The translations under genes and the position numbers were made by a program. A DNA stretch of 64,000 nucleotides from Streptomyces sp. CA-210063 (GTDB lineage: Bacteria; Actinomycetota; Actinomycetes; Streptomycetales; Streptomycetaceae), in assembly GCF_024612015.1 (NCBI RefSeq), contig NZ_CP102512.1, forward strand, positions 4,154,001-4,218,000. The letters are read 5' to 3'. The notes below the pieces were generated by a model, which saw nothing but the letters and a program-made list of their open reading frames with translations, searched no databases and was not told the DNA's origin. Shown here one piece after another: positions 1-64,000 of the stretch (positions are counted from its first letter, which is position 1; every line of letters begins with the position of its first letter).

Positions 1-488
1 CGCCAGACTGATCACCTGAAGTGACATTTTCATTCGTCGCCGCTGGTCACGAGGGGCGTCTCTATATCAAGAGAGTTCCACTGCATGCAAATTGGTGCTG
101 GACCCGGTCGCTTGATAGAGCGCCGCGTTCACGCCTCAGAGGGAGGTTCGGTGGCGGATGTGGACGCGTGCACACATTCACGAGCGCCGACGACGGCCGG
201 TCCGCGCGAGACGCGGCCGGATCGGTGACCGTTCCGTGACCTGCGCCACACCGGAGTGAGATCAAATCAACGGGCCTTGGCCACTCGGCGCAATCGATGG
301 TAAACGCAGGGCAATTCGGGCGTAATCACGAAAGCGCATGATCACGGGCTTGATCAGTCGCGCCCGCAATGTCCGTTTCGGCGTCAATAAAGAGTGACGC
401 ACAGGGAATTTGGGGTCCCTGTTGAACAACTGTGGCGCAGCACACGTTTCTTGAAGGTATGGAGGAGTCGCTGGTATCGCTTGTTCCC
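1..488. other. Non-coding upstream region of the NlpC/P60 gene
   Basis: I see no convincing gene here. The short open frames have poor codon bias and no ribosome-binding site. A GGAGG lies at 461-465, about 23 bases before the preferred start. It could instead serve an in-frame ATG at 459 only by overlapping it, so start choice stays uncertain. Cell-wall hydrolases of this kind in Streptomyces are often controlled by c-di-AMP (ydaO) riboswitches. I looked for that signature and do not see it. Confidence 0.5.
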
Positions 489-1295
489 ATGTCCCACACC
501 GCTCACATACGCAGCCACCGAAAACCCCGCCGCAACGCGTCCTCGATCGCGATGCGCGCCGGAGTCGCCGGTGGTGTTCTCAGCACCGTGGCAGTGGCCG
601 GCGCGTCGACTTCGGCGTTCGCCGCGGAGCCGGTGACGCAGACGCTCGAACTGTCCACACTCACGGCCGACCTGGCCACGCAGGCCGCGCAGTCCGCGGA
701 CGCCACGCAGGCGATGGCGGCCGACTACCAGCTGCAGGCCGAGCGTGAAGCGGCCGCCGAAGAGGCGGCCAAGCAGGCCGAGAAGGACCTCGCCAAGGCG
801 AAGAAGGAAGAGGCCCGGAAGAAGGCCGCCGAGGAGGCCGAGCGCAAGGCCGCCGCCGAGCGTGCCTCGCGGGACAGTGAGCGGACCACCCTCACATCGT
901 CCGACTCGTCGACGACGACCACGACCACGGCGCCCGCCAGTGGCAGCGTCGGCACGGTCATCGACTTCCTCAAGGCGCAGCTCGGCGACGCGTACGTCCT
1001 GGGTGCCACGGGCCCCAACGCGTGGGACTGCTCCTCGCTGGTCCAGGCCGCGTTCAAGCAGGTCGGCGTGGACCTCCCCCGGGTCTCGCAGGACCAGTCG
1101 ATGCAGGGCACCGAGGTCTCCCTGTCGAACCTCCAGGTCGGCGACATCCTGTACTGGGGCTCGAAGGGCTCCGCGTACCACGTGGGTGTCTACGTCGGAA
1201 ACGGCCAGTACCTCGACGCGGCGAACCCCTCCAAGGGCGTCGTCATCCAGGATCTCTCCGGCTACCCGGCGACGGGTGCGGTGCGCGTGCTCTGA
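489..1295 (+). CDS. Secreted C40 (NlpC/P60) peptidoglycan peptidase
   Basis: Predicted cell-wall hydrolase of 268 residues that would cut peptide stems of peptidoglycan outside the membrane. The N-terminus has basic residues (RSHRKPRRN) and a hydrophobic Ala/Val stretch ending in FAAEP, a signal peptide. An Ala/Glu/Lys-rich coiled coil of roughly 50 residues follows, then a Ser/Thr linker. The C-terminal NlpC/P60 domain carries the catalytic Cys in WDCSSL (about residue 181) and the His in YHVGVY (about residue 231). I chose the ATG at 489 because translation from 432 or 459 only adds a non-signal extension. It converges on the flavoprotein gene at 1423 with a hairpin between them. The family assignment is firm. 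Its cellular role (division, sporulation or turnover) is inference. Confidence 0.9.
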   Translation: MSHTAHIRSHRKPRRNASSIAMRAGVAGGVLSTVAVAGASTSAFAAEPVTQTLELSTLTADLATQAAQSADATQAMAADYQLQAEREAAAEEAAKQAEKDLAKAKKEEARKKAAEEAERKAAAERASRDSERTTLTSSDSSTTTTTTAPASGSVGTVIDFLKAQLGDAYVLGATGPNAWDCSSLVQAAFKQVGVDLPRVSQDQSMQGTEVSLSNLQVGDILYWGSKGSAYHVGVYVGNGQYLDAANPSKGVVIQDLSGYPATGAVRVL

Positions 1296-1343
1296 GCCAC
1301 GCACAGGCGCGGTCACCGGACGCGGTGCCCAGGCGCTTTTCGA

Positions 1344-1377
1344 GAGGGCCGCTCTCCCGGTGGGGACAGCGGCCCTC
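1344..1377. terminator. Bidirectional hairpin between convergent genes
   Basis: A perfect 10-base stem (GAGGGCCGCT with AGCGGCCCTC) surrounds a 14-base loop. It lies between the ends of the NlpC/P60 gene and the flavoprotein gene. There is no U-tract, as is usual in Streptomyces. Confidence 0.75.
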
Positions 1378-1422
1378 CGGGCTGCCCTCGCAGCGGGCCT
1401 CAGGGGGCCCGCGGGGCGCCTC

Positions 1423-3282
1423 TCACCCCAGGTCGAAGGTGTTGGGCAGGCCGAGCCGGTAGCGGGTCTCGTCGACCCGTTTCAGGGGTTCCATCTCCGG
1501 GGGCCGGTACAGCTCCTGGATCTCACAGCGCTCGGCGTCCGATTCGTCCGCGTCGAGGAGCGCGTTGACGGCCAGGCGCGCGGACTCGTTGGCGCCCTCC
1601 ATCGTCGCCAGGTCGACGTCGGTGCGGACGTAGTCGCCCGCGAGGAAGAAGTTCGGGATCGCCGTGCGGGCCGAGGGCCGGTTGTAGAGCGTTCCCGTGG
1701 GGTGGACGAGGAGCTGTTCGCGGTTCCGCGGGTCGGGGCCGCCGAGGCCGGTCACCGCCGGGTCCATGAACCAGCCGAGCCGGTCCTCGTCCGTGAGCGT
1801 GGTCTTCCCGGAGTCGTTGAGGGCGTCCTTGAGCTGCGCCCAGCACTCGGCGACGACTTCCTCCCGTGTGCACTCCCGGGCCGTCTTGCCGTACAGGATC
1901 CCCGGTTTGTCCCACTCCGAGACGATGGCCGAGAGGCAGTCGCGGGCGCGCCCGTCGCCGTAGTCGGCCGGAAAGTCCCGTACGTCCCAGAACTGGGCCT
2001 GGCCGATCGCGGTGACCGACCAGGGCGAGTCGAGGCAGTTGATGTGGCCGTGCACGACGGGGGTGGGCGTGCGCAGATAGAACATGATCCCGACCATCCA
2101 GTCCGTCTCCAGCGCGTCGCACCGGGCGAGTTGCGGGTCGGCGGCGCGCAGGGCGGGTCCCCAGGTGGGGCGGGCGTGTTCGACGGGCAGGGCGGAGATG
2201 TAGTGGTCGGCGGTGACGGTGCGTACGTCGGTGCCGTCGGGCGCGGAGACGCGTACGCCGGTGACCCGGCCGGATGCGTACAGAACCTCCCGTACCTGGG
2301 TGCTCGTCGCGAACTCGACGCCCAGTGAGCGGAGATGGGTGACCCAGGGGTCGATCCAGGCCTCGCTGGTGGGGGCGTTGAGGACGCGGTCGATGTCGGC
2401 GTCGCCGTCCATGCCCCGGCCGAGGAGGCCCCACAGCAGGAGGGCCTCGATGATGACGCGGCCGACCGTGCGGGTGGAGGCGACCTCGGCGCGGGTGGCG
2501 ACGAGGTTGCGGGTCTGGCCGACGCCGAGGACGGTCCGGTACTCCTGGCTCATCTGTCCGGCGCGGATGAACTCCCACCAGCTGGTCTTCTCCCACTGGT
2601 CCTCGCGGCGGGCGTCGCAGCTGGTGAGGTGGACGAGGACACGGCCCGCGAAGTAGGCGACCTCGTGGGCGGGGAGGCGGGTGCCGAGGTCGAGGACCGA
2701 GAGCAGCTGGTCGCGGATCCAGGTCGGGGTGAGGTCGCCGGGGGCGGGCGGGGTGGTGACACGGCGGAGGGGGAAGTGCAGGTCGGGGCGGCCGTCGGCG
2801 CGGGCGAAGAGGGCCTCGGTGCCGGTGCGGAGGTTGCCGCGGACGCCGTCGGCGTTGCCGGGGAAGGGGATGCGGCGCATGGTGTCCGGCAGGTTCCGGT
2901 AGAAGCCGGGGAAGAAGCGGAAACCGTGTTCGGCGGGGAGGGGCTTGCGGCCGCCCTCCCCCGTTCCGGGGACGTCCATCGAGCGGGCCTTGCCGCCGAG
3001 GACGTCGTAGTACTCGTAGACGGTGACGGCGTAGCCGCGTTCGGCGAGTTCGTGGGCGGCGCTGAGACCGGAGACACCGCCGCCGAGGACGGCTACGCGT
3101 TTGCCTCCGGCGGCGGGAGCCGCGGCGGCGGGCGGGGCGGCTCCTAAAGCGAGACCGGCGGCGGCGCCTACGACGGCCGTGGCGCCGGTGTTCGCGAGGA
3201 AGCGTCTGCGGGTGTGGCCGTCGTGCGCCTGGGGCCCGGCAGTCGCCTGGGGCTCGGCAGTGCGTTCTGTGGTCATGGGCAC
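1423..3282 (-). CDS. Tat-exported FAD-dependent amine oxidase/phytoene-desaturase-type protein
   Basis: Flavoprotein of 619 residues. A twin-arginine signal (HTRRRFLANTG, residues 23-33) and an Ala-rich stretch suggest export by Tat with FAD already bound. The mature part opens with the dinucleotide-binding motif VAVLGGGVSGL (about 64-72) and VYEYYDVLGGKARS, typical of the amine oxidase/phytoene desaturase/hydroxysqualene dehydroxylase superfamily. The FAD-contacting C-terminal region (FFLAGDYVRTDVDLATMEGA) is present. The start is GTG at 3282, with an ATG two codons in; no clear ribosome-binding site is visible, so it may be leaderless. It lies next to a second flavoprotein of isoprenoid type, suggesting an isoprenoid or quinone substrate, but that is inference. 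The true substrate is unknown. Confidence 0.8.
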   Translation of the reverse strand: MPMTTERTAEPQATAGPQAHDGHTRRRFLANTGATAVVGAAAGLALGAAPPAAAAPAAGGKRVAVLGGGVSGLSAAHELAERGYAVTVYEYYDVLGGKARSMDVPGTGEGGRKPLPAEHGFRFFPGFYRNLPDTMRRIPFPGNADGVRGNLRTGTEALFARADGRPDLHFPLRRVTTPPAPGDLTPTWIRDQLLSVLDLGTRLPAHEVAYFAGRVLVHLTSCDARREDQWEKTSWWEFIRAGQMSQEYRTVLGVGQTRNLVATRAEVASTRTVGRVIIEALLLWGLLGRGMDGDADIDRVLNAPTSEAWIDPWVTHLRSLGVEFATSTQVREVLYASGRVTGVRVSAPDGTDVRTVTADHYISALPVEHARPTWGPALRAADPQLARCDALETDWMVGIMFYLRTPTPVVHGHINCLDSPWSVTAIGQAQFWDVRDFPADYGDGRARDCLSAIVSEWDKPGILYGKTARECTREEVVAECWAQLKDALNDSGKTTLTDEDRLGWFMDPAVTGLGGPDPRNREQLLVHPTGTLYNRPSARTAIPNFFLAGDYVRTDVDLATMEGANESARLAVNALLDADESDAERCEIQELYRPPEMEPLKRVDETRYRLGLPNTFDLG

Positions 3283-3360
3283 CGGAGGGTAGGGAGGTGC
3301 GCGACGCGACGGAAGGTGACGCCCTCGTCGCGCACAGCACCCTCACACCATGCCCGGGGC

Positions 3361-4653
3361 CTACGCCTTCGGGGCCACCTTGCTCAGCCCGTTGATGATG
3401 CGGTCCATCGCGTCGCCGCCGGTGGGGTCGGTGAGGTTGGCCAGCATCTTCAGGGTGAACTTCATCAGGAGCGGGTGGGTCAGCCCCCGCTGCGTGGCGA
3501 GCTTCATGATCTTCGGATTGCCGATGAGCTTCACGAAGGCGCGGCCCATCGTGTAGTAGCCGCCGAAGGTGTCCTTGAGGACCTGCGGGTAGCGCTGGAG
3601 GGCGAGTTCGCGCTGGCCGGGGGTGGCGCGGGCGTGGGCCTGGACGATGACGTCGGCGGCGATCTGGCCGGATTCCATGGCGTAGGCGATGCCCTCGCCG
3701 TTGAAGGGGTTCACCATGCCGCCGGCGTCGCCGACGAGCAGCAGGCCCTTGGTGTAGTGGGGTTGGCGGTTGAAGGCCATCGGGAGGGCGGCGCCGCGGA
3801 TGGGGCCGGTCATGTTCTCGGGGGTGTAGCCCCACTCCTGGGGCATGGACGCGCACCAGGCCTTCAGCACGTCGCGCCAGTCCAGCTCCTTGAAGGAGGC
3901 GGAGGTGTTGAGGACGCCCAGACCGACGTTGGACGTGCCGTCGCCCATGCCGAAGATCCAGCCGTAGCCGGGCAGCAGGCGGTCCTCGCCCGGGCCCCGC
4001 TTGTCCCAGAGTTCCAGCCAGGACTCCAGGTAGTCGTCGTCGTGGCGCGGGGAGGTGAAGTACGTACGGACGGCGACGCCCATCGGGCGGTCCTCGCGGC
4101 GGTGCAGGCCCATCGCGAGGGAGAGGCGGGTGGAGTTGCCGTCGGCGGCCACGACCAGCGGGGCGTGGAAGGTGACTTCGCGCTTCTCGTCGCCGAGCTT
4201 GGCGTGGACACCGGTGATACGGCCGGTGCGGTCGTCGATGACGGGCGCGCCCACGTTGCAGCGCTCGTACAGCCGGGCGCCCGCCTTCTGGGCCTGGCGG
4301 GCGAGTTGCTCGTCGAAGTCGTCGCGCTTGCGGACGAGTCCGTAGTCCGGGTACGAGGCGAGTTCCGGCCAGTCGAGCTGGAGTCGGACGCCGCCGCCGA
4401 TGATCCGCAGGCCCTTGTTGCGGAGCCAGCCGGCCTCTTCCGAGATGTCGATGCCCATCGACACCAACTGCTTGGTGGCGCGCGGCGTGAGGCCGTCGCC
4501 GCAGACCTTCTCCCTCGGGAAGCTGGTCTTCTCCAGGAGCAGCACGTCGAGCCCGGCCTTCGCCAGGTAGTACGCGGTGGTGGAACCGGCTGGCCCGGCC
4601 CCGACGACGATCACATCGGCGGTGTGTTCGGTAAGGGGCTGGGGCTCGGTCAC
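3361..4653 (-). CDS. Geranylgeranyl reductase family flavoprotein (MenJ-like menaquinone reductase candidate)
   Basis: This 430-residue protein belongs to the geranylgeranyl reductase family, which saturates double bonds in isoprenoid chains. The FAD-binding motif VIVVGAGPAG sits at residues 14-23, the family motif FPREKVCGDGLTPRA follows at about 46-60, and GDAGG..NPFNGEGIAYAMESG forms the second FAD contact. The GTG start at 4653 has GGGGAG nine bases upstream. Known menaquinones of actinomycetes have partly hydrogenated tails, and in mycobacteria the MenJ member of this family does that step. The gene lies 3.5 kb from menG and in the same window as mqnA, mqnC and mqnE, so a role in menaquinone tail reduction is a reasonable inference. 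A role in ether-lipid or carotenoid reduction is not excluded. Confidence 0.85.
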   Translation of the reverse strand: MTEPQPLTEHTADVIVVGAGPAGSTTAYYLAKAGLDVLLLEKTSFPREKVCGDGLTPRATKQLVSMGIDISEEAGWLRNKGLRIIGGGVRLQLDWPELASYPDYGLVRKRDDFDEQLARQAQKAGARLYERCNVGAPVIDDRTGRITGVHAKLGDEKREVTFHAPLVVAADGNSTRLSLAMGLHRREDRPMGVAVRTYFTSPRHDDDYLESWLELWDKRGPGEDRLLPGYGWIFGMGDGTSNVGLGVLNTSASFKELDWRDVLKAWCASMPQEWGYTPENMTGPIRGAALPMAFNRQPHYTKGLLLVGDAGGMVNPFNGEGIAYAMESGQIAADVIVQAHARATPGQRELALQRYPQVLKDTFGGYYTMGRAFVKLIGNPKIMKLATQRGLTHPLLMKFTLKMLANLTDPTGGDAMDRIINGLSKVAPKA

Positions 4654-4698
4654 GACGGGTTCTCCCCAAAGAAGTAGAAGGATCGAAGCAGAGGTCCA

Positions 4699-4727
4699 CC
4701 GGAAGACCAGACATCCGGAAGACCAGA
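4699..4727. repeat. 13-bp direct repeat upstream of the reductase gene
   Basis: CCGGAAGACCAGA occurs twice (4699-4711 and 4715-4727), separated by three bases, in the gap between the divergent reductase and acetyltransferase genes. It could be an operator or chance slippage. Confidence 0.5.
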
Positions 4728-4801
4728 AAACGTGTGCCGACAGGCGTCGGACATGGGCAGTCTATTCAGCGGTACCGATCAACGGCTGAAGGGCTGCCCC
4801 T

Positions 4802-5308
4802 GTGAACCGAGCTCTGCCCGACGTACGGCTGCGCGTCCCCACCGACGAGGACGCCTTCGCCTGGCACCGGATCTTCGACGATCCCGACGTCATGGAGTTC
4901 CACGGCGGGAGGTCCGCCGAGCTGTCCGTCTACGAGGAGCTCACCGCGCGCCAGCGCCGTCACGACGCCGAGCACGGGTTCTGTCTGTGGACCATGCTCG
5001 ACGAGGAGGGCCGGGCCATCGGCTTCACCGGCGCCCAGCCGTGGCCCCGGGAGTGGGGCCCGACCGGCGAGATCGAGATCGGCTGGCGGCTCGCGCGCGA
5101 CCACTGGGGCAAGGGGTATGTGACCGCGGCGGCGATGCAGACCCTGGAGCGGGTGCGGGCGGCGGGCATCGGCAGCGTCGTCGCCATGGTCGACGCCGGG
5201 AACGACCGGTCCATCGCCGTCACCCGGCGGCTGGGCATGGAGCTGGCGGAGACCTTCCTGACGCCGGTCACGCAGCGGGTCGGGCACTGCTACCGGCTGG
5301 CGTTGTGA
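4802..5308 (+). CDS. GNAT acetyltransferase (RimJ/RimL-like)
   Basis: An N-acetyltransferase of 168 residues. It has the GNAT fold order: an N-terminal strand-helix region (PTDEDAFAWHRIFDDPDVM), a central strand (EIEIGWRLARDHWGKGYVTAA) whose R-D-H-W-G-K-G is the acetyl-CoA pyrophosphate loop, and a C-terminal region (MVDAGNDRSIAVTRRLGMEL) typical of RimJ/RimL proteins. GTG at 4802 has AAGGG eight bases upstream. It is transcribed away from the geranylgeranyl-reductase gene. The acetyl acceptor (ribosomal protein, small amine or antibiotic) cannot be told from sequence. Confidence 0.88.
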   Translation: MNRALPDVRLRVPTDEDAFAWHRIFDDPDVMEFHGGRSAELSVYEELTARQRRHDAEHGFCLWTMLDEEGRAIGFTGAQPWPREWGPTGEIEIGWRLARDHWGKGYVTAAAMQTLERVRAAGIGSVVAMVDAGNDRSIAVTRRLGMELAETFLTPVTQRVGHCYRLAL

Positions 5309-5450
5309 CGCCGGTCGGCGAGTCGGCCGCTCGTTCGTAATATCGGCAACTCGTCACACAGAGTAGCCATTTGCCGCAGATTGCCACTCAGCGCTTCCGG
5401 CTGGGGCCGCTCGACGGTTACCCTGCCGGTACCGCTGGGGGTGAACATCT

Positions 5451-5774
5451 GTGCGCATAACACCCAAGTCATTCGAAGTGCGTGTGCCACGGTTCGTCGG
5501 TCTGATGGCCGTGGACGCGCGCGAGACGGCCGAGGCGGGCGGGGTGACCCTCGCCGCGCCCGACCGGCCCGACTTCCATCTCACCGTCGTGGACTACGTC
5601 GTTCGGCAGTACCCGCCACCGGGTGTGGAGGTGCCGCGCGGGGCCGCGGTGACCGTGTGGTTCGAGTTGGGCGACGAGGGTGGGGGTGTGCGGGAGCCGC
5701 GGCGGGGTGGGCCTCCGCCCGGGTTGCGCAGGGCGTTGGATGAGCCGGGAGATCCGTTTCCGGTTCTTCGGTAG
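5451..5774 (+). CDS. Small stand-alone PASTA-domain protein
   Basis: This 107-residue protein consists of little more than one PASTA-like repeat (VPRFVGLMAVDARETAEAGG followed by VVRQYPPPGVEVPRGAAVTVWF). PASTA domains normally occur in tandem on Ser/Thr kinases or penicillin-binding proteins and bind muropeptides. Here there is no membrane segment or signal peptide, so it is predicted cytoplasmic. The C-terminus is Gly/Pro/Arg rich and the TAG stop lies inside a 14-base tandem repeat. GTG at 5451 follows GGGGGTG. Domain call is good; function is unknown. Confidence 0.8.
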   Translation: MRITPKSFEVRVPRFVGLMAVDARETAEAGGVTLAAPDRPDFHLTVVDYVVRQYPPPGVEVPRGAAVTVWFELGDEGGGVREPRRGGPPPGLRRALDEPGDPFPVLR

Positions 5775-5820
5775 GACGTCTTCGGTAGGACGTCTTCGGT
5801 AGGACGTCTTCGGTAGGACG
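5767..5820. repeat. 14-bp tandem repeat over the stop codon
   Basis: TTCGGTAGGACGTC is repeated three full times plus 12 bases of a fourth (starts 5767, 5781, 5795, 5809). The stop codon of the PASTA gene (5772-5774) is inside the first copy. Fourteen is not a multiple of three, but every frame entered from the gene still hits the same stop. Confidence 0.95.
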
Positions 5821-5854
5821 GTGGATGGCGCCGGGTCCGGGGTGGTCGCGTAGG

Positions 5855-5925
5855 TGCGTTGCGGGCTGCGGGTCGTTCGTGGCTGATCACGCGGTTCCCC
5901 GCGCCCCTTGAGGGGCGCGGGTCTC
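5855..5925. repeat. Dispersed palindromic element, copy 1
   Basis: The core CCCGCGCCCCT (5898-5908) pairs with AGGGGCGCGGG (5911-5921) around a two-base loop. It is preceded by the conserved left flank (GCTGCGGGTCGTTCGTGGCTG). It lies between convergent genes and is expected to act as a terminator for both strands. Confidence 0.85.
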
Positions 5926-5948
5926 CGCCTCTTGTCGCCAGGCGCCGT

Positions 5949-7994
5949 CTACCTCTGCCAGAGCAGGATGGCCGCCGCTCCTCCCCCTCCGACGACGAAG
6001 GCCGCCGCGATCGTGAGGGTCCAGACGAGGGTCCGGCTGCGGGACTTGGCGGGTTCGGGGGGCGGCAGGTGGTGGGGGCCCAGTTCGACGAGCGGGGGTT
6101 CGTACGGGGCCGGAGGCTGTGAGGGAACCCCGTAGCCTGCCGGGCCGTTGCTCGGCATGGCGGGGATCGGGGGCGGGATGACGGCCGTGCGGGCTCCCGT
6201 CATCTGGACCAGGTAGGGCGCGAGGAAGGCCGCGCCGAAGATCCAGAGGAGGCTGAAGAGGAGGGCCTCGGGGATGTTGAGGCCGACATCCACCTGGCCC
6301 GCGGCCGAGAACTCGCTGCCGAACTCCGTCGAGGCGGAGCCGGAGGCCTCCATGCCGAAGCCGCTGAGGCCGGCGAGGAGAAGGAAGAGGCCGGAGAAGA
6401 CGCCCGCGGCGAGGAGTTGCTCGCCACGGCCCGAGGAGCGGCGGGCCGCGAGGACGCCGAGGGTCAGGGCGCAGACCGCGCCGAGTGCCAACGCGCCCAC
6501 GACAGCCCAGGAGTTGACGGCGTCGCCCAGTTCGGAGAGCCCGAACGCCTCGCGCTCGTAGCCGCCGTAGGGAGTGGACTCGACGAGTCCGTAGTCGCCG
6601 GACGAGTCGTTGCCGTACGACGTGTCGTCCTCGTATCGCGAACGGCCCGCCTCGCCCTCGATGGACGCGCCCCAGGAGAGGCCGAGGAAGTTGACGGCGA
6701 GGTTGGGGAGGACGAGCAGGGCGAGGAGGAGCGGGTTGAGGTCCTCCTCCCATTCCTCCTGCCACTCGTTGTTCGCCGCGAGGACGACGAAGGTGACGAG
6801 TGAGCACAGGGCGAGGACGATCGCCAGGGCCCGTACGGCCGTTCCGGTCGCCCGGAACAGGGCCTGGGGGCCGGGGCGGACGGCCAGCCAGGCGGCCAGG
6901 TCGTCGCGTTGCAGCAGGCCGATCGAGACGGCGGCGGTGAGCAGCAGCGCGCCCAGTGCCGCGAGCCAGGGCGACATCGTGACCTCCGCGAGCATGACCT
7001 CGGGCTGCGCGAACAGCCCCAGCAGCAGTACGGCGACCGTCACCAGCAGCGTGACCCGCACGGCCGCTTCGAGCCCGGCGGTACGGCTGCCACCCGGCAC
7101 CGGCCCGTGGCCTCCGGCGGCGGCACCGGCGTACGCGCCCCCGTACCCACCGGCGTACGCGCCGCCGGGCACACCGCCGTACGCGCCGCGCGTCACCAGT
7201 CGTGTACGGAGCTGCCGTACGCCGATGAAGAGCGCCCCGATGAACAGGGCGGTCACCGTGAGCGGGATCAGGGTGAGGGTGACGGCGCCCTCGGCGGACT
7301 GGTAGTCGCCGGCGTACTCGCCGCTGAGTTCGGAGACCTCGAAGCCGCCGCCGAGGCCCTGGAGAAGGGCGGCGAGGGCGATGCCCAGCCGGTCACCGAA
7401 GCCGACCAGGTCCTCGTCGTCCTGGTTGTACGACGGGATGGCCAGGGCGATGGCGGCGGCGAAGAGGAGGCCGACCGGCCAGAGCGCGGCCAGCGCGGAG
7501 CCGCCCCAGTCGCCCCGGAAGGCCCGTGCGAAGAAGGCGCCGACGGGTGAGGGGCGGGCGGGGACGGGGGCGTACGCGGGAGGGGGTGGCGGTGGGCCGA
7601 GGGGTGGCGCTCCCGGTGGGGCTGCCGGGGGAAGCGCCGGTGGGGCCATTCCCGGAGCGCCCGGCGGGAATGTGGGTACGGCCGCCGTTCCCGGAGCCCC
7701 CGGGGGTGTCTGAGGCGGTACCACCGGGGGTGTCTGGGGCGGAGTTGCCGGTGGAGCCGCCGGGGGTGTCTGGGGCGGAGTTGCCGGTGGAGCCGCCGGG
7801 GGTGTCTGGGGCGGAGTTGCCGGTGGAGCCGTCGGTGGGGTGGACGGTGGTGCCCCGGGCGGAGCCGGGGGTGTCCCGGCTCCTGTGCTGCCCGCCCCCG
7901 CCGCCGGAACCGGCAGGCGTTCCCGTCCGCATGTCATGCAGAAGCGCGCCTCGTCAGGACCTGGTGTTCCGCAGTGCGGGCAGTAGGACGTCAT
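5949..7994 (-). CDS. Zinc-ribbon, Pro-rich, polytopic membrane protein
   Basis: A predicted membrane protein of 681 residues. It starts with a zinc ribbon (CPHC and CMTC, Cys 5, 8, 19 and 22), followed by about 120 residues rich in Pro/Ala/Thr containing a 12-residue repeat (APPATPPQTPPA). About ten hydrophobic segments then end near the C-terminus, where a last helix precedes LLWQR. I chose ATG at 7994 rather than 8009 because ACGGAG lies just before it and the zinc ribbon follows at once. It resembles the Streptomyces multi-pass 'streptophobe'-type proteins, but I am not sure of that name. The zinc ribbon plus long flexible linker suggests a cytoplasmic sensing or docking end. No function can be assigned. 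Confidence 0.75.
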   Translation of the reverse strand: MTSYCPHCGTPGPDEARFCMTCGRERLPVPAAGAGSTGAGTPPAPPGAPPSTPPTAPPATPPQTPPAAPPATPPQTPPAAPPATPPQTPPVVPPQTPPGAPGTAAVPTFPPGAPGMAPPALPPAAPPGAPPLGPPPPPPAYAPVPARPSPVGAFFARAFRGDWGGSALAALWPVGLLFAAAIALAIPSYNQDDEDLVGFGDRLGIALAALLQGLGGGFEVSELSGEYAGDYQSAEGAVTLTLIPLTVTALFIGALFIGVRQLRTRLVTRGAYGGVPGGAYAGGYGGAYAGAAAGGHGPVPGGSRTAGLEAAVRVTLLVTVAVLLLGLFAQPEVMLAEVTMSPWLAALGALLLTAAVSIGLLQRDDLAAWLAVRPGPQALFRATGTAVRALAIVLALCSLVTFVVLAANNEWQEEWEEDLNPLLLALLVLPNLAVNFLGLSWGASIEGEAGRSRYEDDTSYGNDSSGDYGLVESTPYGGYEREAFGLSELGDAVNSWAVVGALALGAVCALTLGVLAARRSSGRGEQLLAAGVFSGLFLLLAGLSGFGMEASGSASTEFGSEFSAAGQVDVGLNIPEALLFSLLWIFGAAFLAPYLVQMTGARTAVIPPPIPAMPSNGPAGYGVPSQPPAPYEPPLVELGPHHLPPPEPAKSRSRTLVWTLTIAAAFVVGGGGAAAILLWQR
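7726..7833. repeat. 36-bp coding tandem repeat
   Basis: Three consecutive 36-base units start at 7726, 7762 and 7798; the third has one mismatch in its last codon. On the minus strand they encode the 12-residue Pro/Ala/Thr repeat of the zinc-ribbon membrane protein. Near-identity at DNA level implies recent expansion. Confidence 0.93.
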
Positions 7995-8112
7995 GGAACG
8001 CTCCGTCATCCAGAAAACTCGTGCCGTGATGAGACGTGGTCAGACGCGCGCCGGCGTGTACTGACGTATCAACGGACGGTAGTTTTCTGTTGACCGGTTC
8101 CCGTCAACAGGG

Positions 8113-8141
8113 GTCCCTTAGGGACATCCCTCTTACGAGGG
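8113..8141 (-). terminator. Hairpins at the end of menG
   Basis: GTCCC-TTA-GGGAC (8113-8125) and CCCTC-TTAC-GAGGG (8128-8141, containing the menG stop) are two short adjacent stems at the 3' end of menG. Confidence 0.5.
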
Positions 8142-8831
8142 AACCTTGAACCCCCGGTGCAGTGCGACGACCCCACCCGTGAGGTTCCGCCACGCGACCT
8201 TGTCCCAGCCGGCCTGGCGGAGCCGCTCGGCGAGGCCCGCCTGGTCGGGCCAGGCGCGGATGGACTCGGCGAGGTAGACGTACGCGTCCGGGTTGGACGA
8301 CACCGCGCGGGCGGCGGGCGGCAGCGCGCGCATCAGGTACTCGGTGTAGACGGTCCGGAACGGCGTCCAGGTCGGGTGGGAGAACTCGCAGATCACGACG
8401 CGGCCGCCGGGCTTGGTCACCCGGTACAGCTCACGCAGCGCGGTGTCGGTGTCCTGCACGTTCCTGAGGCCGAAGGAGATGGTCACCGCATCGAAGGTGT
8501 CGTCCCTGAACGGCAGTTTCGTCGCGTCGCCCGCCGTGAACGGCAGCCAGGAAGTGCGCTCCTTGCCGACCTGGAGCATGCCGAGGGAGAAGTCGCACGG
8601 CACGACGTAGGCGCCGGTCTGCGCGAAGGGCAGCGAGGACGTGCCCGTGCCGGCCGCCAGATCCAGGATCTTCTGGGCGGGACGGGCGTCCACCGCCCGC
8701 GCGACCTCCTTGCGCCAGCGCCGGTCCTGTCCGAGGGACAGCACGTCGTTGGTCAGGTCGTACCGTTTCGCCACTCGGTCGAACATCGAGGCGACTTCGT
8801 GCGGCTGCTTGTCCAGGGATGCGCGGGTCAC
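8133..8831 (-). CDS. menG: Demethylmenaquinone C-methyltransferase
   Basis: A 232-residue UbiE/MenG-type enzyme that transfers a methyl group from S-adenosylmethionine to the quinone ring, the last step of menaquinone synthesis. The SAM-binding motif [10 protein letters not shown] lies at residues 55-64, the N-terminal family signature [20 protein letters not shown] at 13-32, and the second signature [21 protein letters not shown] in the middle. I start it at GTG 8831, which gives [13 protein letters not shown]; the longer frame to 8882 adds unrelated residues. Streptomyces use the futalosine route, and mqnA, mqnC, mqnE and the UbiA/D/X set are all in this window, so the substrate is almost certainly demethylmenaquinone. 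Confidence 0.95.
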
Positions 8832-8993
8832 GGGCCCATTGTGGCAGTACGGGCCGGACGCACCCGCGTCCGGCCCGCCCACCGTCTTTCTGGAGGGCGG
8901 CGGCCTTGCCGGTGGCGCGTTGAAGCTTGGAGGGGGCGCGTCGGCGGCCTCGGCGCGCGGGTGTCGTCGTGCTCATGAGGTGGTGCGCTCCCG

Positions 8994-9389
8994 TCAGTTG
9001 GCGGACGCGGACGGGGACGGTACGGCGGTGGGGGCGCCGGAGGGCGGGGTGCCGCCGGGGGCTCCGTCGGCGGCGCCCAAGGGGATGCCCTCGGGGGCCA
9101 CGCCGCCCTGGGGCTGGGGGCCGGTGCCGCCGCCGCCCGGTGCGCCGGACTGGCCGCCGCCTCCAGCGAAGGGGAACAGTTCGGACGGGGACTCGGAGAT
9201 GCCCCAGCCCATGAACGCCATGCCGAGCACTACGGCGTAACCGAGGCAGACGACCCCGAGCAGCGTGCCGCAGCGGCGCAGCGGTCTCGCGCGGCGCCCG
9301 GAGTTGTCGACGAACACGGGGCCGTCCTCTGCCGACCCCCTGTACACGGCCTCGGGGGAGAAGTTTTCGTTGGCGGACTCGGATTGCAT
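8994..9389 (-). CDS. Small single-pass membrane protein with Gly/Pro-rich tail
   Basis: This 131-residue protein has an acidic N-terminus (MQSESANENFSPEAV), one clear membrane helix (LLGVVCLGYAVVLGMAFMGW, roughly residues 43-62) and a long Gly/Pro/Ala/Ser-rich tail that would be extracytoplasmic. I chose ATG 9389 because the frame extension to 9593 has non-coding composition. It is divergently placed from the GH18-like lipoprotein gene. I do not recognise the family. Confidence 0.7.
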   Translation of the reverse strand: MQSESANENFSPEAVYRGSAEDGPVFVDNSGRRARPLRRCGTLLGVVCLGYAVVLGMAFMGWGISESPSELFPFAGGGGQSGAPGGGGTGPQPQGGVAPEGIPLGAADGAPGGTPPSGAPTAVPSPSASAN

Positions 9390-9628
9390 ATCCCCGGATA
9401 TTAGGCGGCCTTTATTTGGCCAATTCCCAGCTTCTCTTGTGAGACGCCCATGAGAATCTCCTTGACCTGCCCATTCCCTTAGAAATTCCACGAACGACTG
9501 CGAAGCCGCGCAGCTTGCTTTTGAGGGGATACATCCCGCCCGGAGGGGCACGTTTGTCCGATTAGCGCGCCTTCTGCAATCTTCAGGAAGCACACATGAA
9601 GCACAGCCGGGTGTGATTCATTTCCATC

Positions 9629-10621
9629 GTGAGTACCGTGAGGAATTCCCTGAAACCGGCCGCCGGACTGATATGCATGGTGGTCCTGGCCTGCGCGGGC
9701 TGCACCACGAAGACCAAGGAGTCCGCGTCCACGCCCAGCGGCCCGGCCACGACGTACGCGCCCTACGTGAACGCCACGGACGCCTCCGACCTCGACGACG
9801 CCGGGTCCGCCGCCGCGTACAACCTGGCGTTCGTGATCGCCGACGGCGACGCGTGCACGCCCGCGTGGAACGGGACGCAGGCGATCGACGACTCGGCGGT
9901 GAAGTCCCGGATCTCGGCGCTCACCGCATCCGGGGCGTCGGTGCGGGTCTCGTTCGGCGGCGCCTCGGGAGCGGAGTTGGCGGAGGCCTGCGACAGCGCG
10001 TCCGAGCTCGCCGAGGCGTACGGTGCGGCGCTCGACGCGGCCGGCTCGACCGAGGCCGACTTCGACGTCGAGGGCGACGCGCTGAAGGACTCCGACTCCG
10101 TCGGCCTGCGCTCCGAGGCGATCGCGCTCCTCCAGAAGGACCGCCCCGGCCTCTCCGTCTCCTTCACCCTCCCCGTCATGCCGTCCGGCCTCGACGACGA
10201 CGGCGTGGCCCTGCTCGACTCGGCCAACGACAACGCGGTCCAGGTCACCACGGTCAACATCATGACCATGAACTACGCCAGCTCGTACGACGGTGACATG
10301 GGCGACTACGCGGAGCAGGCGGCCGAGGCGACGCACGAGCAGTTGATGGACATCTTCGGCACGAGTGGCTCCACGGCGTGGGGGGCGTTGGCGTTGACCT
10401 CGATGCTGGGTGTCAATGACGTCGACAACGAGACGTTCACGTTGGAGGACGCGGCGCAGGTGCGGAAGTTCGCGGAGGAGAAGGGGGTTGCCTGGGTGTC
10501 GATGTGGGCGACGTTCCGGGATCAGGAGTGTGGGGACGACTCGTCCGCGGAGGATGCGTTGACGGTGTGCAGCGGGGTTGATCAGGAGGACGGGGCGTTC
10601 GGGGAGGCGTTCTCGGGATGA
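9629..10621 (+). CDS. GH18 (chitinase)-like lipoprotein
   Basis: A secreted protein of 330 residues. The N-terminus has a hydrophobic segment ending in VVLACAGC, a lipoprotein signal with Cys 25 (or 22) as the lipidation site. The mature part reads like a GH18 barrel: AYNLAFVIADGDACTPAWNG near the start, SGASVRVSFGGASG, then EADFDVEGD, which retains the D-x-D-x-E signature, and VNIMTMNYASS. Many Streptomyces proteins of this kind are called chitinases without proof. The first Asp of the usual DxxDxDxE is replaced here by Glu/Ala, so activity should be checked. The start is GTG 9629, though GTG 9638 is possible. A six-codon reading frame with its own AGGAAG lies just upstream (9596-9616), in frame with this gene. 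Confidence 0.75.
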   Translation: MSTVRNSLKPAAGLICMVVLACAGCTTKTKESASTPSGPATTYAPYVNATDASDLDDAGSAAAYNLAFVIADGDACTPAWNGTQAIDDSAVKSRISALTASGASVRVSFGGASGAELAEACDSASELAEAYGAALDAAGSTEADFDVEGDALKDSDSVGLRSEAIALLQKDRPGLSVSFTLPVMPSGLDDDGVALLDSANDNAVQVTTVNIMTMNYASSYDGDMGDYAEQAAEATHEQLMDIFGTSGSTAWGALALTSMLGVNDVDNETFTLEDAAQVRKFAEEKGVAWVSMWATFRDQECGDDSSAEDALTVCSGVDQEDGAFGEAFSG

Positions 10622-10635
10622 GAGTGGGGGGTTCT

Positions 10636-10705
10636 GTCGTCGGCGGGCTGCGGGTTGTATGTGGCTGGTCGCGCAGATCCCCGCGCCCCTGAAGGGGCGC
10701 TGCTC
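10636..10705. repeat. Dispersed palindromic element, copy 2
   Basis: Left flank GCTGCGGGTTGTATGTGGCTG leads into TCGCGCAGATCCCC, and the core GCGCCCCT (10683-10690) pairs with AGGGGCGC (10693-10700). It fills the gap between two convergent genes. Confidence 0.85.
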
Positions 10706-11155
10706 TCAGCGGCGGCGATGCACCAAGCGGCCCGCGCACACCGTGGCGATGCACGTGCCGGAGTCGTCGAGGACGGCGAGGTCGGCTCGGCCGGTGTCGA
10801 TGATGGCCGTGGGGCGGGGGCGAGGGAGCACGACTACGTCGTTCCGCTGGGCGGCGGCGCGGAGTTCGGGGGTGTTGGCGTGCTCTTCCAGCACCGCGAC
10901 CGCGCCCGACTTGAGCACCTCGTGGATACGTTCACGGGGTGTCGGCGCATCCGGCAACGGGCCCTCGTGGATGTGCGCGGGCCCCAGGACACCGGGCCAC
11001 CGCCGGACGCGGGCGGCCGGGAACCGCTCCTGGATCTGCGCCAGCGGGCCCACGGCATGGACCCGGATGCCCTCGACGGCGACGGCCCCGTCCTTGATCG
11101 GCTCGGGGTCGTCCCATGTGTACCGCACCTCGTCGGCGGCGTGAATGGTCAGCAT
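10706..11155 (-). CDS. Mini amidohydrolase-like (imidazolonepropionase-like) protein
   Basis: This 149-residue protein looks like the two ends of an amidohydrolase joined together. Residues 1-50 resemble the N-terminal beta-sandwich (MLTIHAADEVRYTW.. KDGAVAVEGIRVHAVGP). A metal-type H-x-H sits in VLGPAHIHEGP. The C-terminus (GRADLAVLDDSGTCIATVCAGRLVHRR) matches the strand pair that closes the sandwich in imidazolonepropionase or adenosine-deaminase-like enzymes. The large TIM barrel of 250 or so residues is reduced to about 60. It starts seven bases after the mqnC stop, so the two are co-transcribed. Because another amidohydrolase, aminofutalosine deaminase, belongs to the futalosine pathway, a structural or regulatory role in menaquinone synthesis is tempting but unproven. 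Confidence 0.75.
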   Translation of the reverse strand: MLTIHAADEVRYTWDDPEPIKDGAVAVEGIRVHAVGPLAQIQERFPAARVRRWPGVLGPAHIHEGPLPDAPTPRERIHEVLKSGAVAVLEEHANTPELRAAAQRNDVVVLPRPRPTAIIDTGRADLAVLDDSGTCIATVCAGRLVHRRR

Positions 11156-11162
11156 GTGCGGC

Positions 11163-12362
11163 CTAGTTGGCGCTCAGCAGCTTCAACTCGGGGTGGGCCG
11201 TGCCGCCCTCGATGGCCGTGGACGAGATGTGGGACATGACGCGCTCGTCGACAGGGTCGTTCGCCGGGTCGTCATGGACGACGATGTGCTCGTACGTCGT
11301 GGTGCGCTGGGCGGGGACGCGGCCGGCCTTGCGGATCAGGTCGATGATCTCCAGGCGGTTGGAGCGGTGCTTGGCGCCGGCGGAGGAGACGACGTTCTCC
11401 TCCAGCATGATCGAGCCGAGGTCGTCCGCGCCGTAGTGCAGGGAGAGTTGGCCGACCTCCTTGCCGGTGGTGAGCCAGGAGCCCTGGATGTGGGCGATGT
11501 TGTCCATGAAGAGCCGGGCGATGGCGATCATGCGCAGGTACTCGAAGAGCGTGGCCTGCGTACGGCCCTTGAGGTGGTTGTTCTCGGGCTGGTAGGTGTA
11601 CGGGATGAAGGCCCGGAAGCCGCCCGTCCGGTCCTGTACGTCACGGATCATGCGCAGGTGCTCGATGCGCTCGGCGTTGGTCTCGCCGGTGCCCATCAGC
11701 ATCGTGGACGTGGACTCCACGCCCAGGTTGTGCGCGGCCTCCATGATCTCCAGCCAGCGCTCGCCGGACTCCTTGAGGGGCGCGATGGCCTTGCGGGGGC
11801 GCGCGGGAAGCAGCTCCGCGCCGGCGCCCGCGAAGGAGTCGAGACCGGCCGCGTGGATGCGCTGGATGGCCTCCTCCACGCTCACCTTCGAGATACGGGC
11901 CATGTGCTCGACCTCGGACGCGCCGAGGGAGTGGATGACCAGCTGCGGGAACGCCTCCTTGATGGCGGCGAAGTGCTTCTCGTAGTACTCCACCCCGTAG
12001 TCCGGGTGGTGGCCGCCCTGGAACATGATCTGCGTGCCGCCCAGCTCGACGGTCTCCGCGCAGCGGCGCAGGATGTCGTCGAGATCGCGCGTCCAGCCCT
12101 TGTCCGTGGCCTTCGGCGGGGCGTAGAACGCGCAGAACTTGCACGCCGTCACGCATACGTTCGTGTAGTTGATGTTCCGCTCGATGATGTACGTCGCGAT
12201 GTGCTCCGTGCCCGCGTACCGCCGCTTGCGTACGGCGTCGGCGGCGGCGCCGAGCGCGTGCAGCGGGGCGTCGCGGTAGAGGTCGAGCGCCTCCTCTGGA
12301 GTGATCCGCCCACCCTCTGCGGCACGGTCGAGAACGGACTGGAGGTCGGCCTTCTCGGTCAC
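11163..12362 (-). CDS. mqnC: Cyclic dehypoxanthine futalosine synthase
   Basis: Radical SAM enzyme of 399 residues that cyclises dehypoxanthine futalosine in the futalosine route to menaquinone. The 4Fe-4S-binding CxxxCxxC is CVTACKFC (Cys 70, 74 and 77), preceded by NINYTNV as in MqnC and its relative MqnE. The sequences TQIMFQGGHHPDYGVEYYE and SWLTTGKEVGQLSLHYGADDLGSIM also match the family. The GTG start at 12362 follows AAAGGGACG. The mini amidohydrolase gene follows by seven bases. I separate it from MqnE (at 52.6 kb) by the motif GGHHPD against the NGLHPN of MqnE. Confidence 0.96.
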   Translation of the reverse strand: MTEKADLQSVLDRAAEGGRITPEEALDLYRDAPLHALGAAADAVRKRRYAGTEHIATYIIERNINYTNVCVTACKFCAFYAPPKATDKGWTRDLDDILRRCAETVELGGTQIMFQGGHHPDYGVEYYEKHFAAIKEAFPQLVIHSLGASEVEHMARISKVSVEEAIQRIHAAGLDSFAGAGAELLPARPRKAIAPLKESGERWLEIMEAAHNLGVESTSTMLMGTGETNAERIEHLRMIRDVQDRTGGFRAFIPYTYQPENNHLKGRTQATLFEYLRMIAIARLFMDNIAHIQGSWLTTGKEVGQLSLHYGADDLGSIMLEENVVSSAGAKHRSNRLEIIDLIRKAGRVPAQRTTTYEHIVVHDDPANDPVDERVMSHISSTAIEGGTAHPELKLLSAN

Positions 12363-12509
12363 CGGGAGCGTCCCTTTCGTAAGGGTTGAACGGACCAGGC
12401 CAGCCTACGCCAGGGGTTCGGATCGGCCGACGTCAGCCCGCGCGCCTGTGGATAACTCCGGGGGCGGGGGTCGGAGGGCCTGGGGTGGGGCGGGGCGGGG
12501 TGGGGCACC

Positions 12510-13322
12510 TCACGCCGCGTACGCCTCCAGGAGTAGGCCCACGTACGCTCCGGCGATCATGAATGGGCCGAGCGCGATCATTTGTCCGCGTACGGCTCGG
12601 CGCCGGGCCGCCAGGAGCAGGGTGTACGCGCTGCCGATGAGGGCGCCGGCGAAGGTGCCGAGGTAGAGCGCGCCCCAGCCGTACCAGCCGAGGGCCGCGC
12701 CGAGGCCGAGGGCCAGTTTCACGTCGCCGAAGCCCAGGGCCACGGGTCTGATCAGGAAGAAGAGGAAGTAGAAGCCGCCGAGGGCGAGTGCGCCGTAGGC
12801 CGCCGTACGCCACTGGCCCGCGTGTTCGGGTACGAACGCCGCCGCGCCCAGCAGGGTGAGGGTCAGGCCTGCGAAGGGGAGGGTCAGGGGGTCCGGGAGG
12901 CGTTGTGCCTTGAGGTCCACGAGGGCGAGGAGGACGCCGAGGGGGGCGAGGAGGAGCCAGACGGCCAGTTCGGGGCGGGGGCCGGTGGTCAGGGCGAGGG
13001 TGGCGCAGACCAGGGCGGTGGTTGTGGCGACGGTGGGGGTGTGGGGGCCGTAGGTGCAGGTGGGGGTGGGTGTGGTGGTGGGGGTGGGGGTGGTGGTGGG
13101 GGTGGGGGTGGCGGTGGTGGTGGTGGGGGGTGTGCAGCGGGCGGGGCCCAGCCAGCCGGATGCCATGCCGGTGATGTGGTGGCCGGTGGGGCATGCGTGT
13201 TGCCAGGGGGATTCTTCGTCGACCGTGAAGCGGTAGGCGGGGCGGGGGAGGAGGGTGCCTGTGGCTGCGCCCCACAGCGCGGCGGTGAGGGTGAGGGCGA
13301 TGAGCCAGGGGTCGAGGTCCAC
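12510..13322 (-). CDS. A24-type prepilin peptidase with a Thr-Pro insert
   Basis: A polytopic membrane protease of 270 residues related to type IV prepilin peptidases, which cleave leader peptides of pilin-like proteins at the inner face of the membrane. The two catalytic Asp motifs are visible: LVDLKAQRLPDPLT and GFGDVKLALGLG. The N-methyltransferase half of classical PilD proteins is absent. In its place is a variable region with HACPTGHHITG and a low-complexity Thr-Pro run encoded by G/T repeats at 13050-13135. The GTG at 13322 has only a weak ribosome-binding site. No pilin or tad/flp genes lie nearby, so its substrate must be encoded elsewhere. Confidence 0.88.
   Translation of the reverse strand: MDLDPWLIALTLTAALWGAATGTLLPRPAYRFTVDEESPWQHACPTGHHITGMASGWLGPARCTPPTTTTATPTPTTTPTPTTTPTPTCTYGPHTPTVATTTALVCATLALTTGPRPELAVWLLLAPLGVLLALVDLKAQRLPDPLTLPFAGLTLTLLGAAAFVPEHAGQWRTAAYGALALGGFYFLFFLIRPVALGFGDVKLALGLGAALGWYGWGALYLGTFAGALIGSAYTLLLAARRRAVRGQMIALGPFMIAGAYVGLLLEAYAA
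13050..13135. repeat. G/T low-complexity tract inside the peptidase gene
   Basis: The plus strand here is nearly pure GGGGGT/GGT runs with many successive G3-5 blocks; the minus strand encodes Thr/Pro. It is a candidate for slippage and G-quadruplex formation on the non-coding strand. Confidence 0.85.
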
Positions 13323-13364
13323 GTGGGCAGCCTATGAGGAGGGGGGCGTGGGGGGCTGGATTGT

Positions 13365-13495
13365 TTTCGCCCCCGCCGCCCCTACCCATTCCCATCCCCA
13401 GGGGCTGCGCCCCTTCGACCCCCAGCTGCGGGTCCGGTGGGGCTTCTCGTGCAGTTCCCCGCGCCCCTTTCAGGGCGCGGGGAACTGCACGAGTG
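13365..13495. repeat. Dispersed palindromic element, copy 3 (composite)
   Basis: Module A (GCCCCTACCCATTCCCATCC then CAGGGGCTGCGCCCCTTCGA, about 13377-13420) precedes module B, a perfect 21-base inverted repeat (13446-13466 with 13473-13493, loop CTTTCA). Its arms read GTGCA/TGCAC where other copies read GCGCA/TGCGC, a paired change. Confidence 0.93.
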
Positions 13496-13535
13496 GCCCA
13501 CACCCAACCGCAGACGAACGACCCGCCCGCCCGCC

Positions 13536-15557
13536 TTACTTCACCTTTGCCATGCGGGACGTCGGGTCGCCTGCGGCCGCGTTGTTCGACGTGTACTGGA
13601 GTTCGTTGCCGACGGGGGTGAGGGTGATCTCGTGGGTGTTCTTGGTGCAGGTTTTGGGGTTGTTCTTGGTGTCGGCGATGCTCGTGGCGACGATGTGGTC
13701 CTGGGTGACCTTCTTGAGGACGAGCTTGTCGTCGCAGGCGCCACCGAGGAGATCAACGGAGCGGAACGTACCCAACTCGTCCCCAACCGCCGCCTGTTCG
13801 ACGGTTACGTGGAACGTGCCTGCCGGGAGGTTGCCGTCGAGGGCGTAGCCGTCGCCCTCCCAGGTGCCGAGGTACTTCTTCGGTACGTCGCCCTTCGCGT
13901 CGCCCGGCAGCTCCGAGTCCTGGGTCCCGTCGGTCGGGCTCGTGCTCACCGACGGTCCCGGGCCGGCCGCGTCAGCGCCGTTGTCTTCGTCGCCCCCCAG
14001 CATCCCGAACCCGAACACCGAACCCAGGCTCACCACCGCGAACGCCCCCGCTACCGCCAGCGCGACCGAGCAACTCACCCTCCGGCCACGCCCGTTCGCG
14101 TCGGTCGTCGACGTCGCCGCCACGCTCAGCGACAACTTGCCCGGCGACGCCGATGACGGAGACGGCGAGACCGGCGGCACCGTGTCCGCCACCACGGCGT
14201 CGGCCCGTTGCCCCGGCACGTGTGTCATGGGCGGCGCGGGCGTCACAGGCGTCACAGGCGGCGCGGTCCCGGGCGGCGCGGTCCCGGGCGTCATGGGCGG
14301 CGCCTGAGGCGACATCACCGGCGGCGGGCCGAACACCCCGGTCCCGGCCGGGACTTCGGCCTTCGCCCCGGCCCAGCCAGCCACCCCGGACGTCCCGGCC
14401 ACTCCCGCCGCGCCGCCTGTCCCGGTAGCACCAGACACCCCCGCCGCGCCACTGATCCCGATGGCACCAGACACCCCGGCAGTATCAGTCGTCCCAGCAG
14501 CGCCAGACACCCCCGCCGCCTCAACGCCCCCCGCAGTCCCAGCCACTCCCTCCGCGCCGCCTGTCGAGCCCGCCCCCACAGCATTCGGCGTCGCCGCCAC
14601 CGGATCCCCCGCCGACACCGACGGGCTGCTGAACCCCACCGGTCCGGAACGGACCCCCTCCCCCGCGTCCAGGTTCAGCAGTTGCACCGCGCTTCGGCCG
14701 ACCTGTTCCACCAGGGGGCCCGGCAGCCAGCCCGCCGCGACCAGGCGGGCCGCGCCCTGGGGGGCCAGGGTGCGGGCGACCTCGTCCGGGGCCGGGCGGG
14801 CGGTGGGTTCCTTGGACAGGCAGTGCTCGACCAGGTCCCGAAGGTCCCCCTCCAGGCCGTCCAGTTGGGGCTCTTCGTGGACGACCTTGTAGAGGAGGGC
14901 GGCGGAGGAGTCGCCGGGGAAAGGGGATTGGCCCGTTGCCGCGTACGCGAGCACCGCGCCGAGGGAGAAGACGTCCGCCGCGCCGGTGACGCCCTTGCCG
15001 AGGATCTGCTCGGGCGACATGTAGCCGGGGGAGCCGATCGATACTCCGGTGGAGGTGAGGGACGCCGTGCCGTCCGTGGCGCGCGCGATGCCGAAGTCGA
15101 TGAGGAGGGGGCCGTCCACGGTCAGCAGGACGTTCGACGGCTTGACGTCCCGGTGGACCAGGCCCAGCGCGTGGACCGCCGACAGCGCTTCCGCGAGGCC
15201 CGCGCCCAGTACGCGTACGGAGTGCGGGGGCAGCGGGCCGCCGTCCGCGATCGCCCCGGCGAGGGAGGGGCCCGCCGCGTAACCCGTCGCCACCCACGGG
15301 ACCGAGGCCTCCGGGTCCGCGTCGAGGACGGGGGCCGTCCAGGCGCCGCCGACCCGGCGGGCCGCGTCGACTTCGCGGCGGAAGCGGGCGCGGAACTCCT
15401 CGTCCAGGGCGAAGTGCGGGTGCACGACCTTGACGGCGACGGTGCGGCCGCCCGCGCTGCGCCCCAGATAGACGCGGCCCATCCCGCCGGACCCCAGCCG
15501 GCCGAGGAGCCGGTAGGGCCCCACGACCGTGGGTTCGCCGACATCGAGCGGTTGCAT
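13536..15557 (-). CDS. Membrane Ser/Thr protein kinase (PknB-type kinase domain)
   Basis: A protein kinase of 673 residues. The kinase domain (about residues 10-270) has the Gly loop LGSGGMGRVYLG, Lys in VAVKVV, HRDVKPSN, DFGIA and GSPGYMSPEQ. A long linker of Gly/Ala/Val/Ser repeats (variations on AAGVSGA) follows, then a Pro/Thr stretch, one membrane helix (VALAVAGAFAVVSLGSVFGF) and an external domain of about 130 residues that carries two Cys (GACDDK and KTCTKN), probably disulfide-bonded. It lacks PASTA repeats. The ATG at 15557 is preferred because GGGGGAGG lies eight bases upstream. The gene next to it is mqnA, but functional linkage is not evident. The external domain would sense an unknown ligand. 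Confidence 0.92.
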   Translation of the reverse strand: MQPLDVGEPTVVGPYRLLGRLGSGGMGRVYLGRSAGGRTVAVKVVHPHFALDEEFRARFRREVDAARRVGGAWTAPVLDADPEASVPWVATGYAAGPSLAGAIADGGPLPPHSVRVLGAGLAEALSAVHALGLVHRDVKPSNVLLTVDGPLLIDFGIARATDGTASLTSTGVSIGSPGYMSPEQILGKGVTGAADVFSLGAVLAYAATGQSPFPGDSSAALLYKVVHEEPQLDGLEGDLRDLVEHCLSKEPTARPAPDEVARTLAPQGAARLVAAGWLPGPLVEQVGRSAVQLLNLDAGEGVRSGPVGFSSPSVSAGDPVAATPNAVGAGSTGGAEGVAGTAGGVEAAGVSGAAGTTDTAGVSGAIGISGAAGVSGATGTGGAAGVAGTSGVAGWAGAKAEVPAGTGVFGPPPVMSPQAPPMTPGTAPPGTAPPVTPVTPAPPMTHVPGQRADAVVADTVPPVSPSPSSASPGKLSLSVAATSTTDANGRGRRVSCSVALAVAGAFAVVSLGSVFGFGMLGGDEDNGADAAGPGPSVSTSPTDGTQDSELPGDAKGDVPKKYLGTWEGDGYALDGNLPAGTFHVTVEQAAVGDELGTFRSVDLLGGACDDKLVLKKVTQDHIVATSIADTKNNPKTCTKNTHEITLTPVGNELQYTSNNAAAGDPTSRMAKVK

Positions 15558-15743
15558 GGGCGACACCTCCCCCGTACGTCACGCCGTACGTTCCCCCGTA
15601 CGAACTCCACGACGCACGGCTCCCCAGCAGCGTAGTGCCGTACGCCCGAATGGGAATGCGAACGTCGGCGGCCATTGCCACACGACGCGGAATGCGTCAA
15701 ATGAATTTCTGGCGAGTTGGTGGGGACTTCTGGTGGGAGTGGC

Positions 15744-15777
15744 CGGGAAGAGGGAGGGGTCGGGAAGAGGGAGGGGT
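15744..15777. repeat. 17-bp tandem duplication after mqnA
   Basis: CGGGAAGAGGGAGGGGT occurs twice head to tail (15744-15760, 15761-15777), just beyond the mqnA stop. Confidence 0.9.
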
Positions 15778-15787
15778 CGGGAAAGGG

Positions 15788-16642
<855 letters not shown>

Positions 16643-16825
16643 CTAACCCTCATGGGGTACGGTGCGGCCTCCGGGGGCCGAGAGGGGTCCGTTAAACCGG
16701 ACGTACACCCCCTGTCAATACGTTCGGCGGCGTGTCGTCAGTGGCGCTGGTGGTGAAGAAGAGGCCTCGCGTCAACCCCGATCCCGAGCGACCCAAACAT
16801 CCGGGTGACGTGATCTTGCCCTCTA

Positions 16826-16853
16826 TTGCATTCCCCTGCGTGCGTGCTAGGCT
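16826..16853 (+). promoter_or_regulatory. Probable vegetative promoter of the cold-shock gene
   Basis: TTGCAT (16826-16831) and TAGGCT (16848-16853) are separated by 16 bases, a good match to the HrdB-type consensus. Transcription from here would leave a leader of about 150 bases before the cold-shock start codon. Confidence 0.55.
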
Positions 16854-16970
16854 CGCCCGCAAGTTGCAGTTTGGTTTCCCTTGCAGTACAGAGCCTGCGG
16901 AGCATGTGACCGCGGGCTCTCGTCGTTTTCAGACGTATGCAGTTGTGCGGCATCTTGTTTTCACACTTGC

Positions 16971-17010
16971 AGGGTTCTGGAGCAGGGCAACCCTTTGGGC
17001 CCAAGGAGGG
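16971..17010 (+). promoter_or_regulatory. Structured leader over the cold-shock ribosome-binding site
   Basis: AGGGTT (16971-16976) pairs with AACCCT (16989-16994), directly followed by the self-complementary TTGGGCCCAA (16995-17004), whose last bases begin the AAGGAGGG ribosome-binding site. Such structures in csp leaders can change with temperature; that is inference here. Confidence 0.45.
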
Positions 17011-17013
17011 CTT

Positions 17014-17217
17014 ATGGCTACCGGAACCGTGAAGTGGTTCAACGCCGAAAAGGGCTTTGGCTTCATCGCCCAGGAAGGCGGCGGCCCCGACGTCTTCGTT
17101 CACTACTCCGCCATCAATGCGAGCGGCTTCCGTTCGCTGGAGGAGAACCAGCAGGTCTCCTTCGACGTGACCCAGGGCCCGAAGGGCCCGCAGGCGGAGA
17201 ACGTCACCCCCGTCTGA
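17014..17217 (+). CDS. Cold-shock protein (CspA family)
   Basis: A 67-residue OB-fold protein that binds single-stranded RNA/DNA and keeps transcripts unfolded. Both RNA-binding motifs are intact: KGFGFI (RNP1) and VFVHYS (RNP2), and it opens with [22 protein letters not shown] precedes the ATG by three bases. It sits alone between a long structured leader and a strong hairpin. The family call is certain. Whether it is cold-induced or constitutive (many Streptomyces Csp are not cold-specific) cannot be seen. Confidence 0.97.
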
Positions 17218-17259
17218 TCCGAGGGATGCCCCTCTGACGACGTCTGAGAGCAGTACCCA

Positions 17260-17292
17260 AGGAGCCCCTCGCCATTCGGCGCAGGGGCTCCT
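17260..17292 (+). terminator. Terminator of the cold-shock gene
   Basis: A perfect 10-base stem (AGGAGCCCCT with AGGGGCTCCT) and a 13-base loop, followed by GCCTTTGCCC, lies 43 bases past the cold-shock stop codon. Confidence 0.9.
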
Positions 17293-17324
17293 GCCTTTGC
17301 CCACCGCAACGGCCCGGAGCCTTT

Positions 17325-17440
17325 TCAGGTGTGCTGCATCATCAGCACGAACGCCGTCCCGGGCGCCAGCGCCTCGTACGAGCGCGGCACGTCCCCCGGT
17401 ACGACATGTAGTCCCGGGCCCGAGTTCGACGTACGCGTAC
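17325..17440 (-). pseudogene. C-terminal remnant of a cupin-type regulator
   Basis: Read on the minus strand, the frame ending at 17325 gives GLHVVPGDVPRSYEALAPG, then TAFVLMMQHT and a stop. This is the last part of a cupin domain as found at the end of XRE-cupin regulators. There is no start codon or DNA-binding domain upstream; the frame runs into the fragment of azlD facing the other way. It appears to be the 3' scrap of a deleted gene. Confidence 0.6.
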
Positions 17441-17649
17441 GGGAGTTGCCGGCCGGAGCCGCCGTGGTGCTCCTGGTGGCACTGCTGGCCGCGGGCGCCC
17501 TGACCGAGGACGGCGGCTTCGCCGGGTGGGCCCGCCCGGCCGGGGTACTGGTCGGCGGGCTGCTGGCGTGGCGGAGGGCGCCGTTCGTGGTGGTGGTGCT
17601 GGGGGCGGCGGCGACTGCGGCGGTGCTGAGGGCGGTGGGGGTGGGCTGA
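17329..17649 (+). pseudogene. Truncated AzlD-type branched-chain amino acid exporter subunit
   Basis: The last 70 or so residues (LPAGAAVVLLVALLAAGALT, then EDGG, then ARPAGVLVGGLLAWRRAPFV with VVVLGAAATAAVL) match the C-terminal two-thirds of AzlD, the small subunit of an AzlCD permease for branched-chain amino acids. The first 37 residues (MCCIISTNAVPGAS and on) do not belong to the family. They are read antisense through the cupin remnant. There is no azlC gene. AzlCD operons in actinomycetes are commonly divergent from an XRE-cupin regulator, so both fragments are explained by one deletion that removed the middle of such a locus. Confidence 0.65.
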
Positions 17650-17679
17650 GCGGGCCGTCGGTGTGGGCGCGTGCCGTCG

Positions 17680-17765
17680 ATCGGCTGTGGGTTCGTCGTG
17701 GCTAGTCGCGCTCACGCGGCGGAGCCGCACAGTGATGCAGCCCCGCGCCCCTTTGGGGCGCGCTG
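17680..17765. repeat. Dispersed palindromic element, copy 4 (with insert)
   Basis: The left flank (GGCTGTGGGTTCGTCGTGGCTAGTCGCG) is followed by a 30-base insert and the core CGCGCCCC (17744-17751) pairing with GGGGCGCG (17755-17762). It lies between the azlD remnant and a converging gene. Confidence 0.8.
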
Positions 17766-17855
17766 CCGCTGGAGCCTGTTTTCGCCCTGAACGGGCTCGG
17801 GGGACCTCGCGACCAGCCACCACGGACCCGGAGCCGAAGCACAGGCCCTCTGGTC

Positions 17856-18635
17856 TCAGACGCCGCCCGCGACCAGTTCCTCCAGCACCCGCCGCACACG
17901 TATGCCCGAACCCAGGTCCGGTTCGAGACCCTTCCCCTTCAGGAGGGCCGTGAGGGAGGCCTGCACAACCTCCGCGCCCTCGGGGGCGACCCGCTTGGAC
18001 ACCTCCAGCCACTCAAGGGACTGGTCGCCGGCCACAGTCCAGCGTTCCAGGGTGACTTCGTGGTGGTCGAGACGGACGCCGGGCCAGCGGACCAGGTGGA
18101 CGGGGCCGAGGACGTCGAGTGAGCCGTAGCCGACGTCGATGTCGGCGCACTCCGTGAGGAACGCGCGCTGGCGGTCGGAGAAGACGAGTTCCAGCGGCTT
18201 GGTGCCGGTGGCGGCGGCCTCCACCGCCGTACGGCCGCAGTCGGAGACGAGCGTGGCGGACAGGACACGGCGGTCGCCGGCCCAGGCGTCCGCCAGGTGG
18301 AAGGAATCCGGTCCCTGCTCACGGAAGCTCAGCCATCGTTCCGAGAGCCGGGACCGGCGACAGGGCCGTAATTCCGCGGTCACGGCCCCGCCCCGCCCGC
18401 TCCCCGCCCGTAGGCGCAGGATCAACCCCGCATCCAGAAGCGGCAGTTGACCTGGCGCCGTGGAGCGGGCGAGGGCCTCACAGAAGTAGACGCGGCGCCG
18501 GGCTCCCCCGGTGTCCGGCGCCAGCGCCCAAGTCGCGGCGGCCGCGCCCGCACCCGAGAACGTCACCTTGATCTCGACCGAGTCGAGCCGGTCGGATGCT
18601 GAGGTGAGATCCCCGCGTCCCACGGATGCCGGCAT
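17856..18635 (-). CDS. Conserved protein, possible CYTH (triphosphate tunnel) fold
   Basis: A 259-residue soluble protein. Near the N-terminus DSVEIKVTFSG resembles the ExExK strand of CYTH proteins. Later RVYFCEALA..LLDAGLILRLRAG and AVTAELRPC look like the following strands, and LEWLEVSKRV the closing one, as in adenylate cyclase CyaB/thiamine triphosphatase folds. The first Glu of the signature is not obvious, so catalytic competence is doubtful. ATG 18635 has AGGGGGA seven bases upstream. The same frame continues upstream through a repetitive region, but I consider that leader. It converges on the azlD remnant. Function unknown. Confidence 0.7.
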   Translation of the reverse strand: MPASVGRGDLTSASDRLDSVEIKVTFSGAGAAAATWALAPDTGGARRRVYFCEALARSTAPGQLPLLDAGLILRLRAGSGRGGAVTAELRPCRRSRLSERWLSFREQGPDSFHLADAWAGDRRVLSATLVSDCGRTAVEAAATGTKPLELVFSDRQRAFLTECADIDVGYGSLDVLGPVHLVRWPGVRLDHHEVTLERWTVAGDQSLEWLEVSKRVAPEGAEVVQASLTALLKGKGLEPDLGSGIRVRRVLEELVAGGV

Positions 18636-18663
18636 GGGCCGTCCCCCTAGTTCCGCGACCTGG

Positions 18664-18800
18664 TTCATTCCCCTGATTTCCCTTGGTGCCCCTGGTTTCC
18701 TTGGTTCCCCGTGGATTCCCCCGTTGGTTTCCCTTGGTTTCCCTTGGATTCCCTTGCCGGGATCCCCTGTTGCGGTCCCCCGTTGTTGCGATCCCTTGTG
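18664..18800. repeat. Imperfect CCTTGGTTTCC repeat region
   Basis: About 130 bases between the divergent CYTH-like and LAL genes are made of irregular units such as CCCTTGGTTTCC, CCTTGGTTCC and CCCTTGGATTCC. Composition is unlike both neighbours. It forms the 5' leader of the minus-strand gene and could be transcribed as a purine-rich RNA. Confidence 0.85.
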
Positions 18801-18905
18801 GTGCTGTTCCGCGAGACCATTGAAGGCCCGGGGCGACCCCCCTCGCTTCCGGGAAGTCCCTACATCTCCCCTGACCTCTCCCCCTACGGGCATGATGGAC
18901 GGGCG

Positions 18906-18935
18906 GGGGACGGGCGGGGACGGGCGGGGACGGGC
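18906..18935. repeat. 10-bp tandem repeat upstream of the LAL gene
   Basis: GGGGACGGGC occurs three times in a row (18906, 18916, 18926), 27 bases before the TTG start codon of the regulator, and is likely in its promoter or leader. Confidence 0.92.
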
Positions 18936-18961
18936 GCAGGCGGACACCAGGAGGTGGCGCA

Positions 18962-21829
18962 TTGTTACGGGGACTCGTCGGTCGGGAGCGGGAACGCCGG
19001 CTGATGGACGACCTGCTCGTGGCGGGTGGGGCGGGAGGGGCCGCACTGCTGCTGTGGGGTGAGCCCGGCATCGGGAAGACCGCCCTGCTGGACTACGCGG
19101 CGGAGCGGGCGGCGGCCGGGAGCTCCGGCGCGGCCCCGGCCACGGTCCTGCGCGCCCGGGGCATCGAGACCGAGACCGTACTCCCCTTCGCCACCCTCGG
19201 CGACCTACTGATGCCCCATTCATCCCTTTTCAGGGAACTCCCCGGAGCCCAGCGCTCGGCCCTGGAGTCCTGCCTCGCCCTGAGCGGCGACCCGGCGGAC
19301 CTGCCGGGCAATCCGTACGCCGCCTGTATGGGTGCCCTGAACGTCCTCGCGGCGCTCGGCGACGAACGCCCGGTCGTCGTCATCGTCGACGACCTGCACT
19401 GGGTGGACCCCTCCTCCCAGCGCGTCCTTCTCTTCGTCGCCCGCCGTCTGTCGAGTGAGCGGGTCGCCCTGGCCCTCGGTTCCCGCGAGGACCACGGCGA
19501 GTCGGGCCCGCGCCGCAGTATCCCCACCGTGCAGGTGGGCGGGCTGGCACCGGAGGAGTGCGCCACTCTGCTGGACGGCAGCGTGACCCCCAACGTACTG
19601 GCCGATCTGGTACGCATCAGCGGTGGCAATCCGCTCGCCCTGCGCGAGATAGCGAGCGGGCTGACGGACGAACAGGCGCGTGGGGAACGGCCGTTGCTCG
19701 ATCCACCCTCCCTCGGCAGCCATCTGGAGCGTGCCTGGGCGACCCGTATCGACGGTCTGTCCGACCCCGTCCGCCGCGCGCTGGTCGTCCTGGCCGCGAG
19801 CCGTTCGACGGCGGCCGGCCCCCTGCGCAAGGCCCTGGAGGCGGCCGGGCTCTCCCTCGACGCCCTCTCCCCCGCCGAGGAGGACGGCCTGATCACGGCG
19901 ACGGCGGACGGGCTGGACTTCCATCACCCGGTGCTGCGCGCGCTGGTGCTGGGCCGTGCGCCCATCGCGCACCGGTACGCCGCGTTCCAGGCGCTGGCGG
20001 AGGTGAGTACGGGCCCGTTGCACGCCTGGTACCGGGCGTCCGCGACCCCCGGCCCCGACGAGGAAGCGGCGGCCGCGCTCGCCGAAGCCGCGCTGGAGGC
20101 CCGTAGGCGCAGCGCCTTCGGGGAGTCGGCCCTCGCCTGGCGCCGCGCGGCCGAACTCACCCCCGACCCGGCCCCCCGCGCCGACCGCCTCCACCACGCC
20201 GCCTCCGACGCCCTGCTCAGCGGCTCCCCGGCGGGGCCGCAGTGGTGCGAGGAGGCGCTGCGGATCACCCCCGACCCGGCGATGCGCGCCGTCATCCAGG
20301 GCCTGCTGGGCCGGATGTACACCTGGAAGGGCGAGACGGCGCAGGCGTACGGCCTCCTCATGAACGCCGCCGATGCCGTACGCGACACCGACCCCACCCG
20401 CGCCTGCCTGCTCCTCGCCGAAGCGACGGCGGCGGCCCGCCTCGACGGCCACGTCCCCGCGGCCGTACGCGTGGCCGAGGAGTCCCTGGCCCTCGCCACC
20501 GAGTCCGGACCCGAACGCTGGTACAGCCTCACCCTCCTCGGCGGCGCCCTGGTCATGTCCGGCCGTACCGCCGAGGGCCGCGAGATGCTGGAGGCCGCCG
20601 ACCGCCACGGCACCGGCGGCGACCCCGTCCGCGACCAGCAGGTCTACGCGATCGCCGGCCAGGCCTGGAGCCGCGCGGAGGAGTTCGTCCGCGGACGCCG
20701 GCTGCTCAACACGGCGGTGGAGTCGGCGCGGCAGCACAGCGCGGTGGGGGTGCTGGGCTTCACGCTCGCGGTACGGGGTGAGCTGGAGACCCGTATCGGC
20801 CAATGGGCCTCCGCGCGCGGCGACTTGACGGAGGCCCTGCGCTGGGCGGAGGAACTGGGCCAGCTGACCTGCGTGAGCTACGCCCTCTACTGCCTGGCCC
20901 GGCTGGAGGCCCTGCGCGGCGACCGCGTCGAGTGCGAGGAGCATGTGGCGCGGGCGCGGCGGGAGTGCGGGGCGTACGGGATCGGCTGCCAGGAGTTCCA
21001 CATGACGGCGGTGCTGGGACTGTCGGCCCTCGCGTACGGGGACCACGACGCGGCCACCGACCAGCTGGAGCAAACGTTGTCACTGGCGATCGAGCAGGGC
21101 ATCGGCAATCCGGAGGTGGTTCCGTTCGCGGCGGACCTGGCCGAGGCGCACGTACGGGCAGGGAACGCGGCGCGGGCGGGTGAAGTGGTCGGGTGGCTGG
21201 AGGAGCGGGCGCGGGAGACGGGGCTCGCGTCGGCGGAGGCCGCGGCGGCCCGGGTACGGGGTCTGCTGGCGGAGACACCGGAGGAGGCGGAGACGTACTT
21301 CGGGGCCGCGTTGAAGGCCCATCAGCGGACGACAGGGCCGTTCGACTGGGCCCGGACGCTGCTCTGCTCGGCCGAGGTGCTGCGCAGGTACCGGCGGCCG
21401 GGTGCCGCCCGCGCCCCCTTGTCCTCCGCCCTGGCCTGCTTCGAACGGCTGGGGGCGGTGCCGTGGGCCCGGCGGGCGGCGAGTGAATTGGCGGCGGCCG
21501 GGGGGATGGTGAGCACGGCGGGCCACTCCGTGGCGGGTGGAACGGGTGGAACGGGTGGGACCGCTGGGACTGGTGGGACGGGTGGTGCCGCCGGTGGTCC
21601 GGCTCGTCCCGCCGGCCGCATGGGCGGGGTGCTCGACCAGCTGACACCCCAGGAGTTCCAGGTGTCACGGGCGATCGCACGCGGCCTCAACAACACGGAG
21701 GCGGCGGCGTCGCTGTTCGTGTCCCGGAAGACGGTCGAGGCCCATCTCACCCGCATCTACCGAAAGTTGCACGTCCGGTCGCGGACGGACCTGACGCGGT
21801 TGCTCACGGCGGCTGACCTGGTGGATTGA
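18962..21829 (+). CDS. LAL-family LuxR transcriptional regulator
   Basis: A large ATP-binding regulator of the LuxR family, 955 residues. The N-terminus has Walker A GEPGIGKT (33-40) and Walker B VVVIVDDLHW. A long helical repeat (TPR-like) middle follows, then a Gly/Thr-rich spacer of about 30 residues. The C-terminal LuxR helix-turn-helix reads LTPQEFQVSRAIARGLNNTE and VSRKTVEAHLTRIYRKL. The start is a TTG at 18962, supported by AGGAGG seven bases upstream. Such regulators often activate sugar or secondary-metabolite operons; no obvious target operon adjoins. The downstream secreted protein gene, 62 bases away, could be co-transcribed. Confidence 0.93.
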   Translation: MLRGLVGRERERRLMDDLLVAGGAGGAALLLWGEPGIGKTALLDYAAERAAAGSSGAAPATVLRARGIETETVLPFATLGDLLMPHSSLFRELPGAQRSALESCLALSGDPADLPGNPYAACMGALNVLAALGDERPVVVIVDDLHWVDPSSQRVLLFVARRLSSERVALALGSREDHGESGPRRSIPTVQVGGLAPEECATLLDGSVTPNVLADLVRISGGNPLALREIASGLTDEQARGERPLLDPPSLGSHLERAWATRIDGLSDPVRRALVVLAASRSTAAGPLRKALEAAGLSLDALSPAEEDGLITATADGLDFHHPVLRALVLGRAPIAHRYAAFQALAEVSTGPLHAWYRASATPGPDEEAAAALAEAALEARRRSAFGESALAWRRAAELTPDPAPRADRLHHAASDALLSGSPAGPQWCEEALRITPDPAMRAVIQGLLGRMYTWKGETAQAYGLLMNAADAVRDTDPTRACLLLAEATAAARLDGHVPAAVRVAEESLALATESGPERWYSLTLLGGALVMSGRTAEGREMLEAADRHGTGGDPVRDQQVYAIAGQAWSRAEEFVRGRRLLNTAVESARQHSAVGVLGFTLAVRGELETRIGQWASARGDLTEALRWAEELGQLTCVSYALYCLARLEALRGDRVECEEHVARARRECGAYGIGCQEFHMTAVLGLSALAYGDHDAATDQLEQTLSLAIEQGIGNPEVVPFAADLAEAHVRAGNAARAGEVVGWLEERARETGLASAEAAAARVRGLLAETPEEAETYFGAALKAHQRTTGPFDWARTLLCSAEVLRRYRRPGAARAPLSSALACFERLGAVPWARRAASELAAAGGMVSTAGHSVAGGTGGTGGTAGTGGTGGAAGGPARPAGRMGGVLDQLTPQEFQVSRAIARGLNNTEAAASLFVSRKTVEAHLTRIYRKLHVRSRTDLTRLLTAADLVD
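21530..21592. repeat. GGAACGGGT-type repeat in the LAL linker
   Basis: Variants of GGTGGAACGGGTGGGAC encode the Gly/Thr-rich hinge between the helical middle and the helix-turn-helix of the LAL regulator. Confidence 0.8.
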
Positions 21830-21891
21830 GTCTGGTGGATTGAGTACGGGTACTCATGTGGGCGGTCGCGGGTGACCGGCATGGTTCAGGC

Positions 21892-22518
21892 ATGAGACCG
21901 AATTTCCTTGCGAAGCACTTCCTTCCGAAGTCCTTGCTGGCGGCCGCGCTCGGGGGCGCCGTCGTCCTGGGCGGCCTCGGCGCGCAGAGCGCCACGGCTG
22001 CTCAGACCTCCACGGTCGGCGTCGCCGCGGCGAGCGACGACGCGGAGTTCCGGTTCTTCGAGATGCAAGACCTCTTCTGGCAGATCTGTGCCCCGGACGT
22101 CGAGGACAGCGGTGAGTTGGCGGCGCCTTCCGCCACCGAGACCACGTCGGTCGATCCGATCGATCCGGTGCCGACGGACCCCTACGATCCGGTGCCGCTG
22201 GACGCCACCGAGCAGTGCGTCGCCGACCGGAACGCACTGCGCATCAGCAAGGCGTTCTCGGGCATGGACACGACCACCTACGAGGCGGTGCAGGCGAAGC
22301 TGACGAGCCTGCGCTACCCGGCGGCGCGGATCCACCGCATGCCGGACCAGGGGGGCGCGCCCCGGGCAAGGCTCGACCTGCGCTTGGGGGACGACCGCGC
22401 TGCTCTGGAGGTGACCGGCACCTACCTCGGAGTGATGGTCGAGACGTTCGGCGCCTCCAAGGGCGTGAGCGTGACCGAGGTGCTGCTGGAGCCGCAGCTG
22501 GACGAGCCCACGTCCTGA
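21892..22518 (+). CDS. Secreted protein of unknown function
   Basis: A protein of 208 residues with a Sec signal (basic FLAKHFLPKS, hydrophobic LLAAALGGAVVLGGLG, cleavage near ATAAQ). The mature part starts with an acidic segment, has a Pro/Asp/Val repeat (DPIDPVPTDPYDPVP) and two Cys (WQICAPD and EQCVADR) that may pair. I recognise no domain. ATG 21892 is chosen because it opens the signal peptide; the ribosome-binding site is weak. It follows the LAL regulator closely and ends at a strong hairpin, so the two may form a unit. Confidence 0.75.
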   Translation: MRPNFLAKHFLPKSLLAAALGGAVVLGGLGAQSATAAQTSTVGVAAASDDAEFRFFEMQDLFWQICAPDVEDSGELAAPSATETTSVDPIDPVPTDPYDPVPLDATEQCVADRNALRISKAFSGMDTTTYEAVQAKLTSLRYPAARIHRMPDQGGAPRARLDLRLGDDRAALEVTGTYLGVMVETFGASKGVSVTEVLLEPQLDEPTS

Positions 22519-22557
22519 CGCTCTTACGGGCTGGTACTGGAACTGAACAACCCCCTT

Positions 22558-22588
22558 GGCGGGCTGCGGAGTTGCTCCGTGGCCCGCC
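22558..22588 (+). terminator. Strong hairpin after the secreted-protein gene
   Basis: GGCGGGC-TG-CGGAG pairs with CTCCG-TG-GCCCGCC around a TTG loop. With two G-U pairs this is a continuous 14-base stem. Confidence 0.88.
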
Positions 22589-23064
22589 AATGAGCTGGGC
22601 ACTTGCTGTCGTCGCCTGTCGTCACTGGCCACCCTCGGACGGCCCACAGACGGCCCGGCGACGGGCCCGAGTTGCTGCTATCGGTAGCGGCGGGACCGCT
22701 AACGTTAGCGACCTGGGTAGCGATCGCATCGCCGGTTGACCAGGACGTTAGCGAATAGCGGCCCGTTCGGGTGGACCCCCACAATCGGCCCATCTCACGC
22801 CAATGCGAGAGGTGTCGCCGGGTCGGGCCGTCGGTCATCATGTGCGGAGAAGAAGGACCGCCCTTCGGACGAGCGTTCTTCGGGACGCCTTCCCTCGTTG
22901 AGGCTCCACCGCCGTGGGCGGCTACTGGGTAGTGCGGTGCCGGGCTACGGCCGTTGTGGGGATCACTCCAGTCTCAGCCCTCTTGCCCGAGGAGAAAGAG
23001 TGGAGGCTCAGGCGGCGTTGGGGCTGACATGCCACTCTTGCGTTCCGAGGTAAGAGAGGGGCCC
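22589..23064. other. Gene-free stretch with TAGCG palindromes
   Basis: No coding region is visible in this roughly 470-base gap. It contains a cluster of TAGCG-containing sites (listed separately) and a ribosome-binding-like GAGGAGAAAG at 22989-22998 without a clear following gene. Base composition drops below that of the flanking core genes towards the right. Confidence 0.5.
22697..22754. promoter_or_regulatory. CGCTAACGTTAGCG palindrome and half-site
   Basis: A perfect 14-base palindrome lies at 22697-22710. Its right half ACGTTAGCG recurs at 22746-22754, and related TAGCG sequences flank it (GCTATCGGTAGCG before, GTAGCGATCGC after). The arrangement suggests an operator cluster; the cognate regulator and target are unknown. 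Confidence 0.45.
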
Positions 23065-23445
23065 ATGTTTAACTCGCGTAGAGCTGCGACCATCAGTAGC
23101 TGGATGTTCACGCTGTCTTTGCCTCTAGGTGCTGCCTATTTTCTGCTTCTTTATCCGATTCCATGGGGTGGCGCCCTCAGCTTCCCGGCGGCCTTCTGGA
23201 CGATGGCTGTTGTGTTGCTTCTCTTCCGCTCCAAGGGGGAGGAGTTCTCGCTTGGGGCAATCCAATCAGGTGCGATGGGTCTTCTCTGGCTATATTTCGG
23301 GGCGGTTTGGCAGATTTGGCACAGCGTCAAAGCGTGCCTGGTGGCCATCCCAGTTTTATTCGTAGTGGCGTACATATTGGGGTTAATATTCCATTTCACC
23401 CGTGTACGTCCACTGCGTCAGGGGAGGATGCGGCGGACGCCCTAG
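23065..23445 (+). CDS. Small four-helix membrane protein
   Basis: A 126-residue hydrophobic protein with about four membrane segments (WMFTLSLPLGAAYFLLLYPI, ALSFPAAFWTMAVVLLLF, GAMGLLWLYFGAVWQIWH, LVAIPVLFVVAYILGLIF) and a basic tail. Codon usage is less GC-biased than neighbouring genes, which suggests recent acquisition. ATG 23065 is preceded by AGAGGGG; ATG 23029 would add 12 residues. I do not recognise the family. Confidence 0.65.
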   Translation: MFNSRRAATISSWMFTLSLPLGAAYFLLLYPIPWGGALSFPAAFWTMAVVLLLFRSKGEEFSLGAIQSGAMGLLWLYFGAVWQIWHSVKACLVAIPVLFVVAYILGLIFHFTRVRPLRQGRMRRTP

Positions 23446-23519
23446 CAGACGTTGGCTGCGCGGGCTGAAAGTGGGCCATGCTGCTACCGCTGGGGCCGGT
23501 AGTCACTAGACCCGAAGAG

Positions 23520-23640
23520 CGCCCCTCCCTGACACCCTCTGACAGTCAGGGGCCTCTGACACCCAAACCCCTAGGCAGGCGCGGGTGTCACCCCTTCTGA
23601 CACTCGGCCTGACACCCCCTGACACCCGGTACTGATACTG
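23520..23640. repeat. Cluster of CTGACA(CCC) repeats
   Basis: CTGACA occurs at least five times in both orientations over about 120 bases, spanning the 3' end of the ATPase gene and the region beyond. One pair, CCCTGAC/GTCAGGG, forms a hairpin listed separately. Confidence 0.8.
23527..23551 (-). terminator. Hairpin after the RsbW-like gene
   Basis: CCCTGAC (23527-23533) pairs with GTCAGGG (23545-23551) around an 11-base loop, beyond the stop codon of the minus-strand ATPase gene. Confidence 0.55.
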
Positions 23641-24071
23641 GTACTCAGCTCGGCCCAAACGGTCTTGCCCAGGTCGCGGTCCTCGACGCCCCACTTGTCG
23701 GCGAGGGCCTCGACGATCAGCAGCCCTCGCCCGGACTCGGCCTCGGGCTCCGACCGCCGCGTTTTCGGCCGCTGCTTCTCGCACGCGTCGGCCACCTCGA
23801 TACGTACGGTGCCGGTCACCCACACCACCTTCAGCAGAAAGCTGTGCCCCTGGACGTACCCGTGCATCGCGGCGTTCGTCACCAGCTCGGCGGTGACCAG
23901 CACCGCGTTCTCGTACACCTCGCTCCCCCGGGCGATGCCCCAAGCGTGCAGCCGCTGGGCGACGGTCCTTCGCGCGAGCCGGGCGCCTCGGCGGCTGGGA
24001 GTGAAGAGTTGCCTGAATTCACCGAGGACGGTGGAAGTCGTGGCGGTTGTGGTGGGGATTTCCGCATTCAT
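23571..24071 (-). CDS. RsbW-like histidine-kinase-type ATPase (anti-sigma type)
   Basis: A stand-alone GHKL ATPase domain of 166 residues, the type found in anti-sigma factors and their relatives. The N-box is VLVTAELVTNAAMHG and the G1/G2 region is ESGRGLLIVEALADKWG. In Streptomyces these genes are commonly placed next to XRE-DUF397 pairs, exactly as here, where the XRE gene diverges 129 bases away. Such sets include regulators of development and antibiotic production. The C-terminal residues are encoded by part of the CTGACA repeat. ATG 24071 has a weak ribosome-binding site. Confidence 0.88.
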   Translation of the reverse strand: MNAEIPTTTATTSTVLGEFRQLFTPSRRGARLARRTVAQRLHAWGIARGSEVYENAVLVTAELVTNAAMHGYVQGHSFLLKVVWVTGTVRIEVADACEKQRPKTRRSEPEAESGRGLLIVEALADKWGVEDRDLGKTVWAELSTSISTGCQGVSGRVSEGVTPAPA

Positions 24072-24200
24072 GTCACTCAGCGTGGTCGTCCGGTTCTAGT
24101 CTGACCAGGTGCGACGGCGGGACGCTATGTAGCCGTATGGGTGCGGTGCGCGAGGCGTCGGCTCGTCGGCCGTGACCACGACGAGGTGAGGGCGGGATCG

Positions 24201-25058
24201 ATGGCGGATGAGCGGAGGCCGGAGACTCCGGCGGAGGCGGACGGTACGACCGGGTTGTTCACGGCGGTCGGCAAGCTGCTGAAGCTGCTGCGGGAGCGGG
24301 CGGGGCTGACGCAGAAGGAGCTGGGCGAGGCGGTGGGGTACGGGCCGGACGCCATCGGCGCGATGGAGCGGGGGGTGCGGGTGGCTCGGCCGGAGGTGCT
24401 GGAGAAGGCGGATGAACTTCTTGATGCCGGGGGGCTGTTGAGGGCGATGGTCCCTGAGATCAAGGAGGGGATGAAGAAGGCGCGGACGAGGCATCCGGAG
24501 TGGTATCGGAGTTATGCGGGGTTGGAGGCGGAGGCGGTTGAGCTGCACTTCTATGCCAACCAGGGGGTGCCGGGGTTGTTGCAGACGGAGGACTATGCGC
24601 GGGCGGTCTTCTCGCAGTGGCGCCCGCTGCTGAGCGCCGAGACCATCGAGATGCGCGTGGCCGACCGAATGGCCCGCCAGCAGATCTTCGAGGGCTGGCC
24701 TCCACCGATGTGCAGCTACGTCCTGGAGGAGGTTGTGCTGCAACGGCCGATCGGCGGACGAGCCGTTCACAAGGAGCAACTGCGGAATCTGCTGCGCTTC
24801 GGGAGCATGCGCAACGTCGAGATTCAGGTGATGCCGACCTCCCGAGAGGAACACCCCAACCTGGACAGCGCGTTCAACCTGTTGACACCCAAGGGGCATG
24901 GGCAGGTGGCGTACACGGAAGGGCAGGGATACCCACGCCTGGTCACCGACCCGGAAGGCGTACGACAGATCGCCGACCGCTATGGGATCATGCGCGCGCT
25001 GGCGCTCAACCCAATGGAGTCCCGGGCGCTGATCGAGAAGATGCTGGGGGAACTGTGA
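24201..25058 (+). CDS. XRE-family regulator with DUF5753 domain
   Basis: A 285-residue regulator. The helix-turn-helix is at about residues 27-75 (LLKLLRERAGLTQKELGEAV, then AIGAMERGVRVARPEVL). The rest is the DUF5753 domain (EWYRSYAGLEAEA.. YANQGVPGLLQTEDYARAVF.. ADRMARQQI.. GSMRNVEIQVMP), typical of the WhiJ-like regulators of Streptomyces. The stop overlaps the start of the DUF397 gene by four bases (GTGA), so the two are translationally coupled. ATG 24201 is used; GTG 24186 in frame is possible. These proteins usually act with their DUF397 partner. Confidence 0.92.
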   Translation: MADERRPETPAEADGTTGLFTAVGKLLKLLRERAGLTQKELGEAVGYGPDAIGAMERGVRVARPEVLEKADELLDAGGLLRAMVPEIKEGMKKARTRHPEWYRSYAGLEAEAVELHFYANQGVPGLLQTEDYARAVFSQWRPLLSAETIEMRVADRMARQQIFEGWPPPMCSYVLEEVVLQRPIGGRAVHKEQLRNLLRFGSMRNVEIQVMPTSREEHPNLDSAFNLLTPKGHGQVAYTEGQGYPRLVTDPEGVRQIADRYGIMRALALNPMESRALIEKMLGEL

Positions 25059-25300
25059 GCACTGAGCGACTCAACTGGTTCAAGTCCAGCCACAGCAGTG
25101 GCGCTGGCGGCGAATGCCTCGAAGCCGCCTACACCTGGCGCAAGTCCTCCCACAGCGACGGCGAGGGCGGCGACTGCGTAGAGATATCCCCCTGCCCCCA
25201 CACCATCCACATCCGCGACTCCAAGAGGCCCACCGGCCCCCTCCTCACCCTCTCCCCCACCGCCTGGTCGGCTTTCCTCGCGGGGAACTGGCCCACGTAA
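25055..25300 (+). CDS. DUF397 protein with a duplicated motif
   Basis: A small partner of the upstream XRE regulator, 81 residues. The family motif W-x-KSSHS-x-GxGGxCxE appears twice in tandem: WFKSSHSSGAGGECLEAA and WRKSSHSDGEGGDCVEIS. The second copy continues into the normal remainder (HIRDSKRPTGPLLTLSPTAW). A usual DUF397 protein has only one, so the N-terminus appears to be an internal duplication. Its GTG start overlaps the XRE stop. Family members are thought to modulate the partner regulator. Confidence 0.9.
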   Translation: MSTERLNWFKSSHSSGAGGECLEAAYTWRKSSHSDGEGGDCVEISPCPHTIHIRDSKRPTGPLLTLSPTAWSAFLAGNWPT

Positions 25301-25319
25301 GTCAAGGTGCTCGTACAGC

Positions 25320-26144
25320 ATGGTCGCTGGTCGTCCTCCACAGACAGCCAACGCGGAACTCAGCCCCTCGGTCCTCTGCTGCTCAGTGATCATTACGCTC
25401 GCGATTCTCGGCGCGATCATCGCGCCCGTCGTGTGGTTCTTCATGTGGTTCCACGACGTGGTGACGAGGGATGACCCACCGCCCTTCAAGGCCGGCGCGG
25501 TTGTGGAGCTGACGAAGAGACCGACGCCGTTCGACGGCAGCGTCAATCCGGGCGACCACGAACGCCCGCACGGCAAGAACGAACCCTTCGGCATGAACGA
25601 TGTCAAGGACGACATCTACGAGGATTTCTACCCCAAGCTGGGGGACGCCGACGCGAAGGTGGCCATCGACTGCGGGAACGCGACGCTGAACCACGGCGTC
25701 TTCGAATGCGTCGCGAGCCACGAGGGCCACGAGAGCCTCAAGGTCCCTTACGAGGTAACCATTTCGGGGTTCCACAAGGACGCGTATCCCCTGCTGCCAG
25801 GCGCCTCCACCAGGTTGGCGAGTTGGGAGCAGGAGGTGATCCCCGTGAAAGCCCCCCTCTTCCGGGACGCGGTTCATCAACGGATCTGGCGACAGGCCCA
25901 CAACAGCGAGGACGACAAAGCACCAAGAGCGGCTTGCGACCCCATGCCGGAGATGTCACTGCTCGACACCGGCACTGTCACCAAGTACCGCTGCTACTGC
26001 ACGTCCAAGACGTCGCTGAAGCGTGAATGGTCGACTTATCAGGTCACCCTGGATGAATCGGGAGATGTTTATCTCGATCCCGTATCCGAGGATGAAGCAA
26101 GGGCCTCCGCAATGGCTACGGAACCTCGTAGCCTGCCCAGATGA
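25320..26144 (+). CDS. Single-pass membrane protein, unknown
   Basis: A 274-residue protein. One membrane helix near the N-terminus (VIITLAILGAIIAPVVWFFM) is followed by a largely external domain with four or more Cys (IDCGNATL, FECVAS, AACDPM, YRCYC), which could form disulfides. No known domain was recognised. It overlaps the following acetyltransferase gene by four bases (ATGA), so both are in one operon downstream of XRE-DUF397. ATG 25320 follows AAGGTG. Confidence 0.7.
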   Translation: MVAGRPPQTANAELSPSVLCCSVIITLAILGAIIAPVVWFFMWFHDVVTRDDPPPFKAGAVVELTKRPTPFDGSVNPGDHERPHGKNEPFGMNDVKDDIYEDFYPKLGDADAKVAIDCGNATLNHGVFECVASHEGHESLKVPYEVTISGFHKDAYPLLPGASTRLASWEQEVIPVKAPLFRDAVHQRIWRQAHNSEDDKAPRAACDPMPEMSLLDTGTVTKYRCYCTSKTSLKREWSTYQVTLDESGDVYLDPVSEDEARASAMATEPRSLPR

Positions 26145-26638
26145 TCACTCTCAGGCTGCTGGACGGCGTGGGGCGACAGGTCGCCCTGCATGACGTGGAC
26201 GACGAGAACTGGCGGGCCGTCGCGGATGTCGCCCCGCTGGACGGCCAACGCCGGTACGTCCCCGCGCTGGCCGCTCGTTACCTCCTCCTGTCCCTCCGCG
26301 AGGGCGTATGGAACTCGCTCGCGGTGTGCGCCGACGACACCGTGGTGGGGCATGTCATGTGGGGGCGTGACGAGGACGGTTCGTACTGGATCGGCGGCAT
26401 GCTGATCGACGCCGCCGAGCAGGGCAAGGGGGTCGGGCGGGCGGCGGCGCGCACTCTGATGCGCTGGCTGGCGGACCGTACGGACTGTGAGGTCCTGCGC
26501 CTGTCGTACCACCCGGACAACACCACCGCCGAGCGCCTGTACACCTCGCTGGGGTTCCGGCCGTTGCCCACCGTCGAGGACGACGAGGTGGTCGCCGAGT
26601 TGTCCGCGAAGGCGGTCGGCGCGACGGCAGCCGACTGA
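26141..26638 (+). CDS. GNAT acetyltransferase
   Basis: An N-acetyltransferase of 165 residues. The acetyl-CoA loop is AEQGKGVGRAAAR (Q-G-K-G-V-G-R), followed by LSYHPDNTTAERLYTSLGF, the typical C-terminal strand and helix of spermidine/aminoglycoside-type GNAT enzymes. It is translationally coupled to the membrane protein gene before it. The substrate is unknown. Confidence 0.88.
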   Translation: MITLRLLDGVGRQVALHDVDDENWRAVADVAPLDGQRRYVPALAARYLLLSLREGVWNSLAVCADDTVVGHVMWGRDEDGSYWIGGMLIDAAEQGKGVGRAAARTLMRWLADRTDCEVLRLSYHPDNTTAERLYTSLGFRPLPTVEDDEVVAELSAKAVGATAAD

Positions 26639-26761
26639 GGCAGTCGGCAGCTTCAAGCCCCCACGCCATCGCAGCCGGAGACGCCGTGGGCGGCCCCCGC
26701 TCCGAACGCGTCGGGACGGAGGGCATCCGGAACAGGGATTCCCACAAGCGACCGACATCGC

Positions 26762-26779
26762 GTATACGCCGACGTATAC
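26762..26779. promoter_or_regulatory. Operator-like GTATAC pair before the antitoxin gene
   Basis: GTATAC, itself palindromic, occurs at 26762-26767 and 26774-26779 with centres 12 bases apart, eight bases before the antitoxin start. Ribbon-helix-helix antitoxins bind such tandem sites to repress their own operon. Confidence 0.55.
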
Positions 26780-26786
26780 TTCCACC

Positions 26787-27050
26787 ATGTCTGACGCCAT
26801 GATCCGGGTACCGTCCGAGGTCCGAGACCGCCTGGCGGTCATCGCGGAGTCCCGTAATACGTCGATCCGTTCACTGGTGCAGGAGTTCGCGGAGAGCACG
26901 CTCACCGAAGAGGAGCGGCGGGAGCGGGCCGAGCGGACCCGGGAGTATCTCGCGGAGCACTTCGGTGTGGAGGTGACGGACGAGGAGAGCGCGGCCATGG
27001 GGCGCAGGCTCCGTGACGCCTTCGCACGCGGTCAGGAGTCCGCCGCGTGA
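26787..27050 (+). CDS. Ribbon-helix-helix antitoxin
   Basis: An 87-residue protein. The N-terminal ribbon-helix-helix (MIRVPSEVRDRLAVIAESRN, then TSIRSLVQEFAEST) binds DNA as a dimer. The C-terminal charged helix (EEERRERAERTREYLAEHFG) would wrap the toxin. It overlaps the downstream PIN-type toxin gene by four bases (GTGA). A pair of GTATAC sites just upstream is a likely autoregulatory operator. I am confident in the VapB/CopG-like assignment, less so in the exact family. Confidence 0.88.
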   Translation: MSDAMIRVPSEVRDRLAVIAESRNTSIRSLVQEFAESTLTEEERRERAERTREYLAEHFGVEVTDEESAAMGRRLRDAFARGQESAA

Positions 27051-27433
27051 TCCAGCACCACCTCGTTCTCGACACTCCCACCCTGCTCGCACTGACGGGC
27101 AACCGTCAGGTGTCCGCGCTCGTCCACCGGGCCCACTTCGAGCCCGAGACCCGGCTGTGGGTTCCGACTCTGTCCATCCTCGAGGCCGACGAGGAGTATC
27201 TCGGGCTGGCCGAACACATCGGTCAGCTCGACGTCATCCACACCGTCGACCTCGACTACGCGGCCGTACTCGCCGTCACCGAACTGCGCAGGGACGGGGT
27301 ACCGCCCGGCATCGCCGCGGCCATCCACTCCGTACGTCACCTGCCCGAGTGGGGAGCGGACGCCCTCATCGCCACGGTCGCACCCAAGGCGTACGAGGAC
27401 AGGGGCGTGCCGCTTCTCGATCTGAACCGATAG
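27047..27433 (+). CDS. PIN-like toxin of a type II toxin-antitoxin pair
   Basis: A 128-residue protein with PIN-type order: a first acidic strand LVLDTPTLLAL, an acidic helix LSILEADEEY, and a later acidic cluster WGADALIATVAP with VPLLDLNR at the end. PIN toxins (VapC) are Mg-dependent ribonucleases that cut tRNA or rRNA. GTG 27047 overlaps the antitoxin stop. The first Asp and the Glu are clear; the third and fourth acidic residues are shifted compared with classical VapC, so activity is inferred. Confidence 0.78.
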   Translation: MIQHHLVLDTPTLLALTGNRQVSALVHRAHFEPETRLWVPTLSILEADEEYLGLAEHIGQLDVIHTVDLDYAAVLAVTELRRDGVPPGIAAAIHSVRHLPEWGADALIATVAPKAYEDRGVPLLDLNR

Positions 27434-27754
27434 AGGGCGTCACCTTGAGGCCATATCCAATGTGGTGAGGCAGACGAGTTGCCGAAGTCGGCCTCGTCGT
27501 GATTAAGGAGCGCGGTCCCCGTCCGCTGACGTTGCCGTCAAGTACTGCCGTCAGGCAGCTGAGAGGCCTTCCGAAGTCTTCGGAAGAGCCTCTTCCCTTT
27601 CCCCTTTCCCTTGCTACAGAAGCGTCGATCATCTGGCGGAACCAGCGGGCCATCTCGATCCCGTCCTGGCGCGGGGTCATAGCAGGCTCCAGCCCTATCA
27701 AGCCAAAGCACAGCAGCCAGTCGGACCATTCCGAAACTCAACGCCGCCGCCATC
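27434..27754. other. Gene-free gap between toxin-antitoxin and immunity genes
   Basis: About 320 bases with no convincing gene. On the minus strand a stretch reading IGLEPAMTPRQDGIEMARWF has coding-like composition but neither start nor conserved neighbours, possibly a relic. A terminator lies at 27563-27592. Confidence 0.45.
27563..27592 (+). terminator. Terminator of the toxin-antitoxin operon
   Basis: GAGGC plus CTTCCGAA pairs with TTCGGAAG and GCCTC (one bulged A), loop GTC, followed by a pyrimidine tract TTCCCTTTCCCCTTTCCC. Good intrinsic terminator. Confidence 0.85.
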
Positions 27755-27795
27755 AATGAAGCCTCGCCAGAACAAGGTCCTGGCGAGGCTTCATT
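27755..27795. terminator. Strong terminator after the immunity gene
   Basis: A perfect 16-base stem (AATGAAGCCTCGCCAG with CTGGCGAGGCTTCATT) surrounds a nine-base loop, six bases beyond the immunity stop codon. On both strands it ends in AATG/CATT rather than a U-tract. Confidence 0.93.
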
Positions 27796-27800
27796 GCCAT

Positions 27801-28136
27801 CTATGGTCCGATCTCGCTGTGACGCTCCGAGAACTCCTCAAGGAGGTCTACCAGCTCCACGACCAGACCACTATCCAGCTCCTGCGGAATGCGATCAATG
27901 GAGAGGTATCCTCCCGATGAAGGAACTCGGGACGAGGCAATCACAAATGCCCAATGTTGCCCCGAATGGCCGCCGATAAACCTCTCGCATACCCACTCCT
28001 GAAAACCCCGAAGCGGTTTTCCATCTTGGGCCGTATCGAACCCGACAACAAAAGCCACCACGGTCGAGAATCGATCATCGAACAGATACATCCGTCGACG
28101 GTTTCTCAGATGGAAACAGAGCTCTCGAAGGTCCAC
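27801..28136 (-). CDS. Predicted immunity protein of the RHS toxin
   Basis: An acidic cytosolic protein of 111 residues whose gene starts three bases after the toxin stop codon, the classical position of an immunity gene in polymorphic toxin loci. It opens with LRELCFHLRNRRRMYL and has GFQEWVCERFIGG and VELVDLLEEFSERH, as do small immunity-type proteins found beside RHS toxins in actinomycetes. Its GC content is much lower than the rest of the window, like the toxin tip it should neutralise. GTG 28136 start. Function inferred from position and composition. Confidence 0.75.
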   Translation of the reverse strand: MDLRELCFHLRNRRRMYLFDDRFSTVVAFVVGFDTAQDGKPLRGFQEWVCERFIGGHSGQHWAFVIASSRVPSSGGYLSIDRIPQELDSGLVVELVDLLEEFSERHSEIGP

Positions 28137-28139
28137 TAC

Positions 28140-31100
28140 TCACTCCAGATCCGGCATGTGGTCGAGCTTTATATACTCCCAATAATCCCACTGTCGTCGA
28201 TACGCATCGACTCCCATACCCTCCGGACCGGTAAATCCATCGTAAGCTTTTCCATCCTTGATCACGAGGAAGTGCTCATGCCAGCTTCCACGCGGATCAC
28301 GCTTGGAGGGACCGAGGCGAGCGCCGTACGAATCCGTCATCCTATAAATATTGCCACCAATTTTTTCCCTGATTTTTTGCGCACACTCAAGACAGTTATC
28401 CATGCTCGGAACAGGCCACCCATTTGGCCCGTCTTTGCATACAAATGAGCTATTGTGCACTAGTAGTGGCTTTTCCCCGGCCAGGACATAATACGCGTGG
28501 ATATCGCTGATTGTGAGGTCGAACGTGCGCTGCCGCTCGGCGAAATCACGCACCTTCACCACAGGAACCCGGGATCCATCTGCGGCACGCACGGTCATGC
28601 CGGGCTGGAGGTCGCCAGCCTCCACCCAAGCATCCTCGGAGTCGGACCAGAACGGGTGGGTCGTGGTCGTGACCAAGGAGTCGGTGCCGTCGGTCGTTTC
28701 GAAGGAGAGGTCGACGAAGTGTTTGTCGTCCTCAGTGACGATGGTCCCAGCGACCTCGCGTACCGTGGTTTCGCCCGTTTCCGGATCAGTGACAGTGACC
28801 TTTTCCCCGATCTCAACGTCCTCAATAGGCTTGGTCGTTCCGTCGGCCATGAGGACCTCGGTGCCGGCGACGAAGCTATGGGCAGCCTTGACGAGGCAAC
28901 CGATGGCGGTGCTGTCCGAACGTTTCAGGGCCGCCTGGAACAGGTTGAGCGTGATTTTGGCAAGCTTGCCCGCACCGTAACTGGCGGCCGAGATCGACGC
29001 GTCTACCGCGGCGTCTGTGCATCCCTTGCCGTTGTAGCAGTCGACGTAGGAGCGGATACCGATAACTTCGAGGACGTCGACCTCTGGGGTACCTCCGAAC
29101 CAACCCAGTTTCCCCACCGCAGAGCAGAAATCGCCAGAAGCTTCGGAAGCCGGGCACTTGCTTCTTGCCCAGTTCTCCAGGTTCCCCTGGTAATCCATGT
29201 TCTCGTGATAGTAGGGAAACTCTGCGGCAAGTTCTTCTTGCGTCGGAACATAGACACCCTGAATGGTGACCGACTTGCCATAAGGCTTGATGGTCACTGG
29301 TCCGTTCAGAGGAGCGCCGTTTACTCCCGTTCGCGGCCGGTAAATAGTTCCGCCCCCGGTGGGGCTCCCGTTCTTGGACAGAGTGCCGTCACCACGGGTC
29401 ACCACGCCGGTACCACAGCCCTCGGCGAAGCCCGGGCCGCAGGCCAAGCCAAGCCCTGTGGCGTCGGTGAAGAAGAGCGGGTTCTGGGCCCCGTAGGTAT
29501 AACCGTTGAGCGTCTGCGGCTTGTCGATCTCCAGCAGGGGGTCGACACTGATGAACCGGCCCAGGGCGGGGTCGTACTCGCGAGCCCCGAGGTGCGTCAG
29601 GCCTGTGACCTTGGTGTCGTCCGTACCACCGACGAAGCCCTTGGTACCTGGCCAGCCGGTCGGGCTGTCGCCGCGGATGCCGCCAAAGGGCAGAGTGCGA
29701 CGCTGGGTGAGCTTCTGGGTGGCCGCTTCGATGGAGAGCTCGGCTGTCCCATGGTGGTCGGCGAGGGTGAAGGAGACCGAACCGTCGTCCTTCTGTACCG
29801 CCTGGTTGCCGCCGCCGACGTCGAAGTAGCGAGTGACCTTCGGGGTGGTGGTGCCCTTGGCCAGCGTGATCTCCGTGGCCCCGAGGTAGAGCGTCGTCTC
29901 CGTCGGGGTACGGCCGATCAGACGGTTGCCGTCGGTGTCGTAGACGTACTCGGTGACCTTGTCCGCGCTCCCCTCGACGGGCTCGGTCACCTTGGCCAAG
30001 TGGCCTTCGGTGTCCCAAAGGAGGCTCTGGGTGTCGCCGCCGATGGTGCGAGTGGTGGTGTTACCGACCTCGTCGTAGCCGTAGCTCTGCAGCGCCGTGC
30101 CGGTAGGGCCGGCCTCGGTGACGGAGGTCAGGGAGTGTGGGCGCGTCTTGCCCACGCCCGGGTAGGCATAAGTCCTCTTGGTGTCCTTGGCCGCATCTCC
30201 GGTGACATCGTGGAGGGTTTCGGTCTGACGGTTGCCCACCGCGTCGTAGGTGTAGGAGTGCCAGTACTTGGCCGGACCGCCCAGCACGCTGCCGCTGGGT
30301 GCGGTGGCGCAGGTGGTCGTCCCCTGGGTCCAGGCATCCGTCAGGCGTCGCAGGTGGTCATAGGTGAAGCACTGGGTGTCGGTGCCGGAGCGGGAGACGT
30401 CCGACGCGGACAGGACGTTGCCCGCCTCGTCGTAGCGGTAGGTGCTGCTCTTGTCGAAGCCCGCTACGTCCTGACGATGCGCGGTGGTGCTGGCCAAACG
30501 CTGGGTACCTGGCTCAAAGGCGTTGTCGATGAGGATGTTCTTGCCGCCGCCGGACAGCTGATGGTTCAGCGGCTTGCCGGTCAGGCTGTAATCGGTTGTG
30601 GCTTTGATGCCCTGGCTGCCGTCGATCGCGATAGGACGCAGAGTTACGTCCTCGTAGGTGTACGCCACCGTCGCGGCCGACAGGGATCCGGCCTTCGGAT
30701 AACCGACGCCCGAGACCAGGCCCGATGCCGCGTATGAGGTGGTCGACAGGTAGGTACCCTGCAGAGCGCCCTCCGAGGACGGGATCGTGATTGAGGAGCG
30801 CAGCGGGCGGTACAGGCGGTCGTAGGCGACGACCTTGGAGGTGTAGGCGTTGCCACCGCTGTAACGGGTGGATTCGGCCAGATGCCCCTTGGCTCCAGTG
30901 AGCGTGTCGTAGACCCACTTACTGCGCAGCGTTCCGGTGGACGAGCCTTCCCTGGTCTCGGTCTTGCGACCGAGGTTGTCGTACCCGAACCACAGCGCCG
31001 GGACATCCGGGCGGGCGTCGTCGACCTTGGTGAGCTGACCACGATCGTCGTACTCGCTGATCGTCGTGCCCTTGTCGGGGTCAACGGATTTGATCTGCTG

Positions 31101-34100
31101 GCCGAGCAGGTCGTAGGTGTACTCCCAGGAGTTGCCATCGGGGTCGGTGACCTTCAGCAGCTCACCGCGCGTTGTGTAGCCGTAGGCGGTGGTGTCGTAC
31201 GCAGCGACCGCGCTGCGTGTGCGGTGCTGGCGCAGTTCGGTGGTCTGGCCCCGGGCGTCCACGATCGTGGTGGTGGCCGTGCCGCCCACCGGCGGGATGA
31301 CGGTGGTTCGGTCGCCGCCGTGAATGGTCCGGGCCGTGGACAGAACAGCTCCGCCGTCGCCGTTGCCCGCGATCTGTTTCGCCTCGGTCTGTCGTCCCGA
31401 GCCGTCGTAGGTGTAGTGGCTCTGTGTCTCGACGTTCAGCGCGTTCTCGGGTTTGGCCAGACCTGTGGATGGAGCCACTTCCGCGTAGTAGGTCGCGAAC
31501 TCCTTGCTGACCAGGCCACGTTCGTCGTAGAAGACGTCCGTCAACAGGCTGCCGCCGTCCGGGCCGGGCTCCTGGGTCTGGCGGGGGCGGAGGAAGCCGT
31601 CGTAGAGGGCGTAGGCCGTGTGCTGGGCTCCGCCATTGCCGATCGTCTTCGTACCGACCGCGACTGGCTTGTCTTCGGCGATGGTGTAGGTGAACTCGTA
31701 GGACGGGGTCTGGCCGGTCTGGCGGTCGGCCAGCCACACCTTGGACGAGCGGCCCAGCGCGTCGTAGGCGAAGTTGGTGACCTTGTCGTTGGTATCGGTC
31801 TGGGTCAGCGGCAGGCCACGGCGGATGTCGTGCGTCGTGGTGGATGTGTGAGCCGTGGCAGCGACGCCCGCTGTGGCAGGAGGCGTGGTCACCTTCGTCG
31901 AGGTGGCGAACCCTGTGGCCGGCGTGCGTTCGGTCGTCGTGGTACGACCGTCGGAGCGTGCTGTACGGGTGAGCAGCCCGGTCGCGGTGACCTTCACGTC
32001 GGCCGTGAGATCGGTGCTGGTCAGCTGACGGCCGTAGGAGTCGAAGGTGGCGCCGGACTCCACATAGACGGCGGTCGTACCGTCGTACTTCTTGAGCAGC
32101 GCGCTCGCGGTCGCGTCGCCCTTGGTGGGGGGCTCGCCGTAGGCACGGCCGTCGTAGGCGCTGCGCACGTCGGCGATCACGTCGGCGGGACGGCTCGTCG
32201 TGGTGCCGCAGGACTTCGCGACGGTCTCCACGCGAGAGGGGAGTGTGAGGATGCTCGTCTGCGTGGAGCTGAGCTGGTAGCTGGTGCGGGTACACCGGTT
32301 GTCGTCGGAGGTGGAGTTGTCGCCGAAGTCGTCGATGTGGGTGACCCGTCCGGCGGTCTCGTCGAAGATCGTGGCAGTCGATGTGATGCGCCACGTGGCA
32401 CCCGCGCCGTCGTCCAGTGAAGTGAACGTCTTCGTGTGCTCCGTGCCGGTGAAGTTGGCCGTCACCGTGCCCCAGTCGCGGACCTTCTTGGCCGTCTCGT
32501 GCCGCCAGGGACGGTTTACGGTCTTGGAGAGCACCTTGCCGTTCGGACCGGAGTAGCTGACGGATTTGTACGCGAAGCCAGCCGCTGCCTCGTGGTCGGT
32601 GATCGGGTCGCCCTCCCCTTCACCGAGGGTCGCGCTCACGGCTTTGGTGCCGCCACTGGGTTCTTTGCGGTCGCCGTCCATGCCGCGCAGGAAGTACGTG
32701 TCCTGCTGCGACTTCATCTCCGAAGCCCCGCCCGGGCCACCGGTCTGTACACGCACATGTCCATACCCGCGCCATTGCGACCAGGTCTTGGACTTCTCCT
32801 TGGTCAGCCCGTCGTCATCGTCGTAGTGCCAGGCCGCACCGCCCAGGTAGTCGTACGTCGTGACCTGATTGGGAGCACCGCCCGTACGGTCGGTGGCGGT
32901 GACACTGTCCACCACGTACTTGTTGAACCATTGCAGTTCGGGGTCCTCAGTGGCGCTGCCGCCCATGTACTGGGGGAAGCAACGAGTCCTATTGGTCTGC
33001 GGGGTCGGCAGCGCGCTCCAGTCGCACGCCGGCTCAGAGTAGTTGACGTTGATCTGACCACCGGACTCATCGGCGACCGTGGACAGACGTCCCTTGATGA
33101 AGGGGGCGTATCCGTCCCCTGATTTGTCGAGTCGGTTGGCGTATTGGGAGTACGCGAGCGTGGTTTTCGGAAGGGTGATCGCCGTGTCGGCGGAGTGCCC
33201 GGTCCGCTGGACGGAGTCGAGCAACAGTTGGTAGTCGATGTCCGCCTGTCCCCAGCGATGGGTCAGCTTCCAAGAGTCGACGTTCTTGTAGGCAGTGCCG
33301 TCGTAGACCTGAGTGGTGACGTCGGTCAGTCGCTTGCGGGTGAAGAACGATGGCGAGAAGCGACCGTCGTCGCACTCCGTGCCGCTCTCGCAGTTCAGGT
33401 CCCACGGGGTGTCGTACCAGTAGGCCGCATCCGTGCTGATGGACGAGCAAGTGGTCGACGCGTTGGGCAGGCAGCGCTCGCTGTTGGTGAAGTCGACCAG
33501 GCCGAGAGCCTTTGCGCTGTACACCGAGGACGACTTCAGGCCGTACTCGGCACGGTCCACGGTTCCGCCTCGGACGTAGCGGGTGTCGTCGCTCGCCTTG
33601 AGGTTGCGGCCGTAGGAGTTGGTCTCCTTGTCGTAGTAATAGGCGATGGCGTTGCCGTGCGGATCGACGACGTAGTCGAGGTTCCATCGCCAGCCCTGCT
33701 GGCACCACGAGTTGGCGAAGGTCGAGGCGTGGCACTGGTCCTTGTCGTCGTCTCCGAAGACAGGGACGGTCCAGGTGGAGTCTGTCGTCTCCTTGCCGCT
33801 CTCCCATCCCGGCAGACGGTTGTAGCCGAAGAAATACTGCGTGCCGTCGGGGGTAGTGATCCGCCAGTACTCGTCGTTGCGGGCACCGTTGTCCCGCACG
33901 TCACTGCTGGTCCCGTAGAGCCGGACGATCTTGGTTCCGTCGTCGTTCCTGAGCCGCCAGGAGTTGGTGCCGTCGGGGACCAACTCACCGCCCTTGCCGT
34001 TGAAGGATACGAACGCGTTGTCGTATGCCCAGCACAGGTCGGCCGGCTTGTTGCCGTCCGCGTTCTCCACGTCGTCGTCGGCGCAGGGCTTGTAGCGCCG

Positions 34101-35075
34101 TTCGATGTAGCCCGGCCACATGTCGAAGCCGTCGCCCACCCAGGACGCCTGGTTGTTGGTGTTGCTCGTCCGACCGTCGACCCCGCCCGAGGAGTACGAC
34201 AGCCCGATGTTCGGGGTCATGCTGCCCGGCACGTCGGGCACCGGCATGGTGTACGACCAGGCGAAATCACCGGTGTTCAGGTTGGTGTCCCAGGTCGCCG
34301 ACGGGGCCAGCGAGGTGGCCTTGTAATCCCCGCTCCCGCTCTCCGCCTCAGCCACGGCGGCGAGCACTGTGGGCGCACCCGGCTTCAGAGCCAGGTCCGG
34401 GGCAGTGAGGGTTTGTTTCTCGGTGTCGTTGGCCGTCGTGACCGGCTCGGCAGTACGGCAGTTTCGCTTTTCGGGGGTGGTGATCGCGCAGGCGGGCAGT
34501 TGGACGAGGGTCAGGCGGGAGGCATATCCGCCGCCGTACGCTTCGGCGAAGTCCGAGTAGTCGAGGTGAGCACGAACCATGCCGGACTGCGCGTCCTTCG
34601 TGGTGCTCTTGGAACGCAGCGTGAACAGGAGCCCGTCAGTGCCCGTCTTCTTCGCCGCCGCTCGGCTCAGGACGCGCGTCTCGACGGCACCGGTCACAGG
34701 ATTCTTGGTCGCCTTGCCCTGAGTGTCCAAAGTCAGAGGCAAGCCTTTGGCACGTACGGATGTCGGCGCGCTTTTCCTCGTCTTGTCCTGGACCTTCGGC
34801 AACTGCACCACCGCAGTCGCAGCCTCCGGCCACCCTGCCTCTGGTGGTGTCTTCGGGGTGCGTGGCCCCTTCATCAGAGGTCGCGGTTTGACCTTGGCTG
34901 TGGATACGGGCACCGGTTTCTCGGTCCATGAGGCGTCGGTGCGGCCCTTGTCGTCGTCCACGGCCGCAGCCGGTTGTGTCACGCCCTGGATCAGCGTGCC
35001 AACCATCACCGCGGCGGAGGCCAGCGCGATGCGCCCACGCAGCGTCCGGAATCGCTTGCTGGATCTGCCGTTCAT
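28140..35075 (-). CDS. RHS-repeat polymorphic toxin with Hint and papain-like C-terminus
   Basis: A giant secreted protein of 2311 residues. A Sec signal (RTLRGRIALASAAVMVGTLI, cleavage near PAAA) is followed by a SpvB/TcB-like N-terminal region, then dozens of RHS/YD repeats that should form a cocoon. The RHS core end (DPALGRFISVDPLLEIDKPQ, then LNGYTYGAQNPLFFTDATG) follows. Next come about 200 linker residues, a pretoxin Hint domain (SFVAGTEVLMADGTTKPIED to LLVHNSS) and a final domain of about 100 residues. That tip has NCLECAQKI, WHEHFLVI and AYDGF, a Cys-His-Asp order of papain-fold toxins. It is 52% GC by my hand count (28141-28440) against far higher GC in the body. ATG 35075 (AGGACAGG before it) is chosen because the longer frame lacks a signal. 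The immunity gene follows directly. Confidence 0.93.
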   Translation of the reverse strand: MNGRSSKRFRTLRGRIALASAAVMVGTLIQGVTQPAAAVDDDKGRTDASWTEKPVPVSTAKVKPRPLMKGPRTPKTPPEAGWPEAATAVVQLPKVQDKTRKSAPTSVRAKGLPLTLDTQGKATKNPVTGAVETRVLSRAAAKKTGTDGLLFTLRSKSTTKDAQSGMVRAHLDYSDFAEAYGGGYASRLTLVQLPACAITTPEKRNCRTAEPVTTANDTEKQTLTAPDLALKPGAPTVLAAVAEAESGSGDYKATSLAPSATWDTNLNTGDFAWSYTMPVPDVPGSMTPNIGLSYSSGGVDGRTSNTNNQASWVGDGFDMWPGYIERRYKPCADDDVENADGNKPADLCWAYDNAFVSFNGKGGELVPDGTNSWRLRNDDGTKIVRLYGTSSDVRDNGARNDEYWRITTPDGTQYFFGYNRLPGWESGKETTDSTWTVPVFGDDDKDQCHASTFANSWCQQGWRWNLDYVVDPHGNAIAYYYDKETNSYGRNLKASDDTRYVRGGTVDRAEYGLKSSSVYSAKALGLVDFTNSERCLPNASTTCSSISTDAAYWYDTPWDLNCESGTECDDGRFSPSFFTRKRLTDVTTQVYDGTAYKNVDSWKLTHRWGQADIDYQLLLDSVQRTGHSADTAITLPKTTLAYSQYANRLDKSGDGYAPFIKGRLSTVADESGGQINVNYSEPACDWSALPTPQTNRTRCFPQYMGGSATEDPELQWFNKYVVDSVTATDRTGGAPNQVTTYDYLGGAAWHYDDDDGLTKEKSKTWSQWRGYGHVRVQTGGPGGASEMKSQQDTYFLRGMDGDRKEPSGGTKAVSATLGEGEGDPITDHEAAAGFAYKSVSYSGPNGKVLSKTVNRPWRHETAKKVRDWGTVTANFTGTEHTKTFTSLDDGAGATWRITSTATIFDETAGRVTHIDDFGDNSTSDDNRCTRTSYQLSSTQTSILTLPSRVETVAKSCGTTTSRPADVIADVRSAYDGRAYGEPPTKGDATASALLKKYDGTTAVYVESGATFDSYGRQLTSTDLTADVKVTATGLLTRTARSDGRTTTTERTPATGFATSTKVTTPPATAGVAATAHTSTTTHDIRRGLPLTQTDTNDKVTNFAYDALGRSSKVWLADRQTGQTPSYEFTYTIAEDKPVAVGTKTIGNGGAQHTAYALYDGFLRPRQTQEPGPDGGSLLTDVFYDERGLVSKEFATYYAEVAPSTGLAKPENALNVETQSHYTYDGSGRQTEAKQIAGNGDGGAVLSTARTIHGGDRTTVIPPVGGTATTTIVDARGQTTELRQHRTRSAVAAYDTTAYGYTTRGELLKVTDPDGNSWEYTYDLLGQQIKSVDPDKGTTISEYDDRGQLTKVDDARPDVPALWFGYDNLGRKTETREGSSTGTLRSKWVYDTLTGAKGHLAESTRYSGGNAYTSKVVAYDRLYRPLRSSITIPSSEGALQGTYLSTTSYAASGLVSGVGYPKAGSLSAATVAYTYEDVTLRPIAIDGSQGIKATTDYSLTGKPLNHQLSGGGKNILIDNAFEPGTQRLASTTAHRQDVAGFDKSSTYRYDEAGNVLSASDVSRSGTDTQCFTYDHLRRLTDAWTQGTTTCATAPSGSVLGGPAKYWHSYTYDAVGNRQTETLHDVTGDAAKDTKRTYAYPGVGKTRPHSLTSVTEAGPTGTALQSYGYDEVGNTTTRTIGGDTQSLLWDTEGHLAKVTEPVEGSADKVTEYVYDTDGNRLIGRTPTETTLYLGATEITLAKGTTTPKVTRYFDVGGGNQAVQKDDGSVSFTLADHHGTAELSIEAATQKLTQRRTLPFGGIRGDSPTGWPGTKGFVGGTDDTKVTGLTHLGAREYDPALGRFISVDPLLEIDKPQTLNGYTYGAQNPLFFTDATGLGLACGPGFAEGCGTGVVTRGDGTLSKNGSPTGGGTIYRPRTGVNGAPLNGPVTIKPYGKSVTIQGVYVPTQEELAAEFPYYHENMDYQGNLENWARSKCPASEASGDFCSAVGKLGWFGGTPEVDVLEVIGIRSYVDCYNGKGCTDAAVDASISAASYGAGKLAKITLNLFQAALKRSDSTAIGCLVKAAHSFVAGTEVLMADGTTKPIEDVEIGEKVTVTDPETGETTVREVAGTIVTEDDKHFVDLSFETTDGTDSLVTTTTHPFWSDSEDAWVEAGDLQPGMTVRAADGSRVPVVKVRDFAERQRTFDLTISDIHAYYVLAGEKPLLVHNSSFVCKDGPNGWPVPSMDNCLECAQKIREKIGGNIYRMTDSYGARLGPSKRDPRGSWHEHFLVIKDGKAYDGFTGPEGMGVDAYRRQWDYWEYIKLDHMPDLE

Positions 35076-35160
35076 CCTGTCCTTCGTCCTTGGCTCGGCG
35101 CACCCACAGCGCAGTCGGCGCGGACCGGGGGCGGAAGTGGGGGTGTGAAGCGAAGATGGC

Positions 35161-35195
35161 TCGGGTGTGCCGGGCGGCCGGCCCGGCACACCCGA
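35161..35195 (-). terminator. Hairpin between the LamG and RHS genes
   Basis: A perfect 15-base stem (TCGGGTGTGCCGGGC with GCCCGGCACACCCGA) and a GGCCG loop lies ten bases beyond the LamG stop. It would limit or attenuate read-through into the RHS gene. Confidence 0.9.
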
Positions 35196-35204
35196 TGTCA
35201 GCTG

Positions 35205-38200
35205 TCAGGAATCGCCGGGAACATCGGTGGCCATGCCGGGCTGGCCCACGGCCAGCATGCGAATCTGAGCCTCGCTCAACGCGCCTTGGAAGACCCACGC
35301 GTCGGAGACGGCGCCGGGCCAGTGCCCGCCCACAGTCGTCGTTCCGGTCTTGGCCGCGCCCAGGTACAAGGGCTGTGTCGACTTGAACAACAGCACGTTC
35401 TCAGCCGACGAGAACGCGTCCGTGCACGTGGGCACGTCCTGCTCTCCGTTGCCGTCAGCGTCCTCGCAGGGCACGCTCTCCGGCTCACCGTTGACGTAGA
35501 GCGTCAGCTCCTTGGTGAGTCCGTCGTAGACAAGCGCCAGATGCGTCCAGTCGTCGGCCCGGGAGAACTGGGCGTGGTCGACCGCGGTGACAACGGCGTC
35601 GGTCGTGTCCGTGGCGGCTGCCGTGACCTGCCAGCTGCCCGGATCAGTCGCCGGGTCGTCACTCGGCACGTAGCGCACCGCGAACGCGTTCTGTGTCGTC
35701 GTCCCCGGTGTGCTCAGCAATGTCACGCTCTTGTTCGGAACAGCCGCTGCCTGCGCCCACGTGCTGATGGTGAAGCTGCCAGTCGTGTCCACGGGCGCGA
35801 TGGCCGTCGTCCCGTAGTCGTCGATTCCGTCAAGTGCGATGCCACCGTCGACCCAGATCGCACCGCCGACCGCCGCTCCTCCCCGCAACGTCATGGCGTT
35901 GCCCGACGCCGACGCGTCCGGCGTCACTTGGGGCGACCCCGATCCCTGCTCGAACGTCCAGCGTCCCTTGACCAGGGGCCGCTGCTTGACCATCTGCTGG
36001 ACCTCTTCGGCCGAGAGCGGGCGGTCGTACAGCCGCACGTCGTCGATGGTGCCCGGGAAGTGGCTCAGGACCTGGCCGTTGTAACCACCGGCCCCGATGT
36101 ACATGGACTGGTCCGCGTAGAAGGGGCTGGTCAGCGTGGTCGATCCGGCCCTGACTCCGTTGACGTACAGCGTCAACGTGTTCATGACCGTGTCGTGCAC
36201 TCCGACCAGGTGCACCCACTCTCCTACGCGTGCTGTGGTGCCATCGGGTTGCATGGCACGGATCGGTGTGGCGTCCTCGGCGTCGGCGGAGTACTGATTG
36301 ACCGCCCAGCGGTCGTAGGCCTTGGAGTAGTACAGCTCGAAGCCGGAGCGGTACTGGCCGACCTGGGCGGTGATGACCCCCGCTCCATCCGGTTTCCTGT
36401 CCATCTTGGCCCAGGCCGAGACGGTGAAGCTGCGGGAAGTGTTGATGTGCGGTGCCCGCTGCTGGCCGATCTTCGCGTAGGCGTCGGTGCCGTTGAACTT
36501 GGCCGCCTTGCCCGCCACTCCGGGTACCCCGGTGGTGACACCGCCCGCGTACTTGGCCGGTACGACTCCGCCGTAGCCCTTGATCTTGCTGGTCTCGGTG
36601 CTCGCCTCGTCGAGGTGGAAGATCGAGACAGCGGGGCGGCCGGGGTCACCGACCGACTGCTTGGCGTACAGCTTGTCGACTTCTTCCTGGGTGACCATCT
36701 TGTCGAACAACTGCAATTCGTCGATCGCTCCGGGGAAGAAGTCCTTGAGCGATCCGCTGTTCCGGCCGGCGCCGATCCACAGGCCGCGCCGTGCGTTCCA
36801 GGTGATCTCGTGGGTGACCTCGCCCGTGAGCGTGCCGTTGACGTACAGCCGCATTTTCGTGGCCGCCGGGTCGTAGGTGCCCACGAGGTGGGTCCAGGCT
36901 CCGGCCTCGGCTCCGCCCGCAGTGCCGGCCATGGCTCGCTTGGCTGTAGCACCTGGTGCGTCGGCGGCCAGGGTGCCGAAAACCCAGCGGTCGTAGGCGG
37001 ACGAGTAGAGCAGTTCGAAGCTGGCCGCGTCGTTGCCGATCTGCGTGGCCACCATCGCCCCGTGGCCGGGCTTGGTGTCCAGCTTGGCCCAGGCCGAGAC
37101 CGAGAAGCCGGTCGTCGTGTCGACCACCGACAGGTCGGTGGACGCGTAACCGGTCGTACCGTCAAAGGACAGGGCTGAACCGAGCGTGCCGCCCGCCCCT
37201 GGGGTCGCCCCACCGTTGAGGTCGAGGGTCCGTGCAGGAGTGGAGCCATCGGCCTGGCTCGCACCGGAGCCTTCATCCAACTGCCAGGTGGCGCGGTCGG
37301 GTTGACCGGCTTTGACGCGGAACCGGTAGCTCGACTCCGAGGCGTTGCCGGCAGAGTCGAATGCTTTGACGAACAACGTGTTGGTACCGACCCGGGGCGG
37401 CAGCAGGTTGATCGTCCTGGCCGCGCCCGCCGTTGTCGCGATCTCGTTCTTGGACGTGGGGTCGACGTTGATGCCGTACCAGTATCTGGTCACATCGGCC
37501 TCGCCGGCTTTCGCCGAGAAGGCACCGTACTTGCCGATGCCGTCGTACCAGGGGTTGTCCGGATCAGCCGTGTCATAGGCGGGGTAGTCGGTGGAGGTGA
37601 TGGTCGGGGGCTTGGGTGCCGTGGTGTCGTACACGAAGTAGCAGCCCGTGGCGTCACCGGCGTAGGACCACGGCGAGTAGGTGCCGTCGACCTGGTCCAG
37701 ACCCTTGTCCTTGACGCGCGCGTACCAGTGGATCTGCTTGTTCGTCGGGATGGACGAAGGCAGTGAGATGGCGAAGTCCGATCCGGAATCCTTGAATGTG
37801 CTCAAGGACGGCTTCCAACGGGCGATCAGCCCTTTGCCATCACCGCTGTCCCACTTCGCCTGGAACTCGACGGCTACGTCGTCGCCGTCCGGGTCGGTGA
37901 CGTTGTTGGCATAGATCGTCCCCAAGGACCGTATCCGCGCGGCGCTCCCGGGCATCTTGCACGTCCCGCCGTACTGCATCGTCAGCTGCGACATCTTGAG
38001 CTGAGCAGGAGACCGGTTGTAGTACACCCGCAGGTACGCGTCGTCCGAGAACCGCTTCCATCCGTACGCGTCCTCCTCGTTGGACGCCTGCAGGCCGAAC
38101 GTCATGGTCGACCACTTCTTGTCCGCGGCCTGCTGGACCGCCGACTTCACGTTGAACTCCGCGTCCTTGGCCGAGCAGCCGTCGTAGCCGTGCGCGAACG

Positions 38201-39527
38201 ACTCGGTGGTCAGGTGGTCGATCCAGAAACCGGAACGGTTCTGCGAATTCCAGGTCGTGGACTGCGAGATGTCACCGGTCCGCCACAGCTGAACACCTCG
38301 CGCGCCGCAGGACGCCGACCAGGTGTTGCGCACTGTGAACTCGGCGGAGAGGATCTTCTTGCCGGCGAACTTCGACACGGGAATGCGGTAGAAGAGCCGC
38401 TTGGTGTCGTGGGGCTGGCAGTACGACCAGGCGCAGTAGCCCATGCCGGCGGTGGATTCGCCGTTGAACTTCCACTGGGGCGACGACGCCCAGTACTTCG
38501 ACGCCATCGTCCACGCCGTCGCTTTGGGGGTGTGCATCTGTGGGTCGATGAACACCGGGTACACCGTGTCCTCGCCCCTCAGGACCTCGGTGTCGGGCTT
38601 CAGTACGAGTTCGTCCTGGGCGGCGGGCACATCCACGCCGACCGGCGCCAGCTTTCCCGACTCGGTGGCGCCCGGCTCACCGTTATCGTCGGCTGCCGCA
38701 GTGGTGTCGGCGGATGCCGCGCCCGGCATCTGCTCGCTGCTGCTCTTCTGCACGGCTGCGCCGAGCGCGGCCGCGCCTGGGCTGGAGTCCCACATCACTG
38801 GTTCCGGCGCCTCGAACACCGCCGTGCCGGCGCCCTTGTCCAAGGCCTCCAGGCCACCGCTGCCGGTTTCCTGGACATTCAGCCCCTCGGCGTCCATCTT
38901 CAGGCGCACTTCGGCCAGTTCCTTGCTCGCCGCGGCCTCGGCCGACTTCACGACGAGGAGTTGCGAGAAGCCGTCCTCCTGAGCCCCCAAACGGAGATCG
39001 ACCCCAGGAAGGACTTCCGCATAGGTCGCGATCTCACCGTCCAACTGGGGGACGGGTAACTGGCCCGGCCAGGACAACTCCAGTTGCCGTCCGGCTTTCT
39101 CCATCCGCACCATGGGAGAGTTGCCGCCGCCGGAGAACTGCAGGCCGATCGTGGCGGCCTTCGGGGCCACCATGCCGTCGCCGGTCTTCGCCAGATCGGT
39201 GTCGACGGCTTTCCACTCGCCGTCTACACGCGTCCACACCGGACGCAGATACTCACGCGCTTCGAGCTTGCCGTCCGGGGTGGCGAAGACCTCGCTGCTC
39301 TCTCCGCGCTGGGAGGCGATCTCCACCGACTCGCCCGTGCGCTCGGCCTGCGCCAGTGCGTCGGTTTCCGTGAGCACAGGTTGCCCCGTTGCCGCCGGCT
39401 CCCGCTTCGCCTCCGCCGACGGTTCGGTGCGAGCCGCGCCCATCGCGGCCGTCGGTCCGAACCCGCTCGATAAAACCGCAGTGGACAGGACCACCCCGAC
39501 AACGCACCACCGTCTGCCCACAGGCAT
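35205..39527 (-). CDS. Secreted multi-LamG adhesion-type protein
   Basis: A 1440-residue secreted protein. A signal peptide (VVGVVLSTAVLSSGFG, cleavage near AMGAA) leads to an N-terminal domain of unknown type, then a beta-rich middle with Cys pairs (YCAWSYC), a fibronectin-like part (PPTITSTDYPAYD..), and three LamG/concanavalin-type jelly rolls (GGTLGSALSFDGTTGYAS.. ; GKAAKFNGTDAYAK.. ; IWVDGGIALDGIDDYG..). LamG domains bind glycans or proteins at surfaces. ATG 39527 has GGGAGAG eight bases upstream. Such proteins frequently precede RHS toxins in Streptomyces and may help display or deliver them; that role is inferred. A terminator-like hairpin separates the two genes. Confidence 0.9.
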   Translation of the reverse strand: MPVGRRWCVVGVVLSTAVLSSGFGPTAAMGAARTEPSAEAKREPAATGQPVLTETDALAQAERTGESVEIASQRGESSEVFATPDGKLEAREYLRPVWTRVDGEWKAVDTDLAKTGDGMVAPKAATIGLQFSGGGNSPMVRMEKAGRQLELSWPGQLPVPQLDGEIATYAEVLPGVDLRLGAQEDGFSQLLVVKSAEAAASKELAEVRLKMDAEGLNVQETGSGGLEALDKGAGTAVFEAPEPVMWDSSPGAAALGAAVQKSSSEQMPGAASADTTAAADDNGEPGATESGKLAPVGVDVPAAQDELVLKPDTEVLRGEDTVYPVFIDPQMHTPKATAWTMASKYWASSPQWKFNGESTAGMGYCAWSYCQPHDTKRLFYRIPVSKFAGKKILSAEFTVRNTWSASCGARGVQLWRTGDISQSTTWNSQNRSGFWIDHLTTESFAHGYDGCSAKDAEFNVKSAVQQAADKKWSTMTFGLQASNEEDAYGWKRFSDDAYLRVYYNRSPAQLKMSQLTMQYGGTCKMPGSAARIRSLGTIYANNVTDPDGDDVAVEFQAKWDSGDGKGLIARWKPSLSTFKDSGSDFAISLPSSIPTNKQIHWYARVKDKGLDQVDGTYSPWSYAGDATGCYFVYDTTAPKPPTITSTDYPAYDTADPDNPWYDGIGKYGAFSAKAGEADVTRYWYGINVDPTSKNEIATTAGAARTINLLPPRVGTNTLFVKAFDSAGNASESSYRFRVKAGQPDRATWQLDEGSGASQADGSTPARTLDLNGGATPGAGGTLGSALSFDGTTGYASTDLSVVDTTTGFSVSAWAKLDTKPGHGAMVATQIGNDAASFELLYSSAYDRWVFGTLAADAPGATAKRAMAGTAGGAEAGAWTHLVGTYDPAATKMRLYVNGTLTGEVTHEITWNARRGLWIGAGRNSGSLKDFFPGAIDELQLFDKMVTQEEVDKLYAKQSVGDPGRPAVSIFHLDEASTETSKIKGYGGVVPAKYAGGVTTGVPGVAGKAAKFNGTDAYAKIGQQRAPHINTSRSFTVSAWAKMDRKPDGAGVITAQVGQYRSGFELYYSKAYDRWAVNQYSADAEDATPIRAMQPDGTTARVGEWVHLVGVHDTVMNTLTLYVNGVRAGSTTLTSPFYADQSMYIGAGGYNGQVLSHFPGTIDDVRLYDRPLSAEEVQQMVKQRPLVKGRWTFEQGSGSPQVTPDASASGNAMTLRGGAAVGGAIWVDGGIALDGIDDYGTTAIAPVDTTGSFTISTWAQAAAVPNKSVTLLSTPGTTTQNAFAVRYVPSDDPATDPGSWQVTAAATDTTDAVVTAVDHAQFSRADDWTHLALVYDGLTKELTLYVNGEPESVPCEDADGNGEQDVPTCTDAFSSAENVLLFKSTQPLYLGAAKTGTTTVGGHWPGAVSDAWVFQGALSEAQIRMLAVGQPGMATDVPGDS

Positions 39528-39716
39528 GAAGCGCTCTCCCCCGCAGGGACTCCCCAGCCCCTGTCATTGCGTAGTTGGTCGTCTACGAACTGTGAAGGGA
39601 GGGTAAAGCGCGAACAAACAAAAGTTCCAGAGCGCCACAAGAGGACATCTCGCCCCATCAGAACCAAACATCACAGAACATCGAGTGATGTGGGTCACAG
39701 GCGCAATAGGGATCGC

Positions 39717-39762
39717 CGGGGCGAGGTGGTCACCGAACAGTTCGGCGAACCACCTCGCCCCG
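39717..39762 (-). terminator. Terminator of the oxidase/decarboxylase/PixA operon
   Basis: A perfect 14-base stem (CGGGGCGAGGTGGT with ACCACCTCGCCCCG) encloses a smaller inner stem CCGAA/TTCGG, 18 bases past the PixA-type stop codon. Confidence 0.93.
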
Positions 39763-39780
39763 GCCCTCACCCGAAGACCG

Positions 39781-40290
39781 TCAGGGGTTCTCGATGGTGA
39801 TGAAGGGGTCCCACTGGAAGTACCCCTTCAATTGCCGGTGGCGGTCCAGGATCTGGAAGTAGAAGTGGTACGTGACCTTGCCGGTGCTTTTGACGGTCGC
39901 CCGCCAGTAGTGATCCTGGTAGTTCTGCGTCACGAATTCCGGCCTGCCCTCGGAGCCCTCCTTCGGTATCGGGTAGATGCCGTCGATGACCTCGATCTCG
40001 GGGGTCCTGATGAGCTGGTGGCCGGTGTCGCTGCTCACGTATTTGTACAGTAATGCCTTGTAGTCGCTGCCGAGCGAGAGCGTCGTCTCGCGCCACCTGA
40101 TGCTGTCCCCGGGTTCGGCGCGGAGGTTCAGTTCGGCGCCGGACGTGCCGACGATGTGGTCGTGGCGGGTCGTCATGTAGATGAGGTTGTGGTCGGCGTA
40201 CGTCGGCGCGTCCGGGTTCCTCGACGCGTTGGGATTCTGTTCGACGATCGTGGCCGCGTCGAACGCGATCAGTACGTTGAGATCAGCCAT
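39781..40290 (-). CDS. PixA/AidA-type inclusion-body family protein
   Basis: A protein of 169 residues similar to PixA (crystalline inclusion protein of Xenorhabdus) and AidA. The family features visible are the start LNVLIAFDAATIVEQ, GDSIRWRETTLSLGSDYKAL and the end VTYHFYFQILDRHRQLKGYF with WDPFI. The biochemical role of this family is not known; some members form intracellular crystals. It is the last gene of a three-gene operon, 31 bases after the decarboxylase, with AAAGGAACGG before its ATG. Its presence with two metabolic enzymes is unusual and unexplained. Confidence 0.87.
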   Translation of the reverse strand: MADLNVLIAFDAATIVEQNPNASRNPDAPTYADHNLIYMTTRHDHIVGTSGAELNLRAEPGDSIRWRETTLSLGSDYKALLYKYVSSDTGHQLIRTPEIEVIDGIYPIPKEGSEGRPEFVTQNYQDHYWRATVKSTGKVTYHFYFQILDRHRQLKGYFQWDPFITIENP

Positions 40291-40321
40291 TTCCCGTTCC
40301 TTTCGGGTTGTGGATACGGAT

Positions 40322-42154
40322 TCACGGCACCTTGTACGCCATCGCCCGCGGATAGTCGTGCCGGTGCAGGCGGACGCGGACCAGCAGCGGTCCGGCGTTG
40401 ATCTGGTCGGTGGGGTCGGCGAGGCGGGTCAGCAGCTCCTCCAGTTCGGAGGTGTGCGCGATACTGAGCCCGTTCGCCGGGGTCTCCTTGCCGGCGAAGA
40501 CGGCCGCGAGGCGGTCGTAGTGCCAGGGGTGGAGGACGTTGTAGAAGTCGGGGTCGTGGGAACCCCGCTCGTCGTCCGCGTAGTAGGACGGGTGCACCAG
40601 CATCTGTTCGATGCCGTAGAAGTGGCCGTTGTCCATGACGAACACCACCGACCGCAGCCCGAGCCTGGTGTGGGTGGAGATCTCCTGGCAGGTCTCCTGG
40701 AAGGCGCCGTCGCCGACGAACACCATGGGGCGGGCATGCCCGCGCTCGGGGGCGAGCGCGGCGCCGGTGGCCGCGCCGACCGACCAGCCGATGGACAGCC
40801 AGCTGACCTGCGACAGGAACCCGCCCGCGGACAGGGACAGGTTCATCGAGCCGATGAGGGAGAACGCGGCGTCGGAGACGACCGTCCAGTCCTGGCGGGT
40901 CTCCTGGCCCAGGAAGTGGTTGATCCGGTCGAACACGCCGTCGTAGGTGAGTCGTTCGGTGTGCCGGGACCGTGAGCCGCTGGTGCGGAGCGAGGCTCGG
41001 TACTGCTCCAGGTCGGCGGGGCGGTCGACGGGCGTTCCGTGGTGGGCGTGGGCGTGGGCTTCGGCGTAGTAGTCCGCGGACAGGCCCCCGGAGCCGTAGT
41101 TCTTCACCAGCGCGTCCTGGAGGGCGGGCAGGAGGTGTTCGAGCTGGACATCCGGGAAGTAGGACGTGCCGACACTGACGCCGCCGTTCGCGGCCATCAC
41201 CCAGTCCCCGCCGACGCACTGCTCGCCGCCGAGGTTCTTCGACGTGGACCAGGCGCCGAGGCCGATCCGGCAGGTGGCCCAGTCCTTGAAGATCCGGTGC
41301 ACGTCAGGGTGGCTGGCATGGCCGTTGTACACACCGTGGAACTGCGTCAGGTCCTCGTCGACGACGGCCTTGGCGCCGACGGTGGTGCAGAACGGCACCC
41401 CGGTGGCCTCCACCAGGTCGGTGAGCGGCCCGCCTAGGCGGAACCGGTCGATCTCCTCACCGGCCCACACGATCGGGCGGGGCCTGCCGTCCGGGCCGGG
41501 GTGTTCCTCGACCAGGGCGAGGATCGCGTTCACGGCGTTGTCCAGCATGAGCTGGTTGCGCGCGCTGAACGGACGCTCGCGGCGGAGGATCGGGTCGCCC
41601 GGCTCGGCGCAGGGCTCGTCCCACAGGTCCTCCATGACCTCCAGGTAGACCGGCCTGCGCTCGGTGAGGCACGCGGTGAGCGCGGCGTCGATCTGGGCGG
41701 GGGCGAGGCCCGGGTTGGAGATGACCTGCGCGTCCACGGTGACCTGCCGGTAGACGTCCAGGTTGCTCTCCGGGCGGGGGCTCATGTGCGAGGTGAGCAG
41801 GCCGACAGCGCGGTAGTTCTGCCACTGCTCGTAGGGCGGTGAGGCGTTGACGGCGACCAGCGGGACCTGCTCGACGTAGGCGCCGCCGCAGGCGTTGAGC
41901 AGGTTGAACGCGCCGACGCTGTACGTGACCGCCGCCGCGCCGACGCCGTGGACGCGGGCGTAGGCGTCGGCGGCCTGGCCCGCGCCGCCCTCGGTGGGGG
42001 TGCCGACCCACTCGATGTCGCCCTCGGCCCGCAGGGTGGTCAGGAACGGGCCGAGGTGGTTGCCGGGGACGCCGAACAGGTGGGTGATGCCCAACTCGGC
42101 CAGCCTCAGGGCGAGATAGCGGGCGACCGTGCACTCGGTGGTGATCGCGGTCAC
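40322..42154 (-). CDS. ThDP-dependent 2-oxoacid decarboxylase-like enzyme
   Basis: A 610-residue thiamine-diphosphate enzyme of the pyruvate/indolepyruvate decarboxylase superfamily. The N-terminal domain has the ThDP-activating Glu in GTPTEGGAG (Glu 55). The C-terminal domain has the Mg-ThDP motif GDGAFQE.. ending with VMDN, 25 residues later. The paired histidines used by classical pyruvate decarboxylases in the N-terminal domain seem replaced (GLLTSHMS), so it may be a different decarboxylase or a carboligase. GTG 42154 overlaps the oxidase stop by four bases and has AGGAGGAGG upstream. The likely substrate is the oxo acid made by the oxidase. Confidence 0.87.
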
Positions 42155-44193
42155 GAGCGGTCCTCCTCCTGGTCCGGGCCCGGGATCGTGACCGGCGGGG
42201 CCTGATGGACGGCGAGGGCGGCACGAACGGCGCTCTCCAGGGCGCCCTCGATCCAGGCGTGCTTGAGGGAGGTGTGCTCTCCCGCGAAGTGCACGGGGCC
42301 CTCGGGCCGGGAGGCGTCCAGGTGGAAGCTGGTCATCTGGTGCGCGGTGTAGATGGCGGCCTCGCCGAAGGCGTACGGGTCGCGGGCCCAGCTCTTGGTG
42401 GCGCCCCGGCCGGTGAAGAACACCTCGATGCGGCGGCCGTGCAGGGCCTGGAGGTTGCGCAGGGCGTAGACGTAGCGCTCCGCGTCACGCATGGAGTCCC
42501 AGCGGGCGGCGTCGTCGGACCAGGAGTACGAGGCGAGTACGACGCCGCCGGTGCTGCCCTCGACCGGGTGCGAGGGGTAGTACAGGAACCGGTTGGGGTT
42601 GTCGGTGGCGGAGCCCCCGCCGAAGGCGTGGGTGGCGGGGCGGACGGCGGGGCCGCGCAGCGGCATGGTGCTGTTGAGCTGCCGCATCTCCTCGGTGACG
42701 CCGCTTTCCTTGACGGCGGCGCCGAGCAGGACGGCGTCCGCATCGGCGAGCGTGGGGGTGCGGGCGGGCTCGGCACCCACCTCCAGGCCCAGCCGGTAGT
42801 ACTCGTAGAGGCCCGGTGCGATGCTCTCCAGTTCCTCGCGCCAGTCGTCCTCGGTGAACTCCCACCACCGGTGGCTGAACTCCAGCAGCACCTTGGTGGC
42901 CGAGTCGTAGTGGGTCTCGATGATGGCGCGGCGCTTCTTGTACGACATGGAGGGGACGATCTCCACGAAGCGCAGGGCGGAGAACGGGATGGTGACGACC
43001 GCCAGGTCCGCGGTCCACCGGAGCGGCGGGGCCTGCGGGTCGTTCTCGGCGACGGTCTGCACGGTCACGCCCCAGCCGTCGGGGCCGACGGCGGTGCCCT
43101 CGGGGTCGGCGTCGCGGCTGGGGTCGTGGTACTCGAGGCGGATCATGCGGTGGCCGAGCCGCACCTCGTCGCGCAGGCCCTCGTGGAGGGCGTGCGGCAG
43201 GCGCCAGCTGCCGCCCGGTATCTCCCAGTAGCGGACGGTGGGGTTGATGTCGCTGCGGCTCAGGAAGCTGTGGAAGAAGGAGAGGTGCAGTCGGCTGGAC
43301 ATGTTCTCCAGCGTTCCGACGGCCTCGATCGCCTCGTCGCTGAGCCCGGCGTGGTCGCGCAGGAAGCCGCCCATGGAGTAGCCGTCGAAGTCGCGGATCA
43401 CCCGGGCCCAGCCCTCGACCCACTCGTCGAACGGCTTGTTGACACGCTTGCCGTCGACGACGTCGGAGTAGTAGTCGCGCACGCTCTCCAGCGCGTCGTC
43501 GACCATCTTCACGACGGGGGCGCGGACCTCGTCGCCGGTGAGGTGGAAGCCCTCGTTGATCCGCTCGGGCCCTGCGGTGTAGTCGGCCCGCCGCACCTGG
43601 ACACGGTTGGCGCGGATCCAGGAGTTGCCGCGCTTGTCGGGTTCGCGGAAGTCGGGGCTCGCGTCGCCGTTGGTCCACGTCTGGCCGGTGAAGGACGTGT
43701 ACGTCACCGGGGGGACGGGGACGTCGGGGCCGCTGCCGGTGGAGGGGTCCACGTCCACGTTGTAGAACTGGCGGCGGCCGAGCCCGAGTTTGTCGACGAG
43801 GGCGAGGACGAGCGGGTGGAAGTCGGGCAGCCGCATGGCGCCGGCCTCCGCGTACTGGGCGGGGTCCTCGAAGGGCTGGTGGTGCTTGGTGGCGCGGAAG
43901 GTCTTGATGCGTCCGCCGACGCGGCTGGCGTTGGCCTCGATGATGGTGACGTCGTGGCCGGCGTCCTTGAGCAGGCGGCCGGCGACGAGGCCGGTGATGC
44001 CGGCGCCGATGACGAGGATCTTCTTACGCGGGTGGTGGGTGGGGCCCAGGCGGCCCGTGTCGATCAGGGTGTGCAGATAGCCGAGTTTGAGGTCCTTGTC
44101 GTCCGGCCCGACGAGGAGGAGTTCGCGGGCGAGCTTGATACACGTCTGCCAGCGCGCACGGGTGGCGGAGTTGCCCCGTGGAGTGTCCGTCAT
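42151..44193 (-). CDS. L-amino acid oxidase, L-glutamate-oxidase-like
   Basis: A 680-residue flavoprotein of the amine oxidase superfamily. It matches the Streptomyces L-glutamate oxidase along its length: ARELLLVGP and [11 protein letters not shown] at the start, FAD motif [12 protein letters not shown] (61-72), [71 protein letters not shown] and a C-terminal [17 protein letters not shown]. Arg 301 aligns, from memory, with Arg305 that binds the substrate side-chain carboxylate in L-glutamate oxidase. No signal peptide is seen. The reaction gives oxo acid, ammonia and hydrogen peroxide. It is the first gene of the operon. Specificity for glutamate is likely but not proven. Confidence 0.88.
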
Positions 44194-44609
44194 GGTTGGG
44201 AATCGTAGAGACGCAGAAACGATTTCTTGTCTCCCCCGGCAAGCAAAGTCCTAAAAACACCGACCGCCTTCCTTGACGGAATTTCGACTTGCTCGAATTT
44301 CCTTGCGGGGACCGGAGTTTCGCCAGGGACGCAAGGGAGTGAGGGAGAAGCCGAGGCAAAAAACTCGCGCGCGGAATGCGGAAATCCTGTGGAATCGATG
44401 ACGGCGGTCCCACCCGACCTTTTCCACGATGGCCTTGTCCTGCCGATCGGACAGCGGCGTCACGCCAACGGAATCGGCGATTTCCGCGTTGCGGTCGGGG
44501 TGAGTCCTGGGAATTGGAGCGGAGTTCGAATTCCGGCTCGGTCAGGGCAGTCGGCCGGTGAGCGCCTCCAGGGCTTCACCACGATCGGATGCCATGGGCG
44601 CGGACCAGG
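44194..44609. other. Promoter region of the oxidase operon
   Basis: No gene is evident in this 416-base region, though it contains several open frames of poor composition. GAATTTC is directly repeated at a spacing of 16 bases around 44279-44301, upstream of the oxidase gene. This region must hold the operon promoter, but I cannot pick -35/-10 elements with confidence. Confidence 0.45.
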
Positions 44610-45341
44610 TCACCTTTCCGGGTGCAGGTCGGTGTGGTCGATCCATTCGACGGCCACGAAGATGTCCTCGCCGACGGGGGCGTCCGCGGCTTCCAGGAGG
44701 GACCAGGTGCGGGCCTCCTCGACCAGGTGCTCCCAGGGCTCCGTCCAGTCGAGCTCCCACTCCAGGCCGCTTCCGGGGAGCCCGTACGTGCCACCGCCGT
44801 GCACCCGCCAGAACTGGGAATAGAGGATCACCTGGGCGTGGTCGGCCAGGTCGTTGACGATCTCGGTGAAGTGGGCCGAGGGCCAGCCCGGGGCGCCCTC
44901 CCCACCGGTGGCGCGCAGGCGGGCGGTGAGCGGCGGGACGACAGGGGGACGGGCACCGAGTTCTGTCAGAGCCCAGCGGATGGCGCGGGGCTCGGTCCAG
45001 TCGGATGGGGTGGCCCGTTGCAGGCAGGCGCGGTAGGCGCGGCGCAGGGGCTCGACCGCGCCATCTGTCTCCAGGCCGGCAAGGGCCACGGCCGCCCATT
45101 CGCGGACGGTCGAGTTGTCGCTGTCCAGCAGCCCGATGAGGGCGGGGCCGCAGCGGGGATCACCCACCTCCTCGAAGACCTCGATGGCGGTCAGCTGACC
45201 GAAGCCGCCGAGGGAGGGCAGTCCGTCGATGAGGGCGGGGATGGCGTCGGAGCCGAGGTAGATCAATTCCGCGCGGGCGTCGTAGGACAGGCCGGCCGAG
45301 TCGTCGAGCTGCTGGACGAGTCTCTTGACGTGAGAGGTCAT
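44610..45341 (-). CDS. HEAT-repeat-like protein
   Basis: A 243-residue protein whose N-terminal half is helical repeat (DAIPALIDGLPSLGGFGQLT, then AIEVFEEVGDPRCGPALIGL, then STVREWAAVALAGLETDGAV), as in HEAT/PBS-lyase repeats. The C-terminal part (QVILYSQFWRVHGGGTYGLP; EDIFVAVEWIDHTD) does not match anything I know. ATG 45341 overlaps the stop of the CPCC gene by four bases, so they are coupled. Small HEAT proteins of this kind can be immunity proteins, but no toxin gene is seen beside it. Confidence 0.72.
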   Translation of the reverse strand: MTSHVKRLVQQLDDSAGLSYDARAELIYLGSDAIPALIDGLPSLGGFGQLTAIEVFEEVGDPRCGPALIGLLDSDNSTVREWAAVALAGLETDGAVEPLRRAYRACLQRATPSDWTEPRAIRWALTELGARPPVVPPLTARLRATGGEGAPGWPSAHFTEIVNDLADHAQVILYSQFWRVHGGGTYGLPGSGLEWELDWTEPWEHLVEEARTWSLLEAADAPVGEDIFVAVEWIDHTDLHPER

Positions 45342-45577
45342 GAATCCGCCGCCGGGGGCCGGACGAACCGCCGGCCGTGCTGGTCGCAGGCACCGAAGTC
45401 CTGGTAGTTGCGCTGGGCCTCGATCAGGCAGACGTTGTCCGCCCCGCCGTCCATGGTCGGCCGGCGGAACCGGACCCCGTCGTCCTCCCAGAAGCAGACG
45501 GGGCAGATCGCGTACGAGCCGGGCGTCTCGTCCAGAACGAGATGCCCGCGACAAGCACAGGGGTGGCGGTTACTCAC
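45338..45577 (-). CDS. CPCC-type cysteine-rich small protein
   Basis: A 79-residue protein that resembles the 'CPCC family' in having Cys-x-Cys (HPCACRG), CPVCFWEDDG and a NYQDFGACDQ end. The family's usual CPCC at the start is CACR here. The four Cys probably bind zinc. GTG 45577 is used (MSNRHPC); the upstream frame is not coding. It lies first in a two-gene operon with the HEAT-like gene. Members are common in toxin/immunity regions, function unknown. Confidence 0.8.
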   Translation of the reverse strand: MSNRHPCACRGHLVLDETPGSYAICPVCFWEDDGVRFRRPTMDGGADNVCLIEAQRNYQDFGACDQHGRRFVRPPAADS

Positions 45578-45753
45578 CTGCGCAGTCTCATCGACGGGCC
45601 GGTCCCGCCGCCATGCATTTCCAGACCTGTGCAAGACCCGCCAGAGGTCAGGACTCCAGCTTGACCAGGGTGACTCAGCGGCGTTCCCTGAAGTGCGTCA
45701 CCGCGAAGATCCCGGCGGCCGCACAACTACGACCCGGCGGCGGGCGGCCGGGG

Positions 45754-45784
45754 CCAGGAAGCAGCCGTTACGGCTGCTTCCTGG
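45754..45784 (-). terminator. Strong terminator of the acyl-CoA ligase gene
   Basis: A perfect 14-base stem (CCAGGAAGCAGCCG with CGGCTGCTTCCTGG) and a TTA loop, 24 bases past the ligase stop codon. Confidence 0.95.
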
Positions 45785-45807
45785 GGCCACCTCCGGTACA
45801 GCGCCCT

Positions 45808-47757
45808 CTATTTCTTGTACAGCTCCTCGATCTCCGCCCCGAACGCCTTCTCCACCACGCCCCGTCGCAGTTTCATCGACGGGGTCAGGTGGCCCGCCTC
45901 CTCCGTGAAACCGCCGGGCAGGACCGTGAACCTGCGGATGGATTCCGGGCGGGAGACCAGGCGGTTCGCCTCGTCCACGGCTCGTTGGAGGACGGCTCGC
46001 AAGTCCGGGTCGGCGGCCAGGTGTTCGAGGGAGAGGTCCTGCTTGGCGTTCATGTGGCGCCAGTGGGTGATGCCTTCGGGGTCGAGGGTGAGGAGGGCGG
46101 TGACGTAGGGGCGGCGGTCGCCCACGACCATGGCGTGGGCGATCAGGGGGTGGGAGCGGAGCCAGTTCTCCAGGGGGGCCGGGGCCACGTTCTTGCCGCT
46201 GTCGGTGACCAGGATCTCCTTCTTGCGGCCGGTGATCGTGAGGTAGCCCTCGTTGTCGAGGCGGCCCATGTCGCCCGTGGCGAACCAGCCGTCGGGGCCC
46301 GCCGGAACCACTCCGCCGGCCTGGGGGTCCCAGTAGCCGCGGAAGATCTGGCCGCCGTGGAGGAGGATCTCGCCGTCGGCGGCTATACGGACCCGTGTGC
46401 CGGGGAGGGGGCGGCCGACCGTGCCCAGGCGGGGGCGGTTGGGCGGAGTGACGGTCACGGCGGCCGTCGTCTCCGTCATGCCGTAGCCCTCGAAGACGTC
46501 GATCCCCGCGCCCGCGTAGAAGGCGGCCAGGCGGCGGCCGAGGGGGCTGCCGCCGCAGATGACCTGACGGACCCGCCCGCCCAGCGCCTTGCGGATGCGG
46601 CGGTAGACCAGGGGGTCGTAGAAGGAGCGGGCCGCCTTCAGGAAGGCGGAAGGGCCCGGGCCCGTGCCGTGCTGCTCCGCCTCCAGCGCCTCGCCGTAGC
46701 GGCGGGCCACGGCGGAGGCGCGGTCGTAGGACGAGGCGCGGCCCATGCGTTCGGCCGCCGCCCGCGCCGAGTTGTAGACCTTCTCCAGGACGTACGGGAT
46801 CAGCAGCAGGAACGTCGGCTTGAACGACTTCAGGTCCGCGAGCAGGTCCTCCGTGCGGAAGCTCGGCGAGTGGCCGACGCGGATCCGCGCCCGCATGCAG
46901 GCGATCGCCACCATGCGGCCGAAGACATGGGCGAGGGGGAGGAAGAGGAGGGTGGAGGCCTCCTCGTCGGTTCTCGCGCGGAAGATGGGGTAGAGGAGGT
47001 CGATCGCGTTGTCGACCTCGGCGCAGAAGTTGCCGTGGGTGAGGGCGCAGCCCTTGGGGCGGCCGGTCGTGCCCGAGGTGTAGATCAGGGTCGCCAGGGT
47101 GTCGGGGCCCAACACCCCACGCCGTACGGCGACTTCCTGGTCGGATACGTCCCGGCCCAGCTCGGCGAGCCGGTCCAGGTGGCCCTTCTCGAAGACCCAC
47201 ATGTGGCGCAGATCGGGGATGCGGTCGCGTTCGGGGCCGAGGGCGGCGGCCTGGCCGGCGGTCTCCACGGCGAGGGCCACCGCGCCCGAGTCCTGGAGGA
47301 TCCAGCGGGTCTGGAAGACGGAGGAGGTCGGGTAGACGGGCACCGTCACCAGGCCCGCGGCCCAGGCCGCGAAGTCGAGGAGCGTCCACTCGTACGTCGT
47401 CCGCGCCATGATCGCGATACGGTCGCCCGGCATCAGGCCCTCGGCGATCAGGCCCTTCGCCAGCGCGAGCACCTCGGCCGCGAACTCCGCCGCCGTCACA
47501 TCCCGCCACCGGCCGTCGCCGGCCCCCTCCCCGTCCGTACGGCCGCCCGCCGTACCGCCGCCCGCCGCGCCCCCGTGCTTACGGCTGAGGACCACGGAGC
47601 CGGGCTCGTGGGCCGCGTTGTCGAACGGGATGTCCGCGAGCGAGCCGTACGTCACCGGCGAGGCGAGCGCGGGGACGTACGCCTCTCGCACGATGCCGTC
47701 CAGCCGCTTCAACTCGGGTTCCACCAGCGCGGGTTCGGTGTGTTCGAGGCTGGACAC
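45808..47757 (-). CDS. Long-chain fatty acid-CoA ligase
   Basis: A 649-residue adenylate-forming enzyme. The AMP-binding motif is LIYTSGTTGRPKGC; later VFEGYGMTETTAAVTV and GWFATGDMGRLDNEGYLTIT, and the catalytic Lys region GRKKEILVTDSGKNVAP. The overall pattern is that of bacterial FadD15-type long-chain acyl-CoA synthetases. GTG 47757 (MSSLEHTEPALVEP) has AGGAG seven bases upstream and is preferred to the frame start at 47967. It is divergent from the MaoC gene. Together they suggest fatty acid activation and metabolism. Confidence 0.93.
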   Translation of the reverse strand: MSSLEHTEPALVEPELKRLDGIVREAYVPALASPVTYGSLADIPFDNAAHEPGSVVLSRKHGGAAGGGTAGGRTDGEGAGDGRWRDVTAAEFAAEVLALAKGLIAEGLMPGDRIAIMARTTYEWTLLDFAAWAAGLVTVPVYPTSSVFQTRWILQDSGAVALAVETAGQAAALGPERDRIPDLRHMWVFEKGHLDRLAELGRDVSDQEVAVRRGVLGPDTLATLIYTSGTTGRPKGCALTHGNFCAEVDNAIDLLYPIFRARTDEEASTLLFLPLAHVFGRMVAIACMRARIRVGHSPSFRTEDLLADLKSFKPTFLLLIPYVLEKVYNSARAAAERMGRASSYDRASAVARRYGEALEAEQHGTGPGPSAFLKAARSFYDPLVYRRIRKALGGRVRQVICGGSPLGRRLAAFYAGAGIDVFEGYGMTETTAAVTVTPPNRPRLGTVGRPLPGTRVRIAADGEILLHGGQIFRGYWDPQAGGVVPAGPDGWFATGDMGRLDNEGYLTITGRKKEILVTDSGKNVAPAPLENWLRSHPLIAHAMVVGDRRPYVTALLTLDPEGITHWRHMNAKQDLSLEHLAADPDLRAVLQRAVDEANRLVSRPESIRRFTVLPGGFTEEAGHLTPSMKLRRGVVEKAFGAEIEELYKK

Positions 47758-47987
47758 GGGCGGCTCCTGGGCGTTCGGTGTGCCCGGATCGTACGGGGCC
47801 GCTGTGTGAGGTCGGTGTGAGTATCGCGATGGTCCGGAGATGGAACCGCGCCAGGGATGTGCAGTGTCGACGGTCGCCCGCGCAGGGCTCATGTGCAGGT
47901 CAAGGGCATACCAAGTTACCTGAGGGTCGTTCAGCTCCCGGGTTCCACGGCAGCCCCGACCGACCATTACCTCGGGTAACGTGACCG

Positions 47988-49031
47988 ATGAGTAAGAAAA
48001 GCGGAGGCCGGCGCGAGGAAGGGAAAAACCGCCCGATGCACCACACCCGCACCCTCACCGACCCGCCCTCCCTCAGCCCCCTGCTCGCCCGGGGCGCCCT
48101 CCTCTCCCCCTGCAAGAGCCTCAGACTCCCCCGCACGGCCGCCGGGTACGACGCCGACGCCGATGCCGCCATCGGACCTGCCCGCTCCACCCGGTTCCCC
48201 CGGCTCGCGCTCCCCGGCGTCCGGATCGACCTCGTCCGCCTCGCGGCCTACGAGCGCGTCTGCGGTTTCCCCACCGGGGAGGACGCCGTCCCGCTGACCT
48301 ATCCGCACGTCCTCGGCTTTCCGCTCGCCATGCGGATCATGTCCGGCCGGGATTTCCCGCTCCCCCTCCTCGGTCTCGTCCACACCTCGATCGAGATCAC
48401 CCGGCGGCGCCGACTGCCCGCCACCGGCGAGTACGAGATCACCGTGTACGTCGACGAGTTGGCGCCCCATCGGCGGGGCACCTCGGCGACGGTGGTGACC
48501 GAGGTGCGGGACGGGAGCGGATACGAAGGTGGGGCTGGGGGCGGGGGTGGCCGCGGGGTCGCCTGGGAGTCGCGGAGCACGTATCTGGCCCGGCACCGGC
48601 GCGGCGAAGACGCGCGGACCGGCGGGAGCGAGCGGCCCCGGGAGGAGCGCGAGCCGTTGCCCGCGGTCGCCGAGTGGCGGTTGGCCGGGGATGTCGGGCG
48701 GCGGTACGGGGCGGTGTCCGGGGACCGTAACCCGATCCACCTCCACCCGCTCGGCGCACGCCTGTTCGGCTTTCCCCGGGCCATCGCGCACGGCATGTGG
48801 ACCGTGGCCCGCTGCCTCGCCGAGCACGGCACGCCCCCGGCGGCCCTCGTCCGCGCGGAGTTCCGGGCGCCGGTACCGCTGCCGAGCACGGTGACCTACG
48901 CGGCGGACGGGCAGGCATGGGGCGGCTTCGAGCTCCGGAGCGGCGGCCTCCACACCTCGGCCGACGGCGCTCCCGACCCGGGCGGGGAACGACTCCATGT
49001 GAGGGGCTATGTTTACCCGCTCGTCGCTTGA
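47988..49031 (+). CDS. MaoC-like (R)-hydratase/dehydratase
   Basis: A 347-residue protein with a hot-dog MaoC domain in the C-terminal half: RRYGAVSGDRNPIHLHPLGA, then LFGFPRAIAHGMWT, the conserved Asp/His hydratase motif. The N-terminal half probably folds as a second, degenerate hot-dog domain (double hot-dog), including PLTYPHVLGFPLAMRIM. ATG 47988 (MSKKSGG) lacks a good ribosome-binding site; ATG 48036 (MHHTRT) follows GGAAGGG. It is divergent from the acyl-CoA ligase gene. Substrate is presumably an enoyl thioester. Confidence 0.88.
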   Translation: MSKKSGGRREEGKNRPMHHTRTLTDPPSLSPLLARGALLSPCKSLRLPRTAAGYDADADAAIGPARSTRFPRLALPGVRIDLVRLAAYERVCGFPTGEDAVPLTYPHVLGFPLAMRIMSGRDFPLPLLGLVHTSIEITRRRRLPATGEYEITVYVDELAPHRRGTSATVVTEVRDGSGYEGGAGGGGGRGVAWESRSTYLARHRRGEDARTGGSERPREEREPLPAVAEWRLAGDVGRRYGAVSGDRNPIHLHPLGARLFGFPRAIAHGMWTVARCLAEHGTPPAALVRAEFRAPVPLPSTVTYAADGQAWGGFELRSGGLHTSADGAPDPGGERLHVRGYVYPLVA

Positions 49032-49278
49032 GCACACATGAACATCACTCAAACTCTTCACGGCCGGGAGACGGCGTAGACCATCGGACCGGTCGATCAA
49101 CTTGCTTGCGGATCAAGGGAGTTGAGAATCACCCACAGTGGGCTCACAGCCGCCACCTGGGCTTTGCGAAGAAATACCCATAGGACACTCAGGAGTCCTC
49201 CTTAATCTCTCCGCACCGCGCGAACACGCCGAACCGGGGCGCGCACCGGACGATTCATGCCAGGAAGGGCCCTGAGCC

Positions 49279-50571
49279 ATGCCTCCCAGACGCATCGCCG
49301 TACTCGCCGACTCGGACACCCGCTGGAAGTGGGGCGCGGCCGTGGCTCAGCAGCTCGCTCCCGGGCACGCGCTCGACGCGTACTTCCTGCGCGGCCGGTC
49401 GACCCCGACCGAGCGGCAGCTCGCCGAGATCGGGATCGTGCCCGACACCCGGCGTGAGATATCGGCCGCCGAACTGGTCGACGACGAGGAGCTGGCGGCG
49501 GCCGACATCGTGGTGATGGCGCTGCTCGGCGGTACGGTCCTCACGCTCACGCACAGCCTGGGGCTGGCGTGGGAGGGGCGGGAGCGGCGGCCGATCACCG
49601 TCACCGGGTACGTCGGTGTCGTCTACGAGAAGATGGTCGACGGGCTGATGACCCGGGCCGGCAGCGATGTCGTCCTCGCCAACTCGGCGTACGACGCGGG
49701 CCGCTTCCGGAAGGCGTTCGCGAGTGTGGGCGTCGACCCGGACTCGGTCGTGGAGTGCGCGCTGCCGTTCCTCGGCGGTGACCCGTATCTGGCGTCGTCC
49801 GGCGACCGGCCGTTCACGCTCACCTTCGCCGTGCAGCCGTCCGTGCCGAAGGGCAAGGCGGCGCGGCTCGCACTGCTCGAGCGGGCCGCGGCGCACGCGC
49901 GCCGGCACCCGGACCGGGAGGTGCTGATCAAGCTGCGCAGCATGCCCGGCGAGGCGACGACCCACGTCGAGGCCGACCCGTACCAGCTCCTCGTCGAGCA
50001 GCTGGCCGAGGCCGCGCCGGCCAATCTCCGGCTCGTCTACGGCAACATGGGCGAGGTCCTCGGCCGTACCGACCTGCTGGTGACCGTCAGCTCCACGGCC
50101 GCGCTGGAGTCGATGCACCGGGGCATCCCGACCGCGATCCTCACCGACTTCGGCGTCCGCGAGGCCCACGGCAACCACTACTTCCTGCACTCCGGGTGCC
50201 TCGCCTCCTGGGACGACATCGACGCCGGGGTGCTGCCGCAGCCCGACCCGGCCTGGTCGGAGGCCCAGGGCATCGGCAAGTCCGACCCGTACGCCGCGGC
50301 CCGCACCCGCGTGGCCGCGCTCCGCGCCGGCGGTCCCCTCCCGGCCCTCCGCCCCTACTACACCCCCCAGCGCGCCGGCCTCTACCTCGGCGACCTCCTG
50401 CTCCGCCATGGCCTCGACGAGAAGGGCCGCGCTGTGCCTGCGGCGCTCGGCGGCGACCCCGGGCGGGTCAAGGCCGCGGTTCGCCGTGCGGCGCGCAGTG
50501 GGGCGAAGTCGCTGTATCGGGTGGGGCGGCAGAGGGTGGCGCCTACGTTGCGGAAGTGGGGGGCGGCGTAG
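49279..50571 (+). CDS. Putative glycosyltransferase (DUF6716-type)
   Basis: A protein of 430 residues that resembles GT-B glycosyltransferases. The N-terminus RRIAVLADSDTRWKWGAAVA is Rossmann-like, and the C-terminal half has LVTVSSTAALESMHRGIPTA, with SSTAALE the usual nucleotide-sugar binding segment, followed by ILTDFG. Streptomyces carry this as a conserved protein of unknown acceptor, possibly for cell-wall polymers. ATG 49279 follows AGGAAGGG. It converges on the TetR gene across the fifth palindromic element. Confidence 0.78.
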   Translation: MPPRRIAVLADSDTRWKWGAAVAQQLAPGHALDAYFLRGRSTPTERQLAEIGIVPDTRREISAAELVDDEELAAADIVVMALLGGTVLTLTHSLGLAWEGRERRPITVTGYVGVVYEKMVDGLMTRAGSDVVLANSAYDAGRFRKAFASVGVDPDSVVECALPFLGGDPYLASSGDRPFTLTFAVQPSVPKGKAARLALLERAAAHARRHPDREVLIKLRSMPGEATTHVEADPYQLLVEQLAEAAPANLRLVYGNMGEVLGRTDLLVTVSSTAALESMHRGIPTAILTDFGVREAHGNHYFLHSGCLASWDDIDAGVLPQPDPAWSEAQGIGKSDPYAAARTRVAALRAGGPLPALRPYYTPQRAGLYLGDLLLRHGLDEKGRAVPAALGGDPGRVKAAVRRAARSGAKSLYRVGRQRVAPTLRKWGAA

Positions 50572-50594
50572 GGGGGCGTTGGGGGGTGTCGGGC

Positions 50595-50765
50595 CGGTTG
50601 TTCGACTGCGGGTGAGTGGGGGCTGGTCGCGTAGTTCCCCGCGCCCCTGAAAGACCAGGCCCTGCGGGCCTGAAAGGCGACGGGCTGCGGGCGGAAAAGC
50701 ACGGGGCGCAGCCCATGCTTTTCAGGGGCGCGGGGAACTGCGCGAGAAGCCCCACCGGACCCGCA
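50595..50765. repeat. Dispersed palindromic element, copy 5 (67-bp insert)
   Basis: AGTTCCCCGCGCCCCTGAAA (50633-50652) is matched exactly by its complement at 50720-50739. The 67 bases between hold smaller self-complementary pieces (GGGCTGCG with CGCAGCCC). Left flank GACTGCGGGTGAGTGGGGGCTGG. It lies between convergent genes. Confidence 0.95.
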
Positions 50766-50794
50766 CCCGCCGTCGTACAGGTACCCCCGAGCTC

Positions 50795-51439
50795 TCACGC
50801 GATCGGCGGCGCCCAGGGGCGGCCATCCATCAGGTCGCCCAACCCCGCCCAGGCGAAGTTCATGAGGGTGGCGGCGGCCTGCCTGGCCGTGATGCCGGGC
50901 GTCGCGTTGGCCCAGGCGGCGAGCGCCTCGGCCGCGCCGACCAGGCCCTCGGCGAGGCCGGCGACCTCCCGCTCGGGCAGGGACGGATCGCGGCGGGCCT
51001 CCCGCGCGGCGACCAGGATCAGCCCGGTCACGAACGCCACCATCTCCTCCCGCATCGCCGCCACTTCGGCGGCGAACGGTTCGCCGTGTGTACGGGCCTG
51101 CAGGTGCAGTACGGCCCACGCGTCCGGGTTGCGCGCGGTGTGCGTGAAGAACGCCCGCAGCCCTTCCCAGAGTTGGCGGTCGGCGGGCAGGTCGGGGTTC
51201 ACGCCCGCGCGTACGGCGGTGGTGAGCGCCTTCGCCTCGCGGCGGATGCAGGCCGTGAAGAGGTCTTCCTTGGAGTTCAGGTACAGGTACACCAACGGCT
51301 TGGACACGCCCGCCAGTTCGGCGATCTCGTCCATCGACGCGGCCCGGTAGCCACGCTGCCCGAACGTCCGCACCGCCGCGTCCAGCATCTGCTGTTCCCG
51401 CACCGCACGGGGCATCCGTTTGCTCTTCACAGCACCCAT
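50795..51439 (-). CDS. TetR-family transcriptional regulator
   Basis: A 214-residue repressor. The helix-turn-helix is in residues 15-60 (MLDAAVRTFGQRGYRAASMD, then EIAELAGVSKPLVYLYLNSK), the rest a ligand-binding helical domain. ATG 51439 gives MGAVKSKRMPRAVREQQ; the frame upstream of it is not coding. No obviously controlled partner gene adjoins except the small DUF4229-type membrane protein. Ligand unknown. Confidence 0.93.
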   Translation of the reverse strand: MGAVKSKRMPRAVREQQMLDAAVRTFGQRGYRAASMDEIAELAGVSKPLVYLYLNSKEDLFTACIRREAKALTTAVRAGVNPDLPADRQLWEGLRAFFTHTARNPDAWAVLHLQARTHGEPFAAEVAAMREEMVAFVTGLILVAAREARRDPSLPEREVAGLAEGLVGAAEALAAWANATPGITARQAAATLMNFAWAGLGDLMDGRPWAPPIA

Positions 51440-51498
51440 GCGGGCAAGCGTACGGTTCCGACCGCTGGTACGGACCCGGGCGTCGGAGGGGGTGCCCC

Positions 51499-51810
51499 TT
51501 ACGAGGCCTGGCTCGGCGTCCTCGCCTCGTCGTCGGCCTCGTCCTCCTGGCTGCGGTTGGCCGCGAGGTTGGACTTGACGCGGTCGATCGAGCGGTCGAG
51601 GCGGGGGGCGATCCGGGCGGAGGCCCGGTCGCGCTCCTTGCGGAGGGCGACGAAGCTGATCGGCGCGGAGACCAGGAGCGAGAGAACGACCATCCACATG
51701 CCGTTGGAGGCGCCGAGGCCGCGCGGGGCGACGCCGGAGTAGACGAGGGCCCAGACGACCACGAAGCAGCCCACGAAGATACCGAGGCGCATCAGTGTGT
51801 AGCGGAGCAT
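51499..51810 (-). CDS. DUF4229-type small membrane protein
   Basis: A protein of 103 residues with two membrane helices (MRLGIFVGCFVVVWALVYSG and MWMVVLSLLVSAPISFVALR) and a charged, acidic tail. It resembles actinobacterial DUF4229 proteins. I start at ATG 51810; the ATG at 51843 would add 11 residues. Conserved near menaquinone genes in Streptomyces in my memory, but unproven. Function unknown. Confidence 0.8.
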   Translation of the reverse strand: MLRYTLMRLGIFVGCFVVVWALVYSGVAPRGLGASNGMWMVVLSLLVSAPISFVALRKERDRASARIAPRLDRSIDRVKSNLAANRSQEDEADDEARTPSQAS

Positions 51811-51917
51811 CTCAATCCACTCTTTCGTTTCCGTTTCGGACATGGGCCAAGGGCATCGTCCAGTGAAGCACGGTCGGCGTGCGATCTTGCAGGGGGGTGC
51901 GGGGCCCCGGCCGGGCC

Positions 51918-52442
51918 TCAGGTCAGGGGCAGCAGCATCGTGATGTCGTCCCGGTGGTCGTCGGGGGCGACTCGGATCGCGCCGGGGACTCGGCCGACCT
52001 CCTTGTAGCCGCAGGCGGCGTAGAAGTGTTCCAGGCCGAGGCCGCCTCGGCAGGTGAGGCGGATGGCGTCTATGCCGTCGAAGTCACGGGCCGCGGTTTC
52101 GGCCGCCGCCATGAGGGCGCGGCCGTAGCCCTTGCCGTGATGGGTGGGGTGGACCATCACCGTGTACAGCCACACCCAGTGCGTCATCAGCCGATGCGCA
52201 TTGAAGCTGAAGAAGGCGGTGGCCGCGGGGGTGCCGTGCTCGTCGAGGCCGAGGAGGAGGCGGTGTCTGCCCTCTGCCATGGCGGTGAGGTGTTTGAGGA
52301 GTTCCGGGCGTATCTCCTCCCGTGTGACCGGGGGGACGAAGCCCACGGCTCCGCCGGCGTTGGAGACGTCCGCCCAGAGTTTGAGGATGCCGTCGTGGAG
52401 GGCTGGGGTGAGGGGTGGGTCCAGGTGAAACGTAAGGGGCAT
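51918..52442 (-). CDS. GNAT acetyltransferase
   Basis: An N-acetyltransferase of 174 residues. The acetyl-CoA loop is THHGKGYGRALM, then TCRGGLGLEHFYAACGYKEV, the typical GNAT end. The N-terminus (ILKLWADVSNAGGAVGFVPP, then VTREEI) has the usual extended form. ATG 52442 is chosen because the frame upstream runs antisense through the repeat element and mqnE. Substrate unknown. Confidence 0.87.
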   Translation of the reverse strand: MPLTFHLDPPLTPALHDGILKLWADVSNAGGAVGFVPPVTREEIRPELLKHLTAMAEGRHRLLLGLDEHGTPAATAFFSFNAHRLMTHWVWLYTVMVHPTHHGKGYGRALMAAAETAARDFDGIDAIRLTCRGGLGLEHFYAACGYKEVGRVPGAIRVAPDDHRDDITMLLPLT

Positions 52443-52484
52443 GGGGTGACCGTAGCCATTACCTGGGGCTTGTCTCAAGAGGGT

Positions 52485-52613
52485 TCGGCCCCCGCCGCCC
52501 CTACCCGTTCCCATCCCCAGGGGCTGCGCCCCTTCGACCCCCAGCCGCGGGTCCGGTGGGGCTTCTCGCGCAGTTCCCCGCGCCCCTGAAAGGGGCGCGG
52601 GGAACTGACGAAA
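52485..52613. repeat. Dispersed palindromic element, copy 6 (composite)
   Basis: Module A (CCGCCGCCCCTACCCGTTCC then CAGGGGCTGCGCCCCTTCGA) is followed by module B: CAGTTCCCCGCGCCCCT (52571-52587), loop GAA, and its perfect complement at 52591-52607. It lies between the mqnE 3' end and the acetyltransferase gene, both on the minus strand. Confidence 0.95.
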
Positions 52614-52627
52614 TCGACCGGTCCGGA

Positions 52628-53791
52628 TCAGACGCGCATCGGCTGGGGGGATTCCCGGCGGGACGGGTCCGGGCCCTCGAACTCGCGGATGATCTCGTAG
52701 CGCGTGTTCCGTTCGACCGGGCGGAAGCCCGCGTCGCGGATGAGGTCCAGCAGGTCCTCGCGGGTGAGTTTGTTCGGCGTGCCGTAGTTGTCCGCGTCGT
52801 GGGTGATCTTGTATTCCACCACCGAGCCGTCCATGTCGTCGGCGCCGTGCTGGAGCGCCAGCTGAGCCGTCTGGACGCCGTGCATGACCCAGAAGACCTT
52901 GACGTGGGGGACGTTGTCGAACAACAGCCGCGACACCGCGAAGGTCTTCAGGGCCTCGGCGCCCGTCGCCATCTGCGTCCGTGCCTGGAGGCGGTTGCGT
53001 ACCTTGCCGTCCTTCATGTCCACGAAGTCGTGCTGGTAGCGCAGGGGGATGAAGACCTGGAAGCCGTTCGTCTCGTCTTGCAGTTCCCTCAACCGCAGGA
53101 CGTGGTCCACCCGGTGGCGCGGCTCCTCGATGTGGCCGTAGAGCATGGTGCAGGGCGTCTTGAGGCCCTTCTCGTGCGCCAGGCGGTGGATCCGCGACCA
53201 GTCCTCCCAGTGGGTGCGGTGGTCGACGATGTGCTGTCGGACCTCCCAGTCGAAGATCTCCGCGCCGCCGCCCGTGAGCGACTCCAGGCCCGCTTCGATC
53301 AGTTCGTCCAGGATCTCGGAGGCCGTCAGGCCGCTGATCGTCTCGAAGTGGTGGATCTCCGTGGCCGTGAAGGCCTTCAGGGACACGTTCGGGAGGGCGG
53401 CCTTCAGTTCCTTCAGGGAGCGCGGGTAGTAGCGCCACGGCAGGTTGGGGTGCAGGCCGTTGACGATGTGCAGCTCGGTGAGGTTCTCGCCCTCCATCGC
53501 CTTGGCGAGCTTCACCGCCTCCTCGATGCGCATCGTGTACGCGTCCTTCTCCCCCGGCTTGCGCTGGAAGGAGCAGTACGCGCAGGAGGCGGTGCACACG
53601 TTGGTCATGTTGAGGTGGCGGTTGACGTTGAAGTGGACGACGTCGCCGTTCTTCCGCGTCCGCACCTCGTGCGCCAGGCCGCCCAGCCAGGCCAGGTCGT
53701 CCGACTCGTACAGCGCGATGCCGTCCTCGCGGGACAGCCGCTCACCGGCCCGGACCTTGTCCTCCAGCTCGCGCTTGAGCCCGACGTCCAT
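52628..53791 (-). CDS. mqnE: Aminofutalosine synthase
   Basis: A 387-residue radical SAM enzyme that couples 3-enolpyruvylbenzoate to the adenosyl group, giving aminofutalosine, the second step of the futalosine route. CxxxCxxC is CTASCAYC (Cys 66, 70 and 73) after NRHLNMTNV. The motifs LHIVNGLHPNLPWRYY and GGGAEIFDWEVRQHI also match MqnE. ATG 53791 follows AAGGTGTG. It lies with an AsnC regulator and UbiX on the same strand, and with mqnA and mqnC in this window. The call is firm. Confidence 0.96.
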   Translation of the reverse strand: MDVGLKRELEDKVRAGERLSREDGIALYESDDLAWLGGLAHEVRTRKNGDVVHFNVNRHLNMTNVCTASCAYCSFQRKPGEKDAYTMRIEEAVKLAKAMEGENLTELHIVNGLHPNLPWRYYPRSLKELKAALPNVSLKAFTATEIHHFETISGLTASEILDELIEAGLESLTGGGAEIFDWEVRQHIVDHRTHWEDWSRIHRLAHEKGLKTPCTMLYGHIEEPRHRVDHVLRLRELQDETNGFQVFIPLRYQHDFVDMKDGKVRNRLQARTQMATGAEALKTFAVSRLLFDNVPHVKVFWVMHGVQTAQLALQHGADDMDGSVVEYKITHDADNYGTPNKLTREDLLDLIRDAGFRPVERNTRYEIIREFEGPDPSRRESPQPMRV

Positions 53792-53852
53792 GCTCACACC
53801 TTTCTCCGACGACCCTGTAAACCGTACGCCCCGCCCTCTGCTCCCCCTGCGG

Positions 53853-54308
53853 CTACTCCTCCTCCGGCAGCTCACCCACCCGGTTCTCCCACTTCGTGGA
53901 GAGCACGATCGTCGTACGGGTGCGGGAGACGCCCTTCGTGCCGGAGAGCCGGCGGATGGTCTTCTCCAGGCCGTCGACGTCCGGGGCGCGCACCTTGAGC
54001 ATGAACGAGTCGTCACCCGCGATGAACCAGCAGTCCTCGACCTCGGCCAGGTCCCGCAGCCGGTGCGCCACGTCCTCGTGGTCGACGGCGTCGGAGAGCG
54101 AGATGCCGATGAGCGCGGTCACGCCGAGGCCGAGGGAGGCCGAGTTGACGGTGGCGCGATAGCCGGTGATGACACCGGCCGCCTCCAGCCGGTTGATGCG
54201 GTCGGTGACACTGGGTCCCGACAGGCCGACGAGGCGTCCCAGCTCCGCGTAGGAGGCCCGGCCGTTCTCCCTCAGGGCCTGGATGAGCTGCCTGTCCACC
54301 GCGTCCAT
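53853..54308 (-). CDS. Lrp/AsnC-family transcriptional regulator
   Basis: A regulator of about 151 residues. The N-terminal helix-turn-helix is DAVDRQLIQALRENGRASYA with LSGPSVTDRINRLEAAGVIT, the C-terminal RAM ligand domain has GLEKTIRRLSGTKGVSRTRT. I prefer ATG 54308; an in-frame GTG at 54356 would add 16 residues. It lies between mqnE and the UbiX gene, all on the minus strand. This position suggests control of menaquinone synthesis, but there is no direct evidence. Confidence 0.92.
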   Translation of the reverse strand: MDAVDRQLIQALRENGRASYAELGRLVGLSGPSVTDRINRLEAAGVITGYRATVNSASLGLGVTALIGISLSDAVDHEDVAHRLRDLAEVEDCWFIAGDDSFMLKVRAPDVDGLEKTIRRLSGTKGVSRTRTTIVLSTKWENRVGELPEEE

Positions 54309-54427
54309 GCGATCGGTTGCCTTCCGCTGAAGAGTTGCGTTGTGGGTGAGAGTCACGGGTGAGAGTTACGGGTGGGATGAGGGTGGTGCGGGTTGTCGTG
54401 GCGGGATGAAGGGTGAACGCCCGCCGC

Positions 54428-55126
54428 TCAGTCGGTCCTGTGGGTGGCACGCGCCCCGCCGACGTCGCCCTCCCAGCGCCGGTACAGGGTGTGCGGGACG
54501 CCCGCCGCGTCCAGCACCCGTCCGGCGACGAAGTCCACCAGGTCCTGGATGTGGGTGGCCCCCGCGTAGAAGGCCGGGGAGGCGGGCAGTACGGTCGCGC
54601 CCGCGTCGTCCAGAGTCACCAGATGCCGCAGGGTCTGCCCGTTCAAGGGGGTCTCGCGTACGGCGACGACCAGGCGCCGCCGCTCCTTGAGGGTGACGCT
54701 CGCGGCCCGTTGGAGCAGGTCCTTGCTCAGTCCCAGGGCGACGCCCGCCACGCAGGCCGTCGACGCGGGGACGATCAGCATCCCCTTGACGGGGTACGAG
54801 CCCGAGGACGGTCCGGCGGCCAGATCACCGGCGCTCCAGTGCCGTACGCGGTCGCCGTCGATGTCGGCCGGGAAGGTGCCCGGTTTGCCGTCGGCCCCGC
54901 GGGAGAGCCATTCCCGCAGGTCGTCACGCCAGTGCGCGTCCCGGAAGGGGATTCCCGTCTCGTCCAGGAGGGTCAGCCGCGAGGCCCGGGACACCACGAG
55001 GTCGACACTCTCACCGGCGGCGAGGAGCGCGCGCAGCACGGCCGCGGCGTATGGGGTGCCGGATGCGCCGGACACCCCTACGATCCAAGGCGTACGCGGC
55101 GTCTCTCCTGGCTTGACTGGGTTCAC
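54428..55126 (-). CDS. mqnM: UbiX-family flavin prenyltransferase
   Basis: A 232-residue protein of the UbiX family, which makes prenylated FMN, the cofactor of UbiD decarboxylases. The start WIVGVSGASGTPYAAAVLRA carries the FMN-binding GASG motif, and VKGMLIVPASTACVAGVALG with SKDLLQRAASVTLKERRRLV are highly characteristic. GTG 55126 (MNPVKPGETPRTPW) is preferred. UbiD lies 2 kb away. In Streptomyces this UbiX is thought to serve the futalosine-pathway UbiD (MqnL/MqnM naming). Confidence 0.93.
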   Translation of the reverse strand: MNPVKPGETPRTPWIVGVSGASGTPYAAAVLRALLAAGESVDLVVSRASRLTLLDETGIPFRDAHWRDDLREWLSRGADGKPGTFPADIDGDRVRHWSAGDLAAGPSSGSYPVKGMLIVPASTACVAGVALGLSKDLLQRAASVTLKERRRLVVAVRETPLNGQTLRHLVTLDDAGATVLPASPAFYAGATHIQDLVDFVAGRVLDAAGVPHTLYRRWEGDVGGARATHRTD

Positions 55127-55217
55127 GAGACCGAGCCTATCCGGCGTCGCGGGGCGGGAACCGGTCAAGGGGGCACGGCCGTTTCCCTGAGGGGACGAGT
55201 CGAGTCGGGGGTTCGAG

Positions 55218-55835
55218 ATGGCTGGTGGAGTGCGTGGGGCGCTGAGCCCGCAGCGGGAGTGGTCGCGGGGGGACCGGGTGAGGGCCGCCGCCAAGCTGAT
55301 GGTGGGCTGGGTGGCGCTGCTGTGGATCCTCGAAGTGATCGATGTGGCGAGCGGTCACGCGCTGGACGACTTCGGCATCATGCCGCGCTCGGTGCCCGAG
55401 CTGGTCGATGTCGTGCCCGCCGCGTTCCTCCACTTCGGCTTCGGCCATGTCGCGGCGAACAGCGTGCCGCTGCTGGTGCTGGGGTTCCTCTCGGCGCTCG
55501 GGGGGCTGCGCCGCTTCGCCGCGGTCTGTGCGCTGATCATCGTCGCGGACGGGCTGGGGGTCTGGCTGATATCCCCGGCCCACACCAACACGGCGGGCGC
55601 CTCCGGCGTCGTCTTCGGTCTCTTCGGCTTCCTGGTCGTCAGCGGGTTCGTCGAGCGTCGGCTGTGGGGGGTCGCGGTGGGTGTGCTGGTCGCCGCGGTC
55701 TGGGGTGGGTCGATCCTCGGGGGGATCGCCCCCACCGAGGCCGGCATCAGCTGGCAGGGGCATCTGATCGGGTTGGTGACGGGAGTGGTGGCGGCGTTCT
55801 TGTTCCGCCGCCGACGCCAGGCTGTCGCCGCCTGA
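55218..55835 (+). CDS. Rhomboid intramembrane serine protease
   Basis: A 205-residue membrane protease with about six membrane helices. The catalytic Ser is in GASGVVFG, the His in WQGHLIGL, and the family HFGFGHVAANSVPLLVLG lies in the second helix. Rhomboids cut membrane-anchored proteins. ATG 55218 follows GGGGGTTCGAG. It lies opposite in strand to the UbiX and UbiA/D genes and is not obviously linked to menaquinone synthesis. Confidence 0.92.
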   Translation: MAGGVRGALSPQREWSRGDRVRAAAKLMVGWVALLWILEVIDVASGHALDDFGIMPRSVPELVDVVPAAFLHFGFGHVAANSVPLLVLGFLSALGGLRRFAAVCALIIVADGLGVWLISPAHTNTAGASGVVFGLFGFLVVSGFVERRLWGVAVGVLVAAVWGGSILGGIAPTEAGISWQGHLIGLVTGVVAAFLFRRRRQAVAA

Positions 55836-55849
55836 GAGCTCGGGAGGCT

Positions 55850-56075
55850 GCGGTTGTCGGGCGAGTGCGGGTGAGTGGGGGCTGGTCGCGCAGTTCCCCG
55901 CGCCCCTTGACAGCATGGGTCGCGCCCGGAGTCTTTTAGGGGCGCGGGGAACTGCGCGAGCAACCACACACCACCCGCACCCGAACAACCACGCACCCCA
56001 CCCCCCTCGGGGTCGAAGGGGCAGCGCCCCTGGAGATGGGGCGGGTAGGGGCGGCGGGGGCGAGGAGAACAGCCC
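55850..56075. repeat. Dispersed palindromic element, copy 7 (composite, inverted module A)
   Basis: Module B is a perfect 22-base inverted repeat (55886-55907 with 55938-55959) interrupted by a 30-base insert. Module A follows in the opposite orientation (GGTCGAAGGGGCAGCGCCCC, then GGGGCGGGTAGGGGCGGC, about 56011-56055). The whole lies between the convergent rhomboid and UbiA genes. Confidence 0.95.
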
Positions 56076-56091
56076 CGCCCCGAAGCCACGG

Positions 56092-56994
56092 CTACAGCGT
56101 CAGCCCCCGCACCAGCAGGTCCAGCAGCGCGCACACGAACAGGGCGATGCCGATGAAGCCGTTCACGGAGAAGAACGCCCGGTTGAGGCGGGACAGGTCG
56201 TGCGGACGGACGATCGTGTGCTCGTACACGAACGCGGCCGCGACGATCCCCAGCCCCAGCCACAGGAAGGCACCCGCGTCCGTCAGCACGGCGTACCAGA
56301 TGAACAGCGCCGTCGTCAGGGCGTGGCAGACCCTCGCCGCCCACACCGCCGCCGGGACACCGAAGCGGGCCGGGACCGACAGGACGCCGGACTCACGGTC
56401 GGAGTCGACGTCCTGGCAGGCGTAGATGAGATCGAAGCCGCCGATCCAGATGCCCACCGCCAGGCCCAGGATCACCGCGTCCCAGGACCAGGACCCCGTG
56501 ATGGCGAGCCAGCCGCCGACCGGGCCCATGGCCTGGGCGAGACCCAGGATCGCCTGGGGGTAGTTCGTGAAGCGCTTGCCGTAGGGGTAGACCACCATCG
56601 GGATCACCGCGACGGGGGCCAGGGCCAGGCAGAGCGGGTTCAGCAGCGCCGCCGAGCCCAGGAAGATCACGACCGCGATCAAGGCGCCCGTCCAGGCGTG
56701 GCGGACCGACATCGCGCCCGTCACCAGCTCACGCTGCGCCGTGCGCGGGTTCCGCGCGTCGATCTCGCGGTCGATGATCCGGTTGACCGCCATCGCGAAG
56801 GTGCGCAGGCCCACCATGCAGATGGTGACCAGCAGCAGCCGGACCCAGTGGACGTTCCCGTCCAGCTGGAACATGGCCGTGAGCGCGGCGATGTAAGCGA
56901 AGGGCAGCGCGAAGATCGAGTGTTCGATCATCACCAGGCGCAGGAAGGCCTTGGTGCGGCCCGGTTGAGGGATCGCGGCGGAGGCGCTGCTCAC
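56092..56994 (-). CDS. mqnP: UbiA-type prenyltransferase for menaquinone (MqnP)
   Basis: A 300-residue membrane prenyltransferase with eight or so helices. The two Asp-rich motifs that hold Mg-diphosphate are NRIIDREIDARNPRT and CQDVDSDRESG. It would attach the polyprenyl tail to 1,4-dihydroxy-6-naphthoate. GTG 56994 overlaps the UbiD stop by four bases (GTGA), so it is coupled to that gene. In the futalosine pathway literature this protein is MqnP. Confidence 0.94.
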   Translation of the reverse strand: MSSASAAIPQPGRTKAFLRLVMIEHSIFALPFAYIAALTAMFQLDGNVHWVRLLLVTICMVGLRTFAMAVNRIIDREIDARNPRTAQRELVTGAMSVRHAWTGALIAVVIFLGSAALLNPLCLALAPVAVIPMVVYPYGKRFTNYPQAILGLAQAMGPVGGWLAITGSWSWDAVILGLAVGIWIGGFDLIYACQDVDSDRESGVLSVPARFGVPAAVWAARVCHALTTALFIWYAVLTDAGAFLWLGLGIVAAAFVYEHTIVRPHDLSRLNRAFFSVNGFIGIALFVCALLDLLVRGLTL

Positions 56995-58448
56995 AGCCCG
57001 TACTCCTTCCAGCGGCGGTCGACGAGCGCCGCCGTGGCCGGGTCCGACTCGACCATGTCCGGCCAGCCCCCGTCCCGTGTGTAGCCCTCCTCGATCCACT
57101 TCCTCGTGGCGTCGATGCCCGCCTTGCCGCCCCAGAACTGCTGGTACGAGGCGTGGTCCAGATGGTCCACCGGGCCCTCGACCACCGTGAGGTCGCGGGC
57201 GTAGTCCGTGTTGCCGAGCGCGCGCCAGGCGACCTCCTGCAGGTCGTGGACGTCGCAGTCGGAGTCCACCACCACGATCAGCTTCGTCAGGGACATCATG
57301 TGGGCGCCCCAGATCGCGTGCATGACCTTCTGCGCGTGCTTGGGGTACTTCTTGTCGATCGAGATGATCGCGCAGTTGTGGAAGCCGCCCGCCTCGGGGA
57401 GGTGGTAGTCCACAATGTCCGGGACGATGATCTTCAGCAGCGGCAGGAAGAAGCGTTCCGTCGCGCGGCCCAGCGGGCCGTCCTCCGTCGGCGGGCGCCC
57501 CACCACGATCGACTGGAGCAGCGGCCGCTTCCGCATCGTCACGCAGTCGATCTTCAGGGCCGGGAACGGCTCCTGCGGGGTGTAGAAACCAGTGTGGTCG
57601 CCGAACGGGCCCTCGGGGAGCATCTCGCCGGGCTCCAGCCAGCCCTCGATCACGACCTCCGCCTGCGCCGGCACCTGCAAGGGCACCGTCTTGCAGTCGA
57701 CCATCTCGATCCGCTTGCCCGCGACGAACCCGGCGAACAGGTACTCGTCGATGTCACCGGGGAGCGGGGCCGTGGAGGCGTACGTCACCGCCGGCGGGCA
57801 GCCGAAGGCGATGGCGACCGGCAGGCGTTCGCCGCGCTTCGCGGCCACCTGGTAGTGGTTGCGGCTGTCCTTGTGGATCTGCCAGTGCATACCGATCGTG
57901 CGGCGGTCGTGGCGCTGGAGGCGGTAGAGGCCGAGGTTGCGTACGCCGGTCTCGGGGTGCCTGGTGTGTGTGAGCCCCAGGTTGAAGAAGGAGCCGCCGT
58001 CCTTGGGCCAGGTGAACAGCGCCGGAAGCTGCTCCAGATCCACGTCGTCGCCCTGGAGGACCACCTCCTGGACGGGGGCGTTGTCGGACTTCACCTTCTT
58101 CGGCGGTACGTGGGCCATCGCGCCGAGCTTCCCGAAGGCCTCGCGCACGCCCACGAAGCCGTGCGGCAGTTCGGGCTTGAGCAGGCCGCCGATCTTCTCG
58201 CTGATCTCGCCGTACGACTTGAGGCCGAGGGCCTTCAGCAGGCGGCGGTCCGTGCCGAAGACGTTCATCGCGAGGGGCATCGAGGAGCCCTTCACGTGCT
58301 CGAAGAGCAGGGCGGGGCCGCCGGCCTTGTTGACCCGGTCGACGATCTCCCCGACCTCCAGATAGGGGTCGACTTCGGCCTTGATGCGCTTGAGATCGCC
58401 CTCGCGCTCCAGTGCGCGGAGCAGGGAGCGAAGATCGTCGTAAGCCAT
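56991..58448 (-). CDS. mqnL: UbiD-family decarboxylase for menaquinone (MqnL)
   Basis: A 485-residue prenyl-FMN-dependent decarboxylase. The family signature PEGPFGDHTGFYTP carries the catalytic acid region, and GMHWQIHKDSRNHYQ the prFMN-binding part. It removes the carboxyl group from prenylated dihydroxynaphthoate; the futalosine name is MqnL. ATG 58448 begins MAYDDLRSLLRALE. It is followed by the coupled UbiA gene. UbiX nearby would provide the cofactor. Confidence 0.94.
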   Translation of the reverse strand: MAYDDLRSLLRALEREGDLKRIKAEVDPYLEVGEIVDRVNKAGGPALLFEHVKGSSMPLAMNVFGTDRRLLKALGLKSYGEISEKIGGLLKPELPHGFVGVREAFGKLGAMAHVPPKKVKSDNAPVQEVVLQGDDVDLEQLPALFTWPKDGGSFFNLGLTHTRHPETGVRNLGLYRLQRHDRRTIGMHWQIHKDSRNHYQVAAKRGERLPVAIAFGCPPAVTYASTAPLPGDIDEYLFAGFVAGKRIEMVDCKTVPLQVPAQAEVVIEGWLEPGEMLPEGPFGDHTGFYTPQEPFPALKIDCVTMRKRPLLQSIVVGRPPTEDGPLGRATERFFLPLLKIIVPDIVDYHLPEAGGFHNCAIISIDKKYPKHAQKVMHAIWGAHMMSLTKLIVVVDSDCDVHDLQEVAWRALGNTDYARDLTVVEGPVDHLDHASYQQFWGGKAGIDATRKWIEEGYTRDGGWPDMVESDPATAALVDRRWKEYGL

Positions 58449-58565
58449 GGGGTCAAGTATCCCCGAGGGGCTACCCTGACCCCGTCACGGGGCCCCGCAC
58501 GCGGTCCCGCCGTAATGTCCGGGTCCGGCACACGCGGCCCGCCACCGCTTCCAGGGGGCTGTTCC

Positions 58566-58970
58566 ATGCTCAGGGTGTTGATGTACCTCGTGCCGCTGGC
58601 GCTGACGATCTACGCCTTCATCGACTGCCTCAACACCCCCGAGGACGAGGCGAAGCACCTGCCGAAGATCGCCTGGGTCTTCATCATCCTGCTCTTCTGG
58701 ATCGTCGGCCCGATCGCCTGGCTCGCCGCCGGCAAGCTGCGAAGCGCCCCCGCGGGTGGCCGCACACCCTCCGAGTGGCACCGCAACCACCGCACGGAGT
58801 ACGTCGCCCCCGACGACAACCCCGAGTTCCTGAAGTCCCTCGCCGAGGACAACAAGAAGGACGAGTCCCTGCTCAAGAGCTGGGAGGCCGACCTGCGCCG
58901 CCGCGAGGAGGAGCTGAAGCGGCAGGAGGAGAAGGGCGACAAGGGGGACAAGAAGGACGGCGAGGAGTAA
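58566..58970 (+). CDS. PLD nuclease N-terminal-like membrane protein
   Basis: A protein of 134 residues with two membrane segments at the N-terminus (LMYLVPLALTIYAFIDC and IAWVFIILLFWIVGPIAWLA), the pattern of the PLDc_N domain found in cardiolipin synthases and in stand-alone actinobacterial proteins. A hydrophilic tail ends in a charged coiled coil (ADLRRREEELKRQEEKGDKG). AGGGGG lies before ATG 58566. It diverges from the UbiD gene. Function unknown. Confidence 0.85.
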   Translation: MLRVLMYLVPLALTIYAFIDCLNTPEDEAKHLPKIAWVFIILLFWIVGPIAWLAAGKLRSAPAGGRTPSEWHRNHRTEYVAPDDNPEFLKSLAEDNKKDESLLKSWEADLRRREEELKRQEEKGDKGDKKDGEE

Positions 58971-58986
58971 CCCGGCGGCACCGCAC

Positions 58987-59016
58987 GGCCCTGGCCCTGG
59001 CCCTGGCCCTGGCCCT
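58987..59016. repeat. GGCCCT hexamer microsatellite
   Basis: Five consecutive GGCCCT units lie in the 66-base gap between convergent genes, a likely slippage hotspot. Confidence 0.95.
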
Positions 59017-59036
59017 TCCGAGGGGTCTCCGAGGCG

Positions 59037-59363
59037 TCAGTCCTCGCGCAGGACGAGGGCGAGCAGTCCCGGGAAGCGGGCGTCGAACTCCTCGCGCCGC
59101 AGGCGGTTGACGCGCTTGGCGCCCTCGTCGCGCTGTTCGACGAGCCCGGCGCCCCGCAGTACGGAGAAGTGGTGGCTGAGGGCGGCCTTGCCGACCGGCA
59201 CGTCGAAGCTGCCGCAGCTGCGCGTCCACACCGGGGAACCCGCCAACTCCCGTACGAGCGTGATGCGTACGGGATCGGCGAGAGCCGCGAGGGCGGTCAG
59301 GACCGGGACGTCGTCGGGGTGGGTGTGCTCGGGGGCCGCCCGATGACTGGCGCGTTCCACCAT
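59037..59363 (-). CDS. ArsR-family transcriptional regulator
   Basis: A 108-residue winged-helix repressor. The motif is LTALAALADPVRITLVRELA with KAALSHHFSVLRGAGLVEQR, as in the ArsR/SmtB family. It has one Cys (RSCGSF) and no obvious metal-binding ELCVCDL, so it probably senses something other than metal. It is divergent from a quinone-oxidoreductase-like gene. Two inverted repeats in the shared promoter are likely operators. Confidence 0.92.
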   Translation of the reverse strand: MVERASHRAAPEHTHPDDVPVLTALAALADPVRITLVRELAGSPVWTRSCGSFDVPVGKAALSHHFSVLRGAGLVEQRDEGAKRVNRLRREEFDARFPGLLALVLRED

Positions 59364-59419
59364 GTCCGGCCCTCCCTCTCGTCCCGCTCCCGCTTCCCGC
59401 AGGGCGCTCGCTCCTTGCA

Positions 59420-59474
59420 GAGTGTTCGATGAGAATCATACACTCGCGACTGTTCGCTTTTCATTGAACAGTCG
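59420..59474. promoter_or_regulatory. Two inverted repeats in the ArsR/oxidoreductase promoter
   Basis: CGACTGTTC (59447-59455) pairs with GAACAGTCG (59466-59474), spacer ten. GAGTGT (59420-59425) pairs with ACACTC (59440-59445). The second site ends 16 bases before the oxidoreductase start. Both are good operator candidates for the ArsR protein. Confidence 0.65.
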
Positions 59475-59489
59475 AGCGGGGAGTCCGGC

Positions 59490-60488
59490 ATGCGCGCGAT
59501 CGAGTTCCAGGAGTACGGCGACCCCGAGGTCCTGAAGGTGGTGGAGGCCGAGGCCCCCGAGCCCGGCCCCGGGCAGGTGAGCGTCGACGTGACGTACGCG
59601 GGGGTGAACTTCGCCGACCTGAAGGCCCGCGCCGAGGGCTACCGGGTCCCGGCGCTCCCCTACCGCCCCGGCCTGGAGGTCTCCGGGCGGGTGCGCGCCC
59701 TCGGCGAGGGCGTCGAGGGGCTGAATGTCGGACAGCCGGTGACCGCGCTGACGGACGCGGGCGCGTACGCGGAGGTCGTGGTGGCCGACGCCGTCACGGT
59801 CTTCCCGCTGCCCGAGGGCGTCGACCTCCGCACCGGGGCCACGCTCCCCACCGTGCTGCCGACGGCGTACGCGCTCGTGCACACGGTGGGGCGGCTGCGG
59901 ACCGGTGAGACCGTGCTCGTGCAGGGCGCGGCGGGCGGAATCGGCACGGTGGTGGGGCAGTTGGCGAGGGCGGCGGGCGCCGGGGCGGTGTACGGGGTCG
60001 TGTCGGACGCGGCCAAGGCGAAGCACGCGCTGGACCACGGTTACGACGAGGTCTTCGCCGGGGCCGCCGCCACCGGGTTCTTCGCGGACGAGGTGCGGGC
60101 CGCGACCGGCGGCCGTGGCGTCGACCTGGTCCTCGACCCCGTCGGCGGCGACACCCTCCGCGCCGGGCTCGGCTCCCTCGCCCCCTTCGGCCGCCTCGTC
60201 TCCTTCGGCAACGCGAGCGGGGAGCGGCCGTGGACCGTCGGCCAGCCGGAGCTGTACGCCCTCGGTCTGACCGTCTCCGGCTTCTCGATCCTCAGCCTCG
60301 CCAAGTCGGCCCCCGCCGAGCTGCGCACCCTCGCCGAGCGGGCGTTCGCCACGGTCGTCGACGGGGTCGTGTCGCTGCCGGTGACCGCGGAGTTCGACCT
60401 GGCCGAGGCGGTGGAGGCCCACCGGCTGATGGGCGCGCGGAAGAGCGTGGGGAAGCTGTTGCTGCGGGTGGGGGGCGACACGGCGTAA
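59490..60488 (+). CDS. Zinc-independent MDR quinone oxidoreductase-like protein
   Basis: A 332-residue NADPH-dependent oxidoreductase of the medium-chain superfamily, quinone oxidoreductase branch. The N-terminal GroES-like domain (GVNFADLKARAEGY) lacks zinc ligands; the NADPH-binding motif is VLVQGAAGGIGTVVGQLA; later DLVLDPVGGDTL. ATG 59490 follows GCGGGGAG. Such proteins with ArsR regulators usually respond to electrophiles or quinones. Inference only. Confidence 0.92.
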   Translation: MRAIEFQEYGDPEVLKVVEAEAPEPGPGQVSVDVTYAGVNFADLKARAEGYRVPALPYRPGLEVSGRVRALGEGVEGLNVGQPVTALTDAGAYAEVVVADAVTVFPLPEGVDLRTGATLPTVLPTAYALVHTVGRLRTGETVLVQGAAGGIGTVVGQLARAAGAGAVYGVVSDAAKAKHALDHGYDEVFAGAAATGFFADEVRAATGGRGVDLVLDPVGGDTLRAGLGSLAPFGRLVSFGNASGERPWTVGQPELYALGLTVSGFSILSLAKSAPAELRTLAERAFATVVDGVVSLPVTAEFDLAEAVEAHRLMGARKSVGKLLLRVGGDTA

Positions 60489-60514
60489 CAGCCGCCGCAG
60501 CCGCAGGACGCTTC

Positions 60515-61582
60515 TCAGCCGGCCGACGTCGCCGGTGTCTCCGGCGTCGCCCGTGTCTCCGGTGTCTCCGGCGTCTCCGGTTTCTCCCCCACCTTGTCGA
60601 CGACCCCGACCTCCAGCAGGGCCTGGCTGTCCGAACCCAGGTACTTCAGGCTCTCCCTGTCGAAGACCCACACGGTACGGTCGTCGCCCTCGCCGAAGGC
60701 CAGGCCGATGCCCTCGCGGCCGACGGCGTCCTTCGCCGTCTCGACGATCCGCACACCCGGGATCTCTGCGGCCACGAGGATGAGCGCGCCGTTCAGGTCG
60801 GGCAGCAGTTGCGCCCCGTCGAGCATCGTCTCGATGTGCTCCAACGCCGCCCACTCATGGGTCGGGCCCTGGCCGCTGGTGTCGGCCCACACCTTGTCGT
60901 AGAGCTTGTCGGGGTCCGTGGGCAGCGCCCGCAGTTCGTGGTAGAAGCTGTTGTCCGGGTCGGCGGAGAGTGTCATGTCCTCGGTCGGCTTCTCCAAGCG
61001 CTTCATGATCTCCTCGTCCGGCATCCCCTGCGGGATCGGCTGCCCGTCCAGCCAGGTGGTCCGGGCGAGCCCCTTCCGCTTGCCGTCGGCGGAGATCCAG
61101 TCGGTCCGCCGGTAGGTGTACTCCGGCGTCGCGATCTTCTCGCCCTCCATCGTGTACTGGAAGTCCGACGTCTTGCCCTGGGTCCTGATGTAGAGGTACT
61201 GGTCGGCGCGTACGGGTGTGGGTTCCCCGTCCGTCGCGACCGTGGCGATGCGCTTCAGCAGCCCGGCCGCCTCCTCGTCGACGGTGGGCCCCCGCCCGAC
61301 CACGCCGGTCGCGATCACCGTCGCGAGAACCGCGGCGGCCACCCCGAGCGGCATCGCGACCAGGGCGAACCGGCGGCGCGTCAGGGACGGACGGGCCCCT
61401 GCCGTCCGGGCCCCCGGCACGCCGTCCGTCGACGTCCGCGCTCCGGTGATCCGTACCGTGGCCTCGCCGGTGATCTCCTGCCTGAGGTGGTCCTCCAGCC
61501 GCGCCAGACGGTCGTCCGACAGGAGCGGGTCACCCGGGCTCGGCAGCAACCGCGCCAGCTCTTCTCGTTCCACTGGGTTCAT
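60515..61582 (-). CDS. Membrane-bound CU044_5270-type protein (probable sigma-factor partner)
   Basis: A protein of 355 residues with a cytoplasmic N-terminal region (MNPVEREELARLLPSPGDPL), one membrane helix (FALVAMPLGVAAAVLATVIA) and an external domain (QYLYIRTQGKTSDFQYTMEG). It ends in a Thr/Pro/Glu repeat. It resembles the CU044_5270 family that accompanies ECF sigma factors. ATG 61582 overlaps the sigma stop by four bases (ATGA), with AGGAGAG before it. I infer that it controls that sigma factor, but there is no classical zinc anti-sigma motif. Confidence 0.87.
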   Translation of the reverse strand: MNPVEREELARLLPSPGDPLLSDDRLARLEDHLRQEITGEATVRITGARTSTDGVPGARTAGARPSLTRRRFALVAMPLGVAAAVLATVIATGVVGRGPTVDEEAAGLLKRIATVATDGEPTPVRADQYLYIRTQGKTSDFQYTMEGEKIATPEYTYRRTDWISADGKRKGLARTTWLDGQPIPQGMPDEEIMKRLEKPTEDMTLSADPDNSFYHELRALPTDPDKLYDKVWADTSGQGPTHEWAALEHIETMLDGAQLLPDLNGALILVAAEIPGVRIVETAKDAVGREGIGLAFGEGDDRTVWVFDRESLKYLGSDSQALLEVGVVDKVGEKPETPETPETRATPETPATSAG

Positions 61583-62397
61583 CGGAGTCTCTCCTGTGAC
61601 TGTGCCTGCGCCTGCGCCTTTGCCGACCCGACCGCCTCGGTGCGGCCGACAGGTATCTGTCCGCCGCCGGGCAGGGGTCTCGCTCTTTCGCGCCGTACGG
61701 GCTGCCGCGCGAGTTCCGCCTCCGCGAGGCCGCGCAGGCGTTGGCGGGCACGGGCCAGCCGCGACCGTACGGTGCTGACGGGCACGTCCAGGGCCTCGGC
61801 GGCGGCCGCGTAACTGAGCCCCGACCAGACGCACAGCGCGAACACCTCGCGCTCGCGACGGCGGAGCTTGGCGAGGGCCGCGTGGGCGGCGGCGAGCCGG
61901 TCGGAGTCCTCCATACGGCCGACCAGTTCGTCGGCGAAGTCGGGCACGGTCTCGCGTTCGGCGTGGCGTTCCGGGAGCCGGGCGAGGGCGGCGCTGTGCC
62001 GCCGGGCGGCGCGGCGGGTGTTGCGCAGCACGTTGGTGGCGATGCCGAACAGCCAGGCGCGCAGGCTGCTGTCGCCCGTACTGCTGTCCCCCGGACCGCC
62101 GGCGCCCAGGCCTCCGTCACCGTCGTCGAAGCCGTCCGCCCCCGATCCCTTGACGGTCTCGGATCCCTTGGCCATCCCGGATCCCTTGGCCAGCTCGGCC
62201 AACTCGGCGTCCGACAGCAGCTTCTCGCGCAGCCGCCAGGCCTCCAGGAAGGTCAGCGAGACGACGTCCTCGGCTGTGTTCCGGTCTGCCGTGAGCCGCG
62301 CGGCATGGCCGTACACGGCCTGTGCGTGCTCCCGGAACAGGCGGCTGAACGCCTCCGGATCGCCGTCCCGAATTCGGGCCCGTAAAGAAAGTTCCAC
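61579..62397 (-). CDS. ECF RNA polymerase sigma factor
   Basis: A sigma factor of 272 residues. Region 2 is FREHAQAVYGHAARLTADRN with TAEDVVSLTFLEAW; region 4 is LRRREREVFALCVWSGLSYA with VPVSTVRSRLARARQRL. Between them sits an insert of about 40 Gly/Asp/Ser-rich residues (AKGSGMAKGSETVKGSGADG and on), encoded by CCGGATCCCTTGGCC-like DNA repeats. The C-terminal tail is unusual (AQAQAQSQERLR). GTG 62397 is chosen. The partner protein gene is coupled downstream, and a MerR gene diverges. Confidence 0.93.
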   Translation of the reverse strand: MELSLRARIRDGDPEAFSRLFREHAQAVYGHAARLTADRNTAEDVVSLTFLEAWRLREKLLSDAELAELAKGSGMAKGSETVKGSGADGFDDGDGGLGAGGPGDSSTGDSSLRAWLFGIATNVLRNTRRAARRHSAALARLPERHAERETVPDFADELVGRMEDSDRLAAAHAALAKLRRREREVFALCVWSGLSYAAAAEALDVPVSTVRSRLARARQRLRGLAEAELARQPVRRERARPLPGGGQIPVGRTEAVGSAKAQAQAQSQERLR

Positions 62398-62505
62398 ACC
62401 TTCCCCTGTCCGCCCGGTACCGGCCGTCCCTGTGCCGTCCCTGTGTCCCCGGTCACATGGGGACGCTCCTCCCCCACTCCTCGAACCGCCCTAACCTTCA
62501 ACCCG

Positions 62506-63249
62506 ATGTCCCGACCCGAACAACCCGCGACCGCCGCCCGCCTGCGCCCCGTCGACCTCGCCCGGCTCTCCGGTGTGTCCACCCAGCAGATCCGCAACTA
62601 CGAGGAGGCGGGCGTCCTGCCGCCCGTCCCGCGCACCGCCTCCGGGTACCGGGTCTTCGGGGACGCGCACCGCCGGGCACTGCTGACGTACCGGGCGCTG
62701 TCGAAGGGGTACGGGGCGGTGGCGGCGACGCGGATCATGCGGACCGTGCACGAGGGGGACGTACCCGGGGCGCTGGCCCTGGTGGACGCGGAGCACGCGG
62801 CGCTGCACGCGGAGCGGGTGTCGCTGCGGGCGACGAACGAGGCGCTTCGGACGCTGGCCGGGGAGCCACCCGAGGACGACGTCCCCGACACCGACCTGCT
62901 GATCGGCGAGGTCGCCGCGCTGCTCGGCGTCCGCACGTCCACGCTCCGCGTCTGGGAGGCGGCCGGTCTCCTCTCCCCCCACCGCGAGCCCGGCACCGGC
63001 TACCGGCACTACACGCCCGAAGAAGTACGCGATGCCCGCTTCATCCTCGCCCTCCGCCGCAACCACTACCTCCTCGACCACATCCGCCCCGTCCTCGAAG
63101 CCCTCCGCCGCGAAGGCACCACCGAAGCCCTCCACGCGGCGATCACCACCCGCCACACCGCCCTGACCGCCCGCACCGCGGCGATGCTGGAGGGCGCGGG
63201 TCACCTGCACACGTATCTGAGGTCTCTCGACGGCTTGACGCCCGCCTGA
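62506..63249 (+). CDS. Tandem MerR regulator (TioE-like)
   Basis: A regulator of 247 residues with two MerR helix-turn-helix domains: RPVDLARLSGVSTQQIRNYE (about residues 14-33) and LLIGEVAALLGVRTSTLRVW (about 129-148). The double arrangement in one chain resembles TioE-type regulators. ATG 62506 gives MSRPEQPATAARLRP. It diverges from the sigma gene and is 50 bases before gvpO, so it might regulate the gas-vesicle genes. That is inference. Confidence 0.9.
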   Translation: MSRPEQPATAARLRPVDLARLSGVSTQQIRNYEEAGVLPPVPRTASGYRVFGDAHRRALLTYRALSKGYGAVAATRIMRTVHEGDVPGALALVDAEHAALHAERVSLRATNEALRTLAGEPPEDDVPDTDLLIGEVAALLGVRTSTLRVWEAAGLLSPHREPGTGYRHYTPEEVRDARFILALRRNHYLLDHIRPVLEALRREGTTEALHAAITTRHTALTARTAAMLEGAGHLHTYLRSLDGLTPA

Positions 63250-63302
63250 GTGGCATATGCCGCGCCGGGGGTCGATGATGGACAAAGGGTAAGAAGGTGA
63301 TG

Positions 63303-63629
63303 ATGACGAACGGCCGCGAGTCCGAGAAGAGCCGTTCCTCGTCGCGGCAGTCGGCCGCCGAGGACCGGGTCTCCGCGCCTGAGGCCATGCGGAGCGCGAT
63401 CGAGCAGCTCAGCCAGCTGCTGGGCCGCGCTCCCGAGTCTGTTTCCGAGCTGAAGCCGACCGACGAGGGCTGGGAGGCCCAGGTCGAGGTCATGGAGCTG
63501 GAGCGCATCCCGCAGACGACCAGTGTGATGGCGGCCTACCGGGTCGCTCTGGATCCCGCGGGCAACCTGCTGGCGTACGAACGAGGACGCCGGTACACGC
63601 GCGCACAGGTCGACCGGGGCACCCGCTGA
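63303..63629 (+). CDS. gvpO: Gas vesicle protein GvpO
   Basis: A 108-residue GvpO family protein. The C-terminal two-thirds (AIEQLSQLLGRAPESVSELK, then PTDEGWEAQVEVMELERIPQ, then YRVALDPAGNLLAYERGRRY) are typical of it; the N-terminus is charged. GvpO is required for gas-vesicle formation in haloarchaea and conserved in actinomycete clusters. GTG, ATG and ATG codons follow one another (63297, 63300, 63303); AAGAAGG best fits the last. Confidence 0.9.
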   Translation: MTNGRESEKSRSSSRQSAAEDRVSAPEAMRSAIEQLSQLLGRAPESVSELKPTDEGWEAQVEVMELERIPQTTSVMAAYRVALDPAGNLLAYERGRRYTRAQVDRGTR

Positions 63630-63733
63630 GCCGCCGAAGCCGCGGCAGGTACGGCTGCCGTTGAGGCACAGCTGCCGCCGGCGCCACGGCTCGACCCCCG
63701 TCGTACGGCTTCCCGCACCGGAAGGAAGAGATC

Positions 63734-64000
63734 GTGACTGTGGTGCCGCAGGGCGAGGGCGGCGCCGTAGCCGCCCGTGGCGGCGGCTCGGGGAACCTCT
63801 ACGACGTGCTGGAACTCGTCCTCGACCGGGGTCTGGTCATCGACGCGTTCGTACGGGTCTCCCTGGTCGGCATCGAGATCCTGAAGATCGACGCCCGGGT
63901 GGTCGTGGCCAGCGTCGACACGTATCTGCGGTTCGCGGAGGCGTGCAACCGGCTGGACCTGGAGTCGGGCCGCAAGGCCCCCTCCCAGCTGACGGACATC
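63734..64000 (+). CDS. gvpA: Gas vesicle structural protein GvpA/GvpJ, cut by the window end
   Basis: The first 89 codons of a GvpA/GvpJ-type protein, running off the right edge with no stop. The core is [20 protein letters not shown], then [20 protein letters not shown], then [15 protein letters not shown], the conserved shell protein sequence. GTG 63734 has AAGGAAGAG upstream. Paralogues GvpA, GvpJ and GvpM are alike at this point, so the letter is tentative. Confidence 0.9.

Follow-up and report, generated by a model that had tools for sequence, protein, structure and literature searches.

An L-glutamate oxidase–ThDP decarboxylase gene pair with a PixA-family addition in Streptomyces: a conserved operon and a possible oxygen-driven route from amino acid to aldehyde

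The L-glutamate oxidase (LGOX) of Streptomyces serves as a biosensor enzyme and its structure has been solved, and no native partner was found described for it in the open-access papers searched. What might such an oxidase do in a cell in which its gene directly precedes that of a ThDP-dependent decarboxylase? The question is raised by three minus-strand genes in the window, the whole stretch of 64,000 nucleotides analysed here from Streptomyces sp. CA-210063. The first, an ORF at 42151..44193 (ATG start, 680 aa), encodes an LGOX-type flavin amine oxidase, assigned by Pfam and PDB matches. It is followed at 40322..42154 (GTG start, 610 aa) by an ORF for a ThDP-dependent member of the PDC/IPDC/KDC family of 2-oxo acid decarboxylases, assigned by Pfam and active-site residues, and at 39781..40290 (ATG start, 169 aa) by an ORF for a PixA/AidA-family protein (Pfam PF12306). 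The tight packing described in the first-pass annotation was borne out by the ORF calls, which gave a 4-base GTGA overlap between the oxidase and ThDP frames and 31 bases from the ThDP stop to the PixA start. Of the 52 loci in which an LGOX was called, 50 retain the overlap, and the two that do not (L066 and L067) both have broken frames.

Directly 3' of PixA lies a strong GC-rich hairpin (39716..39763, minus strand) of −63.9 kcal/mol and z −8.6 by folding computation, a probable terminator without a T-run. The strong terminator claimed earlier at the operon end thus stands as a very stable hairpin, and was missed by a simple terminator scan requiring a T-run. At the other end, a promoter-proximal element recognized by sequence conservation, TTTtaGGACTTT ... 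GAAAYCGTTTC (dyad) ... CTACGAT (44194..44260, minus strand), stops 8 bases upstream of the oxidase ATG and is also retained in derivatives with deleted genes. No promoter was called there by a sigma-70 scan; the position of the element suggests that the operon transcript may be nearly leaderless.

Synteny outside the strain had been set beforehand as a test of the proposed pathway, and it was found. The ThDP gene occurs in 20 of 295 Streptomyces genomes, each time with an LGOX gene directly upstream (once as a remnant) and in 11 such operons with PixA. This LGOX clade is absent elsewhere in the sample, so that 19 genomes carry both genes, none LGOX alone, one ThDP with the LGOX remnant and 275 neither (Fisher 5e-29). 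The oxidase–ThDP arrangement is not chance. S. coeruleorubidus is one carrier of the three-gene set. The conserved module is best explained as the oxidase–decarboxylase pair, the operon as a cytosolic O2-driven route from amino acid to aldehyde via glutamate and 2-oxoglutarate, and PixA as a clade-1-specific addition that shares the operon promoter and has a selected, putative function of its own. As a whole, this reading is given a probability of roughly one half.

For the oxidase, the earlier assignment as a full-length match to Streptomyces LGOX was confirmed: residues 17–666 match LGOX 7e0c (E 1e-283), and the Pfam amine oxidase domain PF01593 is present (E 2e-48). PDB entries 2e1m, 7e0c and 8jpw are presumably all the X-119-6 enzyme, in agreement with reference-list titles. 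Arg305 of LGOX is reportedly important. Window Arg301 aligns with Arg305 of locus L036, which is Arg305 of the solved enzyme, and all 49 full-length oxidases aligned, the window enzyme among them, have Arg there (remnants and duplicate loci, four of each, were left out). The window enzyme, known here from its sequence, differs from the solved LGOX in belonging to another clade, with 61–68% identity to the clade-2 oxidases among which the solved enzyme falls. Its clade and Arg305 position make it a likely converter of L-glutamate to 2-oxoglutarate. In addition, genome G175 carries a gene for an oxidase near-identical to the PDB LGOX, which likewise directly precedes a ThDP gene and overlaps it by 4 bases. 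A ThDP gene behind this homologue, and behind every clade member in the sample, offers a concrete hypothesis for the role of the oxidase. Inspection of the N-terminus of the window oxidase by eye revealed no export signal.

The second product had been described as a 2-oxoacid decarboxylase-like enzyme with an altered His pair, and this description holds. The TPP_enzyme N, M and C domains of Pfam are all present, Glu55, His123, Asp482, Asn509 and Glu516 are retained, and the PDC pair H113–H114 corresponds to Ser122–His123. Compared with decarboxylases of the same family (5npu ANC27, 1zpd, 6vgs and 1ovm; PDC, indolepyruvate and branched-chain decarboxylases), the enzyme shares the three TPP domains and the equivalents of Glu50, His114, GDG..N and Glu473, whereas Asp27 is replaced by Asn (Asn32), H113 by Ser, and the loops near residues 108–118 and 519–535 are enlarged. 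Glu55 (ZmPDC E50, cofactor-activating) and Glu516 (E473, carbanion-protonating) are invariant in 34 rows. An invariant Arg127 adjoins the altered His pair and might be a ligand of the distal carboxylate. The first-His position is Ser in 46 of 46 clade-1 rows, and the Asp27 position is Asn in 45 of 46, being unreadable in L066; Asp stands at this position (27/28) in L033, L034, L035, L038, L039 and L078. The HH motif, which PMC3534367 gives as a mark of PDC/IPDC-type ThDP decarboxylases, is replaced by Thr-His in L078 and by Ser-His in every row of clades 1 and 2. ThDP catalysis may therefore differ from that of these decarboxylases.

Such replacements bear on the alternative that the enzyme is a carboligase, in which decarboxylation would be followed by attack of the carbanion on an aldehyde or a second oxo acid to give an acyloin-type product. 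Residues D28 and E477 of yeast PDC are reportedly tied to carboligase side products, and in L033 and L035 the ThDP gene is flanked by two oxidases; the Asp is nevertheless present in L033–L035. The exchange E477Q turns yeast PDC toward carboligation (PMC13327070). In Table 1 of the same paper, PDC and IPDC have the E473/H114 pair; V/I and Q take its place in POX, AHAS, glyoxylate carboligase and the 2-hydroxy-3-oxoacid synthase. The window enzyme keeps the pair as E516 and H123, marks of aldehyde-forming decarboxylases, and a carboligase appears quite unlikely.

Homology is less specific about the substrate. All 26 solved relatives listed at E 1e-30 are named 2-oxo acid decarboxylases except ANC27, whose name is uninformative. 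The best NCBIfam matches are indolepyruvate/phenylpyruvate decarboxylase models, reached far under cut-off: TIGR03393 and TIGR03394 (indolepyruvate decarboxylase) gave 167.5 and 168.5 bits against curated cut-offs of 946 and 554.5, a difference from IPDC itself. The AlphaFold model (pLDDT 65.5, active-site loops below 50) is uninformative on substrate. A protein search with the ThDP enzyme gave 972 matches, the best 120 of which are all at least 81% identical and hence silent on distant kin.

Under the preferred reading, the oxidase would likely convert L-glutamate to 2-oxoglutarate, ammonia and H2O2, and the PDC-type ThDP enzyme, with its changed proton relay, would decarboxylate the oxo acid. 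With 2-oxoglutarate this step would yield succinic semialdehyde and CO2, as the decarboxylase-type active site and the neighbouring gene suggest. No further gene is conserved beside the three-gene unit in clade 1 neighbourhoods, which therefore give no pointer to a consumer of the aldehyde. In clade 2 a DyP-type peroxidase gene is added in five of eight loci (annotated in L153 and L154), and its product would consume H2O2. More tentatively, the locus can be seen as a Streptomyces O2-driven glutamate shunt to succinic semialdehyde with a swappable oxidase slot, an optional DyP peroxidase and a recruited PixA. If this is true, the biosensor glutamate oxidase would be the first half of a route by-passing GABA and 2-oxoglutarate dehydrogenase. 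The proposed route resembles the Ehrlich pathway, in which a transaminase is followed by a 2-oxo acid decarboxylase, in leading from amino acid through oxo acid to aldehyde; it differs in its predicted first step, an O2-dependent oxidase making H2O2 and ammonia. As a separate observation counting against such a route, 2-oxoglutarate is already abundant, so that its O2-dependent supply from glutamate lacks a rationale.

Alternatively, the ThDP enzyme may take another 2-oxo acid, such as an aromatic or branched acid, with the oxidase serving mainly as a source of ammonia and H2O2 or as a glutamate drain, the two being co-regulated and not consecutive. The NCBIfam matches lean this way, as do three further genomes (L078, L146 and L147) in which other flavin amine oxidases lie upstream of ThDP relatives. 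The nearest PDB relatives of the L078 and L146 oxidases are general L-amino acid oxidases, and a search of the L078 genome for LGOX gave nothing beyond two 36% matches. Distant ThDP relatives thus adjoin other amino acid oxidases, and therefore the substrate may not be 2-oxoglutarate. The L146 ThDP gene was not refound in 120 other genomes of its family, nor that of L147 in 1 other genome of its family. Against this alternative, the present LGOX clade is linked one-to-one with ThDP, and the oxidase–ThDP pairing outlasts an oxidase swap, which consecutive steps fit best.

Natural losses speak for the same alternative. The oxidase is missing or a remnant in five of 46 clade-1 loci with intact ThDP (deleted in frame in L048, L049, L050, L073 and L076), and a further locus, L067, has a broken oxidase frame. 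The in-frame deletions map to four distinct positions in the ThDP tree: four changes, forced by starred branches, were needed when the 39 intact rows were given as a group, and one was reported when they were not. The oxidase–ThDP pair is therefore not obligatory. Persistence of ThDP without an adjacent oxidase is as expected if its substrate also comes from general metabolism. By a simple method, ThDP dN/dS was 0.22–0.41 in six pairs with an oxidase-deleted genome, similar to the 0.31–0.43 in six others, a result that counts for the preferred reading. On balance, a different substrate with unlinked steps is considered unlikely, and the consecutive oxidase–decarboxylase route is preferred.

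PixA proteins are best known in proteobacteria, and Xenorhabdus PixA forms cytoplasmic inclusions in stationary phase. The window protein, for which sequence is again the source, matches PF12306 over its whole length (163 bits vs a gathering cut-off of 21), has 4pib and 4lzk as solved relatives, and contains 2 Met in 169 residues with a calculated pI of 5.6. This inclusion-body family includes Xenorhabdus PixA and Burkholderia Bnr1/AidA (PMC9060813). Within the 295 genomes PixA has 12 carriers, 11 in the operon and one (G247) in its deletion derivative, corresponding to 11 of 12 clade-1 genomes vs 1 of 283 others; clade 2 is without it (0/8), and in a phylum-wide sample of 296 genomes it was found in the window alone.

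The possibility that the operon is an accessory set with separable outputs, in which PixA (a stationary-phase-type protein) and ThDP act independently and are linked by common transcription only, draws on several of these genomes. PixA is missing or shortened in four of 46 clade-1 loci (L024, L048, L070 and L073), clade 2 does without it, and G247 retains the operon promoter, start codon and PixA alone. For the L073 copy against that of L057, dN/dS is 1.09, as expected of a broken copy. That 11 of 12 carriers in the genus have PixA in the operon, and the twelfth in a derivative, is however too tight for chance-only linkage, and full independence is regarded as quite unlikely. The three-part pathway of the first-pass annotation was accordingly upheld in part: conserved synteny, the likeness of the oxidase to the solved-LGOX clade and the kept Glu and second His of the ThDP enzyme favour it, and the separate losses of oxidase and PixA, with PixA alone in G247 and absent from clade 2, do not. 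These natural deletions, retaining ThDP, ThDP with PixA, or PixA alone, are ready material for separating the gene roles, and the operon supplies a gene context in Streptomyces for a puzzling family. A literature search of open-access full texts found no description of the oxidase–ThDP–PixA combination, a conserved and apparently undescribed set assembled from known families.

A second LGOX, 50–52% identical and encoded elsewhere in the genome, is present in five of five oxidase-loss genomes vs 11 of 39 intact clade-1 genomes (Fisher 0.004, or 0.011 with the sister pair L049/L076 counted once). The 11 of 39 combine 2 of 11, where only four candidates per genome were scored, and 9 of 28, with G706 set aside; G706 has a second LGOX, and a frame change disrupts the oxidase gene adjacent to its ThDP gene. 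Tat-like N-termini (SRRxF) were found in four of the five (L079, L081, L082 and L083; L080 was unread) and in seven of 11 other second-type LGOX (L118, L119, L120, L122, L123, L124 and L126), and were not seen in L121, L125, L127 and L128, where the frame anchor failed or no motif was apparent. The second LGOX probably acts outside the cell. Compensation by it for the lost operon oxidase was considered and is not relied on, given this probable location and a count that lineage may confound.

Among more distant relatives, plasmid PixA genes of Burkholderia and Rhizobium (one locus each; two of 36 records inspected) have neighbours other than oxidase or ThDP genes, whereas window PixA is tied to an enzyme operon. 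Rhizobial plasmid ThDP relatives (32–34% identity; two of 87 records inspected) have MBL-fold and sugar-isomerase-like neighbours, and an MBL-fold gene also adjoins the ThDP relative in genome G095.

Three tightly packed genes occupy the minus strand of the window, as the first-pass annotation had described: a flavin amine oxidase of the L-glutamate oxidase (LGOX) type (44193-42151; ORF and family matches), a vitamin-B1-dependent (ThDP) enzyme in which all three pyruvate decarboxylase (PDC) family domains are present (42154-40322; ORF and domain matches) and a PixA-family protein (40290-39781; ORF and family match). The ORF coordinates agree with its 4-base overlap of oxidase and ThDP genes (GTGA) and its 31-base spacing before pixA, and the family and domain matches with the products it named. 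Its strong terminator stood in part: folding calculation placed a very stable hairpin 3' of pixA, but this has no T-run and was therefore missed by a simple terminator scan.

The combination is real and conserved. When 295 Streptomyces genomes were searched with the ThDP, oxidase and PixA proteins, a strong ThDP match was found in 20, comprising 12 genomes at >=85% identity (clade 1, window counted) and eight at 60-62% (clade 2). The adjacent upstream gene on the same strand was LGOX in 20/20 (a remnant in G142), so that the synteny outside the source strain proposed earlier as a test is indeed present. Operon-type LGOX (at least 64% identity) occurred in 19/295 genomes, every one among these 20 carriers; 79 further genomes had LGOX of the 40-54% type alone, with the ThDP gene among them in G142 only. 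PixA was detected in 12/295 genomes, 11 at this operon plus G247. Scanning named genomes separately yielded 39 loci, without exception from Streptomyces. With four duplicates removed, the locus set comprises 46 clade-1 loci (window counted) and L078. Genes flanking the unit are common to few neighbours only, and therefore the conserved entity is the unit itself. The literature searched held no description of the oxidase-ThDP-PixA combination, whose families are all known.

The clade-2 oxidase of G175, overlapped by its ThDP gene by 4 bases, is nearly identical to the solved L-glutamate oxidase (PDB 7e0c/8jpw). Arg305 is reportedly crucial for substrate recognition in LGOX; it aligns with Arg301 of the window oxidase and is Arg in 49/49 aligned full-length oxidases. 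In the structure alignment this position is Glu in chain 7e0c versus Arg in 8jpw and the window. The window oxidase, in which no export signal was seen by eye, would likely perform the glutamate oxidation step, yielding 2-oxoglutarate. Another type of Streptomyces LGOX (about 51%; L079-L083, L118-L128) mostly bears Tat-like N-termini, and ThDP adjacency was not found for it in the sample.

The closest solved relatives of the ThDP enzyme are pyruvate, branched-chain and indolepyruvate decarboxylases (IPDC), and the PDC His pair is replaced by Ser-His (Thr-His in L078), bearing out the earlier description of a 2-oxoacid decarboxylase-like enzyme with an altered His pair. Glu55, His123 and Glu516 are invariant across 34 aligned members, and the position of PDC Asp27 is Asn or Asp. 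According to Section 4 and Table 1 of PMC13327070, Glu and His occupy the Glu516- and His123-equivalent places in aldehyde-releasing PDC and IPDC, and Val/Ile and Gln in AHAS and other carboligases. Since the ThDP enzyme shares the former and not the latter, decarboxylation to an aldehyde is expected from its sequence. From the identity of the neighbouring gene we infer 2-oxoglutarate as substrate, which the enzyme would decarboxylate to succinic semialdehyde, a plausible step; invariant Arg127 lies four positions from His123 and may serve as ligand of a distal carboxylate.

Besides LGOX, other oxidases accompany ThDP genes. In Streptomyces sp. SID3343 (L078:3837-7788) the LGOX position is taken by a different amine oxidase, nearest in PDB to the L-amino acid oxidase 2jae, and this genome yielded no LGOX closer than two 36% matches. 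Two distant actinobacteria (G399 and G391; L146:6789-10609 and L147:4546-7960) carry a flavin amine oxidase gene directly 5' of a 34-36% ThDP relative, a pairing that did not turn up in the further members sampled from their families. The oxidase-ThDP pairing is thus recurrent but rare, because, when 396 genomes from across the phylum were sampled, ThDP relatives were found only in G399, G391 and G095 besides the window, with no oxidase beside that of G095. The same pairing with different oxidases favours consecutive steps of amino acid oxidase and ThDP decarboxylase. Clade 2 lacks PixA (0/8 loci); a DyP-type peroxidase gene lies upstream in 5/8 loci and another amine oxidase gene downstream in 2/8. 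DyP, oxidase and TPP protein are consecutive in two annotated plasmid loci (L153, L154). The peroxidase likely uses H2O2 from clade-2 LGOX. Its gene was seen directly or closely upstream of LGOX in L032, L033, L034, L035, L039, L153 and L154. A related ThDP gene stands beside an MBL-fold gene on rhizobial plasmids (L149, L150) and in Streptomyces G095 (L148), with sugar-isomerase-like genes also nearby in the rhizobial loci.

Upstream alignment revealed a conserved block within the 70 bases preceding the oxidase start codon, comprising a dyad GAAAYCGTTTC and an adjoining TACGAT box eight bases before the ATG (window 44194-44260, minus strand). Exact CGTTTC occurred in 39/55 and TACGAT in 45/55 upstream rows; among the 55 are the eight clade-2 rows, which lack the block. 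A sigma-70 consensus scan found nothing there. The sequence suggests a nearly leaderless oxidase transcript, and the dyad is possibly a repressor operator.

Natural deletions have left the oxidase as its first residues and its end in four clade-1 loci (L049, L050, L073, L076), and as about eleven residues fused to ThDP in L048. From oxidase ATG to ThDP the frame is intact without a stop in 5/5, which a nearly leaderless transcript would explain together with the retained first codons. On the ThDP tree the deletion requires four changes, as forced by starred branches (L049 and L076 are sisters), and the chance of all being in frame, if frames were random, is 0.012 (four) or 0.004 (five). In G247, at the chromosomal place that the operon has in the window, both enzymes are lost, and PixA sits behind the oxidase promoter and first oxidase codons (L141:6440-7303); the short leader ORF there terminates just within the pixA start. 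The block persists in L048, L049, L073, L076 and L141, and in L050 with CGTTCC. ThDP dN/dS was 0.22-0.41 in six pairs with an oxidase-deleted genome versus 0.31-0.43 in six others. We read the deletions as erosion preserving expression of downstream genes, with ThDP and PixA worth keeping without the adjacent oxidase. All five oxidase-deleted genomes carry a second LGOX elsewhere, which may be relevant to the loss but, judged by sequence, is probably exported.

PixA itself is missing from L024 and L048, and L070 and L073 have a shortened version. PMC9060813 assigns the family to stationary-phase inclusion-body proteins and proposes DNA mimicry for one Burkholderia member. Among 296 genomes of the phylum no PixA was found besides that of the window, and the relatives recovered in a plasmid search were proteobacterial.
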